Shown: positions 1-64,000 of the stretch, in pieces | Layout of the letters: every line of letters begins with the position of its first letter | How positions within the stretch are numbered: the stretch's first letter is position 1 | Origin: an uncultured Cohaesibacter sp. | Lineage (GTDB): Bacteria > Pseudomonadota > Alphaproteobacteria > Rhizobiales > Cohaesibacteraceae | Assembly (NCBI RefSeq): GCF_963678225.1 | Contig: NZ_OY782764.1 | Location: 1,803,001-1,867,000, forward strand | Direction of reading: 5' to 3' | Length of the DNA stretch: 64,000 nt | Notes under the pieces: generated by a model | Databases searched by the model: none | Seen by the model: the letters and a program-made list of their open reading frames with translations, nothing else | What the model was told of the DNA's origin: nothing | Program-made: the position numbers and the translations under genes

Positions 1-1
1 G

Positions 2-148
2 ACCGTATTCAACGCTTGGGTTTCCGTCCGCTTTATCGTGATTCCACTGACTTTAGGGGTCTCACTCATAGCCGCCATGATCGCGGCGATTATTCCGATC
101 AGGCGCGCGGTGCGCATTCTACCGGCGCTGGTTCTCAAAGGAGAGTAA
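2..148 (+). CDS. ABC transporter permease, FtsX/MacB-type (C-terminal fragment)
   Basis: This is the last 48 codons of a gene that begins before the window. The visible peptide is a hydrophobic helix (roughly FIVIPLTLGVSLIAAMIAAIIP) followed by a basic end, RRAVRILPALVLKGE, then TAA. That pattern, a final membrane helix and a short cytoplasmic tail with 'P-x-R-x-A-x-x-x-P-x-x-x-L', is typical of FtsX-like permeases of the MacB/LolCE superfamily. The stop lies one base before the ATG of the ATPase gene, so the two are translationally close and form one exporter. The substrate cannot be deduced from this fragment. Confidence 0.75.
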   Translation, partial: TVFNAWVSVRFIVIPLTLGVSLIAAMIAAIIPIRRAVRILPALVLKGE

Positions 149-149
149 T

Positions 150-860
150 ATGGATCAGATGTCAGACACGACCCCTGCCACGGCCTCCGCAGGGCACTTT
201 GGTGTCCAGGAGGATCACGTCATCAAGACCGAGGGGCTCAGCAAGCATTTCAACACCGTGAAGGCGCTCGATCAGATCGATATCTCCATTTCCAAGGGCG
301 AGTTCGTTTCCATCATGGGACCGTCCGGTTCGGGTAAAACGACGCTGCTCAATATTCTTTCCTGCCTCGATGTTCCCACCGCAGGGCGTTATCTGCTGGA
401 TGGCACCAATGTCTCGGACATGTCCGAGGCAGACCGCGCCGTGGTGCGACGAGAGAAAATCGGCCTTGTCTTCCAGCAATTCCACCTGATTCCCTATCTC
501 AGCGCGCTGGAGAATGTCATGCTGGCACAGCATTATCACAGCATCGCCGATGCGGGGGAGGCACAGGCCATTCTGGAATCCGTTGGCTTGGGCGGCCGCG
601 CCAGCCATTTGCCCTCGCAGCTTTCCGGCGGCGAGCAGCAAAGGGTCTGTGTGGCTCGCGCTCTGGTCAACGAGCCCGCCATCATTTTTGCTGATGAGCC
701 GACGGGGAACCTTGATGAAGAAAACGAAGCGTTGATTATCGATCTTTTCAAACGTCTCAACAAGGATGGCCGAACCATTGCGCTGGTCACCCATAACCCT
801 GAAATAGGAGCCATGGCCGACAGGACTATCCGCCTGCGCCATGGGCATCTGGAGAGCTGA
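150..860 (+). CDS. ABC transporter ATP-binding protein, LolD/MacB family
   Basis: Cytoplasmic ATPase of 236 residues that powers the adjacent FtsX-like permease. Walker A GPSGSGKT lies at residues 57-64, the Q-loop at FQQ (108-110), the signature LSGGEQQR at 158-165 and Walker B IIFADEP at 178-184, with the H-loop near the end (LVTHNPE). The N-terminus carries about 20 extra residues before the conserved 'IKTEGLSKHF' start. ATG 150 is chosen because AAGGAGAG sits 5-10 bases upstream, inside the end of the permease gene. LolD-type ATPases serve lipoprotein sorting, MacB-type efflux and other mechanotransmission exporters. The neighbouring thiol lipoprotein and cytochrome c make an envelope or metal-related role possible, but that is inference. 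Confidence 0.9.
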   Translation: MDQMSDTTPATASAGHFGVQEDHVIKTEGLSKHFNTVKALDQIDISISKGEFVSIMGPSGSGKTTLLNILSCLDVPTAGRYLLDGTNVSDMSEADRAVVRREKIGLVFQQFHLIPYLSALENVMLAQHYHSIADAGEAQAILESVGLGGRASHLPSQLSGGEQQRVCVARALVNEPAIIFADEPTGNLDEENEALIIDLFKRLNKDGRTIALVTHNPEIGAMADRTIRLRHGHLES

Positions 861-867
861 GATCACC

Positions 868-1353
868 ATGACACGCATCATTTCCGCATTATTGTTGAGT
901 TTGCTGGTTTTGGCGGGATGTCAGGATAACGAGCCTGTGCGCGTGGGCGCGCCCGCGCCCGCTATTTCAGCCATGACTCCGGATGGAGAGCCGGTGGCTC
1001 TGGCCTCTCTGGAAGGCAAGGTGGTTTTCGTGAATTTCTGGTGGGCAGGCTGTGGCCCCTGTCTGGCCGAGATGCCCGCGATTGATGAAGCCTACCACGC
1101 AATCGGGGATCAGGATTTCTCTGTCTTTGCTGTCAATTTCGGGCAGAGTCCTGAGGTGATCAGAAATATCAACCGAAGACTGAAGGTCAGCTATCCGCTG
1201 CTGTCCGATCAGCTAAAGATTGCCTCTACCCGATATGGCGTGCAGGCCGCACCGACATCCTTTTTGATTGACCGAAAGGGTGTTCTGCAAGAAGTCATTT
1301 ATGGTCCACTGACCAGAGAACAGCTGGAGCAGAAAGTCGAAAAGCTCTTATGA
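868..1353 (+). CDS. TlpA-like thioredoxin-fold lipoprotein
   Basis: Predicted periplasmic membrane-anchored thiol-disulfide protein of 161 residues. The N-terminus MTRIISALLLSLLVLAGC is a lipoprotein signal with lipobox LAGC and lipidated Cys18. The AhpC/TSA-Redoxin fold follows, with the redox motif C-G-P-C at Cys62-Cys65 in the context NFWWAGCGPC, and a cis-Pro region 'AAPTSFLID'. An in-frame ATG at 841 overlaps the ATPase gene, but ATG 868 restores the signal peptide and lies 7 bases after the ATPase stop. TlpA/ResA-type proteins reduce apo-cytochrome c or copper-site cysteines. The short cytochrome c just downstream on the other strand is consistent with such a role, though the client is not shown. 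Confidence 0.85.
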   Translation: MTRIISALLLSLLVLAGCQDNEPVRVGAPAPAISAMTPDGEPVALASLEGKVVFVNFWWAGCGPCLAEMPAIDEAYHAIGDQDFSVFAVNFGQSPEVIRNINRRLKVSYPLLSDQLKIASTRYGVQAAPTSFLIDRKGVLQEVIYGPLTREQLEQKVEKLL

Positions 1354-1364
1354 GCACTAAAACG

Positions 1365-1386
1365 AGGGAGCCTTAGGGCTCCCTTT
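1365..1386 (+). terminator. Rho-independent terminator after the TlpA-like gene
   Basis: Stem AGGGAGCC / GGCTCCCT (8 bp) with loop TTAG, followed by TTTGAG. It lies 12 bases after the lipoprotein stop. On the other strand the hairpin is followed by CGTTTTAG, so it may also end the cytochrome c transcript, whose last codons it overlaps. Confidence 0.6.
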
Positions 1387-1699
1387 GAGTCGCATATGCA
1401 GCCAGCGCTTCGATCTGTTCATCTGTCAGTCCAGACTTCATCCGCTCCTTCATATTCTTGGCAGGTAGCCCCAACTGATAGGGCTGCAAAGTCTCTTCTA
1501 TCTCGGCGGCTGTCATATCCGTCAACTTACGGCTCCGGCCCAGAGCCTTTTTCTCTCCCCGTTCTCCATGACAATTGGCGCACCGGTCTGCATAGAGCTG
1601 TGCACCCTGATCAAGCGCGCCGGACTGCGCACCCGTTGCGATGGTTGCCAAAAGAACAAGCACAAGGCTACCGGATCTGACCAGAGGTAAGCAGTACAT
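1373..1699 (-). CDS. Small class I cytochrome c
   Basis: Exported monohaem cytochrome c of 108 residues. A signal peptide (about residues 1-27, hydrophobic core SGSLVLVLLATIATGAQSGA) precedes the single haem motif C-A-N-C-H at Cys40, Cys43 and His44. A distal Met ligand is probably Met83 or Met87 in 'AKNMKERM'. The C-terminal helix 'TDEQIEALAAYATQ' is typical of cytochrome c class I (c553/c4-like half). It would carry electrons in the periplasm. It is convergent with the TlpA-like gene, and the two could belong to one redox function, but the partner oxidase or reductase is not in view. Confidence 0.85.
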   Translation of the reverse strand: MYCLPLVRSGSLVLVLLATIATGAQSGALDQGAQLYADRCANCHGERGEKKALGRSRKLTDMTAAEIEETLQPYQLGLPAKNMKERMKSGLTDEQIEALAAYATQREP

Positions 1700-1808
1700 A
1701 AAAGTCCATTTTCCATTGATTTTACATAAGATTAGCAGATCAATGGTGCCATGTTGTCAGCTCCTTTTCAAAGGCTTCATTGCGTTTTGCACCCGTTCTT
1801 TCAAAAAG

Positions 1809-1843
1809 AAAACGGGAGACGTGTGGTCCACGCCTCCCGTTTT
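1809..1843 (-). terminator. Rho-independent terminator of the sugar-catabolism operon
   Basis: Long hairpin: outer stem AAAACGGGAG / CTCCCGTTTT with an inner CGTG / CACG pair. Read on the minus strand it is followed by a T-rich run (TTTTCTTTTT). It lies 26 bases past the stop of the isomerase gene, the last of the leftward run. The cytochrome c gene starts about 110 bases further on. Confidence 0.8.
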
Positions 1844-1868
1844 GCTTTACTCGGCAATGTCTGACGGA

Positions 1869-3509
1869 TCAGAGCATGTCTTTGGCAGTACCAGCGATCT
1901 TCACCTTGATGCCTTGCGTCAGGGCTTGGGCGACAAAGGCTTTCAGAACATAGGCCAATTTGTCTTCCGGTACATAGGCTATCGTGATGTGGTTGGACTG
2001 GTGCCCAGCCATCAGATCGTCGCGGCCCATGCCGTCAAGAGTGGCGTTCATCAGCGGCCATTCGGCGTTGGTGGCCTGACTGCGGCGGGTCCATTCGGCT
2101 TCTGGCAGTTCATGGGCCATGCCGGTGCCGATATGCATGAAGACATCGGTACCTTCATAATGGGCGCGCGCCCAAACAAAGGTGCCTGCCTTGCCCTGAC
2201 CGGCGATGGTTGAACCGCCCTTGGGGAAGAACATGGCTGGCTGGCGATAGCCTTTGGAGCCAGCGATGCCGCCCTTGATATGCTCGAACGGAACAGCGCC
2301 GGAAATTTCGAAGTCCCAGTAGAAGGTGCCTTCATATTCGCTGCCCCAGCGGACGTCATGCAGGGTCGTCTCGGATGGCAGCCCCATGGCATCGAGCAGA
2401 CGGAACAGCATGGCCTGAGGAATGGCGGTGCCCATGTCCACTTCGTTGATGCACGGGATCGGTTTGCCTTCGCAGATGATGGAGCCGTCTTCGTCCGGGA
2501 TCGGGAAGCGTTCGGTGGAGCCGATGGCGCCTTCGGCAAAGTCAGAGGCTGCACAGCAATCCTTGAGACCCTGCTGATATTGCACACCAACCGCAGTGAG
2601 GCCAAAGCGGGTGACGATGCGTGCCATGGCGATCATCATGGCGCACTGTTCGAGCACCTGTTCGCGGGTCAGCTCGGTTGCGCTGTCGCTGCCCCACTGG
2701 AACTGCATGCCGCGATCTTCATAGAATTTGAGGCAGGCTTCGCGCAGCTCGGCGGGAACCTTTTCCATTTCGACCAGAAGGGCCGACTGGGAGAGGGATT
2801 CAAGCGGCATGCCGATGTCGGTGAGGGCCTTCACAGGGAAGAAGCCGTTCATCATGCCCATGCAGAAGGTGTCATGCAGGCCAAGAATCGCCTTGTGCTT
2901 GAGGATATATTCACCAACCTTGATGCCATCCTGTCCCGCTTCGCTCTTCATCAGCGGATGATCGGCTGTCACGTCGCTGAGATAGCTGGTGTCTTGATTA
3001 AGCTTGCCGTCCTTCAGCCATGTGGCCAGACCCTGTTTGAAGAAGTCATCTTCGCATTTTTCCGACCACAGACGGGAATAGGAAACTCCAAGAGAGGTCA
3101 GCGTGCCAGCCATGCAGAGCATGCCGACAAGCCCCGGCCAGGTGCCATCGAAGTTCGCCATCAACAGGATAGGGCCGCGATGCTTGGAAAGCGACGGTGC
3201 GATGTGATGGGAATATTGCCAAGCTGTCAACAGAACGATCAGCGGTGCGTCCGGATCGATGCGGGAGAACAGCTCGGAGCCTTCCTTCTGGGAAGAAATG
3301 AAGCCGTGCTTGCGGTCTTCATGATAAGGGTGAGCGCGCTTCATCTTGTAGCCCTGCGCACTCAGCTCCTTTTCCAGAGCTTCGGAAAAGCTCTGGTAGA
3401 CAGGCCAGCAAGGCACGTTGGCGCTTTCGCGCAGGTCGGCGTTGGTGACGACCAGGATTTCCTTGTCGCCAGCTGTGATCAGCTCGGCCGGTTCAGGCAA
3501 TTTCAACAT
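1869..3509 (-). CDS. L-fucose/L-arabinose isomerase-fold sugar isomerase (COG2407-like)
   Basis: Cytoplasmic aldose-ketose isomerase homologue of 546 residues. The N-terminal Rossmann-like part holds 'GPILLMANFDGTWPGLVGML' (about 110-130). The C-terminal part has 'YQQGLKDCCAASDFAEGA', the metal-ligand region NEVDMG (near residue 353) and TLHDVRWG (near 382). These are the hallmarks of the FucI-like COG2407 group rather than of canonical FucI or RhaA. Such enzymes use Mn2+ to interconvert aldose and ketose, and the ketose would feed the FGGY kinase 24 bases upstream. The true substrate (L-fucose, D-arabinose, L-rhamnose or another deoxy sugar) cannot be read from the sequence. It is the last gene before the terminator at 1809. 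Confidence 0.8.
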   Translation of the reverse strand: MLKLPEPAELITAGDKEILVVTNADLRESANVPCWPVYQSFSEALEKELSAQGYKMKRAHPYHEDRKHGFISSQKEGSELFSRIDPDAPLIVLLTAWQYSHHIAPSLSKHRGPILLMANFDGTWPGLVGMLCMAGTLTSLGVSYSRLWSEKCEDDFFKQGLATWLKDGKLNQDTSYLSDVTADHPLMKSEAGQDGIKVGEYILKHKAILGLHDTFCMGMMNGFFPVKALTDIGMPLESLSQSALLVEMEKVPAELREACLKFYEDRGMQFQWGSDSATELTREQVLEQCAMMIAMARIVTRFGLTAVGVQYQQGLKDCCAASDFAEGAIGSTERFPIPDEDGSIICEGKPIPCINEVDMGTAIPQAMLFRLLDAMGLPSETTLHDVRWGSEYEGTFYWDFEISGAVPFEHIKGGIAGSKGYRQPAMFFPKGGSTIAGQGKAGTFVWARAHYEGTDVFMHIGTGMAHELPEAEWTRRSQATNAEWPLMNATLDGMGRDDLMAGHQSNHITIAYVPEDKLAYVLKAFVAQALTQGIKVKIAGTAKDML

Positions 3510-3533
3510 GGTTCAACTCCCGAATATTGCAAA

Positions 3534-5114
3534 TCAAAGGACCGGAGCCATCAGCGCATTGTGATGTTCGCGGTTTTCATAGAGATTGAGATAGACTTGA
3601 TATTTTGCCGCATGGAAAGCGGCAGTCGATGGATCGGCCTTGACGCTGTCGCCCGGCTGGACGAGGGCTGCGCTTGCGGTCGGAATATTTTCAAAGTCGC
3701 CTGATGCGACTGCACCAAGGATTGCTGCGCCAAGGGTGACAACATCCTCTTCACTGGCCATCTGGATTTCACGGCCTGTGATGTTGGCATATTCTCTCAG
3801 CCAGAGTGGGTTCTTGGTCGCCCCGCCACAAACATAAAGCGTTGTGATGGTATGCCCAGCCTTGCTCATTTCCTCAATGATGTGACGCGTGCCATAGGCG
3901 ACGGCCTGCAGGGTGGCCAGATAGAGACGGGCCAGCTGGTCACGGCCGGTTTCCAGCGTCAGACCGGAAACAACCCCGCGTGCATGCGGGTTGGCGCGTG
4001 GAGAGCGGTTGCCATGATGGTCGCCAAGAACATGCAGGGCAGCGGTCGGGTTGGCTTCGCGGGCTTCCAGATCGGCGACCCATTCGTTGAGCAAGGCAAT
4101 CGGATGCTTGCCCGCTGCTTTGGCTTCTTCCTGTAGCTGAGGCCATGCCTCGCACTGGTGGATGGTCCATTCAACCAGTGAACCGGCAGCGCTCTGTCCC
4201 CCTTCTCCAAGCCAGAAGCCTGGCAGCATGGCGCCGAAATAGGGGCCCCAGACGCCGGGCACCATGACTGGATTCTGGTTGACGATCATGTGGCAGTTGG
4301 ACGTACCGGAAATAAGGGCCAGACCGCCTTCGGGCTTGGCGCCAATGAGAGCCAGACCGCCAGCATGGGCATCAATAATGCCTGCCGCGATGGTGATGCC
4401 TTGAGGCAAGCCCAGTTGCTCTGCGGCAGCTTTGCACAAAGTACCAGCGGCATCACCCAGCGGCAGAACATCTGTCGGGACTTTGCCTGTCAGATCGTCA
4501 AGGCCCACTGCGTCAAGCATATCGGTGGGGAAGCGCCCTTCGTGTGCCAGATAATTCCATTTGCAGGTCAATGTGCATGTGCTGGCTGCATCCACTTCAG
4601 TGCAGCGCCAGACCAGATAATCCGCCAGATCATAAAAACGCCAGACAGCATCATAGCGATCCGGGAAATTGGTCTTCAGCCACAGGATCTTGGGCAGCTC
4701 CATTTCGATGGAAACCTCGCCGCCGACATATTTGAGCGCGTCGTGGCCGGTTGCATTGATTGCTGCGGTTTCGACATCAGAGCGGTGGTCCATCCACATG
4801 ATGATGTCTTGTTCGGCTTCCCCACTTTCGGAGACCGAAATGGAGGAGCCGTTTTTGTCAAGCGCAACCAGCGAGCAGGTTGCATCAAAGCCGATTGAGC
4901 GCACTTTCGTGGCGTCAATTCCTGCCTTCTCAACGGCTTCCCTGGTGGCTTCGCAAATCATCGACCAAATGTTGGCCGATGATTGCTCAACAAAATTGGC
5001 CTTGGGGTGAAACTGTTTGATTGCACGGGTCGCAAAGGCAAGACGGGTGCCCGTTGCGTCATACACTCCGGTTCGCGCGCTCGCAGAACCGACATCAATA
5101 CCGATATAATACAT
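3534..5114 (-). CDS. FGGY-family pentulose kinase (D-ribulokinase-like)
   Basis: Predicted cytoplasmic sugar kinase of 526 residues that phosphorylates a ketose with ATP. The N-terminal ATPase motif is 'YYIGIDVGSASARTGVYD'. It is followed by 'IGFDATCSLV', 'IIMWMDHRSD', 'YVGGEVSIEMELPKILWLK' and 'GIIDAHAGGLALIGA', a set that matches the FGGY/YDR109C D-ribulokinase branch much better than glycerol or xylulose kinases. The C-terminal domain carries 'TLYVCGGATKNPLWL' and 'VTLGAAILGA'. It sits between the rhamnosidase and the isomerase, 68 and 24 bases away. If D-ribulose is the substrate, the preceding isomerase would act on D-arabinose. If the locus serves rhamnose, both specificities have shifted. 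That conflict is unresolved. Confidence 0.88.
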   Translation of the reverse strand: MYYIGIDVGSASARTGVYDATGTRLAFATRAIKQFHPKANFVEQSSANIWSMICEATREAVEKAGIDATKVRSIGFDATCSLVALDKNGSSISVSESGEAEQDIIMWMDHRSDVETAAINATGHDALKYVGGEVSIEMELPKILWLKTNFPDRYDAVWRFYDLADYLVWRCTEVDAASTCTLTCKWNYLAHEGRFPTDMLDAVGLDDLTGKVPTDVLPLGDAAGTLCKAAAEQLGLPQGITIAAGIIDAHAGGLALIGAKPEGGLALISGTSNCHMIVNQNPVMVPGVWGPYFGAMLPGFWLGEGGQSAAGSLVEWTIHQCEAWPQLQEEAKAAGKHPIALLNEWVADLEAREANPTAALHVLGDHHGNRSPRANPHARGVVSGLTLETGRDQLARLYLATLQAVAYGTRHIIEEMSKAGHTITTLYVCGGATKNPLWLREYANITGREIQMASEEDVVTLGAAILGAVASGDFENIPTASAALVQPGDSVKADPSTAAFHAAKYQVYLNLYENREHHNALMAPVL

Positions 5115-5182
5115 AGATTGTCCTCCCAGACCCTTTCTTTGCCCCCAAGGCCTAGAAAGGTCTCTATAGTGCTGATTTCAAT

Positions 5183-7867
5183 TTATAGCGGGTAAGCCCG
5201 TATGACATGATGACCGGGTTCCAGCGTGAACTCGGAACCGAGATCGGACGTCACCTCCCCGGGAAGTGTTACCTTGGCGTTAACGCTCGGTGGCAGGGCA
5301 ACCTCCCAGTGAATTTCATTCTCCTCAAAATGCCAGTTGCTCGTAATGCGGCCGGTATGGGCATCATGCGTTGCTTCAACAAATCCGATGCGTTTGTCGA
5401 AGATGGGTCGCATGATGACAGAGCGGAACCCGGGCGCGCTTTTATCCCAGTCAATGCCGGCAAGGCGCGACCAGATCCATTCGCCAACAGAACCGTAAGC
5501 ATAGTGGTTGAAGCTGTTCATAGCCTTGCTCTGGAAGCCTTTTTCCTCAGTCCAGCCGTCCCAGCGTTCCCAAATGGACGTGGCGCCGTGCTTGATGGAA
5601 AAGCCCCAGCTTGGATATGTGTCTTTCAGCAGAAGCGAAACGGCCAGTTCCTCTGCGCCATTGTCGCTGAGCACAGGGCAAAGATGCCGCACACCCAGAA
5701 AGCCGGTTTGCAGATGTCCGCCAGCCTGCTCGATCAGCTCTACAAGGCGCTGCGCAGCACGCTCTTTGGCTTTTTCAGGCAAGATGTCGAAATCAAGGGC
5801 GAGAAGGTAGGCAGTCTGCGTGTCGCCCTTCAATCGGCCATCTTCTGCCAGAAAGGCCTTTGTAAAGGCTGCCCGCAGGCGCTTGCCAAGTGCGATCCAT
5901 GGCTCGGGCTCTCGCTCCAATGCAGCTGCGATATCAGCCATCAGGTCTGCGATATAAATCCAGTAAGCTGTGTTGACCAACTCACGGTCTGTCGCCGGTC
6001 CAACGCTGAGCCAGTCACCATAGTTGTTGTGAACCTGATTGCGGCGAATGCCATCGGGGTTGCATCGCTCGATATAGTCCATCCAACTGACGAAAGGCTG
6101 CCAGCAACGATCCAGCAGGTCCTTGTCGCCATAGCGCTGGTAATGCATCCAGCCCATGATGATCGGAGCATCCCCCCAGGCGGGTGCGCCCGGCTGCGGC
6201 GTCAGCCGATAAGGATTGAGTGGTTTGGTTGGCGCGACGTCGGGGAAGACACCCTCATCCGACTGGCCGTCGATCAGGTCTTCCATCCACTTTGTCAGGA
6301 AGGCCGAGATGTCCATGAAGTAGCCAGCGGTGCGCCAGAAAACCTGCGCATCCGCTGCCCAGCCATAGCGTTCGTCACGCTGTGGGCAATCTGTGGGAAC
6401 AGAGAGGAAATTGTCTCTCTGGCTCCAGAAGATGTTGGACAAAAGCTGATTGACCATCGGGTGGCCGGTTTTCATATGGCCAACGACCGGTGTATCCGTC
6501 TGGATGGCGATTGCGGTCAGCTCGGGTTGAGCATAGGTTTCCCCTTCGACGGTGAGTTCCACATACTGGAAACCGTGGAAGGTGAATTTGGGGTGGAAAA
6601 TCTCGTTGCCCTTGCCGCTGGCAATATAAATGTCCTCAGATACGGCATAGCGCAGATTCTCGGTATAGAGCCTGCCTTCCGCATCGAGCATTTCGCCGTG
6701 GCGCAACAGGAAGCGGGTGCCTTCGGGCGCTTCCACATGCATTTCGACATAGCCTGTCAGATTCTGGCCAAAGTCAAAGATGGTCGTTTGTGCGCCTTGA
6801 ACAAACAGGGACTTGGGCTCTAACCGTGCGACTTCTCTGGCTGGTTGGCAGCGCGCCGCATCGATTTGTGGCAGGCCCGGTTCGGGAATGATCTCTTCCA
6901 CCGGTTGCCAATAGGTCGCGTCGATGCCGCACTGGCACCAGCTATCCAGTTCCAATCGGGCGTCAACCATTTCTCCGGCCAGAAAATCGGAATAGCAAAT
7001 CGGACCCTGTCGGGTCATCCAGTTTTCGTCGGAAATGATCGTCTCGATGCGGCCGTCGGCATATTCCAGTTGAAGCTGGCAGAGAAAAGCAGGGCGACCG
7101 CCATAATGGTTGCCAGCGCGGCGTTGATTATGTCCGATTCGGCCCGAATACCAGCCTTCACCGATAATGGCGCCAAGGCAGTTTTCTCCGGCGTTGAGCT
7201 GATCGGTCACGTCGTGGGTCTGGTATTCGACGCGGGTGTGATAGTCCGTCCAGCCGGGGGCCATGACATCTTCGCCGATGCGCACACCATTGATATAGAA
7301 TTCATAAAGGCCAAGCGCGGAAAGATAGGAAGTTGCCCTCACGGGGCGCTCCGATAGGGCGATCTCGCGGCGCAAATAGTCTGCGGGGCGGGCCTGAAAG
7401 CGGTTGTCGTACAGATTGTCTTGCGGCACATCCCGTCCGGCAGGCAACACGAAATAGCGCCCGATCCAGTGAGCCTGCCACTGATCCTCCGCCAGACCTG
7501 TGAATAGCTCTGCCGGTTCGGCCAAAGCACTGGGTTTGCCGTCTTGATCCCAAACCTGAACGCTCCACCAAAGATGGGCGTCTGGCGGGAAAATCTGTGT
7601 CTCATCTGCATAAACGAAATTGTCTTCCCCGACGCATTTGCCCGAATCCCAGATGAGGTTGCCGCCTTCGCGTACGTCTTTTTCAGATGCGCCTATCACA
7701 ACTCGCCATGCGGTCTGGCGCGAAGGGCTCTTAGCCGAATGTGCGCACTCAAGCGCCCAGCCGAAGAATGGCGGGCGGCTGTTCAACCCAGACACGCGCG
7801 CGAGATGCTGGCATCGCAGGTTTGTGGCAAGCAGCGATCCGTCTTGCCCGATAATTGGTAAAGTCAC
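5183..7867 (-). CDS. GH78 alpha-L-rhamnosidase
   Basis: Large glycoside hydrolase of 894 residues, predicted to cleave terminal alpha-L-rhamnose from oligosaccharides or glycosides. Domain order fits GH78: N-terminal beta-sandwich domains (about 1-330, with 'GLYEFYINGVRIGEDVMAPGWTDY' and 'GEGWYSGRIG'), the (alpha/alpha)6 catalytic domain, and a C-terminal beta domain. The catalytic segment 'PTDCPQRDERYGWAADAQVF' holds the conserved acidic residues. There is no signal peptide, so it should act in the cytoplasm on imported rhamnosides. It starts with GTG at 7867, directly abutting the TAG of the GntR gene, so translational coupling is likely. An uptake system for charged rhamnose oligomers would fit the divergent TRAP transporter. 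Confidence 0.93.
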   Translation of the reverse strand: MTLPIIGQDGSLLATNLRCQHLARVSGLNSRPPFFGWALECAHSAKSPSRQTAWRVVIGASEKDVREGGNLIWDSGKCVGEDNFVYADETQIFPPDAHLWWSVQVWDQDGKPSALAEPAELFTGLAEDQWQAHWIGRYFVLPAGRDVPQDNLYDNRFQARPADYLRREIALSERPVRATSYLSALGLYEFYINGVRIGEDVMAPGWTDYHTRVEYQTHDVTDQLNAGENCLGAIIGEGWYSGRIGHNQRRAGNHYGGRPAFLCQLQLEYADGRIETIISDENWMTRQGPICYSDFLAGEMVDARLELDSWCQCGIDATYWQPVEEIIPEPGLPQIDAARCQPAREVARLEPKSLFVQGAQTTIFDFGQNLTGYVEMHVEAPEGTRFLLRHGEMLDAEGRLYTENLRYAVSEDIYIASGKGNEIFHPKFTFHGFQYVELTVEGETYAQPELTAIAIQTDTPVVGHMKTGHPMVNQLLSNIFWSQRDNFLSVPTDCPQRDERYGWAADAQVFWRTAGYFMDISAFLTKWMEDLIDGQSDEGVFPDVAPTKPLNPYRLTPQPGAPAWGDAPIIMGWMHYQRYGDKDLLDRCWQPFVSWMDYIERCNPDGIRRNQVHNNYGDWLSVGPATDRELVNTAYWIYIADLMADIAAALEREPEPWIALGKRLRAAFTKAFLAEDGRLKGDTQTAYLLALDFDILPEKAKERAAQRLVELIEQAGGHLQTGFLGVRHLCPVLSDNGAEELAVSLLLKDTYPSWGFSIKHGATSIWERWDGWTEEKGFQSKAMNSFNHYAYGSVGEWIWSRLAGIDWDKSAPGFRSVIMRPIFDKRIGFVEATHDAHTGRITSNWHFEENEIHWEVALPPSVNAKVTLPGEVTSDLGSEFTLEPGHHVIRAYPL

Positions 7868-8548
7868 CTAAAGCTCCGTCGCCCTCTGTCGAGCATGAGA
7901 GATGTGAATATCCATCGCCTCAATGGCAGCCGCTGTGTCGCGCTTGGCGATGGCGTCAATAATAGCCAGGTGGTCGGTGAAGGTGTGAGGCAGCAGCAGT
8001 TCAGTCAAGCTGATTCGGTCGTGACGGATCAACCTGATACGGATTGCGTTGATATTGTAGGCCTGAATGAGAATCTCATTGTTGGTCAGGCGGATCAATA
8101 TATTGTGGAAATCAGTGTCGATCTGCTGCCCACGTTTCAAAACGGCCTCGGAAAGCCCGGTCTCCACCGCTTTTACAATGTTGAGATGGGCTTGGCGCTG
8201 CTCCTCCAGAACGCTATCCGGCATCTTCTTGACCGCATGCATAACCGCTTCCCGCTCCAGGGCAGCGCGCATCTGGAACGCATCGCGTATCATCGGAAGA
8301 TCAATGGCCGTGATCTGGATCCCACGCTGGGGAACGACGGTTATTAGACCTTCCGATTCCAGACGTGGTAGCAGTTCGCGCAATGCGCCAATTGACAAAT
8401 TCATCAGCTTGACCAGATCCTTCTGGCTAACAAGCTGACCAGATTTCAACTTGCCATCAAAGAGGGCAGCCTGAAAGAGTTCGTAGGCTGTTTCCTTGAC
8501 ACTGCGAGAAGTATCGGCGTGTTCTGTCATCGCGCGACCTGCTATCAC
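7868..8548 (-). CDS. GntR/FCD-family transcriptional regulator
   Basis: DNA-binding regulator of 226 residues. An N-terminal winged helix (about 15-85; 'LVSQKDLVKLMNLSIGALRELLPRLESEGLI') is followed by an all-helical FCD ligand-binding domain (about 95-215), where His and Asp residues such as 'DTDFHNILIRL' and 'HTFTDHLAIIDAI' are the usual metal/effector site. The GTG at 8548 is preferred because AAAGGAAA lies 5 bases upstream; the ATG at 8530 has no good site. Encoded inside the operon it probably controls, it is expected to sense a sugar acid or pathway intermediate and to repress both this operon and the divergent TRAP genes. Confidence 0.9.
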   Translation of the reverse strand: MIAGRAMTEHADTSRSVKETAYELFQAALFDGKLKSGQLVSQKDLVKLMNLSIGALRELLPRLESEGLITVVPQRGIQITAIDLPMIRDAFQMRAALEREAVMHAVKKMPDSVLEEQRQAHLNIVKAVETGLSEAVLKRGQQIDTDFHNILIRLTNNEILIQAYNINAIRIRLIRHDRISLTELLLPHTFTDHLAIIDAIAKRDTAAAIEAMDIHISHARQRATEL

Positions 8549-8574
8549 TTCAATTTCCTTTCACCACGGCGTTT

Positions 8575-9471
8575 CTAAAGAGCCTTTTCAGCTTCCGCCA
8601 GTGCAGCTTCAATGGCTGCCAGCTTGTCGGAAGACAGGGGCTCCATAGGGGGCATGGTGCGAGCGAAAGCAGGGTTGCCATAAACCTTGGCCATCAGAGC
8701 TTTCAGCACATTCAGACCGCCATTTCCGTCCACTGTCTCAATACGCATTGTGGCGCGTTTCACGAAGCCTTCCGAAACGCCACCAAGATACAGCTGCACG
8801 CAGTCCTTTGCAAACGGGTTTGTCATGCCGCCGATCATGCCTGCGCCCCCAGCTTCCACCATATCGCGCAGAATTGCGTCGCTGCCGGTGAAAATGGAAA
8901 GCTCAGGGAATGCCTTGATCAGTTCAAGACCACCGGGCAGATTGCCCGTGGAGTCCTTGATGCCAACCACAAGAGACCCAATGCGTTTCTGAACGGCTTT
9001 GACCTGCTCTACGCTGAACGGAATGCCGCTGAAATGTGGGAAATTATAAAGAACGATGTCGAGGCCGGGGTTGCCCGCTTTCTTGACAAGAGCTTCATAA
9101 TAATCCGCAACGCCTTCTACTCCGGCACTGCGGTAGTAGAATGGCGGAATAATGAGGGCCGCCCGGCATCCCAGCTTGTGGGCTTCCACATACATGGAAA
9201 CAGCGTCATCAAGTGATGAAGTCATAACACCAGGGATCTGGCGTGACATATCCGCGCCCATATCGGCGAGTTTGCGCAATGCTTCAAGCTTTTGGCGCGC
9301 CGACAAGGAGGGCCCTTCCCCTGTTGTTCCAAAAACGGACGTGTAGGCACACCCTGCTTCAAGCAGGGCATCGCAATGCCGTTTCAGTTGTTCGATATCT
9401 ATTTCATAATCCTCGGTGAACGGCGTAATCGCCGCGCCGACGACACCCTTAAGGTCGGAATTTTCCAACAT
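8575..9471 (-). CDS. DapA/NanA-family class I aldolase (dihydrodipicolinate synthase-like)
   Basis: TIM-barrel lyase/aldolase of 298 residues that works through a Schiff base with pyruvate or a 2-keto acid. Visible signature residues: G-T-T-G-E at 48-52 (pyruvate carboxylate binding), Tyr142 in YNFP and the Schiff-base Lys172 in 'VVGIKDSTGN'. Family members include DHDPS, N-acetylneuraminate lyase and 2-keto-3-deoxy sugar-acid aldolases or dehydratases. Here the context (rhamnosidase, sugar kinase, FCD regulator, TRAP importer) argues for a catabolic keto-deoxy-acid enzyme rather than lysine synthesis. It is the first gene of the leftward run; the regulator follows after 26 bases. Confidence 0.88.
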   Translation of the reverse strand: MLENSDLKGVVGAAITPFTEDYEIDIEQLKRHCDALLEAGCAYTSVFGTTGEGPSLSARQKLEALRKLADMGADMSRQIPGVMTSSLDDAVSMYVEAHKLGCRAALIIPPFYYRSAGVEGVADYYEALVKKAGNPGLDIVLYNFPHFSGIPFSVEQVKAVQKRIGSLVVGIKDSTGNLPGGLELIKAFPELSIFTGSDAILRDMVEAGGAGMIGGMTNPFAKDCVQLYLGGVSEGFVKRATMRIETVDGNGGLNVLKALMAKVYGNPAFARTMPPMEPLSSDKLAAIEAALAEAEKAL

Positions 9472-9507
9472 CAGGTGCAGCCTCCCATAAAAATTTCAGT
9501 CGAATGT

Positions 9508-9515
9508 AGTATACT
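9508..9515. promoter_or_regulatory. Candidate GntR/FCD operator in the divergent promoter region
   Basis: AGTATACT is a perfect 8-bp palindrome in the 188-bp AT-rich gap between the aldolase gene (leftward, starts 9471) and dctP (rightward, starts 9660). FCD-type regulators commonly bind short palindromes with a GTATAC or GT-N-AC core. The position between two divergent transcripts beside their likely regulator supports the guess, but only one clear copy is seen. Confidence 0.35.
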
Positions 9516-9659
9516 CGATTTGATAACTGATACAATAAGTGTTAATATCAGCTAGTCAAACAAATTTCTTCGCGCTAATGTTTCTCGTGGAGCTATTCCT
9601 ATACACCGGGGCTGGAGGGTTCTGGTGTGTGACCATTCTATGTTCGGGAGGACACAAAC

Positions 9660-10649
9660 ATGATTTCACGTGGTATTGCGGCTGCTCTCCTCTGCTGCAC
9701 TTTCATTGCTGCACCTGCTGTGGCTCAAGACAAGCTCACCATCAAATACACCACGGCTTCGGTTCCTTCGGACCTGCATACCAAAGCAATGCATGTCTTC
9801 AAGGAAGAGTTGGAAAAGAAAGTGCCTGGTCGCTTTGACGTTCAGCTCTATGATTCCGGTACCCTGTTTGCTCAAGGCGCTGACCTTGATGCTTTGCAGC
9901 GTGGCAATGCGGAAATGACCTATTTGTCATTCCAGTTGATCGCGGACAACCTGCCTCAGTATAGCGTGCTGACGGCTGGCTACCTGTTCCAGAATGCCAA
10001 GCATTATCGTACCTTCCTGAATTCGGATCTGGGTGCCGAACTGAAAGAAGCCGTATCCAACGATATGGACGTACAGCTGCTCGATACTTGCTATCTGGGT
10101 ACGCGAGAGCTGAACCTGCGTGCCGAAAAAGATGTTCAGACCCCTGATGATCTGAAAGGCGTCAAGCTGCGCATGCCGGGCTCTGATGCATGGTTGTTCC
10201 TTGGTCAGGCTCTGGGTGCAAGCCCCACTCCGCTGCCGTTCGGCGAAGTTTATCTTGGCCTGCAGACCGGCACCATCGATGCTCAGGACAATCCGCTACC
10301 AACGGTTGAAGCTGCTAAATTCTACGAAGTCACAAAGCAGATCACTCTGACCGACCACCTTGTTGATGGTCTCAACATTGCCGTGAACAACCAGACCTGG
10401 GAACAGCTGAACGAAAGCGAAAAAGCTGCCATGGTCGAAGCTGCTCAGGCATCTTGTGACTGGAACAACGAACAGCGCTACAAGGAAGAAGCCCGTTTGA
10501 TCGACTTCTTCAAGGAAGAAGGACTCAAGGTCACAACGCCGGATGTTGATGCATTCCGCAAACATGTGCAGGACTTCTACTTCAGCTCTGATCGTTCCAA
10601 AAACTGGCCAGAAGGCTGGGTCGAAAAGATCAACGCAATGGCCGAATAA
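9660..10649 (+). CDS. dctP: TRAP transporter solute-binding protein (DctP family)
   Basis: Periplasmic substrate-binding protein of 329 residues for a tripartite ATP-independent transporter. The signal peptide MISRGIAAALLCCTFIAAPAVA is likely cut after Ala22. Typical DctP features follow: 'DKLTIKYTTASVPSDLHTKAMHVFKEELEKK', 'FAQGADLDALQRGNAEM', the conserved Arg region 'GVKLRMPGSDAWLFLGQALGASPTPLPFGEVYLGLQTGTIDAQDNPL', and the 'NNQTWEQLNESEK' helix. DctP proteins usually bind carboxylates or uronates through that Arg, which suggests that the ligand is an acidic sugar. GGGAGGA lies 10-4 bases upstream of the ATG. It is the first gene of the dctPQM operon, divergent from the sugar-catabolism run. 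Confidence 0.93.
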   Translation: MISRGIAAALLCCTFIAAPAVAQDKLTIKYTTASVPSDLHTKAMHVFKEELEKKVPGRFDVQLYDSGTLFAQGADLDALQRGNAEMTYLSFQLIADNLPQYSVLTAGYLFQNAKHYRTFLNSDLGAELKEAVSNDMDVQLLDTCYLGTRELNLRAEKDVQTPDDLKGVKLRMPGSDAWLFLGQALGASPTPLPFGEVYLGLQTGTIDAQDNPLPTVEAAKFYEVTKQITLTDHLVDGLNIAVNNQTWEQLNESEKAAMVEAAQASCDWNNEQRYKEEARLIDFFKEEGLKVTTPDVDAFRKHVQDFYFSSDRSKNWPEGWVEKINAMAE

Positions 10650-10664
10650 GGAGCATTTGCTGCT

Positions 10665-11171
10665 ATGGCTAATATCCTTTCAAAGGATATGCTGCTCGCA
10701 ACCGGTCGCCTTTTGAAAAAGGCGGCCGACGCGATCGGCGTCCTGCTCTTCCTGTTCGCCTTTGGCGGGTTCATTGTACAGATCTTCTATCGCTATGTGA
10801 TGAACGCGCCTCTTCTGTGGACGGAAGAAATCACGATGATCGCATTCATTTGGACTGTGTTCTGGGCGGCTGCATTCATGACGCCGGTTCAGTCTCACGT
10901 GTCTTTCGATGTGGTTTACGACGTCGTAAATCCCAGAACGCGCAGGATGTTCAGCATCATTTCCATGTTGGCACTGTTCATCTCTTTCGTGCTGTTGGTT
11001 CCGGCCACATGGGATTATCTCCAGTTCCTCACCCGCAAAAAAAGCTCTGTTCTGCGTTTGCCCATGTATTGGATCTACGGCTGCTACATGCTGTTTATCC
11101 TGGGTTTTATCGTTCAGGCCGTCTATCGGCTGTACGGTTTGCTGAGCCAGAAGTGGGAAAAATATATTTAA
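10665..11171 (+). CDS. dctQ: TRAP transporter small permease (DctQ family)
   Basis: Inner-membrane subunit of 168 residues with four predicted helices: about 28-48 (AIGVLLFLFAFGGFIVQIFY), 60-80 (IAFIWTVFWAAAFM), 100-122 (SIISMLALFISFVLLVPATW) and 140-160 (YMLFILGFIVQAVYRLY). The motif 'LLWTEEITMIAFIWTVFWAAA' is typical of DctQ. It pairs with DctM to form the Na+-coupled channel. It lies 15 bases after dctP and 15 bases before dctM, so the three are one operon. Confidence 0.9.
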   Translation: MANILSKDMLLATGRLLKKAADAIGVLLFLFAFGGFIVQIFYRYVMNAPLLWTEEITMIAFIWTVFWAAAFMTPVQSHVSFDVVYDVVNPRTRRMFSIISMLALFISFVLLVPATWDYLQFLTRKKSSVLRLPMYWIYGCYMLFILGFIVQAVYRLYGLLSQKWEKYI

Positions 11172-11186
11172 AAGGGTTGAGTTAGA

Positions 11187-12491
11187 ATGACCTTCTTCGC
11201 AGATCATGCTCTAAGCCTGATGCTGATCATCATGATTGGTATCACGATTGCCGGGCTGCCTATGGGTATCTCGATGATCGTTGCCAGTATCTTCTATCTC
11301 TTTTTCTCCGGGCAAGATGTCGGTCTGGCTGCCGAGAATGTTCTGAACGGTGTGTTCGGTAACTTCGTGGCGCTTGCGGTTCCTCTCTTCATTTTTGCTG
11401 CCAATATCATGAATGCCGGTAAGGTGTCAGACCGAATATTGACCTTTGCCTTGGCGTTGGTTGGGCGCGTACCCGGCGGTTTGGCGCAGGTGAATATCAT
11501 GACATCGCTCATCTTCTCGGGTATGAGCGGATCGGCCATCTCCGATGTGGCCGGTGTCGGTAAAGTCCTGACGGACATGATGATCAAGGAAGATCGCTAT
11601 CCGCGTGGTTTTGCAGGAGCAATCACGGCGGTTTCTGCCGTTGTCGGCCCGATCTTCCCCCCGTCTATCCCTGTGATTTTCTACGCCCTGATCTCCTCCA
11701 CATCCGTGGGCGTATTGTTCCTTGGCGGTGTTGTTCCGGCCTTTCTGGTTTGCACCACGCTCGGCATCGCGGTGATGATCATGGCCAAGCTGCGCGGGTT
11801 CCCGGTTGAGGAAGCCATCCCCCTCAAAGCTTTCCCGATCATTCTGATCCGGGCGCTGCCAGCGCTTCTGATGCCTATCATTCTGCTTGGCGGCATCTAC
11901 TCGGGTGCCTTCACCCCGACCGAAGCGGCCGCAGTTTCAGCCTTCTATGCGCTGCTTTTGGCTGCCTTCGCCTATCGTGTGCTTGGCTTCTGGTCCTTCA
12001 TCTCGGTGGTGCGGGAAACGGTCAAGACGACGGCAGTGGTCACCATCGTTCTGTGTGGCGCCTATATCTTCAACTATATCGTCACTGTGGAGCAGGTTCC
12101 CCAGCAGGTCTTCGCATTCTTTGATGCAATGGATCTCAACCGGGTTCAGTTCCTGCTGATCCTGAATGCTCTGTTCCTGGTTCTCGGTTGCGTGCTTGAC
12201 TGCTCGACAATCATGCTGGTTGTCACGCCTTTGTTTATCCCTACGGCATTGGCATTGGGTATCGATTTGCACCATCTGGGCATCGTACTGGTGTTCAACA
12301 TGATGATCGGTCTGGTGACGCCTCCATATGGCATCCTGCTGTTCATCATCAAGGCTCTGAACGGGATTCCTCTTGGCGAGATGATCCGTGAAAGCTGGCT
12401 CTTCCTTGCCCTGTTGATCATGCTGCTGCTGCTGCTGACCTTCTTCCCGCAGCTGGTACTGTGGCTGCCTCACTATGCAGGAATGCTGTAA
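11187..12491 (+). CDS. dctM: TRAP transporter large permease (DctM family)
   Basis: Polytopic inner-membrane protein of 434 residues with about 11-12 hydrophobic helices. It performs substrate translocation driven by the Na+ gradient. Signature stretches are 'GLPMGISMIVASIFYLF', 'ALAVPLFIFAANIMNAGKVSDRI', 'SGMSGSAISDVAGVGKVLTDMM', 'GPIFPPSIPVIFYALIS' and 'MMIGLVTPPYGILLF', all characteristic of DctM/SiaM. GGGTTGAG precedes the ATG. It ends the operon and is followed by a strong terminator at 12544. Together with dctP and dctQ it should import the oligosaccharide or sugar acid processed by the divergent enzymes. Confidence 0.94.
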   Translation: MTFFADHALSLMLIIMIGITIAGLPMGISMIVASIFYLFFSGQDVGLAAENVLNGVFGNFVALAVPLFIFAANIMNAGKVSDRILTFALALVGRVPGGLAQVNIMTSLIFSGMSGSAISDVAGVGKVLTDMMIKEDRYPRGFAGAITAVSAVVGPIFPPSIPVIFYALISSTSVGVLFLGGVVPAFLVCTTLGIAVMIMAKLRGFPVEEAIPLKAFPIILIRALPALLMPIILLGGIYSGAFTPTEAAAVSAFYALLLAAFAYRVLGFWSFISVVRETVKTTAVVTIVLCGAYIFNYIVTVEQVPQQVFAFFDAMDLNRVQFLLILNALFLVLGCVLDCSTIMLVVTPLFIPTALALGIDLHHLGIVLVFNMMIGLVTPPYGILLFIIKALNGIPLGEMIRESWLFLALLIMLLLLLTFFPQLVLWLPHYAGML

Positions 12492-12543
12492 GCATCCTCC
12501 CACAATCGGCTTTGATGCGCGTCACTAAAGCCTACAGACTGAG

Positions 12544-12579
12544 AACGGGTGGCCCCAACATACGGAGCCACCCGTTTTT
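12544..12579 (+). terminator. Rho-independent terminator after dctM
   Basis: Stem AACGGGTGGC / GCCACCCGTT (10 bp, 13-base loop) followed by TTT. It lies 52 bases after the dctM stop. The next 254 bases, up to the island repeat at 12834, hold no gene that I can support. Confidence 0.85.
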
Positions 12580-12833
12580 GTATCGCGTTACGGAAGCGGG
12601 ATGCGGATGAATCCTGTGTGGCATTGGCTGTCCTCGTGCTCCTATGGGCTTTATAGAGGCTTGAGGGCCGCAACGAAGAAAAAGAGGCGCGTTACATCCA
12701 AACAAGCGAAAAAGCGCTGGTTAGAGATCTCGTGGCCGTATAGCGCCTGAATAGGCTAGGGATTTGCCCCTGCAACTATGCCGTCAAAACTAGCACTGAC
12801 GTAAGTCTCTCATACTACTCGAAAATATGGATA

Positions 12834-12859
12834 AGGGAAAAATGGTGGAGCTAAGCGGG
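12834..12859. repeat. Island attachment-site repeat, left copy
   Basis: 26-bp sequence (AGGGAAAAATGG, then TGGAGCTAAGCGGG) identical to 26219-26244. Its last 17 bases equal the 3' end of tRNA-Ala including the CCA triplet, read on the minus strand. It is the distal att copy made by integrase-mediated crossover. Confidence 0.9.
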
Positions 12860-12934
12860 GAGTCCTTGCGGCAGTTTTTTGTTGAATGAAAACAGCAATG
12901 TATTGAAATTTCAATCTGTTGGGGGTAGCGCTCT

Positions 12935-12953
12935 GGGTACGAAGTTGGGTACG
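12935..12953 (+). repeat. Paired GGGTACG repeats, left arm (candidate integrase arm sites)
   Basis: GGGTACG occurs at 12935-12941 and 12947-12953, a 12-bp period, about 76 bp inside the left att repeat and just upstream of the integrase start. A nearly identical pair with the same spacing and orientation lies inside the right att repeat. Direct repeats near both ends of an island are the usual form of arm-type integrase binding sites. Confidence 0.5.
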
Positions 12954-12965
12954 CAGGAGGTTATT

Positions 12966-14351
12966 TTGGGGCGGTCAGCAGGAAATGATAAGCGCTATCT
13001 TGAGCAGCACGGCAATAAGTGGCGTGTCGTGGTCTCAGTCCCCCGAGAACTGCAGGACATTCTTGGGACAAAGCTCAAGAAGTCCCTAGGTACAGACTCT
13101 CTCTCGGTTGCCAACCGGATGAAATGGGGAGCCGTTGCTGAGCTCAAACAGAAGATCGCAGAAGCCCAAGATAAGACAACCTCCGCACCGCATATCGAGA
13201 TTGCTCTTGAGATGGCCAAGCTGCTCAAGGACGCCAGTACTCCGGAGCGTCAACATGAAATCGAAGAAGGGATCGACATAACGGGAGATATGCTCCGAGG
13301 TAGCGAAGTCGGGGAAGAACCAGACCCGGAAACTGGTGAGCCACAGCCTCGTTATAATCCTGAAAGTGAACGCAGGGCCGGTGAATTCATGCGCATTGCG
13401 AAGGGATTGGCTACGCCTATCGACCTCAGTCACAACAAATACCTCGATCAATTGACGGTCAAGCCCAGAACCAAAGCCGATGACATTCGCTCGATGAAAC
13501 TCCTGAAAGGTTGGATGCAGGACAACAGTGTGGGGCCATTTCTGGAAACCATTGACAGCAAAACGGCTGTTCGCTTCATGGATGCACTTCCTGAGCTGAC
13601 AAACGGCCTATCGCCAGTCACGCTTAACAAGTACATTCGACGCCTCTCTAGGTATTGGCAGTGGCTTCAGAAGAGAAGTGAAGTCGACCAGGACATTTGG
13701 AAGGGGCTTTCGCTATCGGTGCCTGTTACCCCGTATGATGAGGTGGAACGAGCTTTCACCGATGACGAGGTCATCACTCTTCTCAATGGAGACATAAGTC
13801 AGGCAATGCACGATCTCATGCGGATTGGGGCACTGACTGGTTGTCGTATCGATCCCATTGTTTGTCTGAAGGTGAAGGACTGCCAAGACGGCGTGTTCAT
13901 CTTCAAGCCGCAGAAGAAAGAGAAGCGAGAACGCTCCTGTCCGATCCATTCTGACCTAGAGCAGATCATCAAGCGGCGTTGCGAGGGGAAGGAATTGGAA
14001 GATGATGTGTTTCCAGAATGGCCGTTGCCCAAAAAGAACTCTCAGAGGGAACGTTCATTCAAGGCATCGCAACAGTTCACTGACTATCGCAGAAAGCTAG
14101 GGGTTGACGAGGTAATCCCCGGCAGGCGGCGGTCACTTGTCAATTTCCATTCATTTCGTCGGTGGTTTATCACCACTGCAGAAAGGGCCGATCAACCTGA
14201 ACATATCATTGCGGCAGTTGTGGGCCACAAGAGACCTGGCATGACGTTGGGCCGATACTCGGCAGGGCCAAAGTTGGAGCAGGCCAGGCGGTGTGTTGAA
14301 GCAGTGCATCTACCGAAAACTCTGATCACGTCAGTTGATTGTGCTATTTAG
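12966..14351 (+). CDS. int: Tyrosine recombinase (phage-type integrase)
   Basis: Site-specific recombinase of 461 residues from TTG 12966, expected to integrate and excise this island at tRNA-Ala. An N-terminal AP2-like arm-binding region ('KRYLEQHGNKWRVVVSVPRELQDILG') is followed by a SAM-like core-binding domain (about 170-260) and the catalytic domain. Catalytic residues are visible: Arg in 'LTGCRIDPIVCL', His and Arg in 'NFHSFRRWF', His in 'VVGHKRPG' and the nucleophile Tyr in 'LGRYS'. An open frame extends upstream to 12879. TTG 12966 is preferred because a perfect AGGAGG (12955-12960) lies 5 bases before it and the family N-terminus begins there. The gene converges with the GIY-YIG-like gene, overlapping it by 8 bases. 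Confidence 0.9.
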   Translation: MGRSAGNDKRYLEQHGNKWRVVVSVPRELQDILGTKLKKSLGTDSLSVANRMKWGAVAELKQKIAEAQDKTTSAPHIEIALEMAKLLKDASTPERQHEIEEGIDITGDMLRGSEVGEEPDPETGEPQPRYNPESERRAGEFMRIAKGLATPIDLSHNKYLDQLTVKPRTKADDIRSMKLLKGWMQDNSVGPFLETIDSKTAVRFMDALPELTNGLSPVTLNKYIRRLSRYWQWLQKRSEVDQDIWKGLSLSVPVTPYDEVERAFTDDEVITLLNGDISQAMHDLMRIGALTGCRIDPIVCLKVKDCQDGVFIFKPQKKEKRERSCPIHSDLEQIIKRRCEGKELEDDVFPEWPLPKKNSQRERSFKASQQFTDYRRKLGVDEVIPGRRRSLVNFHSFRRWFITTAERADQPEHIIAAVVGHKRPGMTLGRYSAGPKLEQARRCVEAVHLPKTLITSVDCAI

Positions 14352-15066
14352 TGTCTTTGAGCACCACCAATTGATTGTAAATGTGCTCAACCTCTTCTGT
14401 ACTTGTTCGGAACCACTCCGTACCCGGAGCGTTTGGCACTTTTCTGTTTGCAAACTCTAGGCTTCGATGAATAGCTGCTTCCAGATTAGCGGAACTATCG
14501 GTTTTGAAGACTAGCGGAACAATCGGAATTTCGGAATGACCAGTTCCGAGTTGCTCCGCAATTCGCGATAAACCTACGCTGGTTCGACCGATCTTGATCG
14601 ACCAAATCGCTTCACCTTTCAATTCTGCAAGCTCTTTGGTGGTTGGATAATAATAGAGATAAACCAGCTCATTGCCCTCTCCCAAGGTTTTTTCGGCTTG
14701 TATCTGCGCAGAAGCAGAACACTCAACCAAATTTTGGGTATTGCTTGCATCTTGGGGTAGCTCATTCGTGGTGGCCACGCTGGCATTGGTTTTATCGACG
14801 AGAAATTTATATCGACCATAGCCAATTTTTTCTGCTGCTCCTTGTTGTACCAAGGTCCTTAGCGCTTTCTTCCTCGTTGCGTTTGCACTCGACGCAACTG
14901 AAGGAAGACCACCCCTGTTCAGGTGAAATTGCTCTACCGCAGGCATGATATCTTTGCTGTCGATTGCTTGGCCGCTGAATATGATGAGTGCGATTTCACT
15001 TACGACTTTCGGTGTCAATCGGACATTCTCAAACCGATAGGCTTCTTTGGTATTCTCGTTATCCAT
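14344..15066 (-). CDS. GIY-YIG-like (T5orf172/MUG113-type) domain protein
   Basis: 240-residue protein. The N-terminal half (about 10-90) looks like a helical, possibly DNA-binding region ('ATRKKALRTLVQQGAAEKIGYGRYKFL', winged-helix-like). The C-terminal half (about 130-235) resembles the T5orf172 branch of GIY-YIG nucleases: 'ELVYLYYYP', 'AIWSIKIGRTSVGLSRIAEQL', 'SSANLEAAIHRSLEFANRKV' and 'GTEWFRTSTEEVEHIY'. In that family the Tyr strand, IGRT, the E-x-x-x-H helix and the EWF end mark the fold. Nuclease activity is plausible but unproven. It overlaps the 3' end of the integrase gene by 8 bases on the opposite strand. The role is unknown; it could be a defence or mobilisation factor. Confidence 0.6.
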   Translation of the reverse strand: MDNENTKEAYRFENVRLTPKVVSEIALIIFSGQAIDSKDIMPAVEQFHLNRGGLPSVASSANATRKKALRTLVQQGAAEKIGYGRYKFLVDKTNASVATTNELPQDASNTQNLVECSASAQIQAEKTLGEGNELVYLYYYPTTKELAELKGEAIWSIKIGRTSVGLSRIAEQLGTGHSEIPIVPLVFKTDSSANLEAAIHRSLEFANRKVPNAPGTEWFRTSTEEVEHIYNQLVVLKDTK

Positions 15067-15158
15067 CTTGATTATCTGAGCTCTTCTACTTCAGGCTGTT
15101 ACGTAAACTTAGCTACTTGCTTTTGGTATTGCATCACCGAAAAAACACTGATAGACGC

Positions 15159-15725
15159 TCAGACGCCTGAAGATCCTGGGCGGTTGGTTACCTTGTGAAT
15201 GAGGCCCTTGGAGACGCCCATATGGTCGGCGATGCGTTGTAGAGCCCAACCATCTTTGCGAAGTTGCCTTGCCTCGTCCTCCTGCTCACCGGTCATTACT
15301 GGCTTGCGCCCGAACTTGACGCCCTTCTCTCGGGCTTTGGCGATGCCGTCCATCTGGCGTTCCTTGCGGATGTCATTCTCGAACTGGGCGAAGACGGCCA
15401 ACATGCCGAGGAAGGCTTTCCCCGCAGCATCACCTGTGTCGATGCTCTGATCCAGAACCTTGAGTGTGACACCCTTCTCTTCTAACTCTCTGGACAATTG
15501 AAGCAGGTGTTCCGCAGATCGGGCGAGGCGGTCGATACGGGAGATCACCAAGGTGTCACCCTTGCGGATGTAACGCATGCACTCTTTGAGCTGTGGGCGC
15601 TCGGTGTCGACCCCGCTCCGCTTCTCACGGAAGATCTCTTGACACCCTGCCGACTGAAGCTTCGCCTCCTGGACATCCAGGGACTGACCGATAGAAGACA
15701 CTCTCGCATAACCGACCAATGACAT
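15159..15725 (-). CDS. Serine recombinase (resolvase/invertase family)
   Basis: Site-specific recombinase of 188 residues. The catalytic domain has the nucleophile Ser10 in 'GYARVSS', the conserved 'DTLVISRIDRLARSAEHLL', the long E helix 'FLGMLAVFAQFENDIRKERQMDGIAKAREKGVKFGRKP', and a C-terminal helix-turn-helix (about 145-185; 'LRKDGWALQRIADHMGVSKGLIHKV'). This is the layout of Tn3-type resolvases and Hin/Gin invertases. Its start lies beside repeated TGACCGT motifs (15775-15831) that may be its site. No matching transposase or invertible segment is seen, so it may stabilise or resolve the island, or be a remnant of a lost transposon. Confidence 0.92.
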   Translation of the reverse strand: MSLVGYARVSSIGQSLDVQEAKLQSAGCQEIFREKRSGVDTERPQLKECMRYIRKGDTLVISRIDRLARSAEHLLQLSRELEEKGVTLKVLDQSIDTGDAAGKAFLGMLAVFAQFENDIRKERQMDGIAKAREKGVKFGRKPVMTGEQEDEARQLRKDGWALQRIADHMGVSKGLIHKVTNRPGSSGV

Positions 15726-15774
15726 CGTTCATTACCTCTTAAACTTTAATGACCAAAAATTTATGAACGGAAAA

Positions 15775-15831
15775 TGACCGTGTTGTCAAGCTGCCTTGTG
15801 GACGGTCACGACAGTATACAATTGTGACCGT
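15775..15831. repeat. TGACCGT repeat cluster upstream of the resolvase (candidate res site or operator)
   Basis: TGACCGT occurs at 15775-15781. ACGGTCAC (15802-15809) and GTGACCGT (15824-15831) form a perfect 8-bp inverted repeat with a 14-bp spacer. The cluster lies 50-106 bases upstream of the resolvase start. Resolvases usually bind paired 12-bp inverted elements next to their gene, so a res-like site is plausible; an operator for another regulator is the alternative. Confidence 0.45.
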
Positions 15832-15886
15832 TGGGGCCTGAGGTGGGCAGGGCATCTCATGACGCCCTCACCATTGTTGCGCAGGA

Positions 15887-16342
15887 TCAGAGCCTGGTTT
15901 TTCGCTTGGTCTGCTTCTGTCGTTCTCTGCCTTGGTTGGCGAGGAGATCGGCTTTCTCGTTCATCTCGTTACCTGCATGGCCTCTCACCCATTGCCATTC
16001 GATGTCATGACGACAAGCGGCAGCATCGAGTGCCTGCCACAGGTCGACATTCTTGACATCCTTCCAATGTCGGGCCTTCCAGCTTTTGAGCCATTCGGAC
16101 GCACCCTTGATGACATACTGGCTGTCCGAGAAGTTCTTCAGGCGAAGGGGACGCTTCAGGGTGTTGAGGGCTTCGATCACTGCTCGGAGCTCCATGCGAT
16201 TGTTGGTGGTACCAGGTTCTCCACCTGATATCTCAAGCTGCTTCCTTGGGTTACGGATGATGGCTGCATAGCCCCCAGGGCCAGGGTTGCCAGAGCATGA
16301 GCCATCGGTATGGATCGTGATGATGTAGTCGGGGTAGGGCAT
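15887..16342 (-). CDS. rnhA: Ribonuclease HI
   Basis: Cytoplasmic endonuclease of 151 residues that cuts the RNA strand of RNA-DNA hybrids. It holds the complete D-E-D-D set: Asp in '[14 protein letters not shown]', Glu in '[13 protein letters not shown]', Asp in '[15 protein letters not shown]' and the last Asp in '[11 protein letters not shown]', plus His in 'VRGHAGN'. The length matches E. coli RNase HI (155). Upstream in-frame starts would add up to 41 unconserved residues; the ATG at 16342 has GGAGG about 11 bases before it. Carriage on an island is unusual but known for plasmids and phages, where it helps primer removal. The host should have its own chromosomal copy, outside this window. 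Confidence 0.92.
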
Positions 16343-16578
16343 GGTTGGACCGGCCTCCATGTTTGAGAAATAGGGAAGTGGTTTGGGTAGGGACGAGGCC
16401 CCCGTAAGGGGGGATAGGCGCGAGCTGTTAATCTGATTGGTCGCTCGAATTTTTGTGCCGAACATCCCGAACGAGCGCCAGCCTGTACAAAATGTACAGC
16501 CTAAGGAATGAACAGAAGGGGAGCTCTGGTTAGCGAGGGAGACCCCGGCGGTGACACCGAGGTCTGCTCTTGATGCCC

Positions 16579-16980
16579 TTAAAATGGGAGCAGTTCTTCT
16601 TCTTGCTTAAGCATATCTCTGCCGTACTCAAGCGCCTTGTCTGAGGCAACCATGCTCTGGTGAATGATCCAATCGGCAATTTCCTCAGGGAGGTGAAACT
16701 CAATCCTGTCGTCCTCAAGAAGCGGCGAGAGGTACCAGACTTCCGCTACCCGATAGGTGTCCTTTCGGTTCGACATGATGAATTCATGGACGCCAACTTC
16801 TCGTTCGCACCGTTCGATGAAGTCCCAAGCATTTTCGGCTCGGACAAAGCAATCAGCGATACGTCTAAGATCGTGGGTGGAATAGAACAGCTTCATTTTG
16901 CCATTTTCTTCAAACCGGATGAAGAAGTTAAGAGGCATGTTGTCGAGGTAAGCGGTGTAGATGTCAGTGATAAATCTCAT
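16579..16980 (-). CDS. Hypothetical protein, island-encoded
   Basis: 133 residues from ATG 16980, chosen because AAAGGAAATACC precedes it; an upstream in-frame start would add 14 residues. I do not recognise the family. The protein is acidic and soluble, rich in aromatic residues ('[21 protein letters not shown]', '[20 protein letters not shown]'), with a likely helical C-terminus ([22 protein letters not shown]) ending in a Glu-rich tail. No signal peptide, membrane helix or metal motif is visible. It is transcribed the same way as the ParB-like gene, but a terminator hairpin at 17036 separates them. Small acidic proteins beside restriction genes are sometimes anti-restriction or nucleoid-like, but nothing here proves it. 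Confidence 0.6.
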
Positions 16981-17035
16981 GGTATTTCCTTTGATTGTCT
17001 GATTGTGGCAAAGGGATTGCACCCTGCCGGATATG

Positions 17036-17064
17036 AAAAAGGCCCCGCATGCATGAGCGGAGCC
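17036..17064 (-). terminator. Terminator after the ParB-like gene
   Basis: Minus-strand stem GGCTCCGC / GCGGGGCC (one wobble pair, 8-base loop) followed by TTTTTC. It starts 33 bases past the ParB-like stop and separates that gene from the hypothetical gene at 16579-16980. Confidence 0.65.
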
Positions 17065-17096
17065 TTGGTGAAATTCAGGAGGTCAGTGAGCGCTGA

Positions 17097-17930
17097 TCAG
17101 AAGTCAGTATCTTCGTCGTCCTCCTCATCTGCAGGATCGAGGTCGAGGATCATTCCTAGCTCATCGTAAAGGCTCTTAGCGTTGCGACCGCAATAATCGA
17201 CCAGGACAAGAGCGAGGAGAGATGGGTTGCTAGACAGCTTGGTACCGTGTGCTTTCGACATGCGATCAACATAAATGGCAACTTGTTCGCGGAGCCAAGC
17301 ATCCTGGTCGAAGTCTTCATCTTGTTCTCGCAGCTTTCCCGCTGCTGCCTGCTGGGCTTTCCACCAGCTGTCAAAGGTATTTGCGTCATCGTTCAATGCT
17401 TTCATTACTTTCCTCATGTTGCTGATTTGGCCGTAGGAGACGGCAGCGGCTTCGACAAGCTGGGCCTTCGAGTATCGTTTGGTGAGTACCAAACGCCAGG
17501 CGAGGTTCTGCCGCTGCTGGTTGTTGAGAGGCAGGACTGCTTTGGCGTTGATCCGGGCGGCTTCAAGGACGGCCTTCTCAATGCTGCCTTCGAAATACCG
17601 GACGGGGATGTCCGTTCGTTCTTCATCGCGGCGGTAGGCTTCAAGGCGGTGATGCCCATCGATGAGCACGAAGCTGTCACCGCACGGCAGGATCAACACC
17701 GGATCGAGATCAGTCATGCGCTCAAGCGCTCTCTTCAGTTCGGTCAGGTGATGTTCGGCAGGATCTTCGCCTCGGACGTTGAAGGCTTCCGGGCATTCGA
17801 TGATGTCAGCTATGGGCAATCGATCAGGGCGATCCTCTCGGGTGCCTTTGGCGGCTTCCTCTGTCAGCTTGGCGATGGCTTCCGAAAGCTCGTCGTCAGC
17901 AGAGGGTGGTTCAGTGGGGGTGTTCGGCAT
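17097..17930 (-). CDS. ParB/Srx-fold domain protein
   Basis: 277-residue soluble protein. After a Glu/Ala-rich N-terminus, a ParB/Srx-like domain (about 40-125) is seen: 'LPIADIIECPEAFNVRGEDP', 'LKRALERMTDLDPVLILPCGDSFVLIDGHHRLEAYRR' and 'DIPVRYFEG'. The 'D-G-H-H-R' box is the CTP/phosphate-binding signature of the fold. A helical middle ('YSKAQLVEAAAVSYGQISNMRKVMKAL') may be a helix-turn-helix. The C-terminus is strongly acidic (DPADEEDDEDTDF). ATG 17930 is chosen for AAGGA 5 bases upstream; the frame runs open further up without support. It is divergent from hsdM. No ParA is nearby, so it is probably a regulator or DNA-binding modifier rather than a partition protein. Confidence 0.75.
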   Translation of the reverse strand: MPNTPTEPPSADDELSEAIAKLTEEAAKGTREDRPDRLPIADIIECPEAFNVRGEDPAEHHLTELKRALERMTDLDPVLILPCGDSFVLIDGHHRLEAYRRDEERTDIPVRYFEGSIEKAVLEAARINAKAVLPLNNQQRQNLAWRLVLTKRYSKAQLVEAAAVSYGQISNMRKVMKALNDDANTFDSWWKAQQAAAGKLREQDEDFDQDAWLREQVAIYVDRMSKAHGTKLSSNPSLLALVLVDYCGRNAKSLYDELGMILDLDPADEEDDEDTDF

Positions 17931-18175
17931 GGAAATCCTTGCGTTGAGTGGTGTGGCTGAGCCACGGGTTACTATAGTTGAGACGCAACCAAATTCAGAA
18001 TGGCTGATTTCTGCGGTTTTCCGCTGCAGCGTCGGACCCTCTAACGGGGCTCTAGACGGGCCTCCTACCTGTGCAAGTTCGCCCTTCGGCCTCTTCCCTC
18101 TGTCCGAGCAACGGCCTAGTCTGTCCCGCATGAAGTGCTTCGCGGAGCACACGAGGAACAAGACAAGGAAGAAGC

Positions 18176-19690
18176 ATGGCGGATCGTCTCGTCACCCAGG
18201 ATCAGATCAACAAGGCCGCCTGGGCGGTGTGTGACACCTTCCGGGGTGTCGTGGATGCAGCGGACTACAAGAACTACGTCCTCACCATGCTGTTCCTCAA
18301 ATATATCTCCGATGTCTGGAGCGATCACTATGAGGGCTACAAGGCGCAGTATGGCGATGCCCCCGAGCTGATCGAAGCCATGATGGCCAAGGAGAATTTC
18401 GTCCTGCCGCCTCATGCCAGCTTCGGCTTTCTTTATGAACACCGGCATGAGCCAAAGAATGGCGAGCGTATCGACAAGGCCCTTCATGCCATCGAAGACG
18501 CCAACGGCACCAAGCTGCGAGACGTGTTCCAGGACATCAGCTTCAACTCCAACAAGCTCGGCGACGAGGATCAGAAGAACGACACCCTGCGGTTCCTGCT
18601 CGAAGACTTCGCCAAGGACGAGCTCGACCTGCGCCCAAGCCGGGTAGGGGCGCTCGATGTCATCGGTGGGGCCTACGAATATCTCATCTCGCGCTTCGCT
18701 TCGGAGGCTGGCAAGTCGGCAGGGGAATTCTACACCCCGGCGGAAGTGTCCACGCTCATGTCCCATCTCGTCGAACCAAAGGAAGGCGATCAGATCTGCG
18801 ATCCGACATGCGGCTCCGGCTCGCTTCTGATGAAATGCGGTCGGCGCATTCTGGAGGAAACCGGTAAACGCACCTACGAGCTCTATGGTCAGGAAGCTAT
18901 CGGGTCGACCTGGGCGCTGGCCAAGATGAACATGTTCCTGCATGGCGAGACCAACCATCGCATTGAATGGGGCGATACCATCCGCAACCCCAAGCTCCAG
19001 GATGGCAATGGCAAGCTGTTGCATTTCGACGTGGTGGTGGCCAATCCGCCCTTCAGCCTCGACAAGTGGGGCATTGGTAGCGCCGAGAAAGACCCGCACA
19101 AGCGCTTCTGGCGTGGTCTGCCGCCCAAGACCAAGGGCGACTATGCCTTTATTTCCCACATGATCGAGACCCTGAAGCCCGACACAGGGCGCATGGCCGT
19201 GGTGGTGCCCCATGGGGTGCTGTTCCGTGCCTCATCGGAAGGCAAGATCCGCAAAGCGCTGATTGAGGAAAACCTGCTGGACGCCGTCATTGGTCTGCCT
19301 GAAAAGCTGTTCTTCGGCACAGGAATTCCGGCGGCGATCCTCATCTTCCGGCACAATAAGCCCGACAGCTCGGTGCTGTTCATCGATGCCAGCCGAGACT
19401 ATGAAGACGGCAAGAACCAGAACCGGCTAGGCGAAGCACAGATCACAAAGATCCTCGCCACCTACCGAGCCCGTGAGTCAGTCGACAAATACGCTTATCG
19501 TGCCAGCCTTGAGGAGATCGTCGAGAACGACTTCAACCTCAACATCCCGCGCTATGTCGACACCTTTGAGGAGGAAGAAGAGATCGACCTCGTCGCCGTC
19601 CGCACGGAGCGCAAGGTCTTGAATGCGGAAATGGCCGAGCTGGAAGCCAAGATGGACGCCTATCTCAAGGAGCTCGGTTATGGTGCCTGA
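18176..19690 (+). CDS. hsdM: Type I restriction-modification system, N6-adenine methyltransferase subunit
   Basis: Modification subunit of 504 residues that transfers methyl from SAM to adenine N6 in the sequence chosen by HsdS. An N-terminal HsdM helical domain (about 5-150) is followed by the N6-MTase domain with motif I 'DPTCGSGSLL' (209-218) and catalytic motif IV NPPF (290-293). The C-terminal coiled region ('EEEEEIDLVAVRTERKVLNAEMAELEAKMDAYLKEL') contacts HsdS. AAGGAAG precedes the ATG by 5 bases. The gene overlaps hsdS by 11 bases. It forms M2S methylase and, with HsdR, the R2M2S restriction complex. All key residues are present, so it looks functional. Confidence 0.96.
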   Translation: MADRLVTQDQINKAAWAVCDTFRGVVDAADYKNYVLTMLFLKYISDVWSDHYEGYKAQYGDAPELIEAMMAKENFVLPPHASFGFLYEHRHEPKNGERIDKALHAIEDANGTKLRDVFQDISFNSNKLGDEDQKNDTLRFLLEDFAKDELDLRPSRVGALDVIGGAYEYLISRFASEAGKSAGEFYTPAEVSTLMSHLVEPKEGDQICDPTCGSGSLLMKCGRRILEETGKRTYELYGQEAIGSTWALAKMNMFLHGETNHRIEWGDTIRNPKLQDGNGKLLHFDVVVANPPFSLDKWGIGSAEKDPHKRFWRGLPPKTKGDYAFISHMIETLKPDTGRMAVVVPHGVLFRASSEGKIRKALIEENLLDAVIGLPEKLFFGTGIPAAILIFRHNKPDSSVLFIDASRDYEDGKNQNRLGEAQITKILATYRARESVDKYAYRASLEEIVENDFNLNIPRYVDTFEEEEEIDLVAVRTERKVLNAEMAELEAKMDAYLKELGYGA

Positions 19691-20861
19691 GGGATGGCAG
19701 TCAGGTAAGATCGGAGATCTGTGTTCGCTTCAAAACGGCAGAGGCTTTAAGCCTGAAGAGTGGGATAAGGCTGGACTACCAATAATCAGAATTCAGAATC
19801 TTAACGGAAATCAATCGTTTAACTATTTTTCTGGAGAACCTCTGGATAAATGGCTCGTCCAGCCTGGGCAGATGCTATTTGCATGGGCAGGAACCAAAGG
19901 GGTCTCGTTTGGGCCGTTCATCTGGCAAGGCCCTGTGGGCGTCCTTAATCAACATATATTCAAGGTCTTCCCTAAAAAAATGGCTTATGCACCTTGGTTG
20001 TTCTTGGCGCTCAGGCAGTTGACGGATGTCATCGAGACAAGGGCGCATGGTTTCAAAGCGACGCTAGTGCACGTTAAAAAGGGTGAAATTGAAAACTCGC
20101 AAATTTTGATCCCCCCTCTCCCCGAACAGAAGAAAATTGCCGAAATCCTGTCGACCTGGGACCGGGCTATTGAGGTGGCGGAGCGGCAGTTGGAGAATGC
20201 GCGGCTTCAGAAAAAGGCCCTGATGCAACAGCTCCTCACCGGCACCCGCCGCCTCCCCGGTTTCGATGGCGAGTGGAAGACCGTGAAGCTGGGGGATGTG
20301 GCGAATATCGAGCGAGGAAAGTTCTCTGCGAGGCCTCGCAACGATCCTCGCTTTTTTCAAGGAGGCACCCATCCGTTCGTGCAAACGGGAGATGTGACAA
20401 ACTCTCAAGTCTATCTTCGATCTGCTAGTCAGACTCTCAATGAGGCGGGGTTAGGAGTTAGCAAAGTGTTCCCGGTTGGGACCGTTTTAATGACGATAGC
20501 AGCGAACATCGGTGAAGTTGCTTTAACGACCTTCCCGGTGGCTTGCCCAGACAGCATTGTCGGTATATCCCCATTGCCGAATGAAATTCTAGCTTACTGG
20601 CTTCACCAACGACTGGAAATTGAAAAGGAGAACTTGGATAGGCTTGCCCCAAAACTTGCTCAAAAGAACATCAATCTCGAAACGCTCAAGCCATTGTCCA
20701 TTAAAGTTCCTACTCTAGAAGAGCAGCATTTCATTTCTGACATTCTATCCAGTCTGGATCACCTAATTGAGCTGGCTCTTGGCAAACTCACCCACCTCCG
20801 CACTGAGAAACGCGCCCTCATGCAGCAGTTGCTCACGGGAAAGAAGCGGGTGACGGTCTGA
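19680..20861 (+). CDS. hsdS: Type I restriction-modification system, specificity subunit
   Basis: DNA-recognition subunit of 393 residues, starting at ATG 19680 (AAGGAG 7 bases upstream, 11-base overlap with hsdM). Two target recognition domains (about 1-150 and 195-345) are each followed by a conserved helical spacer. The spacers are internal repeats: 'LPEQKKIAEILSTWDRAIEVAERQLENARLQKKALMQQLLTG' and 'LEEQHFISDILSSLDHLIELALGKLTHLRTEKRALMQQLLTG'. This is a standard two-half HsdS that reads a bipartite target. TRD1 and TRD2 look unlike each other, as expected for an asymmetric site. The AT-richer composition of the TRD segments against the flanking hsdM/R genes fits domain exchange. The recognition sequence cannot be predicted by eye. 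Confidence 0.95.
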   Translation: MVPEGWQSGKIGDLCSLQNGRGFKPEEWDKAGLPIIRIQNLNGNQSFNYFSGEPLDKWLVQPGQMLFAWAGTKGVSFGPFIWQGPVGVLNQHIFKVFPKKMAYAPWLFLALRQLTDVIETRAHGFKATLVHVKKGEIENSQILIPPLPEQKKIAEILSTWDRAIEVAERQLENARLQKKALMQQLLTGTRRLPGFDGEWKTVKLGDVANIERGKFSARPRNDPRFFQGGTHPFVQTGDVTNSQVYLRSASQTLNEAGLGVSKVFPVGTVLMTIAANIGEVALTTFPVACPDSIVGISPLPNEILAYWLHQRLEIEKENLDRLAPKLAQKNINLETLKPLSIKVPTLEEQHFISDILSSLDHLIELALGKLTHLRTEKRALMQQLLTGKKRVTV

Positions 20862-21136
20862 TGGCGGATGTAAATGCACTCTGGAGTGCCTATCAGCAGG
20901 TAGTTGTCGAGACCTATGAGGCAAGCAGGAAAGGCAGAGGCAAGGCGATCCATGTTCGCCCCGTCGAGGGTGAGGTCTATCCAGTGACCATGGACGTGGA
21001 ATGCTCCCGTTCAATGCGCAAGAACCATCCGGTGGGTACTCGCTTCCGAATCTATGCCAAGGAGACAAACAAGCAGGGAAGCAAACCCTTCCTCTATTCT
21101 CATTTCAATTGGCCCTATGAGGTGGTGAGGGACTGA
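20861..21136 (+). CDS. Small conserved-looking protein between hsdS and hsdR
   Basis: 91 residues. The ATG overlaps the hsdS stop (TGATG), which implies translational coupling to the modification genes. The protein is basic, with a likely helix at 'ALWSAYQQVVVETYEASRKGRGKA' and then beta-rich sequence ('YPVTMDVECSRSMRKNHPVGTRFRIYAKETN', 'FLYSHFNWPYEVV'). No known domain is recognised. A terminator hairpin begins at its stop codon, so it is the last gene of the hsdM-hsdS transcript. Position and coupling suggest an accessory of the type I complex, such as an HsdS-associated, regulatory or anti-restriction factor, but this is inference. Confidence 0.75.
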   Translation: MADVNALWSAYQQVVVETYEASRKGRGKAIHVRPVEGEVYPVTMDVECSRSMRKNHPVGTRFRIYAKETNKQGSKPFLYSHFNWPYEVVRD

Positions 21137-21162
21137 CCTTTTCGGTGGCAAAAGGTCCTTTT
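21135..21162 (+). terminator. Hairpin terminator between the hsdMS transcript and hsdR
   Basis: Perfect stem GACCTTTT / AAAAGGTC with a 7-base loop, followed by CTTTTCTTC. It overlaps the stop codon of the 91-residue gene. It would uncouple hsdR transcription from that of the methylase and leave about 100 bases for a separate hsdR promoter. Confidence 0.6.
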
Positions 21163-21271
21163 CTTCAACCACACCTTGCTCCTTGCTGCGCTGTTGTGCT
21201 GACATGGTGACAGCTAGAGGTCGCTCTGCCGTCCTGCTTTCGCGAAGCCCAGTTCATTGCCCGAGGCCATC

Positions 21272-24200
21272 ATGCTCGATCAACTCACGCCCATCACCAC
21301 CGAAGAAGCTGCCTCGAAAATTCCCGCGCTGGCGTTGATGATCAATATGGGCTGGGCCTATGTCTCCGCCGATGAATGCCTCGCTCGACGTGGGTCCAAT
21401 CGCGCCGTGTTACTGGAGGACAGTCTTCGGGTTTGGCTCGATGCCTATCGCTTTGATTATCGAGGCAGGCTCTATCCGCTGTCCGATGATGGCAAGGCGC
21501 AGGTAATGAAGGGCGTCACCAATCTCGGGCTTGCGCAAGGGCTCGCCAAGGCCAATGAGGCGCTGCACACCATCCTCACTCTCGGCATCACGGTCTCCGA
21601 ATTCATGCCCGACGGTCACAAGCAGTCCGTTACGGTCTCGCTGGTCAACTGGAAAGACATTGGGGCCAACCGGTTCGAGGTGACCGAAGAGATGAGCGTC
21701 GAACGGCAAGGGCAGACGACGACCTATCGCCCGGACATCGTTGGCTTTGTAAATGGGCTGCCGCTGCTGATCATTGAGGCCAAGAAGGCGGTCACTGCCA
21801 ACAAGGACAAGATGGTAGAAGAGGCCATCTCCCAGCATATCCGCAACCAGATGCCCAACGGCATCCAGAGCCTTTATGCCTATGGTCAGGTGTTGATGGC
21901 TCTGGCCGAAAGCCAGGCCCGATATGGCACCACCGAGACACCGAAGAAATTCTGGGCAGCATGGCATGAGGAAGAGATCTCTGAAGTCGATATGCTGGCG
22001 ATCAAGAACAGTCCACTTGCTGAGGCTCAGAAGTCAGCATTGTTGGCAGGGCTCCCGGCGAAGGTGAAGGCCCACCTTACAGCGCTATGGTCTGCCGATA
22101 TGGCAATCACCGAACAGGATCGGCTGTTGATCGGAATAGCCAAGCCTGACCGGTTGCTCGAATTCGTCCGTTACTTCCTGCTGTTTGACAGCAAGGTTGG
22201 TAAGATCGCGGCTCGTTATCAGCAATTCTTCGGTGTCCGCGCCATGCTGGCCCAGGTGCAGCAGCGTGACGAGAAAAGCGCCTCAGGCAGGAAACGCAAG
22301 GGTGGCATCATTTGGCACACCACCGGCTCGGGCAAGAGCTACACCATGGTGTTCCTCTGCCGCGCCCTGCTTCACAACCCGGATCTCGCCAAATGTCGAT
22401 TGCTCATCGTGCTCGACCGCACCGACCTTGAGAAGCAACTGGCGGCAACCTTCCGGTCTGGTGGTGCTTTCGGTTCGGCTATTGCCACCAAGAAGGAAGG
22501 TGAGAAGGCCAGGGCAGAAAGCGGCCAGGATCTTGCCAAGCGGATCGGGGCAGGAACCGACCGGATCATCTTCACTCTGCTGCAGAAGTTCAACTCGGCC
22601 ACCAAATACCCCGAGTGCAAGAATGACAGCGAAGACATGATCGTGCTGGTGGATGAAGGCCACCGCAGCCAGGGCGGCGAGAACCACGAGCGGATGCAGC
22701 TCGCCCTGCCCAATGCTGCCTTCATCGCCTTTACTGGCACTCCGCTGCTGAAAGAGCGCAAGACCGAGAACAAGTTCGGCAAGATCCTTCACGCCTACAC
22801 CATGCGCGAGGCCGTGGATGACGGCACTGTCACGCCTCTGCTCTATGAAGAAAGGCAGCCACAGCTCGACATTAACGACAAGGCCATCGACAACTGGTTC
22901 GAGAAAATTACCACAGGCCTGACCGATGAACAGAAAGCTGACCTCAAGCGTAAGTTCTCCAGCAAGGGCCAGGTTTATGGAGCAGAGCAGCGCATCCGCC
23001 TGATCGCCTTCGACATCGCCACACACTTCTGTGACAGTTTCAAGGATATCGGCCTCAAAGGCCAATTAGCGACGGACAGCAAGCTCTCGGCCATCCGCTA
23101 CAAGAAGGTGCTGGATGAAACAGGCCTTGTCACGTCTGCAGTGATTATCTCACCACCCGACACCCGCGAAGGCCACGAGGATACCAATGCCGCCAATGCG
23201 CCCGAGGTACAGACCTGGTGGGCGGATAATGTTGGCAATGATGCAGATGCCTATGAAGAAAGTGTCATCTCGGGCTTCTCCCTGGTTGGACCTCCTGACA
23301 TCCTGATTGTGGTCGACAAGCTGCTCACCGGCTTTGATGAGCCGCGCAATGCCGTGCTCTATATCGAGAAAGACCTCAAGCAGCACAATCTTCTCCAGGC
23401 CATCGCCCGTGTGAACCGACTGCATGAGGATAAGAAGTTCGGCTATCTGGTCGATTATCGCGGCATCCTCAAGGAGTTGGACACCTCACTGCAAGACTAT
23501 CAGAAGCTGGCAGATGAAACACGGGATGGCTACGACCCCGAAGATCTCGAGGGCATCTATGCCAATGTCAGTACCGAGTATCTCCAACTCCCGAAACTGC
23601 ATCGTGAACTTTGGGCTCTGTTTGCTGGCGTCCAGAATAAGGCCGATAAGGAGCAGTTTCGCCGCCTTCTGGTACCGAAGATGGAAGCCGAAGAGGGGAT
23701 GAGCTTTGACGCCAACCTCAAGTTCCGCGAGGACTTCTATGTGGCGCTGACCAACTTCGGCATGTGCCTCAAACTGGCGACCTCGACCCGTGCCTTCTTC
23801 GAAGATCCTGGCTTTGATGAGGTTAAGTTGAACCGATACAAGGCTGATCTCAAGTTTTTCATGGCAATCCGACAACAGGCTCGAGCCGATGCCATGGAGA
23901 CAGTGGACTTCTCGCAATATGAGAAACAGATCCGCAACCTGCTCGATCATCAGGTCACCGGAGTTGCCATCAAGGACCCCGATGGCTTGATTCAGGTTGG
24001 CGGCAATACAGGCGACCGTTCTGAGGACCCTGAAGATTGGAGCGATGAGAAGAAGAAGAACGAGGCCGATCTCATCCGTACCCGAGTCACCCAGACCATC
24101 GAGGTGGATCTTGCTGATGATCCCTACGCTCAGGCTGTTTTCTCGGAGCTATTGCGAGAGGCCATCGCTGAAGCCGAAGCCATGTTCGACTTCCCAGGCA

Positions 24201-24568
24201 AGCAATATGATCTGTTCAAGGATCTTGAAGAGCAGGTGAAGGGTGGCGCTCCGGCGGACATTCCTGAGGCAATCAAGGGAAACCGTCATGTTCGGGCCTA
24301 CTACGGCATTTTCAAACAGCAGGTGGATCCGGTTTGCTTCGAGGAGCTGGGTGAAGAGCATTTCATTGCCGAGGCGCAGCTGGTAGACGGTGTGGTGATG
24401 AATGCCATCGCCGCTAACTCACTCAGCCAGGAAGACATCATGAATGACATCAGCAGGAGCCTGCTGCCGCCTTTCTTCAAGACGTATGGCGACATAACGG
24501 TAGCGCAAAAGCTGATCGCTGTGATCCAGGATAAGGTGAGAGCAGGGGCCACCAATGGCAGCTTCTGA
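21272..24568 (+). CDS. hsdR: Type I restriction-modification system, endonuclease/translocase subunit
   Basis: Restriction subunit of 1098 residues. The N-terminal PD-(D/E)xK nuclease region includes 'YRPDIVGFVNGLPLLIIEAKKA' (about 155-175). The SF2 helicase motor follows: Walker A 'HTTGSGKSYTM' (about 349-359), DEAD-box-like 'LVDEGHRSQGG' (about 459-469), motif III 'AFTGTPL', and motif VI 'LLQAIARVNRLHEDK'. The C-terminus (about 850-1098) is the helical HsdM-binding part. ATG 21272 has GAGG 7 bases upstream; an upstream TTG would add five residues. It translocates DNA and cuts unmodified DNA far from the site. All motor and nuclease motifs are intact. It overlaps the next gene by 14 bases. 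Confidence 0.95.
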   Translation: MLDQLTPITTEEAASKIPALALMINMGWAYVSADECLARRGSNRAVLLEDSLRVWLDAYRFDYRGRLYPLSDDGKAQVMKGVTNLGLAQGLAKANEALHTILTLGITVSEFMPDGHKQSVTVSLVNWKDIGANRFEVTEEMSVERQGQTTTYRPDIVGFVNGLPLLIIEAKKAVTANKDKMVEEAISQHIRNQMPNGIQSLYAYGQVLMALAESQARYGTTETPKKFWAAWHEEEISEVDMLAIKNSPLAEAQKSALLAGLPAKVKAHLTALWSADMAITEQDRLLIGIAKPDRLLEFVRYFLLFDSKVGKIAARYQQFFGVRAMLAQVQQRDEKSASGRKRKGGIIWHTTGSGKSYTMVFLCRALLHNPDLAKCRLLIVLDRTDLEKQLAATFRSGGAFGSAIATKKEGEKARAESGQDLAKRIGAGTDRIIFTLLQKFNSATKYPECKNDSEDMIVLVDEGHRSQGGENHERMQLALPNAAFIAFTGTPLLKERKTENKFGKILHAYTMREAVDDGTVTPLLYEERQPQLDINDKAIDNWFEKITTGLTDEQKADLKRKFSSKGQVYGAEQRIRLIAFDIATHFCDSFKDIGLKGQLATDSKLSAIRYKKVLDETGLVTSAVIISPPDTREGHEDTNAANAPEVQTWWADNVGNDADAYEESVISGFSLVGPPDILIVVDKLLTGFDEPRNAVLYIEKDLKQHNLLQAIARVNRLHEDKKFGYLVDYRGILKELDTSLQDYQKLADETRDGYDPEDLEGIYANVSTEYLQLPKLHRELWALFAGVQNKADKEQFRRLLVPKMEAEEGMSFDANLKFREDFYVALTNFGMCLKLATSTRAFFEDPGFDEVKLNRYKADLKFFMAIRQQARADAMETVDFSQYEKQIRNLLDHQVTGVAIKDPDGLIQVGGNTGDRSEDPEDWSDEKKKNEADLIRTRVTQTIEVDLADDPYAQAVFSELLREAIAEAEAMFDFPGKQYDLFKDLEEQVKGGAPADIPEAIKGNRHVRAYYGIFKQQVDPVCFEELGEEHFIAEAQLVDGVVMNAIAANSLSQEDIMNDISRSLLPPFFKTYGDITVAQKLIAVIQDKVRAGATNGSF

Positions 24569-25307
24569 AGAAACCGAACCAGAGCGCCATCTGCTTGTCT
24601 ATGGTGACACGAGGCTGCCCTACGTTGTACTCCGCGAAGATCGCCCTTCAGGCAAGATCGCCATCAATGTGGAGCCCGATGGAACCGTTCAGGTGCTGGC
24701 TAGTGCGGGAGCACCGCTTGTGGCTATCCAGAAAGCCGTTCAGTCTAAGGCTCGGTGGATCTCCGATAATGTGGCTCAAGCGCAGGGGCGACACAGCAAC
24801 GTCCTTGAACGCGAATATGTAAGCGGTGAGGAGATTTTTTACCTTGGCCGACGTTATCAGCTCAAACTGATTGATACCCCAAAGGCAGAGCGGAGAACGC
24901 GCCTTTATCGCGGCAGTCTTGAGATTTTTACTGAGACCCGTGATCCCGACACCATTCGGGCAAGGATACGGGCCTGGCACAAGTTCCGTGCCCAGCAGAT
25001 ATTCTCCAACGGCATCAAGGAGATTTCTGCCAGATTGCCTTGGATTGATACGCCTCCCCGGTTTGAGCTGCTCGAAATGCAGAAGCGATGGGGAAGCTGT
25101 GCGACCGATGGCATTGTGAGGCTGCATCCATTTTTGGTTCGGGCTCCTCGGGATTGCATCGATCACGTTCTCCTGCACGAGCTCTGCCATCTCAAGGAGC
25201 ACAATCACAGCAAAGCCTTTTATGACCTGCTGGACAGCTATCAACCAGGCTGGCAGCCCATCAAGGCCAAGCTGGATGACTGGGCCGAGGTATTGCTGAA
25301 CGAGTAG
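24555..25307 (+). CDS. YgjP-like zinc metallopeptidase (SprT/M48-like, DUF45)
   Basis: 250-residue soluble protein. The C-terminal half has the zinc motif H-E-L-C-H at about residues 208-212, with a third ligand in 'LKEHNHSKAFYDLLDSYQPGW', preceded by 'MQKRWGSCATDGIVRLHPFLVRAPRDCIDHVLLHELCHL', which is the signature of the YgjP/DUF45 family. The N-terminal half ('PYVVLREDRPSGKIAINVEPDGTVQVLAS') is the usual beta-rich part. It starts inside the end of hsdR (14-base overlap), so it is co-translated with it. YgjP-like genes often follow hsdR in type I loci. The role is unclear; turnover of the restriction subunit would be a sensible idea but is only a hypothesis. Confidence 0.88.
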   Translation: MAASEETEPERHLLVYGDTRLPYVVLREDRPSGKIAINVEPDGTVQVLASAGAPLVAIQKAVQSKARWISDNVAQAQGRHSNVLEREYVSGEEIFYLGRRYQLKLIDTPKAERRTRLYRGSLEIFTETRDPDTIRARIRAWHKFRAQQIFSNGIKEISARLPWIDTPPRFELLEMQKRWGSCATDGIVRLHPFLVRAPRDCIDHVLLHELCHLKEHNHSKAFYDLLDSYQPGWQPIKAKLDDWAEVLLNE

Positions 25308-25313
25308 GGGCGA

Positions 25314-25994
25314 TTAAGGCTGGCGTGGTGCTTCCAGCGCAGTCTCGCAGATGTGAGTAAACTTACTGAGAAAAGCATCTTTGAGTGGCTTTGACTCCTT
25401 GATCTCATCAACATAAACGTCGATGTACCTTTCAATAATCCTCTGAAACGAGTCGCGGTTAAGAGTCTTCGCATCATGATCAACAGGGAGAGAACCGATG
25501 TTTCGAATGCGCCAGCCACTCTTGGACTGTGCTTCGTGTAACAAACCACACCTAATGAACTTGTAGAAATTTTCCGCCGATTCCGGCGAGGGAAAGCAAG
25601 TCGCAAATGGTGAGACTGGATGTAGAAAATCTCTAAAAAGTTCGCGGCAGCTATTGTATTCATTCTCGCCTACCTGGCCTCTTTTCGTGGTGTATTTTTT
25701 ACCGGATCGCAATGCTGCTAAGAACTCAATCAGCGCACATTGGATGGTGACAATAGCAAAGCCCTCTCCATCTCCATCACCAATCACCTGCAAGATCTTG
25801 ATGGGGTCGAGATACCGCTTTTGAATGCGCTGCAGAAAGAAGTCATCCACCGCCTTCCGCCAATCAGCATCGGTGGCATCATCTCCGTCCAGGAGCATTT
25901 TTCTCTCATCCCAGTCTTCGGTGGTTAAGTTACCCGCTATACGCGGTGCGCCATCAGAACAACCCATGCATTTTTCTCCAACTGGCGATTCCAA
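25314..25994 (-). CDS. Hypothetical protein, last gene of the island
   Basis: 226 residues, convergent with the metallopeptidase gene (6 bases apart). I do not recognise a family with certainty. Visible features are a Cys pair near the N-terminus (KCMGC), an acidic stretch 'LDGDDATDADWRKAVDDFFLQRI', and a helical core with 'SAENFYKFIRCGLLHEAQSKSGWRIRN'. This F-x-x-x-R-x-G-L-L-H-x-A pattern resembles the R-N-x-x-H/R-x-x-L-H pocket of HEPN-like or related helical proteins, but the match is loose. No signal peptide or membrane segment is seen. As sole cargo next to the right att end it could be a defence gene. Confidence 0.6.
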   Translation of the reverse strand: MESPVGEKCMGCSDGAPRIAGNLTTEDWDERKMLLDGDDATDADWRKAVDDFFLQRIQKRYLDPIKILQVIGDGDGEGFAIVTIQCALIEFLAALRSGKKYTTKRGQVGENEYNSCRELFRDFLHPVSPFATCFPSPESAENFYKFIRCGLLHEAQSKSGWRIRNIGSLPVDHDAKTLNRDSFQRIIERYIDVYVDEIKESKPLKDAFLSKFTHICETALEAPRQP

Positions 25995-26131
25995 AGTGTC
26001 ACTGCCAAGAGCTTAGGCTTTGCGACGCCAAGTTGACAACACTGAAGTTATCAACCCTTAAGGTGTATACATACGGTTTGGGCAGATGGCTTGGGGAGTT
26101 CTCTGGGAGCGGCGGTACTTCTTCCACAGGT

Positions 26132-26163
26132 GGGTACGCAATCTGGGTACGAACGTGGGTACG
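26132..26163 (+). repeat. GGGTACG repeats, right arm (candidate integrase arm sites)
   Basis: GGGTACG occurs at 26132-26138, 26145-26151 and 26157-26163. The last two have the same 12-bp period as the left pair, with nearly the same flanks (CTGGGTACGAA then GGGTACGCA). They lie 56-87 bp inside the right att repeat. The 224-bp stretch from 25995 to here holds no gene I can support. Confidence 0.5.
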
Positions 26164-26218
26164 CACCAAAAAACTCGTCTCTATTAAGAGATTGAATTTA
26201 TTGAAAAAATTTTCATGG

Positions 26219-26244
26219 AGGGAAAAATGGTGGAGCTAAGCGGG
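26219..26244. repeat. Island attachment-site repeat, right copy
   Basis: 26 bp identical to 12834-12859. It covers the last 17 nucleotides of tRNA-Ala (with CCA) plus 9 bases of 3' flank. Because the tRNA is intact, the island lies immediately 3' of it. Confidence 0.9.
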
Positions 26245-26303
26245 ATCGAACCGCTGACCTCGTGAATGCCATTCACGCGCTCTCCCAACTGAGCTATAGC
26301 CCC
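26228..26303 (-). tRNA. tRNA-Ala (anticodon GGC)
   Basis: 76-nt cloverleaf read on the minus strand, with CCA encoded. Acceptor GGGGCTA pairs with TAGCTCC (one G-T wobble), the D-arm is GCTC/GAGC, the anticodon stem CGTGA/TCACG encloses loop ATGGCAT with anticodon GGC, and the T-arm AGCGG/CCGCT encloses TTCGATC. It reads GCC alanine codons. It is the integration target of the island, and its 3' 17 nt are duplicated at 12843-12859. Confidence 0.97.
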
Positions 26304-26584
26304 ACATCAAAGCGTCATATTCGCTTCGTGGTGAAGCGGAACATATTGAAGCGTTTAGGTGAAATCAATCCCCATTATCATGAAAATGTGGATTCTTTCC
26401 CCAGATAGATGATGTCTTTCTCAAAGGCTGGTCCCAAAGGCCAATTGGCAGTGCCGATAAGGCTCTGAAAGGGCCGTGGGTGGCTAAAAAAGATTTGGCT
26501 TCGGTGGACTGGGCTAGGGGATGAGAGCAAAATTCCGACAAGGATCGATAAGGGAGATGGGCCCCGCCGAGTAGGGATAAAGAA
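26304..26584. other. Intergenic stretch between tRNA-Ala and the TIGR02300-type gene
   Basis: About 400 bases lie between the tRNA and the gene ending at 26708. Apart from the hairpin at 26585-26612, I see no gene or clear signal. The tRNA promoter should lie just above 26303 on the minus strand. Confidence 0.5.
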
Positions 26585-26612
26585 AAAGCGCAGCGGTTTC
26601 CGGCTGCGCTTT
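26585..26612 (-). terminator. Terminator of the TIGR02300-type gene
   Basis: Stem AAAGCGCAGC / GCTGCGCTTT (10 bp, 8-base loop). On the minus strand the stem runs into CTTTTTCT, a terminator T-tract, about 95 bases after the stop codon. It could also work in the other direction only weakly. Confidence 0.75.
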
Positions 26613-26707
26613 GCATTTGATATAAGAAGATTGCCGTCGCGAAGGATCGCACAATATGCATGCTCTTCACAAAGGGCCAAAAGCCACCTGAAAAGAGCGC
26701 GTATCGA

Positions 26708-27091
26708 TTACTCGTCGTCTTCGTTTGGCACTGCCACGTCGAGGCCGATCGCATCGAGGGCTTCTTCGTCTTCTTCGTCGTCAAGGAAGACATCAGCGTC
26801 ATCGCTGTTATCGTCGTCGTCGAGATCCGGCACATCGATATCAGAAGCCTGTTCAGCGTCGGCATCTTCAAGGGAGATGACTTCCGCATCACCATCGTCG
26901 TCCGAAGCCGCGGTGGTTGCTACAACTTCTTCTTCTTTTTCATCCACCTCAGCCACTTCAGCAGCCAATGGTTTGGCCAACTCGTAAATCGTCCCGCATT
27001 TGGGACAAACTATCGGATCGCGGTTCAGGTCGTAATATTTAGCGCCGCAATCTGCACAGACGCGTTTGGTTCCAAGTTCTGGTCGTGCCAC
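26708..27091 (-). CDS. TIGR02300-type zinc-ribbon protein with acidic tail (FYDLN family)
   Basis: 127-residue soluble protein typical of alphaproteobacteria. The N-terminus holds a zinc ribbon with two Cys pairs (CADC at about 15-18 and CPKC at about 34-37) around 'GAKYYDLNRDPIV', the conserved Y-D-L-N box. The rest (about 50-127) is very acidic and low-complexity, with runs of Asp and Glu ('DLDDDDNSDDADVFLDDEEDEE'). The function of the family is unknown; the ribbon plus acidic tail suggests a nucleic-acid- or RNA-polymerase-associated protein. It is divergent from aroA, an arrangement common in this group, which supports the chromosomal, non-island nature of this side. Confidence 0.9.
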   Translation of the reverse strand: MARPELGTKRVCADCGAKYYDLNRDPIVCPKCGTIYELAKPLAAEVAEVDEKEEEVVATTAASDDDGDAEVISLEDADAEQASDIDVPDLDDDDNSDDADVFLDDEEDEEALDAIGLDVAVPNEDDE

Positions 27092-27231
27092 AGCTTTGCC
27101 TCTTCACCTAGCAAGGTTTTCGATTCTAAGATTTGACCAACTCCATTAGCTAACCTTATGCGGCCTGTCAAAAGCTAAAAGTCGAAAACAGAGTCAATTT
27201 ACTCTTTTCTTCCGAAGTTGGCGTGACGTAG

Positions 27232-28686
<1,455 letters not shown>

Positions 28687-28691
28687 AGCCG

Positions 28692-29447
28692 ATGCCTACG
28701 ACACCAAAGCGCGTGATCTCTCTTGTCCCCAGCTGGACGGAAACCCTGCTGGCAGCCGGTATCATGCCGGTTGGCCGCACGCGCTTCTGCATCCATCCGC
28801 AGAAGGCGGTGGCCGACATTCCCGTCGTTGGCGGCACCAAGGATTGGGACTGGGACAAACTCGTGGCCACAAAGCCGGATCTGATCCTGCTGGACAGGGA
28901 AGAGAATGCCCGCTTCATGGGCGAGCAGACGGACATTCCCTGTCATGTCACCCATGTCACGTCGCTGGAAGACATGGCGGCGACCTTCGCCGATCTGGCA
29001 CGCCTTCTGTCCAATGATAAATTGCAGCAGATGGCCGAACGGTGCCGCACACTATTGAGCCTTCAGAAGCAGCCGTGGCAACCGGAAACCCCTTTGCCTG
29101 CCTTGATGGAATGGGGGCGGAGGCCCGAACACGCACCGGAAAAAATTCTCTATCTCATTTGGCGCAAACCATGGATGGCTGTCAGCCGGGAGTGTTTCAT
29201 CGGTGATAGCCTTTCACGCCTTGGCGTCGAGATTGCGCATTTTGATGAAAAATATCCCGCGATCGATCTCGATGCTTTCGATCCGGAAACGACTCTCCTA
29301 TTGTGCGCCTCCGAACCCTATCCGTTTCATGCCAAGAAGCAGCTCTTGGCTGAGCTTCCCTTTGCCCACGCTTTCGTCGATGGCGAATGGCTCAGTTGGT
29401 ATGGTATCCGGAGCCTTGAGTTTCTGGAGCGGGAATTGGGGCGCTAA
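28692..29447 (+). CDS. Cobalamin-binding-protein-like (BtuF-fold) protein without signal peptide
   Basis: 251 residues with the fold of ABC metal/cobalamin-binding proteins: 'RVISLVPSWTETLLAAGIMPVGRTRFCIHPQ' at the N-terminus, then 'VGGTKDWDWDKLVATKPDLILLDREEN', a long helix linker, and 'ISRECFIGDSLSRLGVEI'-like C-terminal lobe. It begins directly with the mature fold and has no export signal, so it would stay in the cytoplasm unless another start is used. No btuCD is nearby. It starts 5 bases after aroA and precedes cmk by about 80 bases, so it is probably co-transcribed with housekeeping genes. The ligand and role are unknown. Confidence 0.75.
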   Translation: MPTTPKRVISLVPSWTETLLAAGIMPVGRTRFCIHPQKAVADIPVVGGTKDWDWDKLVATKPDLILLDREENARFMGEQTDIPCHVTHVTSLEDMAATFADLARLLSNDKLQQMAERCRTLLSLQKQPWQPETPLPALMEWGRRPEHAPEKILYLIWRKPWMAVSRECFIGDSLSRLGVEIAHFDEKYPAIDLDAFDPETTLLLCASEPYPFHAKKQLLAELPFAHAFVDGEWLSWYGIRSLEFLERELGR

Positions 29448-29528
29448 GGAAGAATTCGGCGCGACATCCCGCCCCGCCGATCACAGAGAAAAGACGTGAG
29501 ACAAGACTGTTAAGGAGTGGACTGTCCA

Positions 29529-30155
29529 ATGATCATCGCAATTGATGGCCCAGCAGCCTCTGGCAAAGGCACCATGGCGCGCAGATTGGCGGAGCATTTC
29601 AAGTTGCCGCATCTGGATACGGGGCTGACATTCCGGGCTGTGGCGCATGCGCTTGTTGTCGCGGGCAAACCGCTTGATGACGAAGATGTGGCCGAAGCGG
29701 CCGCGCGCGGGCTGGATCTTGGGGCGTTGGATCGCTCGGTGCTCTCGGCTCATGCCATTGGCGAGGCAGCCTCCAAGGTGGCTGTAATGCCGCGCGTGCG
29801 TCAGGCTCTCCTGGAAGCCCAGCGCGGCTTTGCGAACCGACCGGGTGGGGCCATTCTGGACGGGCGCGACATTGGCACCGTCGTTTGCCCTGATGCGGAC
29901 GTGAAGCTGTTTGTCACCGCCAGCGCAGAAGAACGCGCCCAGCGCCGCACCGATGAGATTCTGGCCAAGGGCGAGCAGGCGGACTATGCGCAGATCCTTG
30001 CCGATGTGAAGAAACGGGACGAACGCGACCAGAACAGAGCTGTGGCTCCCCTTGTGCCTGCGGCAGATGCCCACTTGCTTGATACAACAAAATTGGATAT
30101 AGAAGGCGCATTCCAGCAAGCTGTTAGGATTGTTGAGGAAAGCCAGGAAAAATAA
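29529..30155 (+). CDS. cmk: (d)CMP kinase
   Basis: Cytidylate kinase of 208 residues that makes CDP and dCDP from CMP/dCMP with ATP. The P-loop 'GPAASGKGT' lies at residues 7-15, the CMP-binding part has '[14 protein letters not shown]' and '[35 protein letters not shown]', and the lid contains '[12 protein letters not shown]'. ATG 29529 is used because the family starts at 'MIIAIDGP'; AAGGAG is 11 bases upstream, and an in-frame GTG at 29517 would add four residues. It sits upstream of rpsA, the order cmk-rpsA found in most proteobacteria, but a terminator at 30162 lies between them. Confidence 0.96.
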
Positions 30156-30161
30156 AAGAGT

Positions 30162-30191
30162 GGCAATCAGTCTCTGATTGTTGCCCTTTTT
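30162..30191 (+). terminator. Terminator after cmk
   Basis: Hairpin GGCAATCAG-TCT-CTGATTG-TT-GCC (stem of 7 bp plus an outer GGC/GCC with a small bulge) followed by CTTTTTG. It lies 7 bases after the cmk stop and separates it from rpsA. Confidence 0.7.
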
Positions 30192-30488
30192 GCTATGCGC
30201 TCACTTGCATAACTCTGGTTATTTCTTATGTCTTTCAGTCTGTTACGTTGGGGGATGTTACAGGCGGATTGTGCTGTTTCAGTTTTCTCTGTTTTCAGAC
30301 CTTGACGGGCATCCTTGCGGAATGCCTTTAAAATTGCGCTCCCTACCGACCGCATACGCGCCGGACCACTCCTTTATCACAAAGGGTGGACTTGTCCTTA
30401 AGTTGGACATGGTCGGGAAAAGAGCATGGTGTAACACGAACCAATTGGCGCGAAGAGCCCCGAAAAATGGGGTTATTTAGGAGTTTTT
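30192..30488 (+). promoter_or_regulatory. rpsA promoter and leader region
   Basis: About 300 bases without a gene between the cmk terminator and rpsA. A small hairpin CCCC-GAAAAAT-GGGG (30458-30472) sits 3 bases before the TTTAGGAG ribosome site of rpsA. S1 controls its own translation in other bacteria through leader structure, so this hairpin is a candidate control element. I cannot assign promoter boxes with confidence. Confidence 0.35.
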
Positions 30489-32186
30489 ATGAGCGATCTT
30501 AATCCGTCCATGGAAGATTTTGCCGCCCTTCTCGATGAGTCCTTCAGCGAAACCTCACCTCATGAAGGTGCGGTTATCAAAGGGACTGTCGTCGGCATCG
30601 AAAAAGACATGGCTATCATCGATGTTGGCTTGAAAGTTGAAGGCCGCGTAGCACTGAAGGAGTTTGGTGCTCAGGCAAAAGACGGTGGTCTTGAGATTGG
30701 CTCCGAGGTTGAAGTCTACCTCGAGCGTATCGAAAATGCGATGGGCGAAGCTGTTCTGTCTCGCGACAAAGCCCGCCGCGAAGAAAGCTGGGGCAAGCTG
30801 GAAAAAGCGTTCGAAGCAGAAGAAAAAGTCACTGGTACCATCTTCAACCAGGTCAAAGGCGGCTTCACCGTCGATCTGGATGGCGCCGTTGCCTTCCTGC
30901 CTCGCTCTCAGGTGGATATCCGTCCGGTTCGCGACGTGACCCCTCTGATGCACACGCCACAGCCTTTCCAGATCCTGAAAATGGACAAACGTCGCGGCAA
31001 CATCGTTGTTTCCCGTCGTGTTATTCTGGAAGAAACCCGCGCCGAACTGCGCACCGAACTGGTTCAGAACCTCAAAGAGGGTCAGACCGTCGAGGGTGTT
31101 GTCAAAAACATCACCGATTATGGTGCATTCGTGGATTTGGGCGGCATCGACGGCCTGCTGCATGTCACCGACATTGCATGGCGTCGTATCAACCATCCGA
31201 GCGAAGTTCTGTCCATCGGCCAGACGGTCAAGGTTCAGATCGTTCGCGTCAACCAGGAAACACATCGTATTTCTCTGGGCATGAAGCAGCTTGAAGTCGA
31301 CCCATGGTCCGAAATCGAGCAGCGTTACCCAGTGGGCGAGAAATTCACCGGCCGTGTGACCAACATCACCGACTATGGTGCATTCCTCGAACTGGAACCA
31401 GGCATTGAAGGCCTGATCCACGTTTCCGAAATGTCCTGGACCAAGAAAAACGTTCATCCGGGCAAAATCGTTTCTACCTCTCAGGAAGTAGAAGTGATGA
31501 TCCTGGAAGTCGATCCTGTAAAACGCCGTGTGTCTCTGGGCCTGAAACAGACCCTCGACAACCCATGGGCTGTTTTTGCAGAAAACAATCCAGCTGGCAC
31601 TGTCGTCGAAGGCGAAGTGAAGAACAAGACCGAATTCGGTCTCTTCATCGGTCTGGAAGGCGAAGTCGACGGCATGGTTCATCTGTCCGATCTGGACTGG
31701 AACCGTCCTGGCGAGCAGGTTCTGGAAGAATTCAACAAGGGCGACGTTGTCAAAGCCGTCATCCTCGATGTGGATGTCGACAAAGAACGTATCTCCCTGG
31801 GTATCAAGCAGCTTGAATCCGATCCGTTCGAAGACGCTTCTGGCGATCTGAAACGCGGTGCTATCGTATCTTGCGAAATCACCGAAGTGAAAGAGAACGG
31901 TCTGGAAGTCAAGGTTGTTGGCTCTGACATGACCTCCTTCATCCGTCGTGCCGATCTGGCCCGTGACCGCGCTGACCAGCGCACCGACCGCTTCCAGGTT
32001 GGTGAAACGGTTGACGCTCGCATCACCCAGTTCGACAAGAAAAACCGTAAACTCGGTGTTTCCATCAAGGCGCTTGAAGTTGCTGAAGAGAAAGAAGCCA
32101 TTGCACAGTTCGGGTCTTCCGACGCTGGCGCTTCCCTCGGTGATATTCTGGGTGCAGCCCTTAAAGCACGCGGCGACGACGAATAA
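30489..32186 (+). CDS. rpsA: 30S ribosomal protein S1
   Basis: RNA-binding ribosomal protein of 565 residues that helps mRNA enter the 30S subunit. It holds six S1 (OB-fold) repeats, about residues 25-95, 112-178, 197-265, 282-352, 369-439 and 456-528. Repeats 3-5 are the clearest, each with 'G-x-V-x-x-I-T-D-Y-G-A-F-(V/L)-(D/E)-L' and 'GLLHVTDIAW', 'GLIHVSEMSW' or 'GMVHLSDLDW'. AGGAG lies 6 bases before the ATG. The codon usage (GTC, GGC, CTG, GAA) looks biased toward high expression. It ends at a strong terminator (32223). Confidence 0.98.
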   Translation: MSDLNPSMEDFAALLDESFSETSPHEGAVIKGTVVGIEKDMAIIDVGLKVEGRVALKEFGAQAKDGGLEIGSEVEVYLERIENAMGEAVLSRDKARREESWGKLEKAFEAEEKVTGTIFNQVKGGFTVDLDGAVAFLPRSQVDIRPVRDVTPLMHTPQPFQILKMDKRRGNIVVSRRVILEETRAELRTELVQNLKEGQTVEGVVKNITDYGAFVDLGGIDGLLHVTDIAWRRINHPSEVLSIGQTVKVQIVRVNQETHRISLGMKQLEVDPWSEIEQRYPVGEKFTGRVTNITDYGAFLELEPGIEGLIHVSEMSWTKKNVHPGKIVSTSQEVEVMILEVDPVKRRVSLGLKQTLDNPWAVFAENNPAGTVVEGEVKNKTEFGLFIGLEGEVDGMVHLSDLDWNRPGEQVLEEFNKGDVVKAVILDVDVDKERISLGIKQLESDPFEDASGDLKRGAIVSCEITEVKENGLEVKVVGSDMTSFIRRADLARDRADQRTDRFQVGETVDARITQFDKKNRKLGVSIKALEVAEEKEAIAQFGSSDAGASLGDILGAALKARGDDE

Positions 32187-32222
32187 GTCGCCCTGCCTTA
32201 AAGGGCCTTGTCAATAAAACGG

Positions 32223-32255
32223 ATGCCGCAGGTGATCTCGCCTGCGGCATTTTTT
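32223..32255 (+). terminator. Terminator after rpsA
   Basis: Perfect stem ATGCCGCAGG / CCTGCGGCAT with an 8-base loop, followed by TTTTTATTTG. It starts 37 bases past the rpsA stop. Confidence 0.9.
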
Positions 32256-32366
32256 ATTTGTTATTTCTTTTCAAACTCTTTTTCGATACGCAGGCTATAT
32301 TGGCGTTGCAAAATATGTTTGCGCGGGTGATAAACCAAACAGGAACAGCTTGAGGAAAATACAACC

Positions 32367-33332
32367 ATGGCTTTCGATATGGATCATTTGGTCGAGCGAC
32401 GCAAGCTACGGCGCAAACTGTCGGTCTGGCGCATAGTGGCCGTGCTGGCGCTGATCATTCTGGTTGCTGCCGCATCGCTGAACTTTGTCGTTGACGAAGA
32501 TAGCCTCTCCCACAAGAAGAGCCATATCGCCAAGATTGTTTTTTCCGGCACCATTATCGGTCAGGAACGCAAGCTCAAACTGATCCGGCAGTTGGAAAAG
32601 ACCGACAGCGTCAAGGGTGTCATCGTTTCCATCAATAGCCCCGGTGGGGCAACCTCTGGCGGTGAAGCAATCTATAATGCCCTCAAGCAACTGGCCGAGA
32701 AAAAGCCTGTGGTCGCCAGCATGGATGCCTTGGCTGCATCTGCCGGTTACATCATCGCGTTGCCAGCCGAACGCATTTTTGCAAGACGCACCTCAATCAC
32801 CGGCTCCATCGGTGTTCTGTTTCAATATACCGATCTAACCGGCCTGATGGATACCGTGGGCGTGAAGATGCGCAGCATCAAAAGCGCCCCTCTGAAGGCC
32901 GAGCCAAACCCGTTTTCCGGCCAGAATCCTGAAGCTGAAGCGATGATCGCCAGAATGATTGATGATTCTTTCCAATGGTTTGTTGACCTTGTTGCGGAAA
33001 ATCGTCCCTTTGACAGGGAAAGGGCACTGGAATTGGCCGATGGCCGAATTGTCACAGGTGGGCAGGCCGTTGATCTGCAGTTGGTGGATGAGCTTGGCGG
33101 CCCTGAAGAAGCGAAGAACTGGTTGATTCAAAACCATAATTTGGATAGTAATCTGCAATTGATCGAGTGGAAACCGGAACCGATCACGGAGAGTTTTCCA
33201 TTTGGCTTTGCCAGCAAGATCGCTGCCAGCCTGCTTCCTCAACCAATTATTGACCTATTTGACCAACGAAATACCGCAGTGCAACTTGACGGACTGGTTT
33301 CAGTTTGGCAGGCTCAAAAAAACGAACAATAA
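32367..33332 (+). CDS. sppA: Signal peptide peptidase SppA, S49 family
   Basis: Inner-membrane serine peptidase of 321 residues that degrades cleaved signal peptides. A basic N-terminus and one membrane helix (about 21-40, 'WRIVAVLALIILVAAASLNF') precede the periplasmic catalytic domain. The nucleophile is Ser125 in 'DALAASAGYIIAL', and the general base is probably Lys172 in 'MRSIKSAPLK'. 'INSPGGATSGGEAIY' is the oxyanion/substrate region. It is the short, single-domain SppA form (as in Bacillus), not the double-length E. coli form. It lies between rpsA and ihfB, the order seen in many Rhizobiales. Confidence 0.93.
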   Translation: MAFDMDHLVERRKLRRKLSVWRIVAVLALIILVAAASLNFVVDEDSLSHKKSHIAKIVFSGTIIGQERKLKLIRQLEKTDSVKGVIVSINSPGGATSGGEAIYNALKQLAEKKPVVASMDALAASAGYIIALPAERIFARRTSITGSIGVLFQYTDLTGLMDTVGVKMRSIKSAPLKAEPNPFSGQNPEAEAMIARMIDDSFQWFVDLVAENRPFDRERALELADGRIVTGGQAVDLQLVDELGGPEEAKNWLIQNHNLDSNLQLIEWKPEPITESFPFGFASKIAASLLPQPIIDLFDQRNTAVQLDGLVSVWQAQKNEQ

Positions 33333-33416
33333 GAGCATTTTACGCTTTTTATTACGTTGGGATCTGCTCGATAACGAATTCAAATCTGTAAGCGTAGCAA
33401 TGAAGGGGAGCGGACG

Positions 33417-33710
33417 ATGATCAAGTCCGAATTGGTACAACATATCGCAGAACAAAACCCGCATCTCTATCAGAGAGATGTCGAACATATTGTGAATGCC
33501 ATTCTCGATGAGATTTCCGACGCTCTGGCGCGCGGCGATCGGGTCGAGTTGCGTGGCTTCGGTGCCTTCTCGGTCAAGAACCGGCCGGCGCGCATCGGTC
33601 GCAATCCGAGAACCGGTGAGAAGGTTCCGGTGGCTGAAAAATATGTTCCTTTCTTCAAAACCGGTAAGGAAATGCGTGAGCGTCTCAATGATGGGGACGG
33701 GAGCGAATAA
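33417..33710 (+). CDS. ihfB: Integration host factor subunit beta
   Basis: DNA-bending protein of 97 residues. The HU/IHF fold is complete: N-terminal helices '[35 protein letters not shown]', then '[33 protein letters not shown]', with the DNA-intercalating Pro in 'GRNPRTGE', and '[17 protein letters not shown]'. It pairs with IhfA (not in the window). IHF would assist tyrosine integrases, including one of the type found in the nearby island. GGGGAG lies 6 bases before the ATG. Confidence 0.95.
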
Positions 33711-33742
33711 GCCTGCCGATCAAGACTGGATATCTTTCGATT

Positions 33743-34132
33743 ATGAAAATAATCAAACGCTTTTTGCAGCTCATCATTCTTGTGCCGTTCGCCATTGTCG
33801 CCATTTCTCTGGCGGTGGCAAACCGCCACAGCGTGAATCTTGCTCTGGATCCGTTCTCTCCTGAACAGCCTGTTCTGGATTTTACGGTACCGCTCTATGT
33901 TGTGATCTTTGGCGCATTGCTGATCGGAATTTTCATTGGCGGCTTCATGGCGTGGCTCAAACAGGGTCGACATCGTAAAGCTGCGCGGGAAAAACGCTAC
34001 GAGGCGCAAAAGTGGCGCAACGAAGCAGATCGCCAGCAAAAGCGCCTTGAAAAGATTGCCGCTGATCCAAAGAGCGACGTTCCGGCTTTGCCAGCAGCAG
34101 GGCCGACCGCCGTTACCAAAGTCGCGATGTAA
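33743..34132 (+). CDS. LapA-like membrane protein (DUF1049)
   Basis: 129-residue inner-membrane protein with two helices (about 8-26, 'LQLIILVPFAIVAISLAVA', and 48-68, 'VPLYVVIFGALLIGIFIGGF') joined by a short loop with 'ANRHSVNLALDPF', the signature of the LapA/YciS lipopolysaccharide-assembly family. The cytoplasmic tail (about 75-115) is a charged coiled coil, 'RHRKAAREKRYEAQKWRNEADRQQKRLEKI'. E. coli LapA works with LapB in controlling LpxC turnover. It lies 32 bases after ihfB, probably in one transcript, ending at the terminator at 34222. Confidence 0.85.
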   Translation: MKIIKRFLQLIILVPFAIVAISLAVANRHSVNLALDPFSPEQPVLDFTVPLYVVIFGALLIGIFIGGFMAWLKQGRHRKAAREKRYEAQKWRNEADRQQKRLEKIAADPKSDVPALPAAGPTAVTKVAM

Positions 34133-34221
34133 TCCGGACTGGTGTGCTGGTCGGTTCCTTTCCGGCTTGACTGGATGACCCGAGCCAGACTGATAAATGC
34201 GAAGCGATCTGACAAGAATTG

Positions 34222-34251
34222 ATGCCAGCCTCAAGGGCTGGCATTTCTGTT
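34222..34251 (+). terminator. Terminator after the lapA-like gene
   Basis: Perfect stem ATGCCAGCC / GGCTGGCAT with loop TCAAG, followed by TTCTGTTT. It lies 90 bases after the stop and separates the ihfB-lapA unit from trpF. Confidence 0.75.
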
Positions 34252-34333
34252 TGGTCCCAACCCAAGAAGGGCTTTGATTTCCATAAGCTCCCGAACTGGT
34301 GATGACAAAGCCATTGCAACAAGAGGGTTCCCA

Positions 34334-34987
34334 ATGTATGTAAAGATCTGTGGGCTATCGACGCCAGATGCGATCGCAACGGGCCTGCAATGTGGTGCCA
34401 ACTGGATTGGATTTGTTTTCTTTCCGAAAAGCCCGAGGCATGTGGATTATGGGAAAGCGAAGGAACTGGTGGGTTCGGTACGCGGCAAAGCGTCCATAGT
34501 AGCCCTCACTGTCAATGCGAGTGACGATGAGCTTGAGGCCATCGACCGGTCGATCGATCCCGATATCTGGCAATTGCACGGCACCGAGACACCCGAGCGT
34601 GTCTTAGAGATCAAGGCACGGTTCAAACGCCCTGTCATGAAAGCCCTGCCCATTCGGGATGAAGCAGATCTTGCGCCCATACCTGCCTATGAGGCTGTGT
34701 GCGACATCCTGCTGTTTGACGCCAAGCCACCCAAGGACATGAAGACAGATCTGCCCGGTGGCAACGGCATCACCTTTGACTGGCGCCTGATACAGAATCT
34801 CAAGCTCAAGAAACCATTCGTCCTGTCAGGGGGCCTTAACCCGGACAATGTCGCCGAGGCCATTCGCCTGACCCGCCCGCAAGGAGTTGATGTCTCCTCG
34901 GGCATTGAAAGCGCGCCGGGCGTTAAAGACCGGCAGAAAATCATGGATTTCGTTCATGCCGCCAAGGCCGCCGCTCAAGAGCTATAG
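34334..34987 (+). CDS. trpF: Phosphoribosylanthranilate isomerase
   Basis: TIM-barrel enzyme of 217 residues for the third step of tryptophan synthesis (Amadori rearrangement of PRA to CdRP). The N-terminal catalytic Cys is in '[14 protein letters not shown]', followed by '[12 protein letters not shown]', '[13 protein letters not shown]', '[12 protein letters not shown]', the catalytic Asp in 'LLFDAKPP' and the phosphate-binding '[16 protein letters not shown]' and '[10 protein letters not shown]'. ATG 34334 is the family start; an upstream in-frame ATG would add 20 residues. It heads the trpF-trpB-trpA run. Confidence 0.96.
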
Positions 34988-35031
34988 CGAATGCGGTCAG
35001 GCGTGGACAGCTTTTGAACAAGGAAGCACTA

Positions 35032-36264
35032 ATGACTGACCCGACCACTTTGCCCAACAGCGTCAGCCAGGGCCCCGATGATCGTGGCTTTTTTGGCATT
35101 TACGGGGGACGCTTTGTCTCAGAAACCTTGATGCCGCTCATTCTGGATTTGGACAAGGCCTATAACGAAGCCAAGGAAGACCCCGAATTCCACAAGGAAC
35201 TGGCCAAGCTGCATAAGGATTATGTCGGCCGCCAGAGCCCGCTCTATTTCGCCGAGCGCCTGACCGAGCATCTGGGTGGCGCGAAGATCTATCTCAAGCG
35301 CGAAGAGCTGAACCACACCGGCAGCCACAAGATCAACAATTGCCTTGGCCAGATTCTGCTGGCCAAACGCATGGGCAAGACCCGTATCATCGCCGAAACC
35401 GGCGCTGGCCAGCATGGCGTGGCAACGGCCACCGTCTGTGCTCGCTTCGGCTTCCCTTGTGAGGTCTATATGGGCGCAACGGATGTGGAGCGTCAGGCGC
35501 CGAACGTCTTCCGCATGAATCTGCTTGGTGGCGTGGTCCATCCCGTTACCGCAGGTGCGGGCACCCTCAAGGATGCCATGAATGAAGCCCTGCGCGACTG
35601 GGTCACCAACGTGGCTGACACCTATTACATCATCGGCACGGCAGCCGGCCCGCATCCATATCCCGCCATGGTGCGCGACTTCCAGTCGATCATTGGGCAG
35701 GAAACAAAAGAGCAGATGTTGGCCGCTGAAGGACGGCTGCCGGATATGCTTTGTGCCTGCCTTGGTGGCGGCTCCAACGCCATCGGCCTGTTCCATCCGT
35801 TCCTTGATGACGAAGACGTACAGATCGTCGGTGTCGAAGCGGCTGGCTACGGCCTTGATACCGATGAACATTGCGCCTCTCTGAATGCGGGCAAGCCCGG
35901 CGTTTTGCATGGCAACCGCACCTATCTGCTGCAGGATGACGATGGTCAGATTCTGGAAGGGCATTCCATTTCCGCCGGTCTGGACTATCCGGGCATCGGG
36001 CCGGAGCATTCCTTCCTCAGGGATAGCGGCCGGGTCGAGTATGTCTCGGCAACCGACACCGAAGCTCTTGAAGCCTTCCAGCTGCTCTGCCAGACAGAAG
36101 GGATCATTCCTGCTCTTGAGAGCTCTCACGCCATTGCCGAAGTCATCAAACGGGCTCCGACCATGGACAAAGACCAGATTATCGTCGTGAACCTGTCCGG
36201 TCGTGGCGACAAGGATGTCAACACCGTGAGCAAGTTTCTCGGCAAGGGATCCCTTGCGGAATAG
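35032..36264 (+). CDS. trpB: Tryptophan synthase beta chain
   Basis: PLP enzyme of 410 residues that condenses indole with serine. The PLP lysine lies in '[16 protein letters not shown]', the substrate loop '[19 protein letters not shown]' follows, and the phosphate-binding '[15 protein letters not shown]' and C-terminal '[14 protein letters not shown]' complete the set. ATG 35032 is used because AAGGA lies 7-8 bases upstream; a TTG at 35014 would add six residues. It sits 44 bases after trpF and 18 bases before trpA and works with TrpA as an alpha2beta2 complex. Confidence 0.97.
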
Positions 36265-36282
36265 GATGCAGGAGTAAGAGCA

Positions 36283-37113
36283 ATGGAAAAAACACGCATT
36301 GATACCCGCTTTGCTGCCTGCAAGGCCGAAAATCGCGCAGCCCTCGTTGGCTTCATCACCGCAGGTGACCCGGATTTGGATACCTCGCTGGAAATCTTCA
36401 AGGCTCTGCCCAAGGCTGGCGTTGATGTGATCGAACTGGGCATGCCTTTTTCCGATCCGATGGCCGAAGGGGTTCCCATCCAGCTGGCCACCCAGCGGGC
36501 GCTGGCCGGTGGTCACACCATGGCCAAGACCTTCGACATGGTGCGCGCATTCCGCAAGGAAGATAATGAAACCCCGATCATCCTGATGGGCTATTACAAT
36601 CCCATCTATGTGCGAGACCCGAAAGCCTTTGTCAAAGATGCAAAGGAAGCAGGCGTTGATGGCATGATCGTGGTTGATGTGCCGCCCGAGCATGACGATG
36701 AATTGTGCATTCCGGCTAGAGAGGCCGGGGTCAACTTTATCCGACTGGCAACCCCGACCACGGACGAAAAACGCCTGCCCAAGGTGCTCGAAAACACCTC
36801 TGGCTTCGTTTACTACGTCTCGGTGACCGGGATCACGGGCACAGGCGCACTGGATGCCGACAAGGTGGCCATCGCCGTCAAGAGCATCAAGGATCACACC
36901 AATCTGCCGGTCGCTGTCGGCTTTGGCGTGAAAACCCCCGAGCAGGCCGAAGCCATTGGGCGCAATGCTGATGGTGTGGTTGTTGGTTCCGTACTGGTCA
37001 ATGCCATCAAGGATAGCCTTGATGCTGACGGCAAGGCGACAGACAAGACTGTTTCTGCCGTAACCGATATCGTCAAGGGATTGGCAGACGGCTGCAAACG
37101 CGCCAAGGCCTAA
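36283..37113 (+). CDS. trpA: Tryptophan synthase alpha chain
   Basis: TIM-barrel subunit of 276 residues that cleaves indole-3-glycerol phosphate and passes indole to TrpB. The catalytic Glu is in '[18 protein letters not shown]' (the same box holds the second catalytic Asp), followed by '[37 protein letters not shown]', '[15 protein letters not shown]' and '[17 protein letters not shown]'. It is the last of the trpFBA run and is followed by a terminator at 37143. Confidence 0.97.
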
Positions 37114-37142
37114 GGTCTGGCACACTCAGAAGCAACATGAAG

Positions 37143-37166
37143 CCCCGGCTCTGTCCGGGGTTTTTT
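37143..37166 (+). terminator. Terminator after trpA
   Basis: Stem CCCCGG / CCGGGG with a 6-base loop and an immediate TTTTTT run, 30 bases past the trpA stop. Confidence 0.85.
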
Positions 37167-37493
37167 CATTGCGGAGTTCTCTGCTTCATTGTTGCCATAT
37201 CCTTGTTAAGGGTGAGGCAAAAAAAAGCTGTGCGTGACAAAATAGGGCGTGCCCTGACCACAATTGAGTGTTACTGCTGAGACCCCGACGCCTCCGGCCT
37301 GGACAAGATCACGAAAAGCATGGATTTTTGTTTCCGGGCGCAAGGGGCTGCGGCTCGTGTGGCAAGGCCTATACTAATATCGGGCCTTGAAACCATCAGA
37401 TTGCATCCCCAGCTGCAATACGGTAAGACAGGGGAGCAAATATGGGGTTTGCCCCGTCAAGACTGTTTTAAGGCTCAAGTCAGGAATTGGTTC

Positions 37494-38540
37494 GTGAACT
37501 GGATTAACACTGTCGTTCGACCGAAAATTCGTTCGTTTTTGAATCGCCGGGATGTCCCGGAAAACCTTTGGATCAAAGATCCGGTCACCGGTGAAATGGT
37601 GTTCCATCGGGATCTCGAAAACAACCAGTATGTTGTTCCCAATTCCAACTTCCATATGCGGCTCAACGCGTCCCAGCGCTTCCAGTATTTGTTCGACAAT
37701 GCGGACTATAGCCTTCTGGAAGCCCCTGAAGTGGTCGATGATCCGCTGAAATTCCGCGACATCAAACGCTATTCTGATCGTCTGAAGGAAGCTCGTTCCA
37801 AAACCGGCTATAAAGATGCTGTGCAAGTGGCGCAGGGCGACGTGGAAGGGCTGTTGCTGACCGCTGCCGTGCAGGATCCCAATTTCATGATTGGTACTCT
37901 GGGCATGGCCGCTGGCGAAGCGTTGATCAAGGGCATGATGAAGGCCGTGGAAGACAAAACGCCTTTCGTCCTCTTTTCCGCTTCCGGCGGCGCGCGCATG
38001 CAAGAGAGCATTCTGTCTCTGATGCAGATGCCGCGCGTAACCATTGCCGTTCAGGCGCTGCGCGAAGCTGGTCTGCCTTACATTGTCGTGTTGACTGACC
38101 CGACCACGGGCGGGGTAACCGCATCCTATGCCATGTTGGGTGATATCCATATTGCCGAGCCGGGGGCTCTTATTGGCTTTGCCGGTCAGCGTGTGATCGA
38201 GCAGACCATCCGCGAAAAGCTGCCCGAAGGGTTCCAGCGCGCCGAATATCTCAAGGATCATGGCATGGTGGACATGGTGGTCCATCGTCATGACCTCAAG
38301 AAGGTTATCGCGCGCCTTTGCCGCTTCTTCACCAATACCGATGTGCCAGAGAATCTTGGCGAAGAGCTGACATCCGAACAGGTCGCCATTGAAAAGGCCA
38401 TGGCTGATATTCCGGATGCCAATCCGGAAGGAAGCGCCGAAGCATCCCCTGAAGCCGCATCTGAAAAGACACCAGAAGACGGTGCCAGCGATGGGGAAAA
38501 GAAAGAAAAGGCAAAAGACACCGACAAGAAGGCTGATTGA
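37494..38540 (+). CDS. accD: Acetyl-CoA carboxylase carboxyltransferase subunit beta
   Basis: Beta subunit (348 residues) of the carboxyltransferase that makes malonyl-CoA. The crotonase-like core is clear: '[23 protein letters not shown]', '[41 protein letters not shown]' and '[21 protein letters not shown]'. The zinc-finger cysteines of E. coli AccD are absent: the matching region reads '[33 protein letters not shown]'. That loss is usual in Rhizobiales AccD. The C-terminus (about 295-348) is a Glu/Ala/Lys-rich tail. GTG 37494 matches the family start (V/M-N-W-I) with AGGA 8 bases upstream; an open frame extends to 37320 without support. Confidence 0.94.
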
Positions 38541-38773
38541 TCCTTCTGATCCTTGCCTTTCGTGGCGGAGTGAGCGGGGCCGGAGGGCGTTCGCAAGTGA
38601 CTTGCCGACATATTATACCGGAGCATCCTGTTGTTGGAAAACGCGGGATGTTCTTGATTCTGGGCCACCGCTGCGTGGCCCGCTGTTTTTGAGGAATGAC
38701 AGCATGAATGAGCTGTTGGCACCAACGCCCGGTTCTCTTGCGGCTTCCCCGATCTGGATAGCGACATAAGATA

Positions 38774-40084
38774 ATGACCGAACAGACAGAAGCCATTCTG
38801 GAACGCCTCGTTGGCCTCCATCCCAAAAGCATTGATCTGGAGGTGGGGCGCATAGAACGGCTGTTGGCCAAGCTGGGTAATCCGCATCTTTCCTTGCCGC
38901 CAACCATCCATATCGCCGGAACCAACGGCAAAGGCTCGACCTCGGCTTTCCTGCGCGCGATGGCAGAAGCTGCGGGTAAGAAAGTGCATGTCTATACCTC
39001 GCCGCATTTGGTGCATTTTCGTGAACGCATCCGGCTGGCGGGCACGCTGGTTTCCGACGAAATTCTGATCGATGCTCTGCGCCGCTGCGAAAAAGCCAAC
39101 GATGGCGAGCCGATCACCTTTTTCGAGATCACAACCACGGCTGCTTTTCTTCTTTTCTCTGAGCATCCTGCCGATCTGTTGATCCTGGAAGTGGGCCTTG
39201 GTGGCCGCTTTGATGCGACCAACGTTATCAAGGATGCGTTGGCGACCGTGATTACACCGATCGCTCATGACCATGAAGGCTTTTTCGGTACCGAGATTTC
39301 CCGCATCGCGTGGGAAAAGGCGGGGATCATGAAAAAGGGTATTCCGTCTATCTGGGCGCAGCAAGAAGACGAGGTGCGGTCTGTTCTGGAAGCCGAGGCA
39401 GCCAAGGTTGGCGCTCAGCCACTTTCCATTGGCGGACAGGACTGGATGAGTTTTGAAGAGCATGGCAGCCTGATTTTTCAGGGGGAGAGCGGTCTGCTGG
39501 ATCTGCCTATGCCGCGCCTTGGTGGGCGCCATCAGCTCTCCAATGCCGGAACCGCGATTGCCACAGTCCGTCAGGTGTTGCCAGAAATAACCGATGAGCA
39601 AATCGCCAAGGGGCTAACCTCGGTTGACTGGCCAGCACGTCTGCAACGGCTGACCTCGGGACATTTGTTCGATCAATTGCCTAAAGGGTCCGAGCTTTGG
39701 CTTGATGGTGGCCATAATCCTCATGCCGGTCTGGCGGTGGCGTCCGCCTTTGCGGATCTGGAAGAAAAGGCCCCGCGTTCTCTGCATATGGTTGTGGGCA
39801 TGCTCAACACCAAAGATCCTGCAGGCTATTTTGCGCCTTTCAAAGGCTTGGCCAAAGATATCATAACAGTGCCTATCGAGGGCAATGATGCGGCGCTTGA
39901 TCCTGTTGATCTGGCCCAGATCGCTCAGCAAGCAGGTATTCCCGCGTCGGCGGCAGGATCAGTTGAAGAGGCCTTCAAGCGGCTTACTCTGATGAATATG
40001 AAACCGGCACCCCGTATTCTGGTCTCCGGTTCGCTCTATCTGGCAGGCAATATTCTCAAGACCAACGGTACATTGCCACAATAA
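38774..40084 (+). CDS. folC: Folylpolyglutamate synthase / dihydrofolate synthase
   Basis: Bifunctional folate enzyme of 436 residues that adds glutamate to dihydropteroate and to folates. The ATP-binding loop is 'IAGTNGKGSTSAFLRAM' (about 51-67), followed by 'TSPHLVHFRERIRL', 'FFEITTTAAFLLF', 'LEVGLGGRFDATNVI', 'ITPIAHDHEGFFG' and the C-terminal 'LDGGHNPHAGLAVASAF'. It lies 233 bases after accD, an order (accD-folC) common in proteobacteria. A long hairpin around 40116-40163 may end its transcript. Confidence 0.95.
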   Translation: MTEQTEAILERLVGLHPKSIDLEVGRIERLLAKLGNPHLSLPPTIHIAGTNGKGSTSAFLRAMAEAAGKKVHVYTSPHLVHFRERIRLAGTLVSDEILIDALRRCEKANDGEPITFFEITTTAAFLLFSEHPADLLILEVGLGGRFDATNVIKDALATVITPIAHDHEGFFGTEISRIAWEKAGIMKKGIPSIWAQQEDEVRSVLEAEAAKVGAQPLSIGGQDWMSFEEHGSLIFQGESGLLDLPMPRLGGRHQLSNAGTAIATVRQVLPEITDEQIAKGLTSVDWPARLQRLTSGHLFDQLPKGSELWLDGGHNPHAGLAVASAFADLEEKAPRSLHMVVGMLNTKDPAGYFAPFKGLAKDIITVPIEGNDAALDPVDLAQIAQQAGIPASAAGSVEEAFKRLTLMNMKPAPRILVSGSLYLAGNILKTNGTLPQ

Positions 40085-40547
40085 CAATGACATTTTGCGC
40101 TGCAGTCTTGCTACGGCAGGGGCTGTTTGGGGCGCCCGGAGCTTTCCGGGCCAGCCTGTTGCCTTTCTGCGTGCCTTGGTCCCGCTGTTGATGCCAAATT
40201 TCTGAAACTTCCGGCAAAGTGGCTGCGTGTCGGCGCGATGAGCGGTGAATTTAAATCGATATAAATAGTGCTTTGAAGGCTGGTCGAGGGCAAAAATGGT
40301 CCCTTTTGTCTATCGCAAAGGGATATTTTGCACCGACACCATCGATTTTTCCCTCCAACTAGCCTTGCATTCTATGCAAAGGAATTAAGCGGTGGAAACT
40401 ACATACGCCCTTAGTCGTAAAGAGTGGTGTTTTTAAGGTATTGAAATATATAGATAATTATTTACATAGAATTTTGATATATCAATAATGCATAGCTAAA
40501 TTTTGAGATGATATTGAATTGCATGGTCGTCAAGACAGCTATGCAAA
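40085..40547. other. Intergenic region between folC and the DUF1127 gene
   Basis: No gene is seen. A GC-rich imperfect hairpin (40116-40163, core GCCCGGA / TTCCGGGC) and a second one (TCCCTTT / AAAGGGA at 40300-40323 followed by TATTTTG) may be folC terminators. From about 40380 to 40530 the sequence is markedly AT-rich, unlike the rest of the core, which suits a regulated promoter. Confidence 0.4.
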
Positions 40548-40577
40548 CTTGGGGGGTGAAAAAATCGAAGCCATGTT
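40548..40577 (+). promoter_or_regulatory. Candidate heat-shock-type (RpoH) promoter for DUF1127 and the small RNAs
   Basis: CTTG at 40548-40551 and CCATGTT at 40571-40577, 19 bases apart, resemble the alphaproteobacterial RpoH pattern (CTTG, about 17-18 bases, then C-Y-T/A-T). It lies about 115 bases before the DUF1127 start. A sigma-70-like alternative is the TATACATAAT stretch just downstream. In Rhodobacter the equivalent DUF1127-CcsR locus is stress-induced from an RpoH-type promoter; here the match is by eye and imperfect. Confidence 0.35.
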
Positions 40578-40690
40578 CTATATACATAATCAAGAAAGCG
40601 ATGAGGAACTTTAAAACGAGTTACAACTCAGACGCTTTCGAAAAAAGCAGTTGAACCCCTAATGCCACATAGCAACAAAGGATGACGACA

Positions 40691-40846
40691 ATGATGAATA
40701 CTGTTGTGAAGAACTACCGTCAGTGGCGCAACTACCGTGACACTGTTGAAGAACTGAACCGTTTGAGCACCCGCGATCTTAACGACCTGGGCATCTCCCG
40801 TTCAGACATCAGCGACATTGCACGCGAAGCTGCTACTGCAAAATAA
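40691..40846 (+). CDS. DUF1127 small protein
   Basis: Small basic protein of 51 residues (two adjacent ATGs, the second at 40694), with AAAGGA about 9 bases upstream. The sequence has the DUF1127/YjiS signature: aromatic-basic helix 'NYRQWRNYRDTVEELNRLS' followed by 'TRDLNDLGISRSDI', in which R-x-L-x-D-(L/I)-G-(I/L)-x-R is the family core. Arg-rich DUF1127 proteins in alphaproteobacteria bind RNA or affect sRNA maturation and phosphate or carbon metabolism. The Rhodobacter homologue upstream of the CcsR RNAs is a well-studied example. Here three CCTCCTCCC hairpins follow within 170 bases, so the protein and RNAs are very likely one transcript. Confidence 0.88.
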   Translation: MMNTVVKNYRQWRNYRDTVEELNRLSTRDLNDLGISRSDISDIAREAATAK

Positions 40847-40852
40847 AAAAGT

Positions 40853-40884
40853 CTTTCGCTGACGATCAAAAGTCCAAGCGAAAG
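40853..40884 (+). other. Intercistronic hairpin between DUF1127 and the first CCTCCTCCC hairpin
   Basis: Perfect 8-bp stem CTTTCGCT / AGCGAAAG with a 16-base loop, beginning 7 bases after the DUF1127 stop. It lacks a T-tract, so it should not end transcription. It may protect the mRNA 3' end or mark a processing boundary before the small RNAs. Confidence 0.5.
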
Positions 40885-40904
40885 CCACGAGTTTCTTAAG
40901 AATT

Positions 40905-40930
40905 CAGGCTTTACCTCCTCCCAAAGCCTG
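40905..40930 (+). ncRNA. CCTCCTCCC-loop hairpin 1 (cuckoo/CcsR-like)
   Basis: Perfect 8-bp stem CAGGCTTT / AAAGCCTG enclosing the loop ACCTCCTCCC. The CCUCCUCCC loop mimics the anti-Shine-Dalgarno end of 16S rRNA and defines the alphaproteobacterial cuckoo RNA family, to which Rhodobacter CcsR1-4 belong. Position right behind a DUF1127 gene is the known arrangement. Whether hairpins 1-3 form one RNA or are processed apart by RNase E cannot be told from sequence. Confidence 0.8.
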
Positions 40931-40934
40931 ATCC

Positions 40935-40966
40935 GATCCAAAACTTCCTCCTCCCGGTTTTGGATC
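40935..40966 (+). ncRNA. CCTCCTCCC-loop hairpin 2 (cuckoo/CcsR-like)
   Basis: Perfect 10-bp stem GATCCAAAAC / GTTTTGGATC with the loop containing CCTCCTCCC at 40947-40955. It begins 4 bases after hairpin 1 ends. The stem sequence differs completely from hairpins 1 and 3 while the loop is identical, so selection acts on the loop and on base pairing only, a hallmark of a structured RNA. Confidence 0.8.
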
Positions 40967-40975
40967 CTCCAACGA

Positions 40976-41013
40976 AGCCCACCGGACCTCCTCCCCCGGT
41001 GGGCTTTCGTTTG
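40976..41013 (+). ncRNA. CCTCCTCCC-loop hairpin 3, doubling as terminator
   Basis: Perfect 10-bp stem AGCCCACCGG / CCGGTGGGCT with loop ACCTCCTCCC, followed by TTCGTTTG. GC-rich stem plus T-rich tail makes it a plausible Rho-independent terminator for the whole DUF1127-RNA transcript. As in cuckoo RNAs, the last hairpin carries the conserved loop too. Confidence 0.8.
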
Positions 41014-41107
41014 TCTGCCCTCCTGTTTTCCGGTCTATTTCGCACTGACCAGCGCTCATGCGCGCGGATCTCCATCTTTGCTCTCAGGCAAAACCTGAAA
41101 AAAGGCA

Positions 41108-41142
41108 AAAAGAAAACCCGACCAGAGCTGCTGACCGAGTTT
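41108..41142 (-). terminator. Probable terminator after trxA
   Basis: On the minus strand ACTCGGTC pairs with GGTCGGGT (three G-U wobbles, 9-base loop) and is followed by TTTTCTTTTTG. It lies 28 bases past the trxA stop. The stem is weak but the T-tract is good. Confidence 0.5.
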
Positions 41143-41169
41143 TGCTATGTCTTAATTGTGCCGAAGCGA

Positions 41170-41487
41170 TCAGGCGCCGGTTTCGATCCATTTGACCAGA
41201 TCGGTTTTCGGTGCTGCGCCCACTTTCATGGCAACGGCTTCACCGCCCTTGAAGAGCAGGAGCGTTGGAATGGAGCGCACGCCATACTGAGCGGCCGTAT
41301 TCGGGTTTTCGTCAACATTGACCTTGACGATTTTGACGCTGTCGGCTTTTTCCTTGGAGATTTCATCCAGAATAGGCGCAATCATTTTGCACGGACCACA
41401 CCATTCTGCCCAGAAATCGACTACAACAGGAACATCGCCCTGGACGTCCTGAGTGAAGGTTGCATCGGTAGCATTTACGATAGCCAT
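41170..41487 (-). CDS. trxA: Thioredoxin
   Basis: Cytoplasmic redox protein of 105 residues. The active site W-C-G-P-C lies in '[24 protein letters not shown]' (Cys about 31 and 34), with '[28 protein letters not shown]' holding the cis-Pro. ATG 41487 is the family start with AGAGGC about 6 bases upstream; the frame is open for 25 more codons without support. It ends the leftward murU-addB-addA-trxA gene order that is common in Rhizobiales, 130 bases after addA. Confidence 0.97.
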
Positions 41488-41616
41488 AGCTTGCCTCTTT
41501 TCAATGCGCCCCTCCGAACTCCACAAGTGAACGGATCCGGGCTGGTTTCTATCAATATTCATTGATAAATGAATATTGTTCTGTTGCCCTGAAGGTAGGT
41601 ATTCCCCTTTCCCTCG

Positions 41617-44600
41617 TCAAGGAGCAATAGGTCGATTGACGCCAATCTCATCGAGCGCAGATTGCCGCAGAGCCTCTGGAACCGCCATTATGCTAGGCTC
41701 GGCGGTCCACAGCAATAGGGTTTCAACAGTCTTGCCCGGATAAAGCGGCGCCAATAGGCGGGCATAAAGAGCCATCTGCGTCCGGTAGGCGAGGGGGGCT
41801 TCCTCTGGCGACTGGGGGACAAGACGATTCGTCTTATAGTCCACGATGGTGACGGAGTGTTTACCCACTAAGAGCCGGTCGATCTGCCCAGATACAGTAT
41901 GTTCCTCGCCATGAATGGTGACCATGCCTGCAATCGAGACCTCGGCAAGGCCCTGTGGGCTGAACAGGGCAGCAAGTTCAGGGCGTGACAACAGCTGCAA
42001 AACCTCTTCCAGAATAGCCTTGCAGCTCTGCAAGGACATATCCTTGGCGACATGAGAAAGATAGGCAAGGCCTGCCTTTTGTCTTTCTGATTCAGAGACT
42101 TGCGGCAGATGCTCGATCAATGCATGGATGACGGTGCCTCGCCTGCGCGGCTCCCAGTCATGCACCAGACTGCGGCTTGGACCACTGGCTACAAGCTGCA
42201 TGGCACCCTGATCTCCTTCGATTTTTTCTGCGGCCTTCGAGGGCTGCAAGAAGGCCATCGGGCTGGGCGGTTTGCTCGCTGGCTGCGTAATCCATGCGGG
42301 CAGATCAGGCGCCTCCTTCCCGCCGGAAAGAGGCTTGGGATTGTCTACTGGCCGCTCCTGGAACCGTCCTTCCAGATGCCAACGATGGATGGGATCGCCG
42401 GTCACCGGATGGGGCACTTCTTCGAGATGATCAGAGAGAGCCCGTCGCGCCACTTCATACCAGCAATTCTCCGCTGGCCCGCGCACGCCTGCAAAACCGC
42501 AAAGATAAAGCCGATCCTCCGCGCGGGTCATGCCCACATAGAGCAGGCGCAAATATTCTTCCTCGGATTCCGCATCGAGTTTGCCAAGGCTTGAGGCAAC
42601 GGGGGAGGGCTGGTTGGCTGCCGGTGCTTTCCATGCCATCATGGCAGGGCCTCCGTCAGCCGCTTCCAGCTCCACCAGATGTGGATGATGGCTGGCGCTG
42701 GCGGGCTTGCCGGTGCCATCCACCAAAAACACGATGGGCGCTTCGAGCCCCTTGGACCCATGCACCGTCATCACGCGGATCTGTCCTTCGGCAGCGCCCA
42801 TATCGCGTTTGATTTCCGCACCGCCTTGCCGCATGGAGGCAAGAAAAGCCTGAAGGTTCGGTGTCTGCTTTTTCTCGAAATCCAGAGCGCGAGACAACAG
42901 CTCGTCAATCACCTCGTCAGCCTCTGGCCCAAGGCGTTCGATAAAGGCGCGGCGCTTGCCCTCCGGTCCCAGAATCTGGGCGAAGAAATCAAATGGAGGC
43001 TGAAAATCCACCTGCCCTTGCCAGCGGCTGAGATGGGCGAAAATCTCGACGAAATCCGCGTCTTGTGGTGCGGTACTATCAGCACGTTTTCGCAAACAAT
43101 CCCAAAGGCTTGTATGGCGTCCCCCCGGTTCGTAGGCTAGGTCGAACAAGCGCTCTTCCGATAAGCCGAAAAGAGGGCTGCGCAGCACGGCGGCAAGCGA
43201 AAGATCATCTTCGGGCAATAGCATCACGTCGCCCAGCGCCAGCAGATCCTGCACTGCGATATGATCGAGCAGAGCAAGGCGGTCTGCCCCTGCCACGGGC
43301 AAGCCGGCCTCCTTGAGAGCCCTGTTGACGGCGGTGACAAAAGCCCCGCGCTTGCGCACCAGAATAAGAACGTCTCCGGCTGAAATCTTGCGTCCGTTGC
43401 CTTCCAGATGTTGCCCGCTCTCCAGCCAATGGTGAATGGTCTTGGCGATGTCCTGTGCCAGCCTTACCTGTGGGTCAGCTTCGCCCTGTGCGTCCAGCGG
43501 CTTGGCCCAGTCCTCATCCATCTCCTGCTCGATCGGCTCATGCAGTGGCCAGATTTCAACAAGACCGGGATCACGTCCGCGGATCGGCTCATGATCGGTC
43601 CGTTCCTTGTCTGAAGAGAGTGCTTCGTAGGTGGCTGCGCTGGAAAAGACCTGATCGACCGATTTGAGCACATGGGGGGTCGAGCGGAAGGAGAGCCGTA
43701 ATTTGATATCATGGAAAGGTTTGTCCGCCGCCTTTGCTCTTGTGCGGAAGAAATCGCGCATATAGGCGAACCATTTCGGTTCGGCTCCCTGAAAGGAATA
43801 GATGGACTGCTTTTCATCGCCCACCGCAAAGACGGTCCGGTTGACCTCGCGGGCGCTGTCTCCTGAAAAGAATTCTTCCCCCAGCCGCTGGATGATCTCC
43901 CACTGATAGGGGTTGGTGTCCTGTGCCTCGTCCACCAGAATATGGTCAATGCCCTGATCGAGCTTGTAATGCACCCATGCAGCCGCCCGCACCGGACGCA
44001 GCATCTGAGCGGCCTTCATGATCAGGTCTTCAAAATCCATCAGTCCACGCACCGCCTTGGCGCGTTGATAATAGCCAATCACCCCTTCGGCAAGGGTGAA
44101 AAGCGCCCGACTGACTTCCAGCGTGATGAGGGCATTGCGTTTGTCAAACAGGGCATCCAGCCGCATCTGTTCGCGCTCGATGGCGTCGGCAAGGCCGAGA
44201 TCGCCTTCCAGCATCTTTTTCGACGCGGTGTAGGAGAGGGACTTGGCCGCACCATCCTTCTTGCGAAACAGTTCAAGCCAGAGCCGTGTCTGCTCACTGA
44301 GCGGCGGGCGGGCGAGAAGACCCCGCATAAGGGACGCCTGCGCCTTGTCCCGTTTGCCACCGGTCTCGAACAGGGGCGCCAACTCGCCAAGATAAGAGGC
44401 AGGGAAAAATGGACCGAACGGGATATCCGCTTCCAGCGCTTCGATGCTGTCCGTTCCGGAAAGCCCCAACGTTCGGGCGAGATTGGCAACCGCTGCGTCA
44501 AGCCCGGTTGATCCGGCACCCGCTTCGGAGCTTTCGCCCCCTTCCATGAAGCGGCCAAATCCTTCCCGGTCATAGACCAGAGAAATGAGCGCATTCTGGA

Positions 44601-45177
44601 TGTCCATATCGCCCATATGGTCCACCAGCAGCGTCAGGGCAGCGCTCCATTGCGGGCGTGTTTGCAGCCGTGCGGCTCGCATGACATGAGCCAGCGCCGC
44701 CGCCTGAAGGTCGGCTGCCAGCTGGTCATCGAGAATCTCGAAATGTGCCGGAACATTGGCTTCCAGCGGAAACTGATGTAGCAGCCGTTCGGCAAAGGCA
44801 TGGATGGTCTGGATTTTCAGCCCGCCCGGCGTTTCCAATGCGCGAGCAAACAGGCGCCGTGCCCGCTGCAACTGGGCATCGGTGGGACGTTTGCCATCCA
44901 GTTCGACGAGTTCAGCGCGCAGCTCGTCGTCGCTCAGCTCGGTCCAGCCGGCCAGCAGCTTGAACACGCGGTTCGACATTTCAGCCGCCGCCGCCTTGGT
45001 GAAGGTGAGGCACAGGATCTTGGAAGGTTCGGTGCCTGCCAGCAACAGCCGGATAACGCGGCGGGCGAGCACGAAGGTCTTGCCCGAGCCCGCATTGGCG
45101 CTCACCCATGCGGAATTTTCCGGGTCGGAGGCGCGGGCCTGAGCATCTTTGGTTTCCTGCGGGATTTGCATGGTCAT
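41617..45177 (-). CDS. addA: Double-strand break repair helicase-nuclease AddA
   Basis: UvrD/Rep-family helicase with a C-terminal nuclease, 1186 residues. It forms the AddAB end-processing complex, the alphaproteobacterial counterpart of RecBCD. Walker A is 'SANAGSGKTFVLARRV' near residue 30, followed by 'LCLTFTKAAAAEM', Walker B 'HILVDEAQDTNPYQWEII', 'VGDEKQSIYSFQGAEP', 'VMTVHGSKGLEAPIVFLVD' and 'EEEYLRLLYVGMTRAEDRLYL'. The nuclease motif 'VTIVDYKTNR' is near residue 1115. ATG 45177 is chosen because GGGAGG precedes it and the addB stop is 3 bases away; an upstream in-frame start would overlap addB by about 30 bases. Confidence 0.96.
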   Translation of the reverse strand: MTMQIPQETKDAQARASDPENSAWVSANAGSGKTFVLARRVIRLLLAGTEPSKILCLTFTKAAAAEMSNRVFKLLAGWTELSDDELRAELVELDGKRPTDAQLQRARRLFARALETPGGLKIQTIHAFAERLLHQFPLEANVPAHFEILDDQLAADLQAAALAHVMRAARLQTRPQWSAALTLLVDHMGDMDIQNALISLVYDREGFGRFMEGGESSEAGAGSTGLDAAVANLARTLGLSGTDSIEALEADIPFGPFFPASYLGELAPLFETGGKRDKAQASLMRGLLARPPLSEQTRLWLELFRKKDGAAKSLSYTASKKMLEGDLGLADAIEREQMRLDALFDKRNALITLEVSRALFTLAEGVIGYYQRAKAVRGLMDFEDLIMKAAQMLRPVRAAAWVHYKLDQGIDHILVDEAQDTNPYQWEIIQRLGEEFFSGDSAREVNRTVFAVGDEKQSIYSFQGAEPKWFAYMRDFFRTRAKAADKPFHDIKLRLSFRSTPHVLKSVDQVFSSAATYEALSSDKERTDHEPIRGRDPGLVEIWPLHEPIEQEMDEDWAKPLDAQGEADPQVRLAQDIAKTIHHWLESGQHLEGNGRKISAGDVLILVRKRGAFVTAVNRALKEAGLPVAGADRLALLDHIAVQDLLALGDVMLLPEDDLSLAAVLRSPLFGLSEERLFDLAYEPGGRHTSLWDCLRKRADSTAPQDADFVEIFAHLSRWQGQVDFQPPFDFFAQILGPEGKRRAFIERLGPEADEVIDELLSRALDFEKKQTPNLQAFLASMRQGGAEIKRDMGAAEGQIRVMTVHGSKGLEAPIVFLVDGTGKPASASHHPHLVELEAADGGPAMMAWKAPAANQPSPVASSLGKLDAESEEEYLRLLYVGMTRAEDRLYLCGFAGVRGPAENCWYEVARRALSDHLEEVPHPVTGDPIHRWHLEGRFQERPVDNPKPLSGGKEAPDLPAWITQPASKPPSPMAFLQPSKAAEKIEGDQGAMQLVASGPSRSLVHDWEPRRRGTVIHALIEHLPQVSESERQKAGLAYLSHVAKDMSLQSCKAILEEVLQLLSRPELAALFSPQGLAEVSIAGMVTIHGEEHTVSGQIDRLLVGKHSVTIVDYKTNRLVPQSPEEAPLAYRTQMALYARLLAPLYPGKTVETLLLWTAEPSIMAVPEALRQSALDEIGVNRPIAP

Positions 45178-45179
45178 CT

Positions 45180-48100
45180 CTATTCCTCCCCGCCTTGCTG
45201 CGACCATTCCTTGACGCGCGCCAGATGATCATAGGGGCTTTCGAACCGCTCGAACATGGGTCGCGCCCGCGATGGATAGCTCTTGGCCGGATCATCATAG
45301 GCGGTGATCAGGGCCAGCAGGCGCTTGCCGATCAGCTCGACAATGTCCTCGGCGGCGTAATCCTTCTCCACTCCCGGCTTGCGTTCGCCTGCCTTGCGAC
45401 CGCCGGAAAGGCGTATCCAGACCATATCGCCCACTTCTATGCCGCGCGGAATGGCCTCGAAGCCGCCAAGCTTGGCCATATAGCCTTCCAGTGCCAACTG
45501 CGGCGCAAAGCCGGGCAACACCTGCTTGGCAGAAGGGGGCTGTCCGGTCTTGAAGTCGATCACCTCAAGCCGGTCATCCTTGGTAATGTCCAGTCGGTCG
45601 GCCCGTCCTCGCAGCACAAAATCTCCCCCGCGCACCGGCAGGGTGATGCGACCTGATATCTCGGCATGGCGGCCAGCAACAGTGTTCTCGCGCTCGGCCT
45701 CCCATTCCAGAATGAACCAGCGGGCGATGCGCTCAAAGCGGGGCCACCAGAAGGCCAACAGATCAGGGAAATTTTCCCATTGGGCAAAGGCTTCCCGTCC
45801 CATATCCAAAAGGCATTCAACCGCCGTTTCATCAAAGGGGCCCGTCCAATCCTGTGTGAAGCGGCCAAGTATGTCGTGAATGATCGAGCCTTTTTCCGCG
45901 CCGCCCGGTGCCGAGCCGATGGGGTCGAGATCTCTCAGACCCAGCACATGCTTGGCATAAAGGGCATAAGGGTCGCGCACCCATGTCTCGATTTCTGTGA
46001 CCGAAAGCGAGCGCGGCCTTGCTTCCAGCGGCGGGCAGGGGGCTGGGCGTTTAAGAGTAATCTGCGCGCGCGCGGCATCCAGCTGTTCGGCCCATCGTTT
46101 CAGCTCAGCGCCCTTTTCATGCATGGCATGGCGGGCATCGGAACCGGCAACCGCTTCAAGGCGCTGCAGCCAACGGCTGGGCACAGTGGGTTCACCGCCG
46201 GTCTTGAGCGCACGGATCAGCACGACTTCGCTGCGTCCCATGGCTTGTGCAAAGTCATGGGCGGCGAGCCCGATCCGGCGTTCGGGCGGCTCGAGCTTCA
46301 TTTGCGCGCGCATCGGACGCGATAGCCACGCGTCTGTTTTGGTCTCTGCGGGCCATGACCCTTCATTGAGGCCACCAATAACCACCCGATCCACATCCAG
46401 AAGTCGCGCTTCCAACGTGCCGAGTAACTGAATGCGCGGATCGCCCTCGCCATGGGAGAGCACCGTTTCACCAGACATCATGGCCACCAGAAATGGCTCC
46501 AGATCCTGAGGTGAAAGGTCGGACGAAATACTCGCTGCCAGCGAGGCGCGATCGAAGAAATCTTGAATGGAGCGCCCGGCAGCTTCGTCATACAGACGGT
46601 CAGGCAGGCCGTCCTTGTCCATCGCAACAGCCTCAACGGCGGAGATGACTCCTGCCAGCCACTCACCAAAGGAAGGCTCTTCTTCTGCATCCATCAATGA
46701 GATCAGCGGTGCGATTGCCTCCGAAAAACGCTCGAGAAGATGCGCAGCAATCTGCCAGACTTCCGGCAGAGCAATATGGGCGCCGAGTTTTTCCAGCTCT
46801 TTGGCTTGCTTGCGGGCAAATTCATCGAGCAGAGGCTTCAACCCGTCGCCAAGACGCGGGCCACGCAAAACGCGCAATTCCAGAAAGCGGGCTGCACGGC
46901 GTACATCGGGCCGCGGCATGCCAAAAGAGGCGAGCGGGTGCTTCATCAACGAGAGCAGCTTGACCGGATCAAAGCCGCTGACCACACAGTCGATCATCAG
47001 GCGCATGAGCAAAGCTGGCGGCGTCTCGGCAAGGGGCATACCGGCGGTGTCTTCCACATTGACGCCCCAGCGCTTGAGCTCCAGCAGCACACGACGGGCC
47101 AATGCACGATCAGGTGTTACCAACGCGGTGCGGGCGTCGGGTCGCTCGAGAACTTCGCGCAAAGCCAACGCGGCGATGCGGGCTTCTTCCTGCTCGTTGT
47201 TCGCTTCGGCCATCGTCACACCCGCAAGGGCAGCGGCGCGGTCTGCAAGAGATAGGGTTTCAAGGCTTGAGCGCCAATGCTCCGTGGTTTCGGCGGGGCG
47301 CAGGGCTTCGCTTACCAGCTTTTCTCTTAAGGCCAGTAGGGCAGATACGGCGCCCAAGCTGACCACATCCGTGCGCTTGAGGGCCATGCGGTCGAGCATT
47401 TGCTTAAGGTTGAACTGGGGATGACCGGCGGCAGGTTCGGTTTGCCCCAACTCGGGATGCAGGTGGCCGATGGCCTGCCAGCTTTCCTCGTCGAGATCCT
47501 TGTCGAGACCGGGCAGGATGAGCGCCCCTTTGGGGTGGCGCGCCACTGCTTCCAGCAAGTCGGCAGTGGCGGGAATGGAGCCGGTAGAGCCTGCCGCGAT
47601 GACAGGCCCGTCATATTGCTCGATGGCCATGATCTCGGCAGCAAGCACAGCGTTGCGCCGCTCCACCGGATCAACCAGTTCCAGTCCCTTGAGATGCTCA
47701 GGCCATGTGGCTGTGGCGATCTTGAGAAATTCAAGGCTCATCTGCCAGAAGGCGCCGTAATCTTCGGGCACTAGATTGTCCAGATAGGCCCAGTCGGAGC
47801 GTTCGCGATGCACGGCGTCAATGAGCGCCAGAAGGTCAATCGCCAGATAGGCGGCATCTGTGGGGCGCCCGGATACATGCAAAGGCTGATCCGGCCCAAG
47901 CGCCAGAACCTGACGGGCCACCGTCTCGGCCCAGTGATGCACAAGCCGAGTCATCGTCAGGCGGCGCTCTACGCTGTCCATCGCGGTTGGCAAATGGCGA
48001 AAGTCCTCGCCGCCACTGGCTGCCACCTTGAAGGGCAGAAGATCCTCTTCTGCATCCCCGATTACATGGATCTTGGGAAGAATGGCACTTTGCCATCCAC

Positions 48101-48302
48101 GCTTTCGCAAATGGGGCAGAAAGGCGTCCTTGAGCGCATCGGCGGTGCGCCGTGTGGGCACATAGATAATGGCGCGTCCCAAATCGGAAGGATTCTCGGC
48201 GCTGAAGCCCTCAATCAGATGGCCATCAATCAAGGCATCGATCAGAGTGGATAGAAAAGAGCAGGAAGGAGAGATGGTAAAAACTTTTGCTGCGCCGTAC
48301 AT
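45180..48302 (-). CDS. addB: Double-strand break repair protein AddB
   Basis: Nuclease subunit of AddAB, 1040 residues, partner of the AddA encoded 2-3 bases downstream. The N-terminus 'VFTISPSCSFLSTLIDALIDGHL' replaces a proper Walker A, as in other alphaproteobacterial AddB proteins, so this subunit is probably not an active motor. Inactivated helicase motifs are seen ('AIIYVPTRRTADALKDAFL', 'RVVIGGLNEGSWP'). The C-terminal PD-(D/E)xK nuclease is intact: 'VLRGRADRLDITKDDRLEVIDFKTGQPPS' and 'QLALEGYMA'. The iron-sulphur cysteines of Bacillus AddB are not visible. Confidence 0.93.
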   Translation of the reverse strand: MYGAAKVFTISPSCSFLSTLIDALIDGHLIEGFSAENPSDLGRAIIYVPTRRTADALKDAFLPHLRKRGWQSAILPKIHVIGDAEEDLLPFKVAASGGEDFRHLPTAMDSVERRLTMTRLVHHWAETVARQVLALGPDQPLHVSGRPTDAAYLAIDLLALIDAVHRERSDWAYLDNLVPEDYGAFWQMSLEFLKIATATWPEHLKGLELVDPVERRNAVLAAEIMAIEQYDGPVIAAGSTGSIPATADLLEAVARHPKGALILPGLDKDLDEESWQAIGHLHPELGQTEPAAGHPQFNLKQMLDRMALKRTDVVSLGAVSALLALREKLVSEALRPAETTEHWRSSLETLSLADRAAALAGVTMAEANNEQEEARIAALALREVLERPDARTALVTPDRALARRVLLELKRWGVNVEDTAGMPLAETPPALLMRLMIDCVVSGFDPVKLLSLMKHPLASFGMPRPDVRRAARFLELRVLRGPRLGDGLKPLLDEFARKQAKELEKLGAHIALPEVWQIAAHLLERFSEAIAPLISLMDAEEEPSFGEWLAGVISAVEAVAMDKDGLPDRLYDEAAGRSIQDFFDRASLAASISSDLSPQDLEPFLVAMMSGETVLSHGEGDPRIQLLGTLEARLLDVDRVVIGGLNEGSWPAETKTDAWLSRPMRAQMKLEPPERRIGLAAHDFAQAMGRSEVVLIRALKTGGEPTVPSRWLQRLEAVAGSDARHAMHEKGAELKRWAEQLDAARAQITLKRPAPCPPLEARPRSLSVTEIETWVRDPYALYAKHVLGLRDLDPIGSAPGGAEKGSIIHDILGRFTQDWTGPFDETAVECLLDMGREAFAQWENFPDLLAFWWPRFERIARWFILEWEAERENTVAGRHAEISGRITLPVRGGDFVLRGRADRLDITKDDRLEVIDFKTGQPPSAKQVLPGFAPQLALEGYMAKLGGFEAIPRGIEVGDMVWIRLSGGRKAGERKPGVEKDYAAEDIVELIGKRLLALITAYDDPAKSYPSRARPMFERFESPYDHLARVKEWSQQGGEE

Positions 48303-48470
48303 CTGACACTCCCCTTGCTGTTCCTTCGTTTATTCTCCGGATTAGGACCGGCCAGCTCGGCCTAAAGCGAGCCACAAAAACCAATTGGCCGATAGATATC
48401 GGCCAACTGATTCATGTATGGGGTATTTGAAGCCAGATCGCCGCAAGACGCAAGGCGACAGATGCCGAAA

Positions 48471-49214
48471 TCAGGGCAGGCGTCCACCGGTTGCGCTCTC
48501 GGCCAAAGCCCGCTCGGCGCTGCGGATATCACGCGGTGTGCCCACATGCATCCATGTGCCATCCATGATCAGGCCGTAGAGGCGGCCATTTTCAATGGCT
48601 TTGTCAAATTCTGCATTGAGGGAGTGCGAGCCGGCTGGTGCATCCTTGAACAGGCGTGGATGCATAATGGCAGCGCCGCTGTAAACATAAGGGGAGACTT
48701 CGTGGGCCTTGCGGCGACGCAAACGGCCATGCGGGTCGAGCAGAAAATCACCGCGCCCCTTGTAGCCGACTGCCGTTACGGTTGGCGCCAGCAGCAGCAG
48801 GGCGTCCATGGTTTCGTCGATCCAGTAATGGGCCAGAAGGTCGAGATTGGGAACAGACCCTTCCATCCAGAAGCTGTCAGAATTGAGCAGATAGAAGGGA
48901 TCTTCTCCCAGATGGGGCAGCGCCTTGGTCACGCCCCCGCCAGTTTCCAGCAGACCATCACGCTCATCTGAAATGACAATCTCGAATTTGTCATACTGTT
49001 TGACATGAACCTCGATCAAGTCTGCCAGATAATGCACGTTGATAACGGTGCGATCCACACCGGCCCGTTCGAGTGCAGTGAGCGGGCGGTCGATGATCGC
49101 CTTGCCACCTACGGTAATCAGGGGCTTGGGGGTAATCGCAGAAAGGGGTCGCATGCGTTTGCCCATTCCGGCTGCGAGGATCATTCCGGTTTTGGGGCGT
49201 TTGAGCGTGGTCAT
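48471..49214 (-). CDS. murU: N-acetylmuramate alpha-1-phosphate uridylyltransferase-like nucleotidyltransferase (MurU)
   Basis: Nucleotidyltransferase of 247 residues. The Rossmann-like signature 'GMILAAGMGKRMRPLSAITPKPLITVGGKAIIDR' binds nucleotide and Mg2+, followed by 'INVHYLADLIEVHV', 'ISDERDGLLETGGGVTKALPHLGEDPFYLLNSDSFW'. This is the MurU/HddC-like group. MurU makes UDP-MurNAc from MurNAc-1-P in the peptidoglycan recycling route that bypasses MurA, and its partner kinase AmgK is the C-terminal half of the gene just upstream (137 bases). The pairing is strong contextual evidence for MurU over other nucleotidyltransferases. Confidence 0.85.
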   Translation of the reverse strand: MTTLKRPKTGMILAAGMGKRMRPLSAITPKPLITVGGKAIIDRPLTALERAGVDRTVINVHYLADLIEVHVKQYDKFEIVISDERDGLLETGGGVTKALPHLGEDPFYLLNSDSFWMEGSVPNLDLLAHYWIDETMDALLLLAPTVTAVGYKGRGDFLLDPHGRLRRRKAHEVSPYVYSGAAIMHPRLFKDAPAGSHSLNAEFDKAIENGRLYGLIMDGTWMHVGTPRDIRSAERALAESATGGRLP

Positions 49215-49350
49215 GGTTTCGTCCGTGCTTTAGTCTTTATTTTCCCCCGGTGGTGCAACAGGAAGCACCGGGGCTTGGCTGTGGTTATCATGCTATGCGG
49301 TCTCTGTCTGCAAAATCCGGAGACAAGGTTAAATGCTTCGCAAACAAGCG

Positions 49351-50982
49351 TCAGACAGAAGAAGGCGGCATCAGCTGTTCGGCCTGATACCAGCTATGTA
49401 GAGTCTCCAAAAGAGGGTGGTCCATGCTGCGCGCCAGATAGGCAAGGCTGCGCGGGATGTGGGATAGGTAAGCGGTGCGCCCGGCTTCATTGGCCGCTCG
49501 GGAAAAGGCGCCGAGATTTTTCGAAATGCGCTGGGCAGCAGCAAGATGGTAGGCTTCGTCAAAAGCCGCGCTTTGGGCGTCGTCTAGAGCACGGCTGGTC
49601 TTGTAAAGCGCGAGCATCTTGTCGGCAAGCGAAGCGGGAATGGTAACGCGGGCATCCATGCAAAGAGCCGCAAGGTCGTAGGCGTTCGGACCGATGAGGC
49701 AATCCTGAAAATCGATGAAACCGATGCGCTCCTCACCTTGTTCCTCTGCCTCTCTCAGCCAGAAACAGTTGGGATCCTGCACATCGCGCAAAACGAGCAC
49801 GGGCTCCGCTTCTACGAGCCGGTCAAGCAGTGGCGACCAGAGAGCCTTGAAGGCTGTCCGCTTGGCTTGAGGGCAGGGGGCGCCGTGGATATGAGGCCAG
49901 TAATGGTCGAGAAAAACATCCAGCTCGACTTCGAAGGCCGCCTTGTCATAGCGGGACAATGTATGTTGTCCTCCAGAGCCATCAAACACGTCGGGCAGAG
50001 GCCTTTGATGCAGGGCTGCCAGCGCGGTGACCGTTGCCATATAGCGGGCTTCTACCGGTGCTTCCGGTCCTTCGGCGAGGGTCATGGCGCCAAAGTCTTC
50101 CCACAACATCAAGCCTTCATCGAGCGCAACACCATAGCGTTTGGGAACCCGCAGCCCCATGGCCTCCAACCCCTCGCTGATAGAGAGCATCGGGGCGAGG
50201 CGGGTTACGCGATGGGCGACCAGATCATAAAGACGGCCATCCACAAGCTTTGGGCCCGGCTGGCGCTCGGGCATATCCATCAGGATGGCAGCTTGAGGGC
50301 TATCGCTTTTGCTCGGAGCCCCCTGAGTTGAGAGCTCGGTTTCATTACTCTCCCCCGTCAGATCTTCCGCATGCCGGACTCGATCATAAGTGCGCGGGGA
50401 CAGATCCGAGGCGATCGGCTTGCGCAAGGCATCGCCCCAACCGGCATCAATCAGCAGCTGACGCTTGGCACAAAGGCGCTGGATGCGTTCACCCCAGCGG
50501 GCATCACCGGAAAGGGTCAGATGGCGTGCATCATCGCTTTGAGAGGGAACAAAGGACAGCCAAAGGGTCGAGGCTGGCATCAGATCATCCGCCCGATCGG
50601 GCCATTCCACAAGGGCGGCGCCCGTCTCCCAGGCTTCCTCGAAGCCGATCTCATAGAGTTCTTCACTGTCGCTGATTCGGTATAGATCGAAATGAAACAG
50701 CTCCAGCTCTTCGTCACCGAAGGCGATGTCATATCCCTGCACCAGAGTGAAGGTCGGGCTAGGCACTTCCATGAAGGGATCATCCGCGCGTGCGCGAAGC
50801 AGGGCGCGGGCAAAAAAGCTCTTGCCCATACCCAAATCCCCTTCCAGCGCAAGCACATCACCACATGCGAGCAGCGGTGCAATATCCGCAGCCAGAGCGG
50901 CGCTTGCGGCCTCAGATAACTGGTCAAAGGTAAAAGACCAATCAGAGCTGTTATGGAAAGAAGAGGATGTTTGGTCAGCCAT
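49351..50982 (-). CDS. Fusion of TsaE (t6A synthesis ATPase) and AmgK-like MurNAc/GlcNAc kinase
   Basis: Two-domain protein of 543 residues. The N-terminal domain (about 1-150) is TsaE, with P-loop 'LALEGDLGMGKSFFARALL', 'VPSPTFTLVQGYD' and 'FHFDLYRISDSEELYEIGFEE'; it drives the TsaBDE complex that makes tRNA t6A37. After a linker (about 150-215) the C-terminal domain (about 220-540) is an aminoglycoside-phosphotransferase-like kinase with 'VLVLRDVQDPNCFWL' (R-D-x-x-x-x-N catalytic loop) and 'GFIDFQDCLIGPNAYDLAAL' (metal motif), as in AmgK. ATG 50982 is the family start; an upstream in-frame start adds 17 unconserved residues. The same fusion is known in Rhizobiales. It is followed by murU. 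Confidence 0.88.
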   Translation of the reverse strand: MADQTSSSFHNSSDWSFTFDQLSEAASAALAADIAPLLACGDVLALEGDLGMGKSFFARALLRARADDPFMEVPSPTFTLVQGYDIAFGDEELELFHFDLYRISDSEELYEIGFEEAWETGAALVEWPDRADDLMPASTLWLSFVPSQSDDARHLTLSGDARWGERIQRLCAKRQLLIDAGWGDALRKPIASDLSPRTYDRVRHAEDLTGESNETELSTQGAPSKSDSPQAAILMDMPERQPGPKLVDGRLYDLVAHRVTRLAPMLSISEGLEAMGLRVPKRYGVALDEGLMLWEDFGAMTLAEGPEAPVEARYMATVTALAALHQRPLPDVFDGSGGQHTLSRYDKAAFEVELDVFLDHYWPHIHGAPCPQAKRTAFKALWSPLLDRLVEAEPVLVLRDVQDPNCFWLREAEEQGEERIGFIDFQDCLIGPNAYDLAALCMDARVTIPASLADKMLALYKTSRALDDAQSAAFDEAYHLAAAQRISKNLGAFSRAANEAGRTAYLSHIPRSLAYLARSMDHPLLETLHSWYQAEQLMPPSSV

Positions 50983-51184
50983 CAGGCACCCTGCTATCAG
51001 CGCGACGAAAATGCAAAGCCATGTTCTGGGCACTGGATATAGCAGGAATGGGGAGCTTGTCGACTCTTATGGTGAAAAACTACAAGCCGCTTGCGGCATG
51101 TGAGCCATGAGCAAGACGCTCATCGTCTTGTTGCGCCTTGAGCGGTTGGTCTAACCGCCCGAGGCAAAGGGCCGCCGGAGCTTG

Positions 51185-53881
51185 TTATTCTGCAGCGGCA
51201 GTCGTGGATTGGGCGTCTATTTGAGGGTCAATGGGAAAGCTACAGATTACGCTCGTACCCTTTCCCTCATTGCTGGAGATCGTCACTTTACCCCCATGCA
51301 GTTCCACAAAACTCTTCACAATTGATAGTCCCAGGCCCGCTCCGCCGCGATTCGTCTCTGTCGTGCGGCTCTCGAAGCGATCAAAGGCCGAACCGAGATA
51401 TTCCTCAGGCATGCCGCAGCCGTGATCGGACACGGTGAAAATGATGTCGCTCGGCGTGCGCTCGGCTACGATGGAAATCGACGATTCTGGGTCGGAGAAG
51501 GAAATCGCATTCGAGATCAGGTTAAAGAGCACCTGCCGCACCCGCTTGGGATCGCCTTTGAACTGCCCCATACTTTCGGCAACCGAGATATCGAGATGGA
51601 TATTCTTTTCCGCCAGCCTGTCCTGAAGCCCTTCTGCGGCGGCGCGAATGGAATCAACCGGATCCACCTCTGCCAGCTCCAGCACGACGATGCCTGCATC
51701 AATGGTCGCCAGATCGAGAATATCGTTGACGATGGCCAACAGCGACGAACTGGACGTCATGATATGATCGGTATATTCGCGCTGACGCTCATTGAGCGAG
51801 CCGAAGGACTCGCTGGTGAGCAGTTCGGTGAAACCGATAATGTTGGTCAGCGGCGAGCGCAGCTCGTAGGAAACATGCTGGATGAAGGTGTTCTTGAGTT
51901 GGTCGGCGGCCAGCAGCGCTTCGTTGCGTTCCTGCAGGCTTCTCTCGACGGTAACATTGCCCGTTACATCAACAAAGGTCATCATGGTCGCGCCATCGGG
52001 CAGCGGAATAGAGGCATAGTCAAGGAAGCGACCGTCGATGCAGTCCATGCGGCCCATAACGCCTTCGCGTTTGTCTTCCAGCCCGACGACGCTGCCGATC
52101 AATGTGGCCCACACCTTGGTGGAATCATATTTGCGGCGGCACAGCTCCAGAACGGCGGCAACATGCGGCTCGCCTTCCAGCTGGTCTTCCTGAAAGTCCC
52201 AAAGGCGGCTGAAGGCCGGGTTGGACATGCGCAGGCGACCATCCGAGCCGAACACCACAACCCCGTCATTGAGATGGTCCAGCGTTTCGCTCTGCATACG
52301 GATAAGGGCATTGTAGCGCTTTTCCAGATCCAGCCGTTCGGTGACATTCTCAAAGATATAGATGACACCCGCATCCGGATTGGGCGCAGCAATGACGCGC
52401 AGGGACTGACCATCTGGCAGATGCCACCAATGCTCATGGGCTTCCACATCGCGATAGGACGAGAGGAATTTCTTCTTCCATTCGTGGAAATTGGCCTGCT
52501 CGGGCAGGCTGCGATTGATGCGCAGTTTTTCCAGAATGGCATTCTCGTCGGGGTTGCTGTCAAGGAATGCCGGGTCCAGATTGAATTGGCTGCTGTAAGC
52601 GGCATTGTAGAATTGCAACTGCTGGGATGAATCAAAAATGGCCACCGGAGTGGTCAGTTGATCCAACGTATTGGCATAGAACAGATGCATGCGATCCAGC
52701 GCCTTCTCGGCAGATTCCAGATCGGATACATCTGTCGCGATGCCAACAGAGCCCGGATGCAAATAGATATCCGTAACATCGAAGATCTTGCGCTTGCCTT
52801 CGGCGATAATCGGCAGGCGTTTGATGGCCAGATCCTTGTCACGGCCAGCCTCGTTGCGGCGTTCGTGGATCTGCAAAACAGCTTCCCGTCCGCGCTGGTC
52901 GAGCAGCTCGGACTGGTCTTCCAGAACGGTTTCCAGATCAGCTCCATCTACCGCCTTCACATAGGCATCATTGGCCCAGGTCAGTTGGCCTTCTTCATCG
53001 CGAGACCAGACAGGCATAGGCATGGAGTTGAGTAGTGTGCTCATCCGGGTCAGTTCTTTGCGCTGGCGAGCCGCATCATGCTCAAGCCGAACACGATCAT
53101 GCTCATCGCCTTCCAGAACGCGCAGTTGCACCAGCGCCCGTCCGCCAGAGGTGCGGCCACGGAATTCGACAAGGTTGCCATTCAGCGTCTGGGCCGACTG
53201 GACAAAGCGCTGCCCCGTTGCACGAAGCTTGGCAATGGCCGCTTCGATGTCCTGCACGCTGTCGATCTGCAGCCAGTTGCCAAAGGCGAGAATGGCGTTG
53301 CCCACGGGCAGCAGATGATCATTGCTGACCAGATTTCCAATGACTACAGGCTGCTCCTGATTGCCATTCCAGATGATCATCAACTGATCTGTGGCATCCA
53401 GAAGGCTTTCCGAGCGGTCCAGCTTGGTCTGCAAAGTCTGGATCGCTTCCATGGCATTGATCAGGCGTTCGCGACTGCGCCGCCGTTCGCGCATGACGGC
53501 CCACCCGGCAATCAGCACAAAGATTGTCAGGGCGCAGATAAGTGCAAGGCCGAGCATTTCCCATTGTAGCGGGTTGCCACCAAAGGATTCTGTGAGCGAA
53601 GAGGTGGGGCGTTCGACAAGGGCAGGGATGGACGGCAACAGCTCTCCGGCCACCAGTTTCTGTTGGGCTGCATCAGACAGAGGGGCGGCAGCCTCCTCGG
53701 CCTGGGCCAAAGCTGAGGCAGGGAAAAGGCTGGAAATGGCCACCAGGGTCAGAAAAAAGCGGAACGAAGGGGAAGAGGATGCGTCTCGCGATGAAAGGCC
53801 CTTGGATGAATAAGGACTGGCCTTGGATCTACCGAGACGATGGGTTTTTATTATATCTCCGAACAGGCCGTTTTTCGGCAT
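51185..53881 (-). CDS. divL: DivL-like PAS sensor kinase with Tyr at the phospho-acceptor position
   Basis: 898-residue inner-membrane signalling protein. It has an N-terminal secretion-like hydrophobic segment ('FFLTLVAISSLFPASALA'), a periplasmic part, a transmembrane helix ('MLGLALICALTIFVLIAGWAVM') and then several PAS domains (about 280-640). The DHp helix follows with 'FIQHVSYELRSPLTNIIGFTELL', and the HATPase domain has 'VLFNLISNAISF', 'VSDHGCGMP' and 'GGAGLGLSIVKSFVELHGG'. In place of S-H-E-L-R there is S-Y-E-L-R, with Tyr at codon 51866-51868 (residue 672). That substitution defines DivL of the CtrA cell-cycle pathway. ATG 53881 has AAGGA 8 bases upstream; an open frame reaches 53926 without a ribosome site. 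Confidence 0.88.
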   Translation of the reverse strand: MPKNGLFGDIIKTHRLGRSKASPYSSKGLSSRDASSSPSFRFFLTLVAISSLFPASALAQAEEAAAPLSDAAQQKLVAGELLPSIPALVERPTSSLTESFGGNPLQWEMLGLALICALTIFVLIAGWAVMRERRRSRERLINAMEAIQTLQTKLDRSESLLDATDQLMIIWNGNQEQPVVIGNLVSNDHLLPVGNAILAFGNWLQIDSVQDIEAAIAKLRATGQRFVQSAQTLNGNLVEFRGRTSGGRALVQLRVLEGDEHDRVRLEHDAARQRKELTRMSTLLNSMPMPVWSRDEEGQLTWANDAYVKAVDGADLETVLEDQSELLDQRGREAVLQIHERRNEAGRDKDLAIKRLPIIAEGKRKIFDVTDIYLHPGSVGIATDVSDLESAEKALDRMHLFYANTLDQLTTPVAIFDSSQQLQFYNAAYSSQFNLDPAFLDSNPDENAILEKLRINRSLPEQANFHEWKKKFLSSYRDVEAHEHWWHLPDGQSLRVIAAPNPDAGVIYIFENVTERLDLEKRYNALIRMQSETLDHLNDGVVVFGSDGRLRMSNPAFSRLWDFQEDQLEGEPHVAAVLELCRRKYDSTKVWATLIGSVVGLEDKREGVMGRMDCIDGRFLDYASIPLPDGATMMTFVDVTGNVTVERSLQERNEALLAADQLKNTFIQHVSYELRSPLTNIIGFTELLTSESFGSLNERQREYTDHIMTSSSSLLAIVNDILDLATIDAGIVVLELAEVDPVDSIRAAAEGLQDRLAEKNIHLDISVAESMGQFKGDPKRVRQVLFNLISNAISFSDPESSISIVAERTPSDIIFTVSDHGCGMPEEYLGSAFDRFESRTTETNRGGAGLGLSIVKSFVELHGGKVTISSNEGKGTSVICSFPIDPQIDAQSTTAAAE

Positions 53882-54297
53882 CTTGCTCGTCCTTTCCGCC
53901 GCTTCGAAAGACCGCTTAACGGTCATTCATTTTTAAAAATTACCGGACAGGCCCTTCTTTTCGAGAGTCCATATCCGGGACCGGCCAGAAGCCAGTCTAT
54001 CTGCCCAATTGGTCATTTGCGGTGCCCAACACACCATGACCGGTTCTTCATTCTCAGCCTAACGTGTTCGGCTGTCTTTTTCTCGTCAGCTACGGACAGA
54101 ATCCGTAAAAGACTCAGACTCCTCCATCGGCCCCTGAATGGTGCAAACAGGGGAGAAGCCTCAGGCCCAACGCATTGGATACTGCTAAAATATACGCCAC
54201 TAAGAGATTTGGTTCGGGGCCTCCTCCGTTCCAAATCGAATCACTTTACATTAACCTTTCCGCGACTCGGGCAGAAGAGTCCTCGTGTAAAAATGGC
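53882..54297. other. Intergenic region between divL and the ahcY terminator
   Basis: About 415 bases without a gene that I can support. It must hold the divL promoter (transcribed leftward). I could not place convincing boxes. No repeats or hairpins stand out. Confidence 0.4.
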
Positions 54298-54335
54298 CAA
54301 AAAAAAGCACCCTCTTCACATTGGGAAAAGGGTGC
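54298..54335 (-). terminator. Terminator after ahcY
   Basis: On the minus strand GCACCCT pairs with AGGGTGC, and the stem runs into a T-run of eight or more. It lies about 80 bases past the ahcY stop. A second, shorter hairpin CCTTAA-CAAAAGA-TTAAGG (54388-54406) sits closer to the stop. Confidence 0.85.
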
Positions 54336-54412
54336 CTGATGGCTCGGTAACCGGGCGAATGGGTTAACCTGTTGGTTTTCCGCCATTCCTTAACAAAAGA
54401 TTAAGGAAACTC

Positions 54413-55804
54413 TTAATAGCGGTAATGGTCCGGTTTGAACGGTCCTTCCACAGGCACGCCAATATAGTCCGCCTGCTCTTTGTTGAGCTTGGTCAATTTG
54501 ACGCCCAGTTTCTCCAAATGCAGCATGGCGACCTTCTCATCGAGGGCCTTTGGAAGCACGTAAACATCCTTGCCATAGCTGTCATGGTTCGTGAACAATT
54601 CGATCTGGGCAAGGGTCTGGTTGGTGAAGCTGGCGCTCATCACGAACGACGGATGACCGGTGGCGCAACCAAGGTTCACGAGGCGGCCTTCTGCCAGCAC
54701 GATGATGCGCTTGCCATCGGGGAACTCCACTTCATCGACCTGTGGCTTCACATTGTGCCATTTATAGTTCCGCAGCGCTCCGATCTGGATCTCGCTGTCG
54801 AAATGGCCGATGTTGGAAACGATCGCACGATCTTTCATCGCCCGCATGTGATCATGGGTGATCACATCCTTGTTGCCGGTGGTGGTCACGAAGATGTCCC
54901 CCTTGGGGGCCGCTTCTTCCATGGTGACCACTTCATAGCCTTGCATGGAGGCCTGAAGAGCACAGATCGGATCGATTTCGGTGACGAGAACGCGGGCACC
55001 TTGAGAGCGCAGAGATTCTGCAGAGCCCTTACCAACATCGCCGAAGCCGGCAACCACGGCAACCTTGCCCGAGATCATCACATCGGTTGCGCGCTTGATG
55101 CCATCGACAAGAGACTCGCGGCAGCCATAGAGGTTGTCGAATTTGGATTTGGTGACCGAGTCATTGACGTTGATTGCCGGGAAGGGCAGATCACCCGCTT
55201 TTGCCAGATGATAAAGACGATGCACGCCCGTGGTGGTTTCTTCGGAAACCCCGAGGATACAGTCGCGGATTTTGGTGAACCAGCCCGGCGTCTCCTTGGC
55301 GCGTTTCAGGATCTGGGCCTTGACCACTTCCTCTTCCTCATTTTCAGGATTTGGAATGATCTCTTCGCCAGCATCCACCTTGGCACCCAGCAACACATAC
55401 ATGGTTGCATCGCCGCCATCGTCCAGAATGAGGTTCGGGCCTTCGCCATCGGGCCAATCAAAAATGCGGTCGACATACGCCCAGTATTCTTCAAGGCTCT
55501 CACCTTTGATGGCGTAAACAGGAACGCCAGTGGCTGCAATGGCCGCAGCAGCATGGTCCTGAGTAGAAAAGATATTGCAGGTTGCCCAGCGCACTTCGGC
55601 GCCCAGCGCAGTCAGCGTTTCAATCAGAACAGCCGTCTGAATGGTCATGTGCAGGGAACCGGTGATGCGAGCGCCTTTGAGCGGCTGGGAGGGGCCATAT
55701 TCAGCGCGGGTCTGCATCAGGCCGGGCATTTCGGTTTCGGCAATGGTTATTTCTTTGCGTCCCCAATCAGCCAGGGACAGATCTTTGACGACATAATCAG
55801 CCAT
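54413..55804 (-). CDS. ahcY: Adenosylhomocysteinase (SAH hydrolase)
   Basis: Cytoplasmic NAD+-dependent enzyme of 463 residues that splits S-adenosylhomocysteine into adenosine and homocysteine, relieving product inhibition of methyltransferases. Seen: '[20 protein letters not shown]', '[21 protein letters not shown]', the catalytic '[25 protein letters not shown]', the NAD-binding '[24 protein letters not shown]' and '[12 protein letters not shown]', and the C-terminal '[24 protein letters not shown]', which donates Lys and Tyr to the neighbouring subunit's NAD. The length is the long bacterial form. A 20-bp palindrome upstream may control it. The neighbouring divL is transcribed the same way, but a terminator lies between. 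Confidence 0.98.
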
Positions 55805-55917
55805 AGTGGTTCCTCAAATTCCGGAGCCGGGTCTTGTTGCCTGCTCCCTATTCAAACGTGTCATTTCTTACGGCGAAAAATCAGAATTGGTTTTATGATC
55901 CGCCCGATGTTGCCACA

Positions 55918-55946
55918 GCTATACCCCGCATGGCGCGTCAAAGCAA
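55918..55946 (-). promoter_or_regulatory. Candidate ahcY promoter
   Basis: On the minus strand TTGCTT (55941-55946), a 17-base spacer and TATAGC (55918-55923) form a housekeeping-sigma-like promoter. It would start the ahcY transcript near 55911, giving a leader of about 105 nt. The leader shows no riboswitch I recognise. Confidence 0.45.
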
Positions 55947-55951
55947 TAATG

Positions 55952-55971
55952 ATATAAAGAATTCTTTATAT
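55952..55971. promoter_or_regulatory. Perfect 20-bp palindrome upstream of ahcY (candidate SahR/SamR-type operator)
   Basis: ATATAAAGAATTCTTTATAT is a perfect 20-bp inverted repeat, 6 bases upstream of the candidate ahcY -35 box. ArsR-family regulators of the SAM/SAH cycle in proteobacteria (SahR, SamR) bind AT-rich palindromes upstream of ahcY, metK and metH. The placement beside -35 suits repression or activation. The regulator itself is not in the window, and the match to its motif is from memory. Confidence 0.55.
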
Positions 55972-56176
55972 GATCTATAATGTCTGAATCGTACAATATA
56001 TGTTGAAGACGCCACCCTTTACCGCTGCGTTCCTGCGTATAATGCATTGAATGTGGTCTCTGTCATATTGCCTCCTTTTTGTTTAACCATTGAAAGAGGA
56101 AGATGGGGACTACCCTTCTGCCAGAAAGGGCGTGCGGGCCATGTGGGCTGGCAAGCAAGTATCAGGAGACGAATGA

Positions 56177-56872
56177 ATGAAGCATTGCATCATAACCGGA
56201 GCCAACCGCGGTGTTGGCCTTGCACTCGTGGCCGATTATCTTGAAAAGGGCGATTGGCACGTCCATGCTTGCTGTCGACAGCCGGAAAAGGCAGATGCTC
56301 TGCGTGAACTCGTAACAAGCCATCTGGGGCGCATAACGCTTCATACCCTTGACGTGGTGGATCAGGCTTCGGCCAATAAACTGGCTGAAGATCTCAGGGA
56401 CCAGCCTATCGATTTGTTGATCAACAATGCTGGCATCAAGGGGTCCAAGCGCCAGTCGCGCAGCGACATGGATTATGACAACTGGGCTGAAGTCTTTGCC
56501 GTCAATGCCATGGCGCCTCTGAGGGTCACCGAAGCATTGTTAACCCATCTCAAGGCCGCTGAAAGCGCCAAGATCGCCACCATCTCCAGCCAGATGGGGG
56601 CCATTTGCCACAAGGGCACCGGCCAATATGCCTACCGCTCTTCCAAGGCGGCGGTTAACAAGGTCATGTCCATTCTGGCACAGGAGGTGGCTGAAGACGG
56701 GCTCACCTGTATCCTGTTGCATCCGGGCTGGGTGCAAACCGATATGGGCGGTGCGCGTGCAGACATCACGCCCAAAGAGAGCGCCAGAGGCATTGCCAAA
56801 ACCATCGACAAGGCAACGCACAAGGACAATGGTAGCTTCTTTAAATGGAATGGTGAACCTCATGGATGGTAA
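56177..56872 (+). CDS. Short-chain dehydrogenase/reductase
   Basis: NAD(P)-dependent oxidoreductase of 231 residues with a Rossmann fold. The cofactor motif is 'IITGANRGVGLALV' (G-x-x-x-G-x-G), followed by 'LINNAGIKG' (N-N-A-G), the catalytic Ser in 'ATISSQMGAI' and the Y-x-x-x-K pair in 'GQYAYRSSKAAVNKV'. The sequence resembles the CsgA/C-factor-like SDR group ('HACCRQPEKADALREL', 'LHPGWVQTDMGG'). Divergent from ahcY and only 3 bases before the next gene. Substrate unknown. Confidence 0.9.
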   Translation: MKHCIITGANRGVGLALVADYLEKGDWHVHACCRQPEKADALRELVTSHLGRITLHTLDVVDQASANKLAEDLRDQPIDLLINNAGIKGSKRQSRSDMDYDNWAEVFAVNAMAPLRVTEALLTHLKAAESAKIATISSQMGAICHKGTGQYAYRSSKAAVNKVMSILAQEVAEDGLTCILLHPGWVQTDMGGARADITPKESARGIAKTIDKATHKDNGSFFKWNGEPHGW

Positions 56873-56875
56873 GCA

Positions 56876-57673
56876 GTGATGGGGACGATCTTCTTTGTTC
56901 TGTCCAAGATTGTCGGGCTGCTGCTGCTGGTTGAGAGCTGGCTTTTGCTTGGGCTGCTATTCAGCCTGACCATGTTGTTTGCAGGCGCGGTGGTGCCTGC
57001 CAGATGGGGCTTGGCGATGACGCTTCTTGTTCTCGTGCTTGTGCTTTCTCCACTGACAGACATGGTCCTGGCCAAGCTGGAAACCGTCTATCCGACCAAC
57101 CCCGATCTTGCCAAGGGCGAGCCAATCGATGGCATTCTCGTGCTGGGCGGCAGCATTGTGACCGGTCATTCCGAAACATGGAAACAGGCAGAACTCAACC
57201 ATGCCGGAGAGCGGATCACCGAGGCTGCCCGTCTCGCCCGCAAGCTGCCCGAAATTCCGATCTTCATTTCAGGAGGCAATGCGTCTCCTCTGGATGTCGT
57301 GTTTGGAAATAAAGGGATAAGTGAAGCGGAAATGACCCGCGATCTGCTGGTCGGGATGGGCGTTGATGCCAACCGCATCCAGATAGAAACCAAATCACGC
57401 AACACCGCAGAAAATGCCATATTCTCCGCCCGTCTGGTTGGCGATGATATATCAAAGCATTGGCTACTGATCACCAGTGCCTTCCATATGGCCCGCTCCA
57501 TGCGCAGTTTTGAACGTGCGGGTTGGACAGACCTGATGCCCTATCCGGTGGATCATCGCACGAACCTGGCCAGCAAGGCCTTCAGCTGGTATCCCGGCGG
57601 CAAGATCGAGCGCGCAGATTTGCTGATCAAGGAGCTGGTCGGGCTGGTGGTTTATGGCTGGACAGGGCGTTAG
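56876..57673 (+). CDS. YdcF-like membrane protein (DUF218/SanA family)
   Basis: 265 residues. Two N-terminal hydrophobic helices (about 5-27, 'FFVLSKIVGLLLLVESWLLLGLL', and 30-65) anchor a soluble DUF218 domain (about 80-240). Its motifs 'IDGILVLGGSIV', 'LNHAGERITEAARLARKLPEIPIFISGG', 'ETKSRNTAENAIFSARLV' and 'LITSAFHMARSMRSFERAGW' are typical of YdcF/ElyC. ElyC in E. coli affects envelope and peptidoglycan precursor metabolism. GTG 56876 and ATG 56879 are adjacent; both lie just behind the SDR stop, so translation is probably coupled. Confidence 0.85.
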   Translation: MMGTIFFVLSKIVGLLLLVESWLLLGLLFSLTMLFAGAVVPARWGLAMTLLVLVLVLSPLTDMVLAKLETVYPTNPDLAKGEPIDGILVLGGSIVTGHSETWKQAELNHAGERITEAARLARKLPEIPIFISGGNASPLDVVFGNKGISEAEMTRDLLVGMGVDANRIQIETKSRNTAENAIFSARLVGDDISKHWLLITSAFHMARSMRSFERAGWTDLMPYPVDHRTNLASKAFSWYPGGKIERADLLIKELVGLVVYGWTGR

Positions 57674-57883
57674 ATTTTTGCCTTGGAGGTAAGGAGACGG
57701 TTAAGCGGATAGTGAGATTTTTCGAATTAATTGTTCATTAATCAAGTGTCGTAACCGAATGTTTTTGAAGATCCACTAGTTTTGGTTGTCTAGGGCGGGT
57801 GGGGTCAACGGTATTGAGCAGGCAATGTGCACCGGTGCGTCGATCATCTTTAGCTGTCTGGGAAGCACACAGGTAAGCAGTCA
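57674..57883. other. Intergenic region upstream of the polysaccharide locus
   Basis: About 210 bases without a gene. They separate the ydcF-like gene from the flippase and presumably hold the promoter of the polysaccharide run. No clear boxes or hairpins seen. Confidence 0.35.
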
Positions 57884-59287
57884 ATGACAGAAGCGACACA
57901 AGTGGCATCGACAGGGGCCATAGCCAAGATACGGCGATTGATCGGTAGCGGGGATGCGCGGGGCCTGTTTGGAACGATGGTGCTCAAGGCTGGTAGCGCC
58001 GTCATCTCCTTTGCGCTCTTCTCTCTGGCTGCACACGCTGCTGGAGCCGTTGAATTCGGGCGCTTTTCCATCCTCTTTTCGGTCCTGTCGATTCTAGCTA
58101 TCGTGGCCGCCTCAGGGCAGGAGATGCAGGTTGTGCGTTCCTGGAATGAATATCTGGCATCTGATCGCCCAGGGCTGGCATTGGGTGCAGTGCGTTATGG
58201 TTGGATGGTCAGCTCGGCTGGCGTTCTGATCGTCTGTCTGGGCTTCTGGATCGTCTATTCCATGGATCTGCCTTTCTTTCGTGAAACAATCCAGGGCAGC
58301 AACTGGACAGCCATCTTCTCCATGGCCTTTCTGACGGGCAACTGCCTTGCGCTTTATAGCTCCCATGTGACGCGGGCTGTTGTCAGCATCAAACTGGCCG
58401 ACGGACATTATGAGATCACATGGCGGGCCTTTGCCGTCATTTTCCTGAGTATCAGTCTCCTTGTCGGCCATACGGTTACCAGCACGGAAATTCTGGCCGT
58501 TTTTGCTTTTGGGCTGGCCTTTGTTATCGCCACGCAGGTCTATGTGGTTGCTGTGCGCATCAAAAAGCAGATCGGCGAGGTAACCCCCGGCTATGATGTG
58601 CGCCAATGGACGCCGCGATCGGTGCGCCTGTGGCTTGCTTCCATCATGGAAGCCTCGAACCAGCATCTGGACGTGTTCCTGATCGGCCTGTTGCTCGATC
58701 CGGTTTCTGCCGGTGCCTATTTCGTCGCCGCCCGTCTCGCCAATGCGTTCGGCTTGGCGACCAGTGGCCTCAATACCTTCGGCACCCGTCGTGTGCCGGG
58801 TCTCTATTTTGCGCGCCAGACCGCCGAGTTGAAGCATGCGCTCAATATGATGGCGGGCATGAGTTTGCTCATTGTCGTGGTTGGGCTGACCGCTGTGGTC
58901 ATCGGTGGCGATTATATGCTGATGATCTTTGGCCGCTCTTACGCTGATTATTACTGGGTATTCCTGCTGCTTGCCACTGGCACAGGTTTGACGGCCGCCA
59001 ATGGGGCTGCCCCCGCTTTTCTCATGCTGACCGGCCATGAAGGGCGCTATGTGACCATCGTCACATCATCGCTTGCCCTGCGTGTGATCGGATTCTTTGT
59101 CATTATCCCACATTTCGGCATTCTTGGTGCCGCAGCCGTGTCCGGCACCGTTATGATCGGCATGGCACTGCTGACAAATTATTTCTGCCGTCGCCTCACC
59201 GGTATGGATCCTTCGATCCTGCGGTTCGTGGCTGAAAGCTCCGATGAAGCGCCATCGGGGACGGCAAAAGCACAACCAACTGATTGA
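57884..59287 (+). CDS. Wzx-like oligosaccharide flippase
   Basis: Polytopic inner-membrane protein of 467 residues with about 12-14 hydrophobic segments, of the MOP/PST superfamily that flips lipid-linked repeat units. Recognisable parts: the N-terminal 'GTMVLKAGSAVISFALFSLAAHAAGAVEFGRFSILFSVLSILAIVAASGQEMQVVR', which has the PST 'F-G-x-x' pattern, and 'ASNQHLDVFLIGLLLDPVSAGAYFVAARLANAFGL', a typical middle motif. The C-terminus is a short hydrophilic tail. ATG 57884 has AGGTAAG about 9 bases upstream. It is the first gene of the polysaccharide run and is followed by a glycosyltransferase. Confidence 0.85.
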   Translation: MTEATQVASTGAIAKIRRLIGSGDARGLFGTMVLKAGSAVISFALFSLAAHAAGAVEFGRFSILFSVLSILAIVAASGQEMQVVRSWNEYLASDRPGLALGAVRYGWMVSSAGVLIVCLGFWIVYSMDLPFFRETIQGSNWTAIFSMAFLTGNCLALYSSHVTRAVVSIKLADGHYEITWRAFAVIFLSISLLVGHTVTSTEILAVFAFGLAFVIATQVYVVAVRIKKQIGEVTPGYDVRQWTPRSVRLWLASIMEASNQHLDVFLIGLLLDPVSAGAYFVAARLANAFGLATSGLNTFGTRRVPGLYFARQTAELKHALNMMAGMSLLIVVVGLTAVVIGGDYMLMIFGRSYADYYWVFLLLATGTGLTAANGAAPAFLMLTGHEGRYVTIVTSSLALRVIGFFVIIPHFGILGAAAVSGTVMIGMALLTNYFCRRLTGMDPSILRFVAESSDEAPSGTAKAQPTD

Positions 59288-59306
59288 CTATCATCGAGGT
59301 GATCTT

Positions 59307-60497
59307 TTGAGCAATCTGGACCACGCTGAGCCTGACATTTCAGAAGCATCAATTGCCGATGCCGCACAAGATGCTGCAGACACAGAGCGCCCATTGCGCC
59401 TGCTCTTCATTCAAACACAAGCCGAGAATGCCGGTGCACAGGAAATATCGCGCCTGCTTGGCGAGGGCCTGGCCCCCAAGGGCTATGATATTCACCATCT
59501 GTTTTTCTATCGCAAGACCGATGCCTTCGATCATGCGCCTCATACCTCCTTCACCGTTGAAAAACGGCCCCGCAATCCCTTTGCGATCCTGCTGTTTTTC
59601 ATCAAGCTGATTTTCCAGATCCGGGCGCTCAAACCGGATGTTGTGTTGACCTTTCAGCATTATGGCAATCTGTTTGGCGCTCCTGCAGCACGCTTGGCCG
59701 GTGTGCGCCATGTGATCGCCAATCAGGTCTCCGCTCAGGCAACGATGAACAACACGATCCGGCGCATCGACAAGATTTGGGGCAAAATCGGGCTCTATGA
59801 TGTGGTAACGGTCAACTCGGTGGATACGGCAGGCGAATATGCAGGCTTCCCGCCCGCCTATACCCGTCGCATCTCCCATGTGCCCCATGGTTTCAAGGAC
59901 AAGAGCTCAAGGCTCGGAAAGGCAGAGGCCCGTGCCCGCTTTGGCCTGCCCGATGATGTCATCCTGTTGGGGTCCATCGCGCGCCTTAACAAGCTCAAAC
60001 GGCTGGAGGTGGCCATCGAGGCACTTACCTTCAATGAATGCTGGCATCTTGTGCTGGGTGGGCAAGGCCCTGATGAAATGCGCCTGCGCTCTGTGGCCAA
60101 GGCGCTCGGCGTGGAAGACCGCACGCACTTTACCGGCGAAATGGATTCCACCGCAGTTGGCGACCTGTTGGCAGCCATGGATATATTCCTGTTCCCGACA
60201 GAGGCGGAGACCTTCGGCCTTGCTGCCGTGGAAGCGGCCCAGACCGGCCTGCCGGTGGTTTGCAATGATCTGCCCGTCTTGCGGGAAGTCATGAAAACCG
60301 ATCTCGGCCCGTGTGCCCTGTTTGCCGATAGCGATCACCCTGAAAGCTATGCAGACCCAATCCGCAGGCTTCTGCGCGACAAGACCTTGTCTGATCAATT
60401 GACCGAGTCCGGTCGCGCGCTCAAATCTCTTTATTCCATGTCCGCAATGGTTGGCCGCTACGAACAATTGGTTTGCAGCATCACCGGTCGCGGCTGA
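59307..60497 (+). CDS. GT4-family glycosyltransferase
   Basis: Retaining glycosyltransferase of 396 residues with GT-B fold. An N-terminal acceptor domain begins 'LRLLFIQTQAENAGAQEISRLLGEGL', then 'GARHVIANQVS'-like donor-linker region, and the nucleotide-sugar domain has 'ILLGSIARLNKLKRLEVAIEAL' and 'LFPTEAETFGLAAVEAAQTGLPVVCNDLPVLREV', where the E-x(7)-E pair is the GT4 hallmark. TTG 59307 is chosen because GAGG lies 6-9 bases upstream and the flippase stops at 59287; an ATG at 59244 would overlap the flippase by 44 bases. It probably adds a sugar to the repeat unit. Donor unknown. Confidence 0.88.
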   Translation: MSNLDHAEPDISEASIADAAQDAADTERPLRLLFIQTQAENAGAQEISRLLGEGLAPKGYDIHHLFFYRKTDAFDHAPHTSFTVEKRPRNPFAILLFFIKLIFQIRALKPDVVLTFQHYGNLFGAPAARLAGVRHVIANQVSAQATMNNTIRRIDKIWGKIGLYDVVTVNSVDTAGEYAGFPPAYTRRISHVPHGFKDKSSRLGKAEARARFGLPDDVILLGSIARLNKLKRLEVAIEALTFNECWHLVLGGQGPDEMRLRSVAKALGVEDRTHFTGEMDSTAVGDLLAAMDIFLFPTEAETFGLAAVEAAQTGLPVVCNDLPVLREVMKTDLGPCALFADSDHPESYADPIRRLLRDKTLSDQLTESGRALKSLYSMSAMVGRYEQLVCSITGRG

Positions 60498-60544
60498 TCT
60501 AAAACACCATTTTAATATTGCTTTTTGAAGGGAGCTCGGGGTCT

Positions 60545-62068
60545 ATGAGATATTGCCTCCATTTCGACCCGTCCCATTGCCGCATGTGGCATGGTCGACT
60601 TGTCGAACGCTTGTCAGCAAATGTGCAGGCACAGGTCTTTTCCTCCCGTTCGGCCGTTTCTCCACATCCGACCCATGTGGAGAAACTGCTCCGCTCTGAA
60701 GCGCATTCGCTGTTTGAGGGAAAGACCCATTTGGCATCCCCGATGACGCCCGAGGCATTAGAGGAAAAGGCGCCCGCATTGAACTCGTCTGACGAGATTG
60801 ATCTGGTGATCGATCTGGTGGGCGATGGCTCGGCCCCTCAAGGCGAAAAGCGGCTAACACTGCTGTTCAACGGGTTTCCCGCTGAAGCTGCGCTCATCAC
60901 CTCGATCATGGCTTCGGGCATGCCGCAGATTGCTCTCATTGATGAGGAGGGCACCCTTGCTGCCACTGCAGACCCTTCGGGCGAATTGGCAAAAGGCGTC
61001 TCCGGTTCCATGGATCAAACCTATGCCAGAGTGATTACGCTACTGATGGCGTGGGTGCAAAATCCCGACCGATGGGTCCAACCGCTTTGCACAAAAAGGG
61101 CCGAATGGCCTTCTGCCGGACAGCTCTCCAAACAGACTGTGAAAAACGGCATCAAGGCGAACCTCAAGCAGATATACTATCGCCTGTTTCTGCCAAGCCA
61201 TTGGCGCATTGGCTGGCGTTGGGTGTCTGAGGCCGATGTCTGGAGCCGCCAATCCCTGGAAGGGGAGCCATGGCGCGTGCTTGATGATGTCGACAATCAC
61301 TTCTACGCAGATCCCGTGCCTTGGGAAAAGGACGGGGCGCATTATCTATTTTTCGAAGATCTCGATCCACGCACCCAGAAGGGGATCCTGTCGGTGGTCG
61401 AGATGGATGAGAATGGCCCAAAAGGCCCTGCGCAGCCTTGTCTGGAAGAGCCATTCCATCTCTCCTACCCCTTCCTGATCGAGCATGAGGGAGAGCTTTA
61501 TATGATCCCGGAAACCTCGGCGGACGGGAAGGTGACACTCTATCGGACAGACAATTTTCCCATTGGATGGAAGCCATTCAAGACCATCCTCACCGACATT
61601 GATGCCGCTGACGTGACCATCACCCAGCATGACGGGCGTTGGTGGCTCTTTTGCGTGACAAGAGATGGGGGCGGGGGCTATTCCGATTGCCTGTCTATCT
61701 TCCATGCCGATGAGCTGTTCGGCCCATGGCATCCGCACGCGCAAAATCCGGTGCTGATCGATAAGGCAACGGCGCGGCCTGCGGGCAATTTTGTTCATAT
61801 CGATGGCAGGCTCTGCCGCCCGGTGCAGGATTGCAGCAGTTCTTACGGCGCACGCATGCAGCTAGTGGAAGTCACCAACCTGTCTCCGGATCACTACGCG
61901 CAGAAGACCCTCAAGATACTGGAGCCGAATGATCGCTGGCCGGGGCGCAAGCTCCATACCCTCAATCGGGCAGGGCGTCTTGAGGTTATCGATGGAGCTA
62001 TTTTGCGCCCGCGTTTGGCATGGCTCAAAAAGCTGGCAGACCGGATCTATCGTCCCGCCCATCAATAG
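60545..62068 (+). CDS. GINT1-like (glucosamine inositolphosphorylceramide transferase N-terminal) domain protein
   Basis: 507 residues, no signal peptide or clear membrane helix. The first 200 residues are poorly conserved ('ALITSIMASGMPQIALIDEEG' looks like part of a Rossmann-like domain). The second half (about 225-500) is a beta-propeller domain like GINT1_N: 'WRIGWRWVSEADVWS', 'FYADPVPWEKDGAHYLFFEDLDPRTQKGILSVVEMDE', 'HLSYPFLIEHEGELYMIPETSADGKVTLYR', 'GRWWLFCVTRDGGGGYSDCLSIFHA' and 'ARPAGNFVHIDGRLCRPVQDC'. This domain occurs in bacterial polysaccharide loci with GT4 and flippase genes, in line with a glycosyltransferase or hydrolase role. ATG 60545 is preferred; an in-frame start at 60518 would add nine residues. 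Confidence 0.75.
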   Translation: MRYCLHFDPSHCRMWHGRLVERLSANVQAQVFSSRSAVSPHPTHVEKLLRSEAHSLFEGKTHLASPMTPEALEEKAPALNSSDEIDLVIDLVGDGSAPQGEKRLTLLFNGFPAEAALITSIMASGMPQIALIDEEGTLAATADPSGELAKGVSGSMDQTYARVITLLMAWVQNPDRWVQPLCTKRAEWPSAGQLSKQTVKNGIKANLKQIYYRLFLPSHWRIGWRWVSEADVWSRQSLEGEPWRVLDDVDNHFYADPVPWEKDGAHYLFFEDLDPRTQKGILSVVEMDENGPKGPAQPCLEEPFHLSYPFLIEHEGELYMIPETSADGKVTLYRTDNFPIGWKPFKTILTDIDAADVTITQHDGRWWLFCVTRDGGGGYSDCLSIFHADELFGPWHPHAQNPVLIDKATARPAGNFVHIDGRLCRPVQDCSSSYGARMQLVEVTNLSPDHYAQKTLKILEPNDRWPGRKLHTLNRAGRLEVIDGAILRPRLAWLKKLADRIYRPAHQ

Positions 62069-62285
62069 GGGAGATAAGTGACATTGGTAGAATGTCGGGG
62101 GATGCGTCCTCTTGTCTCATTTTTTCAGCGAAAATTTGGGTTTGCACTCCGTGAAACTGCGAATGGCCGGGCATATGGTTAACCAAAACTCAATATGATC
62201 GCCGCATACTGACGACCAAATAGAAGCATCTTTTTGCCGCTTTTCGGTTTATGTTGCGAATGTTTTCAGTTGCAGGGATTGGCGT
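62069..62285. other. Intergenic region before the chain-length protein
   Basis: 217 bases without a gene. A half-perfect CtrA-like motif TTAA-N7-TCAA (62179-62193) lies about 95 bases before the start and may be chance. Confidence 0.3.
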
Positions 62286-64000
62286 ATGTTTGGACGCAAG
62301 AAAAAGAAATCTGATCTGGATTGGCAGCCGGGTGTTGACCCGGAGGCTTCCGATGCAGCTGCTGCTTCTTCCGCCGAAAATAAGACTGTCAAGAAAGCAG
62401 GAAAAAAGGCGCGTAAAAAGCAGGATGAGCCCGCCTCCTCCATCTTTCATTCCAATCCTCCGCCCTCCGATGTCTGGAGCGGCTTGGTGCATCCGCGCGC
62501 CATCTTGCGCTTCGTGCGGCAGCAGTTTCTGTTTATCTGCTCCATAGCGATACTGGTGGTTTTGGCCGGGCTCACCATTTTCATGATGCTGCCAGAGAAA
62601 TACTCTTCCACGGCGCTTATTCTGGTTGATCCGCGCCAGCCAAGGGTGACCAATTCCGATACCGGAATTTCCGGTATTGGCGGCGATGCCGCGGCGCTGA
62701 CCAGCTATGTGCAAATCATGAAAAGCGATGGCTTTCTGGCCAAAGTGGTTGAGGAACTCGGGGTCAAGGATGACCCTGACTATGCCAAAGCCCAGAGTGA
62801 AACCGCGCTGATCGGCATGTTCCGCAGCAACATCTCCGCCTATCGTCAAGGCGCGACCTACATCGTAGAAGTCAGCGCAGCATCTCTTGATAAGACACGC
62901 GCTGCCAAATATGCCAACGGAGTGGCTCAAGCCTTTGTGCGGGATCAGAAAGACTATCGCAGCAACGCCAATGAAGAAGCAGCCCAATGGCTGTCAGGGC
63001 GTTTGACCCTTCTGCATAGCAATCTCAAGAAATCGGAAGAAGCGGTCGTGGCTTATCGCGCTAAGAACGGGATCGTCGATGCCGGTGCGCAAGGCACGCT
63101 GGATAACCAGCAGTTGACCTCGCTGGTCTCTCAGCTAGGCACGGTCACGACTGAACTGGCCGACGTCAAGGCGCGCTATGATCAGGCGCGCAAGGATGGT
63201 GTTCCGGGCAGTGCCAGAGGCTCTCAGGCCGGCGAATTTGCCAATCTCGACCAGCTGATGCAGGAACAGAACCGCCTGCGTCGTGAAGCGGCCGAACTAA
63301 ACCAGACACTGGGCAGTCGTCATCCGCGTATTCTGGCCAACCGCGAACAGCAAACCATCATTGCAGGCCAGATCAGGCAGGAACAGGCCCGTCTGGTAGA
63401 ACGTGCCAAGCAGGATTACGAAACCACATTGGCCAAGAAGCAGGCGCTGGAAGGCCAGTTGGCCGATTTGCGACAACGCTCCATCATGCTCAACAAGGCC
63501 AAGGTCGAGCTGGATAATCTGGAGCGTGAAGCTGCAGCAAATCGCAATCTTTATGAGCAGTTTTTGGCCCGCTACAAGGTGACCGATGAGCAGGCGCAGT
63601 TCAATTTCAATGAAGCGCGCATTGTGTCCAGAGCACCGGTTCCAATCAAGTCTACCAAGCCTTCCATCAAGCTGGTCGGTGTGGCGCTTGTTATTCTTGG
63701 GCTTCTTTGCGGCTTCATAATTGCGCTGATCCGGGTCGCCTTTGCTGCCCCGGAATATAGAGGCTCTCGCAGTGAACAACGTGATGCGGACCGGTGGGAT
63801 GCGGGTGGTTTGGCGGTGGCGACGCAGGGGGCGATGCGTGGTACCTCGCCCTTGCAGGCATCTTCAGGGGCCTCGGCCCAGTTCGGATATGGCCAGTCAG
63901 GTTATGCCAGTGGCTATGTGCCGGCCGCGGCAGCTGCCACCTTTGCTGCAGGAGCGATGGCCAAAGCCAAGGATTCCTCAGAAGGGGCCGGTGCGTCAGA
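62286..64000 (+). CDS. Wzc/GumC-type polysaccharide chain-length/export protein (3'-truncated by the window)
   Basis: At least 571 codons; the reading frame is still open at the window end. A cytoplasmic N-terminus rich in Lys and Ala (about 1-75) precedes a first membrane helix (about 78-102, 'QQFLFICSIAILVVLAGLTIFMM') and a Wzz/GumC periplasmic domain (about 103-450). It includes 'EKYSSTALILVDPRQPRVTNSDTGISGIGGD', 'TSYVQIMKSDGFLAKVVEELG' and long coiled coils around 'EQNRLRREAAELNQTLGSRHPRILANREQQ'. A second helix ('LVGVALVILGLLCGFIIALI', about 462-482) leads to a low-complexity Ala/Gly/Ser linker. The tyrosine-kinase (BY-kinase) domain may follow beyond the window. AGGGA precedes the ATG by about 7 bases. 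Confidence 0.85.
   Translation, partial: MFGRKKKKSDLDWQPGVDPEASDAAAASSAENKTVKKAGKKARKKQDEPASSIFHSNPPPSDVWSGLVHPRAILRFVRQQFLFICSIAILVVLAGLTIFMMLPEKYSSTALILVDPRQPRVTNSDTGISGIGGDAAALTSYVQIMKSDGFLAKVVEELGVKDDPDYAKAQSETALIGMFRSNISAYRQGATYIVEVSAASLDKTRAAKYANGVAQAFVRDQKDYRSNANEEAAQWLSGRLTLLHSNLKKSEEAVVAYRAKNGIVDAGAQGTLDNQQLTSLVSQLGTVTTELADVKARYDQARKDGVPGSARGSQAGEFANLDQLMQEQNRLRREAAELNQTLGSRHPRILANREQQTIIAGQIRQEQARLVERAKQDYETTLAKKQALEGQLADLRQRSIMLNKAKVELDNLEREAAANRNLYEQFLARYKVTDEQAQFNFNEARIVSRAPVPIKSTKPSIKLVGVALVILGLLCGFIIALIRVAFAAPEYRGSRSEQRDADRWDAGGLAVATQGAMRGTSPLQASSGASAQFGYGQSGYASGYVPAAAAATFAAGAMAKAKDSSEGAGAS

Follow-up and report, generated by a model that had tools for sequence, protein, structure and literature searches.

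In the window, by which we mean the whole 64-kb stretch of DNA analysed here, a short DUF1127 gene is followed directly by an array of three RNA hairpins, and a conserved promoter element stands upstream of both. The arrangement is probably a two-product operon, in which a LysR-activated promoter would give rise to a DUF1127 protein and to a processed alpha-r14/cuckoo sRNA silencing a set of mRNAs. A VtlR/LsrB orthologue encoded elsewhere in the genome probably activates the promoter just upstream of about position 40590, and gene and array would be cotranscribed. The transcript would be translated into a 51-residue DUF1127 protein, while its 3' end, closed by the third hairpin, would represent the alpha-r14/cuckoo sRNA, which an endonuclease such as RNase E probably releases from the mRNA. 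By pairing with ribosome sites resembling GGGAGGAGG, the three CCUCCUCCC loops may then block translation, any one of them being able to serve as the seed. The targets would be a set of mRNAs, probably including many for nutrient uptake. The features of the locus are collected in Table 1. Papers are cited by accession, for those parts of their text that were available.

Table 1. Features of the DUF1127-alpha-r14 locus in the window and related arrays elsewhere
Feature	Position	Strand	Basis or remark
Conserved element TTGCAT-N16-ATGCAA, VtlR/LsrB-site-like	40519..40546, core 40531-40545	+	conserved in relatives
Conserved -10 box CTATAT	40578..40583	+	alignment of type A copies
Possible 5' leader hairpin GAAAGCG/CGCTTTC	40594..40639	+	fold of 40590-40720; weak, z = -1.8, 12/200 shuffles as good
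Ribosome site AAAGGA	40677-40682	+	ahead of DUF1127 gene
DUF1127 gene, 51 residues	40691..40846	+	Pfam PF06568, 55.3 bits against cut-off 23.3
Intercistronic hairpin CTTTCGCT/AGCGAAAG	40853-40860/40877-40884	+	inverted repeat, fold
ar14/cuckoo sRNA	40899..41011	+	Rfam RF02344, 91.8 bits against cut-off 58.8, model positions 1-123 of 123
Hairpin 1, 9 bp	40904-40912/40923-40931	+	motif CCTCCTCCC at 40914-40922
Hairpin 2, 10 bp	40935-40944/40957-40966	+	motif CCTCCTCCC at 40947-40955
Hairpin 3, 11 bp	40975-40985/40996-41006	+	motif CCTCCTCCC at 40987-40995; then TTTCGTTTG
Phage-like ar14-type arrays	L302:2356-2476; L298:1528-1647; 38 more among L271-L335	-; +; 	beside phrog_16 helicase gene

The DUF1127 gene and the intercistronic region

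The mechanical open reading frame of the DUF1127 gene begins at 40682 and comprises 54 residues. The protein is taken to have 51 residues, beginning at 40691, since this start codon is the one conserved in the alignment with relatives. The 51-residue gene proposed in the first-pass annotation is borne out by this conserved start and by the Pfam score, whereas the coordinate 40548, from which the locus had been made to begin, falls within the promoter region and outside any gene. Among 14 type A copies the gene has a pN/pS of 0.22, evidence of purifying constraint. Small DUF1127 proteins of Agrobacterium have been reported to act on the kinase PhoR (PMC12501420).

The stop codon of the gene and the start of the ar14 RNA are 52 nt apart in the window. 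The hairpin lying in this gap had been described as one of 8 bp; that stem is present, and on its inner side there are 3 bp more and a bulge of 2 nt. The stem CTTTCGC/GCGAAAG is kept, with a variable loop, in type A and type B copies and is absent from the others. The hairpin occurs only where the gap between gene and array measures 37-52 nt.

Structure and family of the hairpin array

Directly 3' of the DUF1127 gene, at 40904-41006, there are three perfect inverted repeats with unrelated stems and with CCTCCTCCC in every loop. The motif is found three times in the 64-kb window, each time inside a loop of the array; of 100 shuffled versions of the window, 4 reached three or more matches anywhere. 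In the fold of 40844-41016 the three hairpins of the array and the intercistronic one all form, and none of the three motifs is paired (-63.1 kcal/mol, z = -7.3; none of 200 shuffles as good). Inverted repeats, motif count and fold thus agree with the earlier description of three hairpins that differ in their stems and share one loop.

Reading these hairpins as a cuckoo-type array with anti-Shine-Dalgarno (anti-SD) loops was likewise confirmed. A covariance-model score had been set beforehand as a check, and the array passed it with a full-length match to ar14, at 91.8 bits the sole such model to reach its cut-off. The window copy also displays the ar14 trait of CCUCCUCCC unpaired in all three array loops with variable stems. 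Besides the array, a single tRNA and no other RNA of Rfam exceeded its cut-off in the window. By this match the array is an alpha-r14/"cuckoo" RNA, belonging to the family of NfeR1. The curated family that was matched is alpha-r14/NfeR1; the likeness to CcsR is drawn from its published description and not from a covariance model.

Conservation of the structure was followed in an alignment of 25 of the 37 arrays of the genus, the 12 omitted being mostly near-duplicates. With the window structure applied to these 25 arrays, 95.5% of 874 cells were paired, a figure that is favoured because the reference structure came from one row of the alignment, and 15 of 35 pairs had changed on both sides, compensatory changes that are not favoured to that extent. 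Neither value was reached in any of 500 column shuffles, and pairing fell to 53-56% when the partners were slid by one column. At the outer end of helix 3, the last three pairs are broken in 8-9 of the 25 sequences. Loop motifs are largely kept over the arrays of the genus and shortened in some copies; in the third array of the source genome, one of the three loops carries the full motif.

The third hairpin had also been considered the terminator of the transcript. This role is plausible, since TTTCGTTTG follows directly 3' of the stem, but the terminator scan, whose loop limit of 8 leaves hairpin 3 outside its range, returned only an overlapping structure of 7 pairs at 40998-41019.

The promoter and its candidate regulator

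The conserved element sits 5' of the DUF1127 gene and not between the gene and the array. In the alignment of the regions upstream of the gene it reads TTGCATGGTCGTCAAGACAGCTATGCAA in the window and is followed by the CTATAT box, the same hexamer as the published -10 of alpha-r14 (PMC10746234). The spacing suggests a transcription start near 40590. Scanning with the sigma-70 pattern CTTGAC/CTATAT gave a result at chance level (124 of 300 shuffles as good) and no good -35, and a generic sigma-70 scan returned four matches, at 40369-40502, all of them upstream of the conserved element.

A strict pattern of the element stands upstream of 35 of the 37 arrays of the genus, with L140 and L163 one base off each; at L145 and L176a, from another genus, it has no match. 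The source genome contains three matches, all at DUF1127-ar14 loci and none elsewhere, which indicates specificity but not independence, because the pattern was drawn from these very loci. An independent test was made with an element profile built without the loci, at least 120 in number, on which it was then run; strand was ignored, as the element is near-palindromic. Forty-five of 60 matches fell within 500 nt upstream of arrays, a zone that makes up 6.6% of the sequence, as did 14 of the 15 matches at E up to 0.1 among the loci listed.

Of the 15 bases in the VtlR motif published for Brucella, 12 are shared by the element core and 13 by the core of the second copy (PMC12595884). The generic VtlR box GCAT-N3-TG-N3-T (PMC7486931, PMC8844928) is present on the minus strand at 40532-40544, although this box is not rare on its own, with 17 occurrences in the window against 13.4 expected. 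Elsewhere in the source genome, a LysR gene is found behind trxB (L195:456-1650). Its product is 59.8% identical to a LysR protein of S. meliloti that also follows trxB, and 59.1% identical to a Rhizobium protein annotated as VtlR. Judged by this identity and by the trxB neighbour, the gene is the VtlR/LsrB orthologue. Its surroundings, comprising trxB, the LysR gene and an AbcR-like RNA, are the neighbourhood reported for VtlR/LsrB. From the likeness of the element, the identity of the LysR gene and the trxB/AbcR-like surroundings taken together, we infer that VtlR/LsrB drives the window locus. LsrB of Agrobacterium is redox-responsive (PMC11975290), so that stress induction of the locus might be possible by a route other than RpoH.

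The AbcR-like/ar15 match 3' of this LysR gene scored 33.2 bits, under its cut-off of 40. The motif TGCA-N6-GCAT, published for LsrB (PMC10746234), stands before it.

Distribution of the locus

Three ar14 matches are present in the source genome, C2:1843899 (the window), C2:874093 and C1:68600, and each lies just 3' of a short DUF1127 gene. A fourth DUF1127 match of this genome is a 179-residue frame with no ar14 nearby. The first-pass annotation had pointed to the occurrence of the locus in a different order of bacteria. It does lie outside the Rhodobacterales, but this is not new, as three-hairpin RNAs have already been described in Rhizobiales (PMC3927594), and the locus is one of three such loci in its genome.

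Across the genus, 37 arrays over the cut-off were found in 18 genomes, and in 35 of them a DUF1127 gene ends 0-52 nt upstream; the exceptions, L163 and L164, are without the gene. Two further genera of the family contributed three more distinct arrays (L145, L149, L176a), which likewise have a DUF1127 gene in front. At the level of genomes, ar14 over the cut-off was detected in 23 of 61 relatives and in 1 of 190 drawn from the class, namely the source genome.

A pattern scan of genome contigs yielded at least 120 loci, whose clades were set by hand from record titles and whose counts are those of a sample. Among the matches listed, the element was present at 44 of 85 loci in Hyphomicrobiales, 1 of 20 in Rhodobacterales, none of 11 non-alphaproteobacterial loci and none of four from unresolved clades. 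A DUF1127 gene within 400 nt upstream was found, again among the matches listed, at 23 of 85, 18 of 20, none of 11 and all four, respectively. The 11 non-alphaproteobacterial matches are probably chance or coding repeats. When the neighbours of the window locus were compared with the at least 120 loci, no synteny was seen except two weak addA matches. In one S. meliloti record, none of the three ar14 copies is directly preceded by a DUF1127 gene, and the coupling of gene and array is therefore not universal.

Two side observations concern the layout of these clusters. Rhodobacterales arrays (L107, L090, L094 and others) carry up to 12 CCTCCTCCC motifs, and clusters with more than three motifs make up 17 of 20 Rhodobacterales and 19 of 85 Hyphomicrobiales loci among the matches listed. 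At L268:2267-3104 of the S. meliloti record, a tandem ar14 pair is followed, some hundreds of bases further on, by two DUF1127 frames, so that gene and RNA are neighbours in reversed order.

Comparison with known systems

In alphaproteobacteria, short DUF1127 proteins frequently occur together with CcsR-like sRNAs, an arrangement labelled the CIN1 locus (PMC10253847), and the same paper refers the cuckoo family and this locus to Reinkensmeier and Giegerich (2015). As defined there, a CIN1 locus consists of a short DUF1127 gene adjoining anti-SD hairpin RNAs. The window locus, with its short DUF1127 gene adjoining a cuckoo array, has this form, and the arrangement as such is therefore already known.

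The alpha-r14/NfeR1 RNA of S. meliloti (RF02344; Smr14C2, SmelC397) resembles the window array in its three hairpins, in the anti-SD motif of each loop and in its unrelated stems, as well as in the CTATAT -10 and an LTTR-type element upstream (PMC10746234). NfeR1 is transcribed from a promoter of its own, and in the S. meliloti record no DUF1127 gene immediately precedes it, whereas the window element stands before the DUF1127 gene. In Rhodobacter sphaeroides, ccaF1-CcsR1-4 shows the same order of DUF1127 gene and RNAs, which form one operon there (PMC10253847, PMC8625941). Processing of the ccaF1 mRNA releases the CcsR RNAs, a step in which RNase E and the DUF1127 protein take part (PMC8625941, PMC10253847). 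That system comprises four RNAs behind an RpoHI/RpoHII promoter (PMC10253847), in contrast to three hairpins and a VtlR-like element in the window.

The first-pass annotation had taken the locus for one of CcsR type, and as regards the order of gene and array this was correct. The locus is nevertheless unlikely to be a genuine CcsR-type operon that is driven by RpoH and induced by stress and whose DUF1127 protein helps RNA maturation. Such an operon would account for a gene order like that of ccaF1-CcsR1-4 (PMC10253847) and for the nearby DUF1127 gene at 18 of 20 listed Rhodobacterales loci, and the best RpoH1-type match in 40301-40690, GGTGAA-N16-TCTATAT at 40555, even includes the conserved -10 box. 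This match, however, has 3 mismatches in 13 and is at chance level, with 56 of 300 shuffles as good, and its -35 part is GGTGTA-like in relatives instead of CTTGAA. What is conserved is the VtlR-like element, which is present at only one of the 20 Rhodobacterales loci among the matches listed, and two genomes keep the RNA without a DUF1127 gene in cis. To judge by its sequence, the switch of the window locus appears closer to that of rhizobial family members than to that of the Rhodobacter system.

VtlR-activated small protein genes of Brucella and Agrobacterium share the VtlR box with the window (PMC12595884, PMC7486931). Those of Brucella are called DUF1127 genes (PMC12595884), and atu1667 is called a small hypothetical protein (PMC7486931). 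For these genes and the abcR sRNAs, the available parts of both papers mention no cuckoo arrays behind them. A VtlR/LsrB element linked to DUF1127-cuckoo operons was not found in the literature searched, from which some key papers were out of reach, and no priority is claimed. The two-product operon would join two threads that were met only separately in the available literature, the VtlR-activated DUF1127 genes and the LsrB-activated anti-SD sRNAs. If the layout is common in Hyphomicrobiales, deleting a DUF1127 gene may at the same time abolish or alter an sRNA, a point that would bear on the interpretation of DUF1127 phenotypes.

Candidate targets

NfeR1 has three loops that are redundant on ribosome sites, and it silences transporter mRNAs and ntrBC (PMC10746234, PMC7143759). 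The pattern GGGAGGAG-N3-10-ATG was found at 18 places in the source genome, compared with 7 for the pattern read backwards; control places with AAGAGGAG numbered 31. Ten of the 18 sites and ten of the 31 controls, chosen by ORF length, were annotated. Longer sites omitted from this sample were L182, L189, L190 (nearly identical to L179) and L192, and among the controls L246 and L253; the controls L230 and L231 are not independent, being neighbouring sites in rpoC-like sequence. Transport genes made up 4 of the 10 candidate targets and 1 of the 10 controls, which in so small a test is not a significant difference (p = 0.30). The DctP and TctC binding-protein genes, at L187 and L188, are among the candidate targets.

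The loops, whose sequence resembles the anti-SD tail, might alternatively damp translation in general, through broad competition for ribosome sites with the tail of the 16S rRNA. Their likeness to the tail and the excess of 18 places over 7 would suit such a role. It is nonetheless improbable, since NfeR1 has specific targets for which its loops are redundant seeds (PMC10746234), and few starts in the genome match the full length, which suggests a limited target set. Broad competition for ribosome sites, as proposed in the first reading of the sequence, is thus less likely than the silencing of a set of mRNAs in the manner of NfeR1 (PMC10746234).

Arrays without the gene and arrays on phages

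The two arrays that lack a DUF1127 gene, L163 (genome G012) and L164 (genome G007), have genes on both flanks that are common to third-locus copies of other species (among the matches listed, for L163, L164, L158 and L139). Both retain the conserved element; it lies upstream, and the roughly 73 nt that separate it from the array contain no DUF1127 gene. Since the RNA is kept there without the gene, the DUF1127 protein is not needed in cis in these two genomes, which offer a natural way to part the two functions. A purely cis-acting role, in which the hairpins would do no more than terminate and stabilise the DUF1127 mRNA, is highly improbable: transcription probably ends at hairpin 3 and the array follows within 0-52 nt of the gene in 35 copies of the genus, but stems that vary with compensation around largely kept loops are the opposite of what a terminator needs, and element and array persist without the gene in two genomes.

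Type C (third-locus) copies have lost one residue of the conserved stretch from the domain in 10 of 12 cases. These third-locus DUF1127 genes were also considered as pseudogenes, a possibility ruled out by a pN/pS of 0.24 over 12 copies.

Within the two-product operon, the element and the cuckoo array could form a self-contained module of the VtlR/LsrB regulon, in which the DUF1127 gene is optional and can be lost. Alphaproteobacterial phages might carry such modules too, next to the gene for the replicative helicase and with an element of similar kind in front of the array, and these modules would apparently plug into the host VtlR/LsrB network. We propose this extension tentatively, holding it somewhat less probable than its converse. 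The triple-motif pattern was met on 65 contigs of IMG/VR, of which 40 carry a three-hairpin array and, at a distance of 32-183 nt from it, a phage-type helicase gene (phrog_16). A literature search for phage-borne arrays beside this helicase found nothing. Four IMG/VR contigs, two of them among the 40, were searched with Rfam, and all four gave ar14 over its cut-off. In 27 of the 40, a match to the element profile precedes the array by about 50-75 nt; most of these matches are weak (E at most 0.11 in 7, best 0.0017). DUF1127 frames within 1 kb were seen on 2 of the 65 contigs, neither of them among the 40. Coding repeats and arrays of host-like type are found among the remaining 25 contigs. 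If confirmed, phage-borne copies would mean that phages use a host-type anti-SD sRNA.

The array stretch of L302 had no match in the phage collection, where the closest helicase is that of Rhizobium phage RHph_TM3_3_14B, at 54.7%. At the two phage-like loci examined, the neighbouring genes are those of phage replication, recombination and DNA modification.
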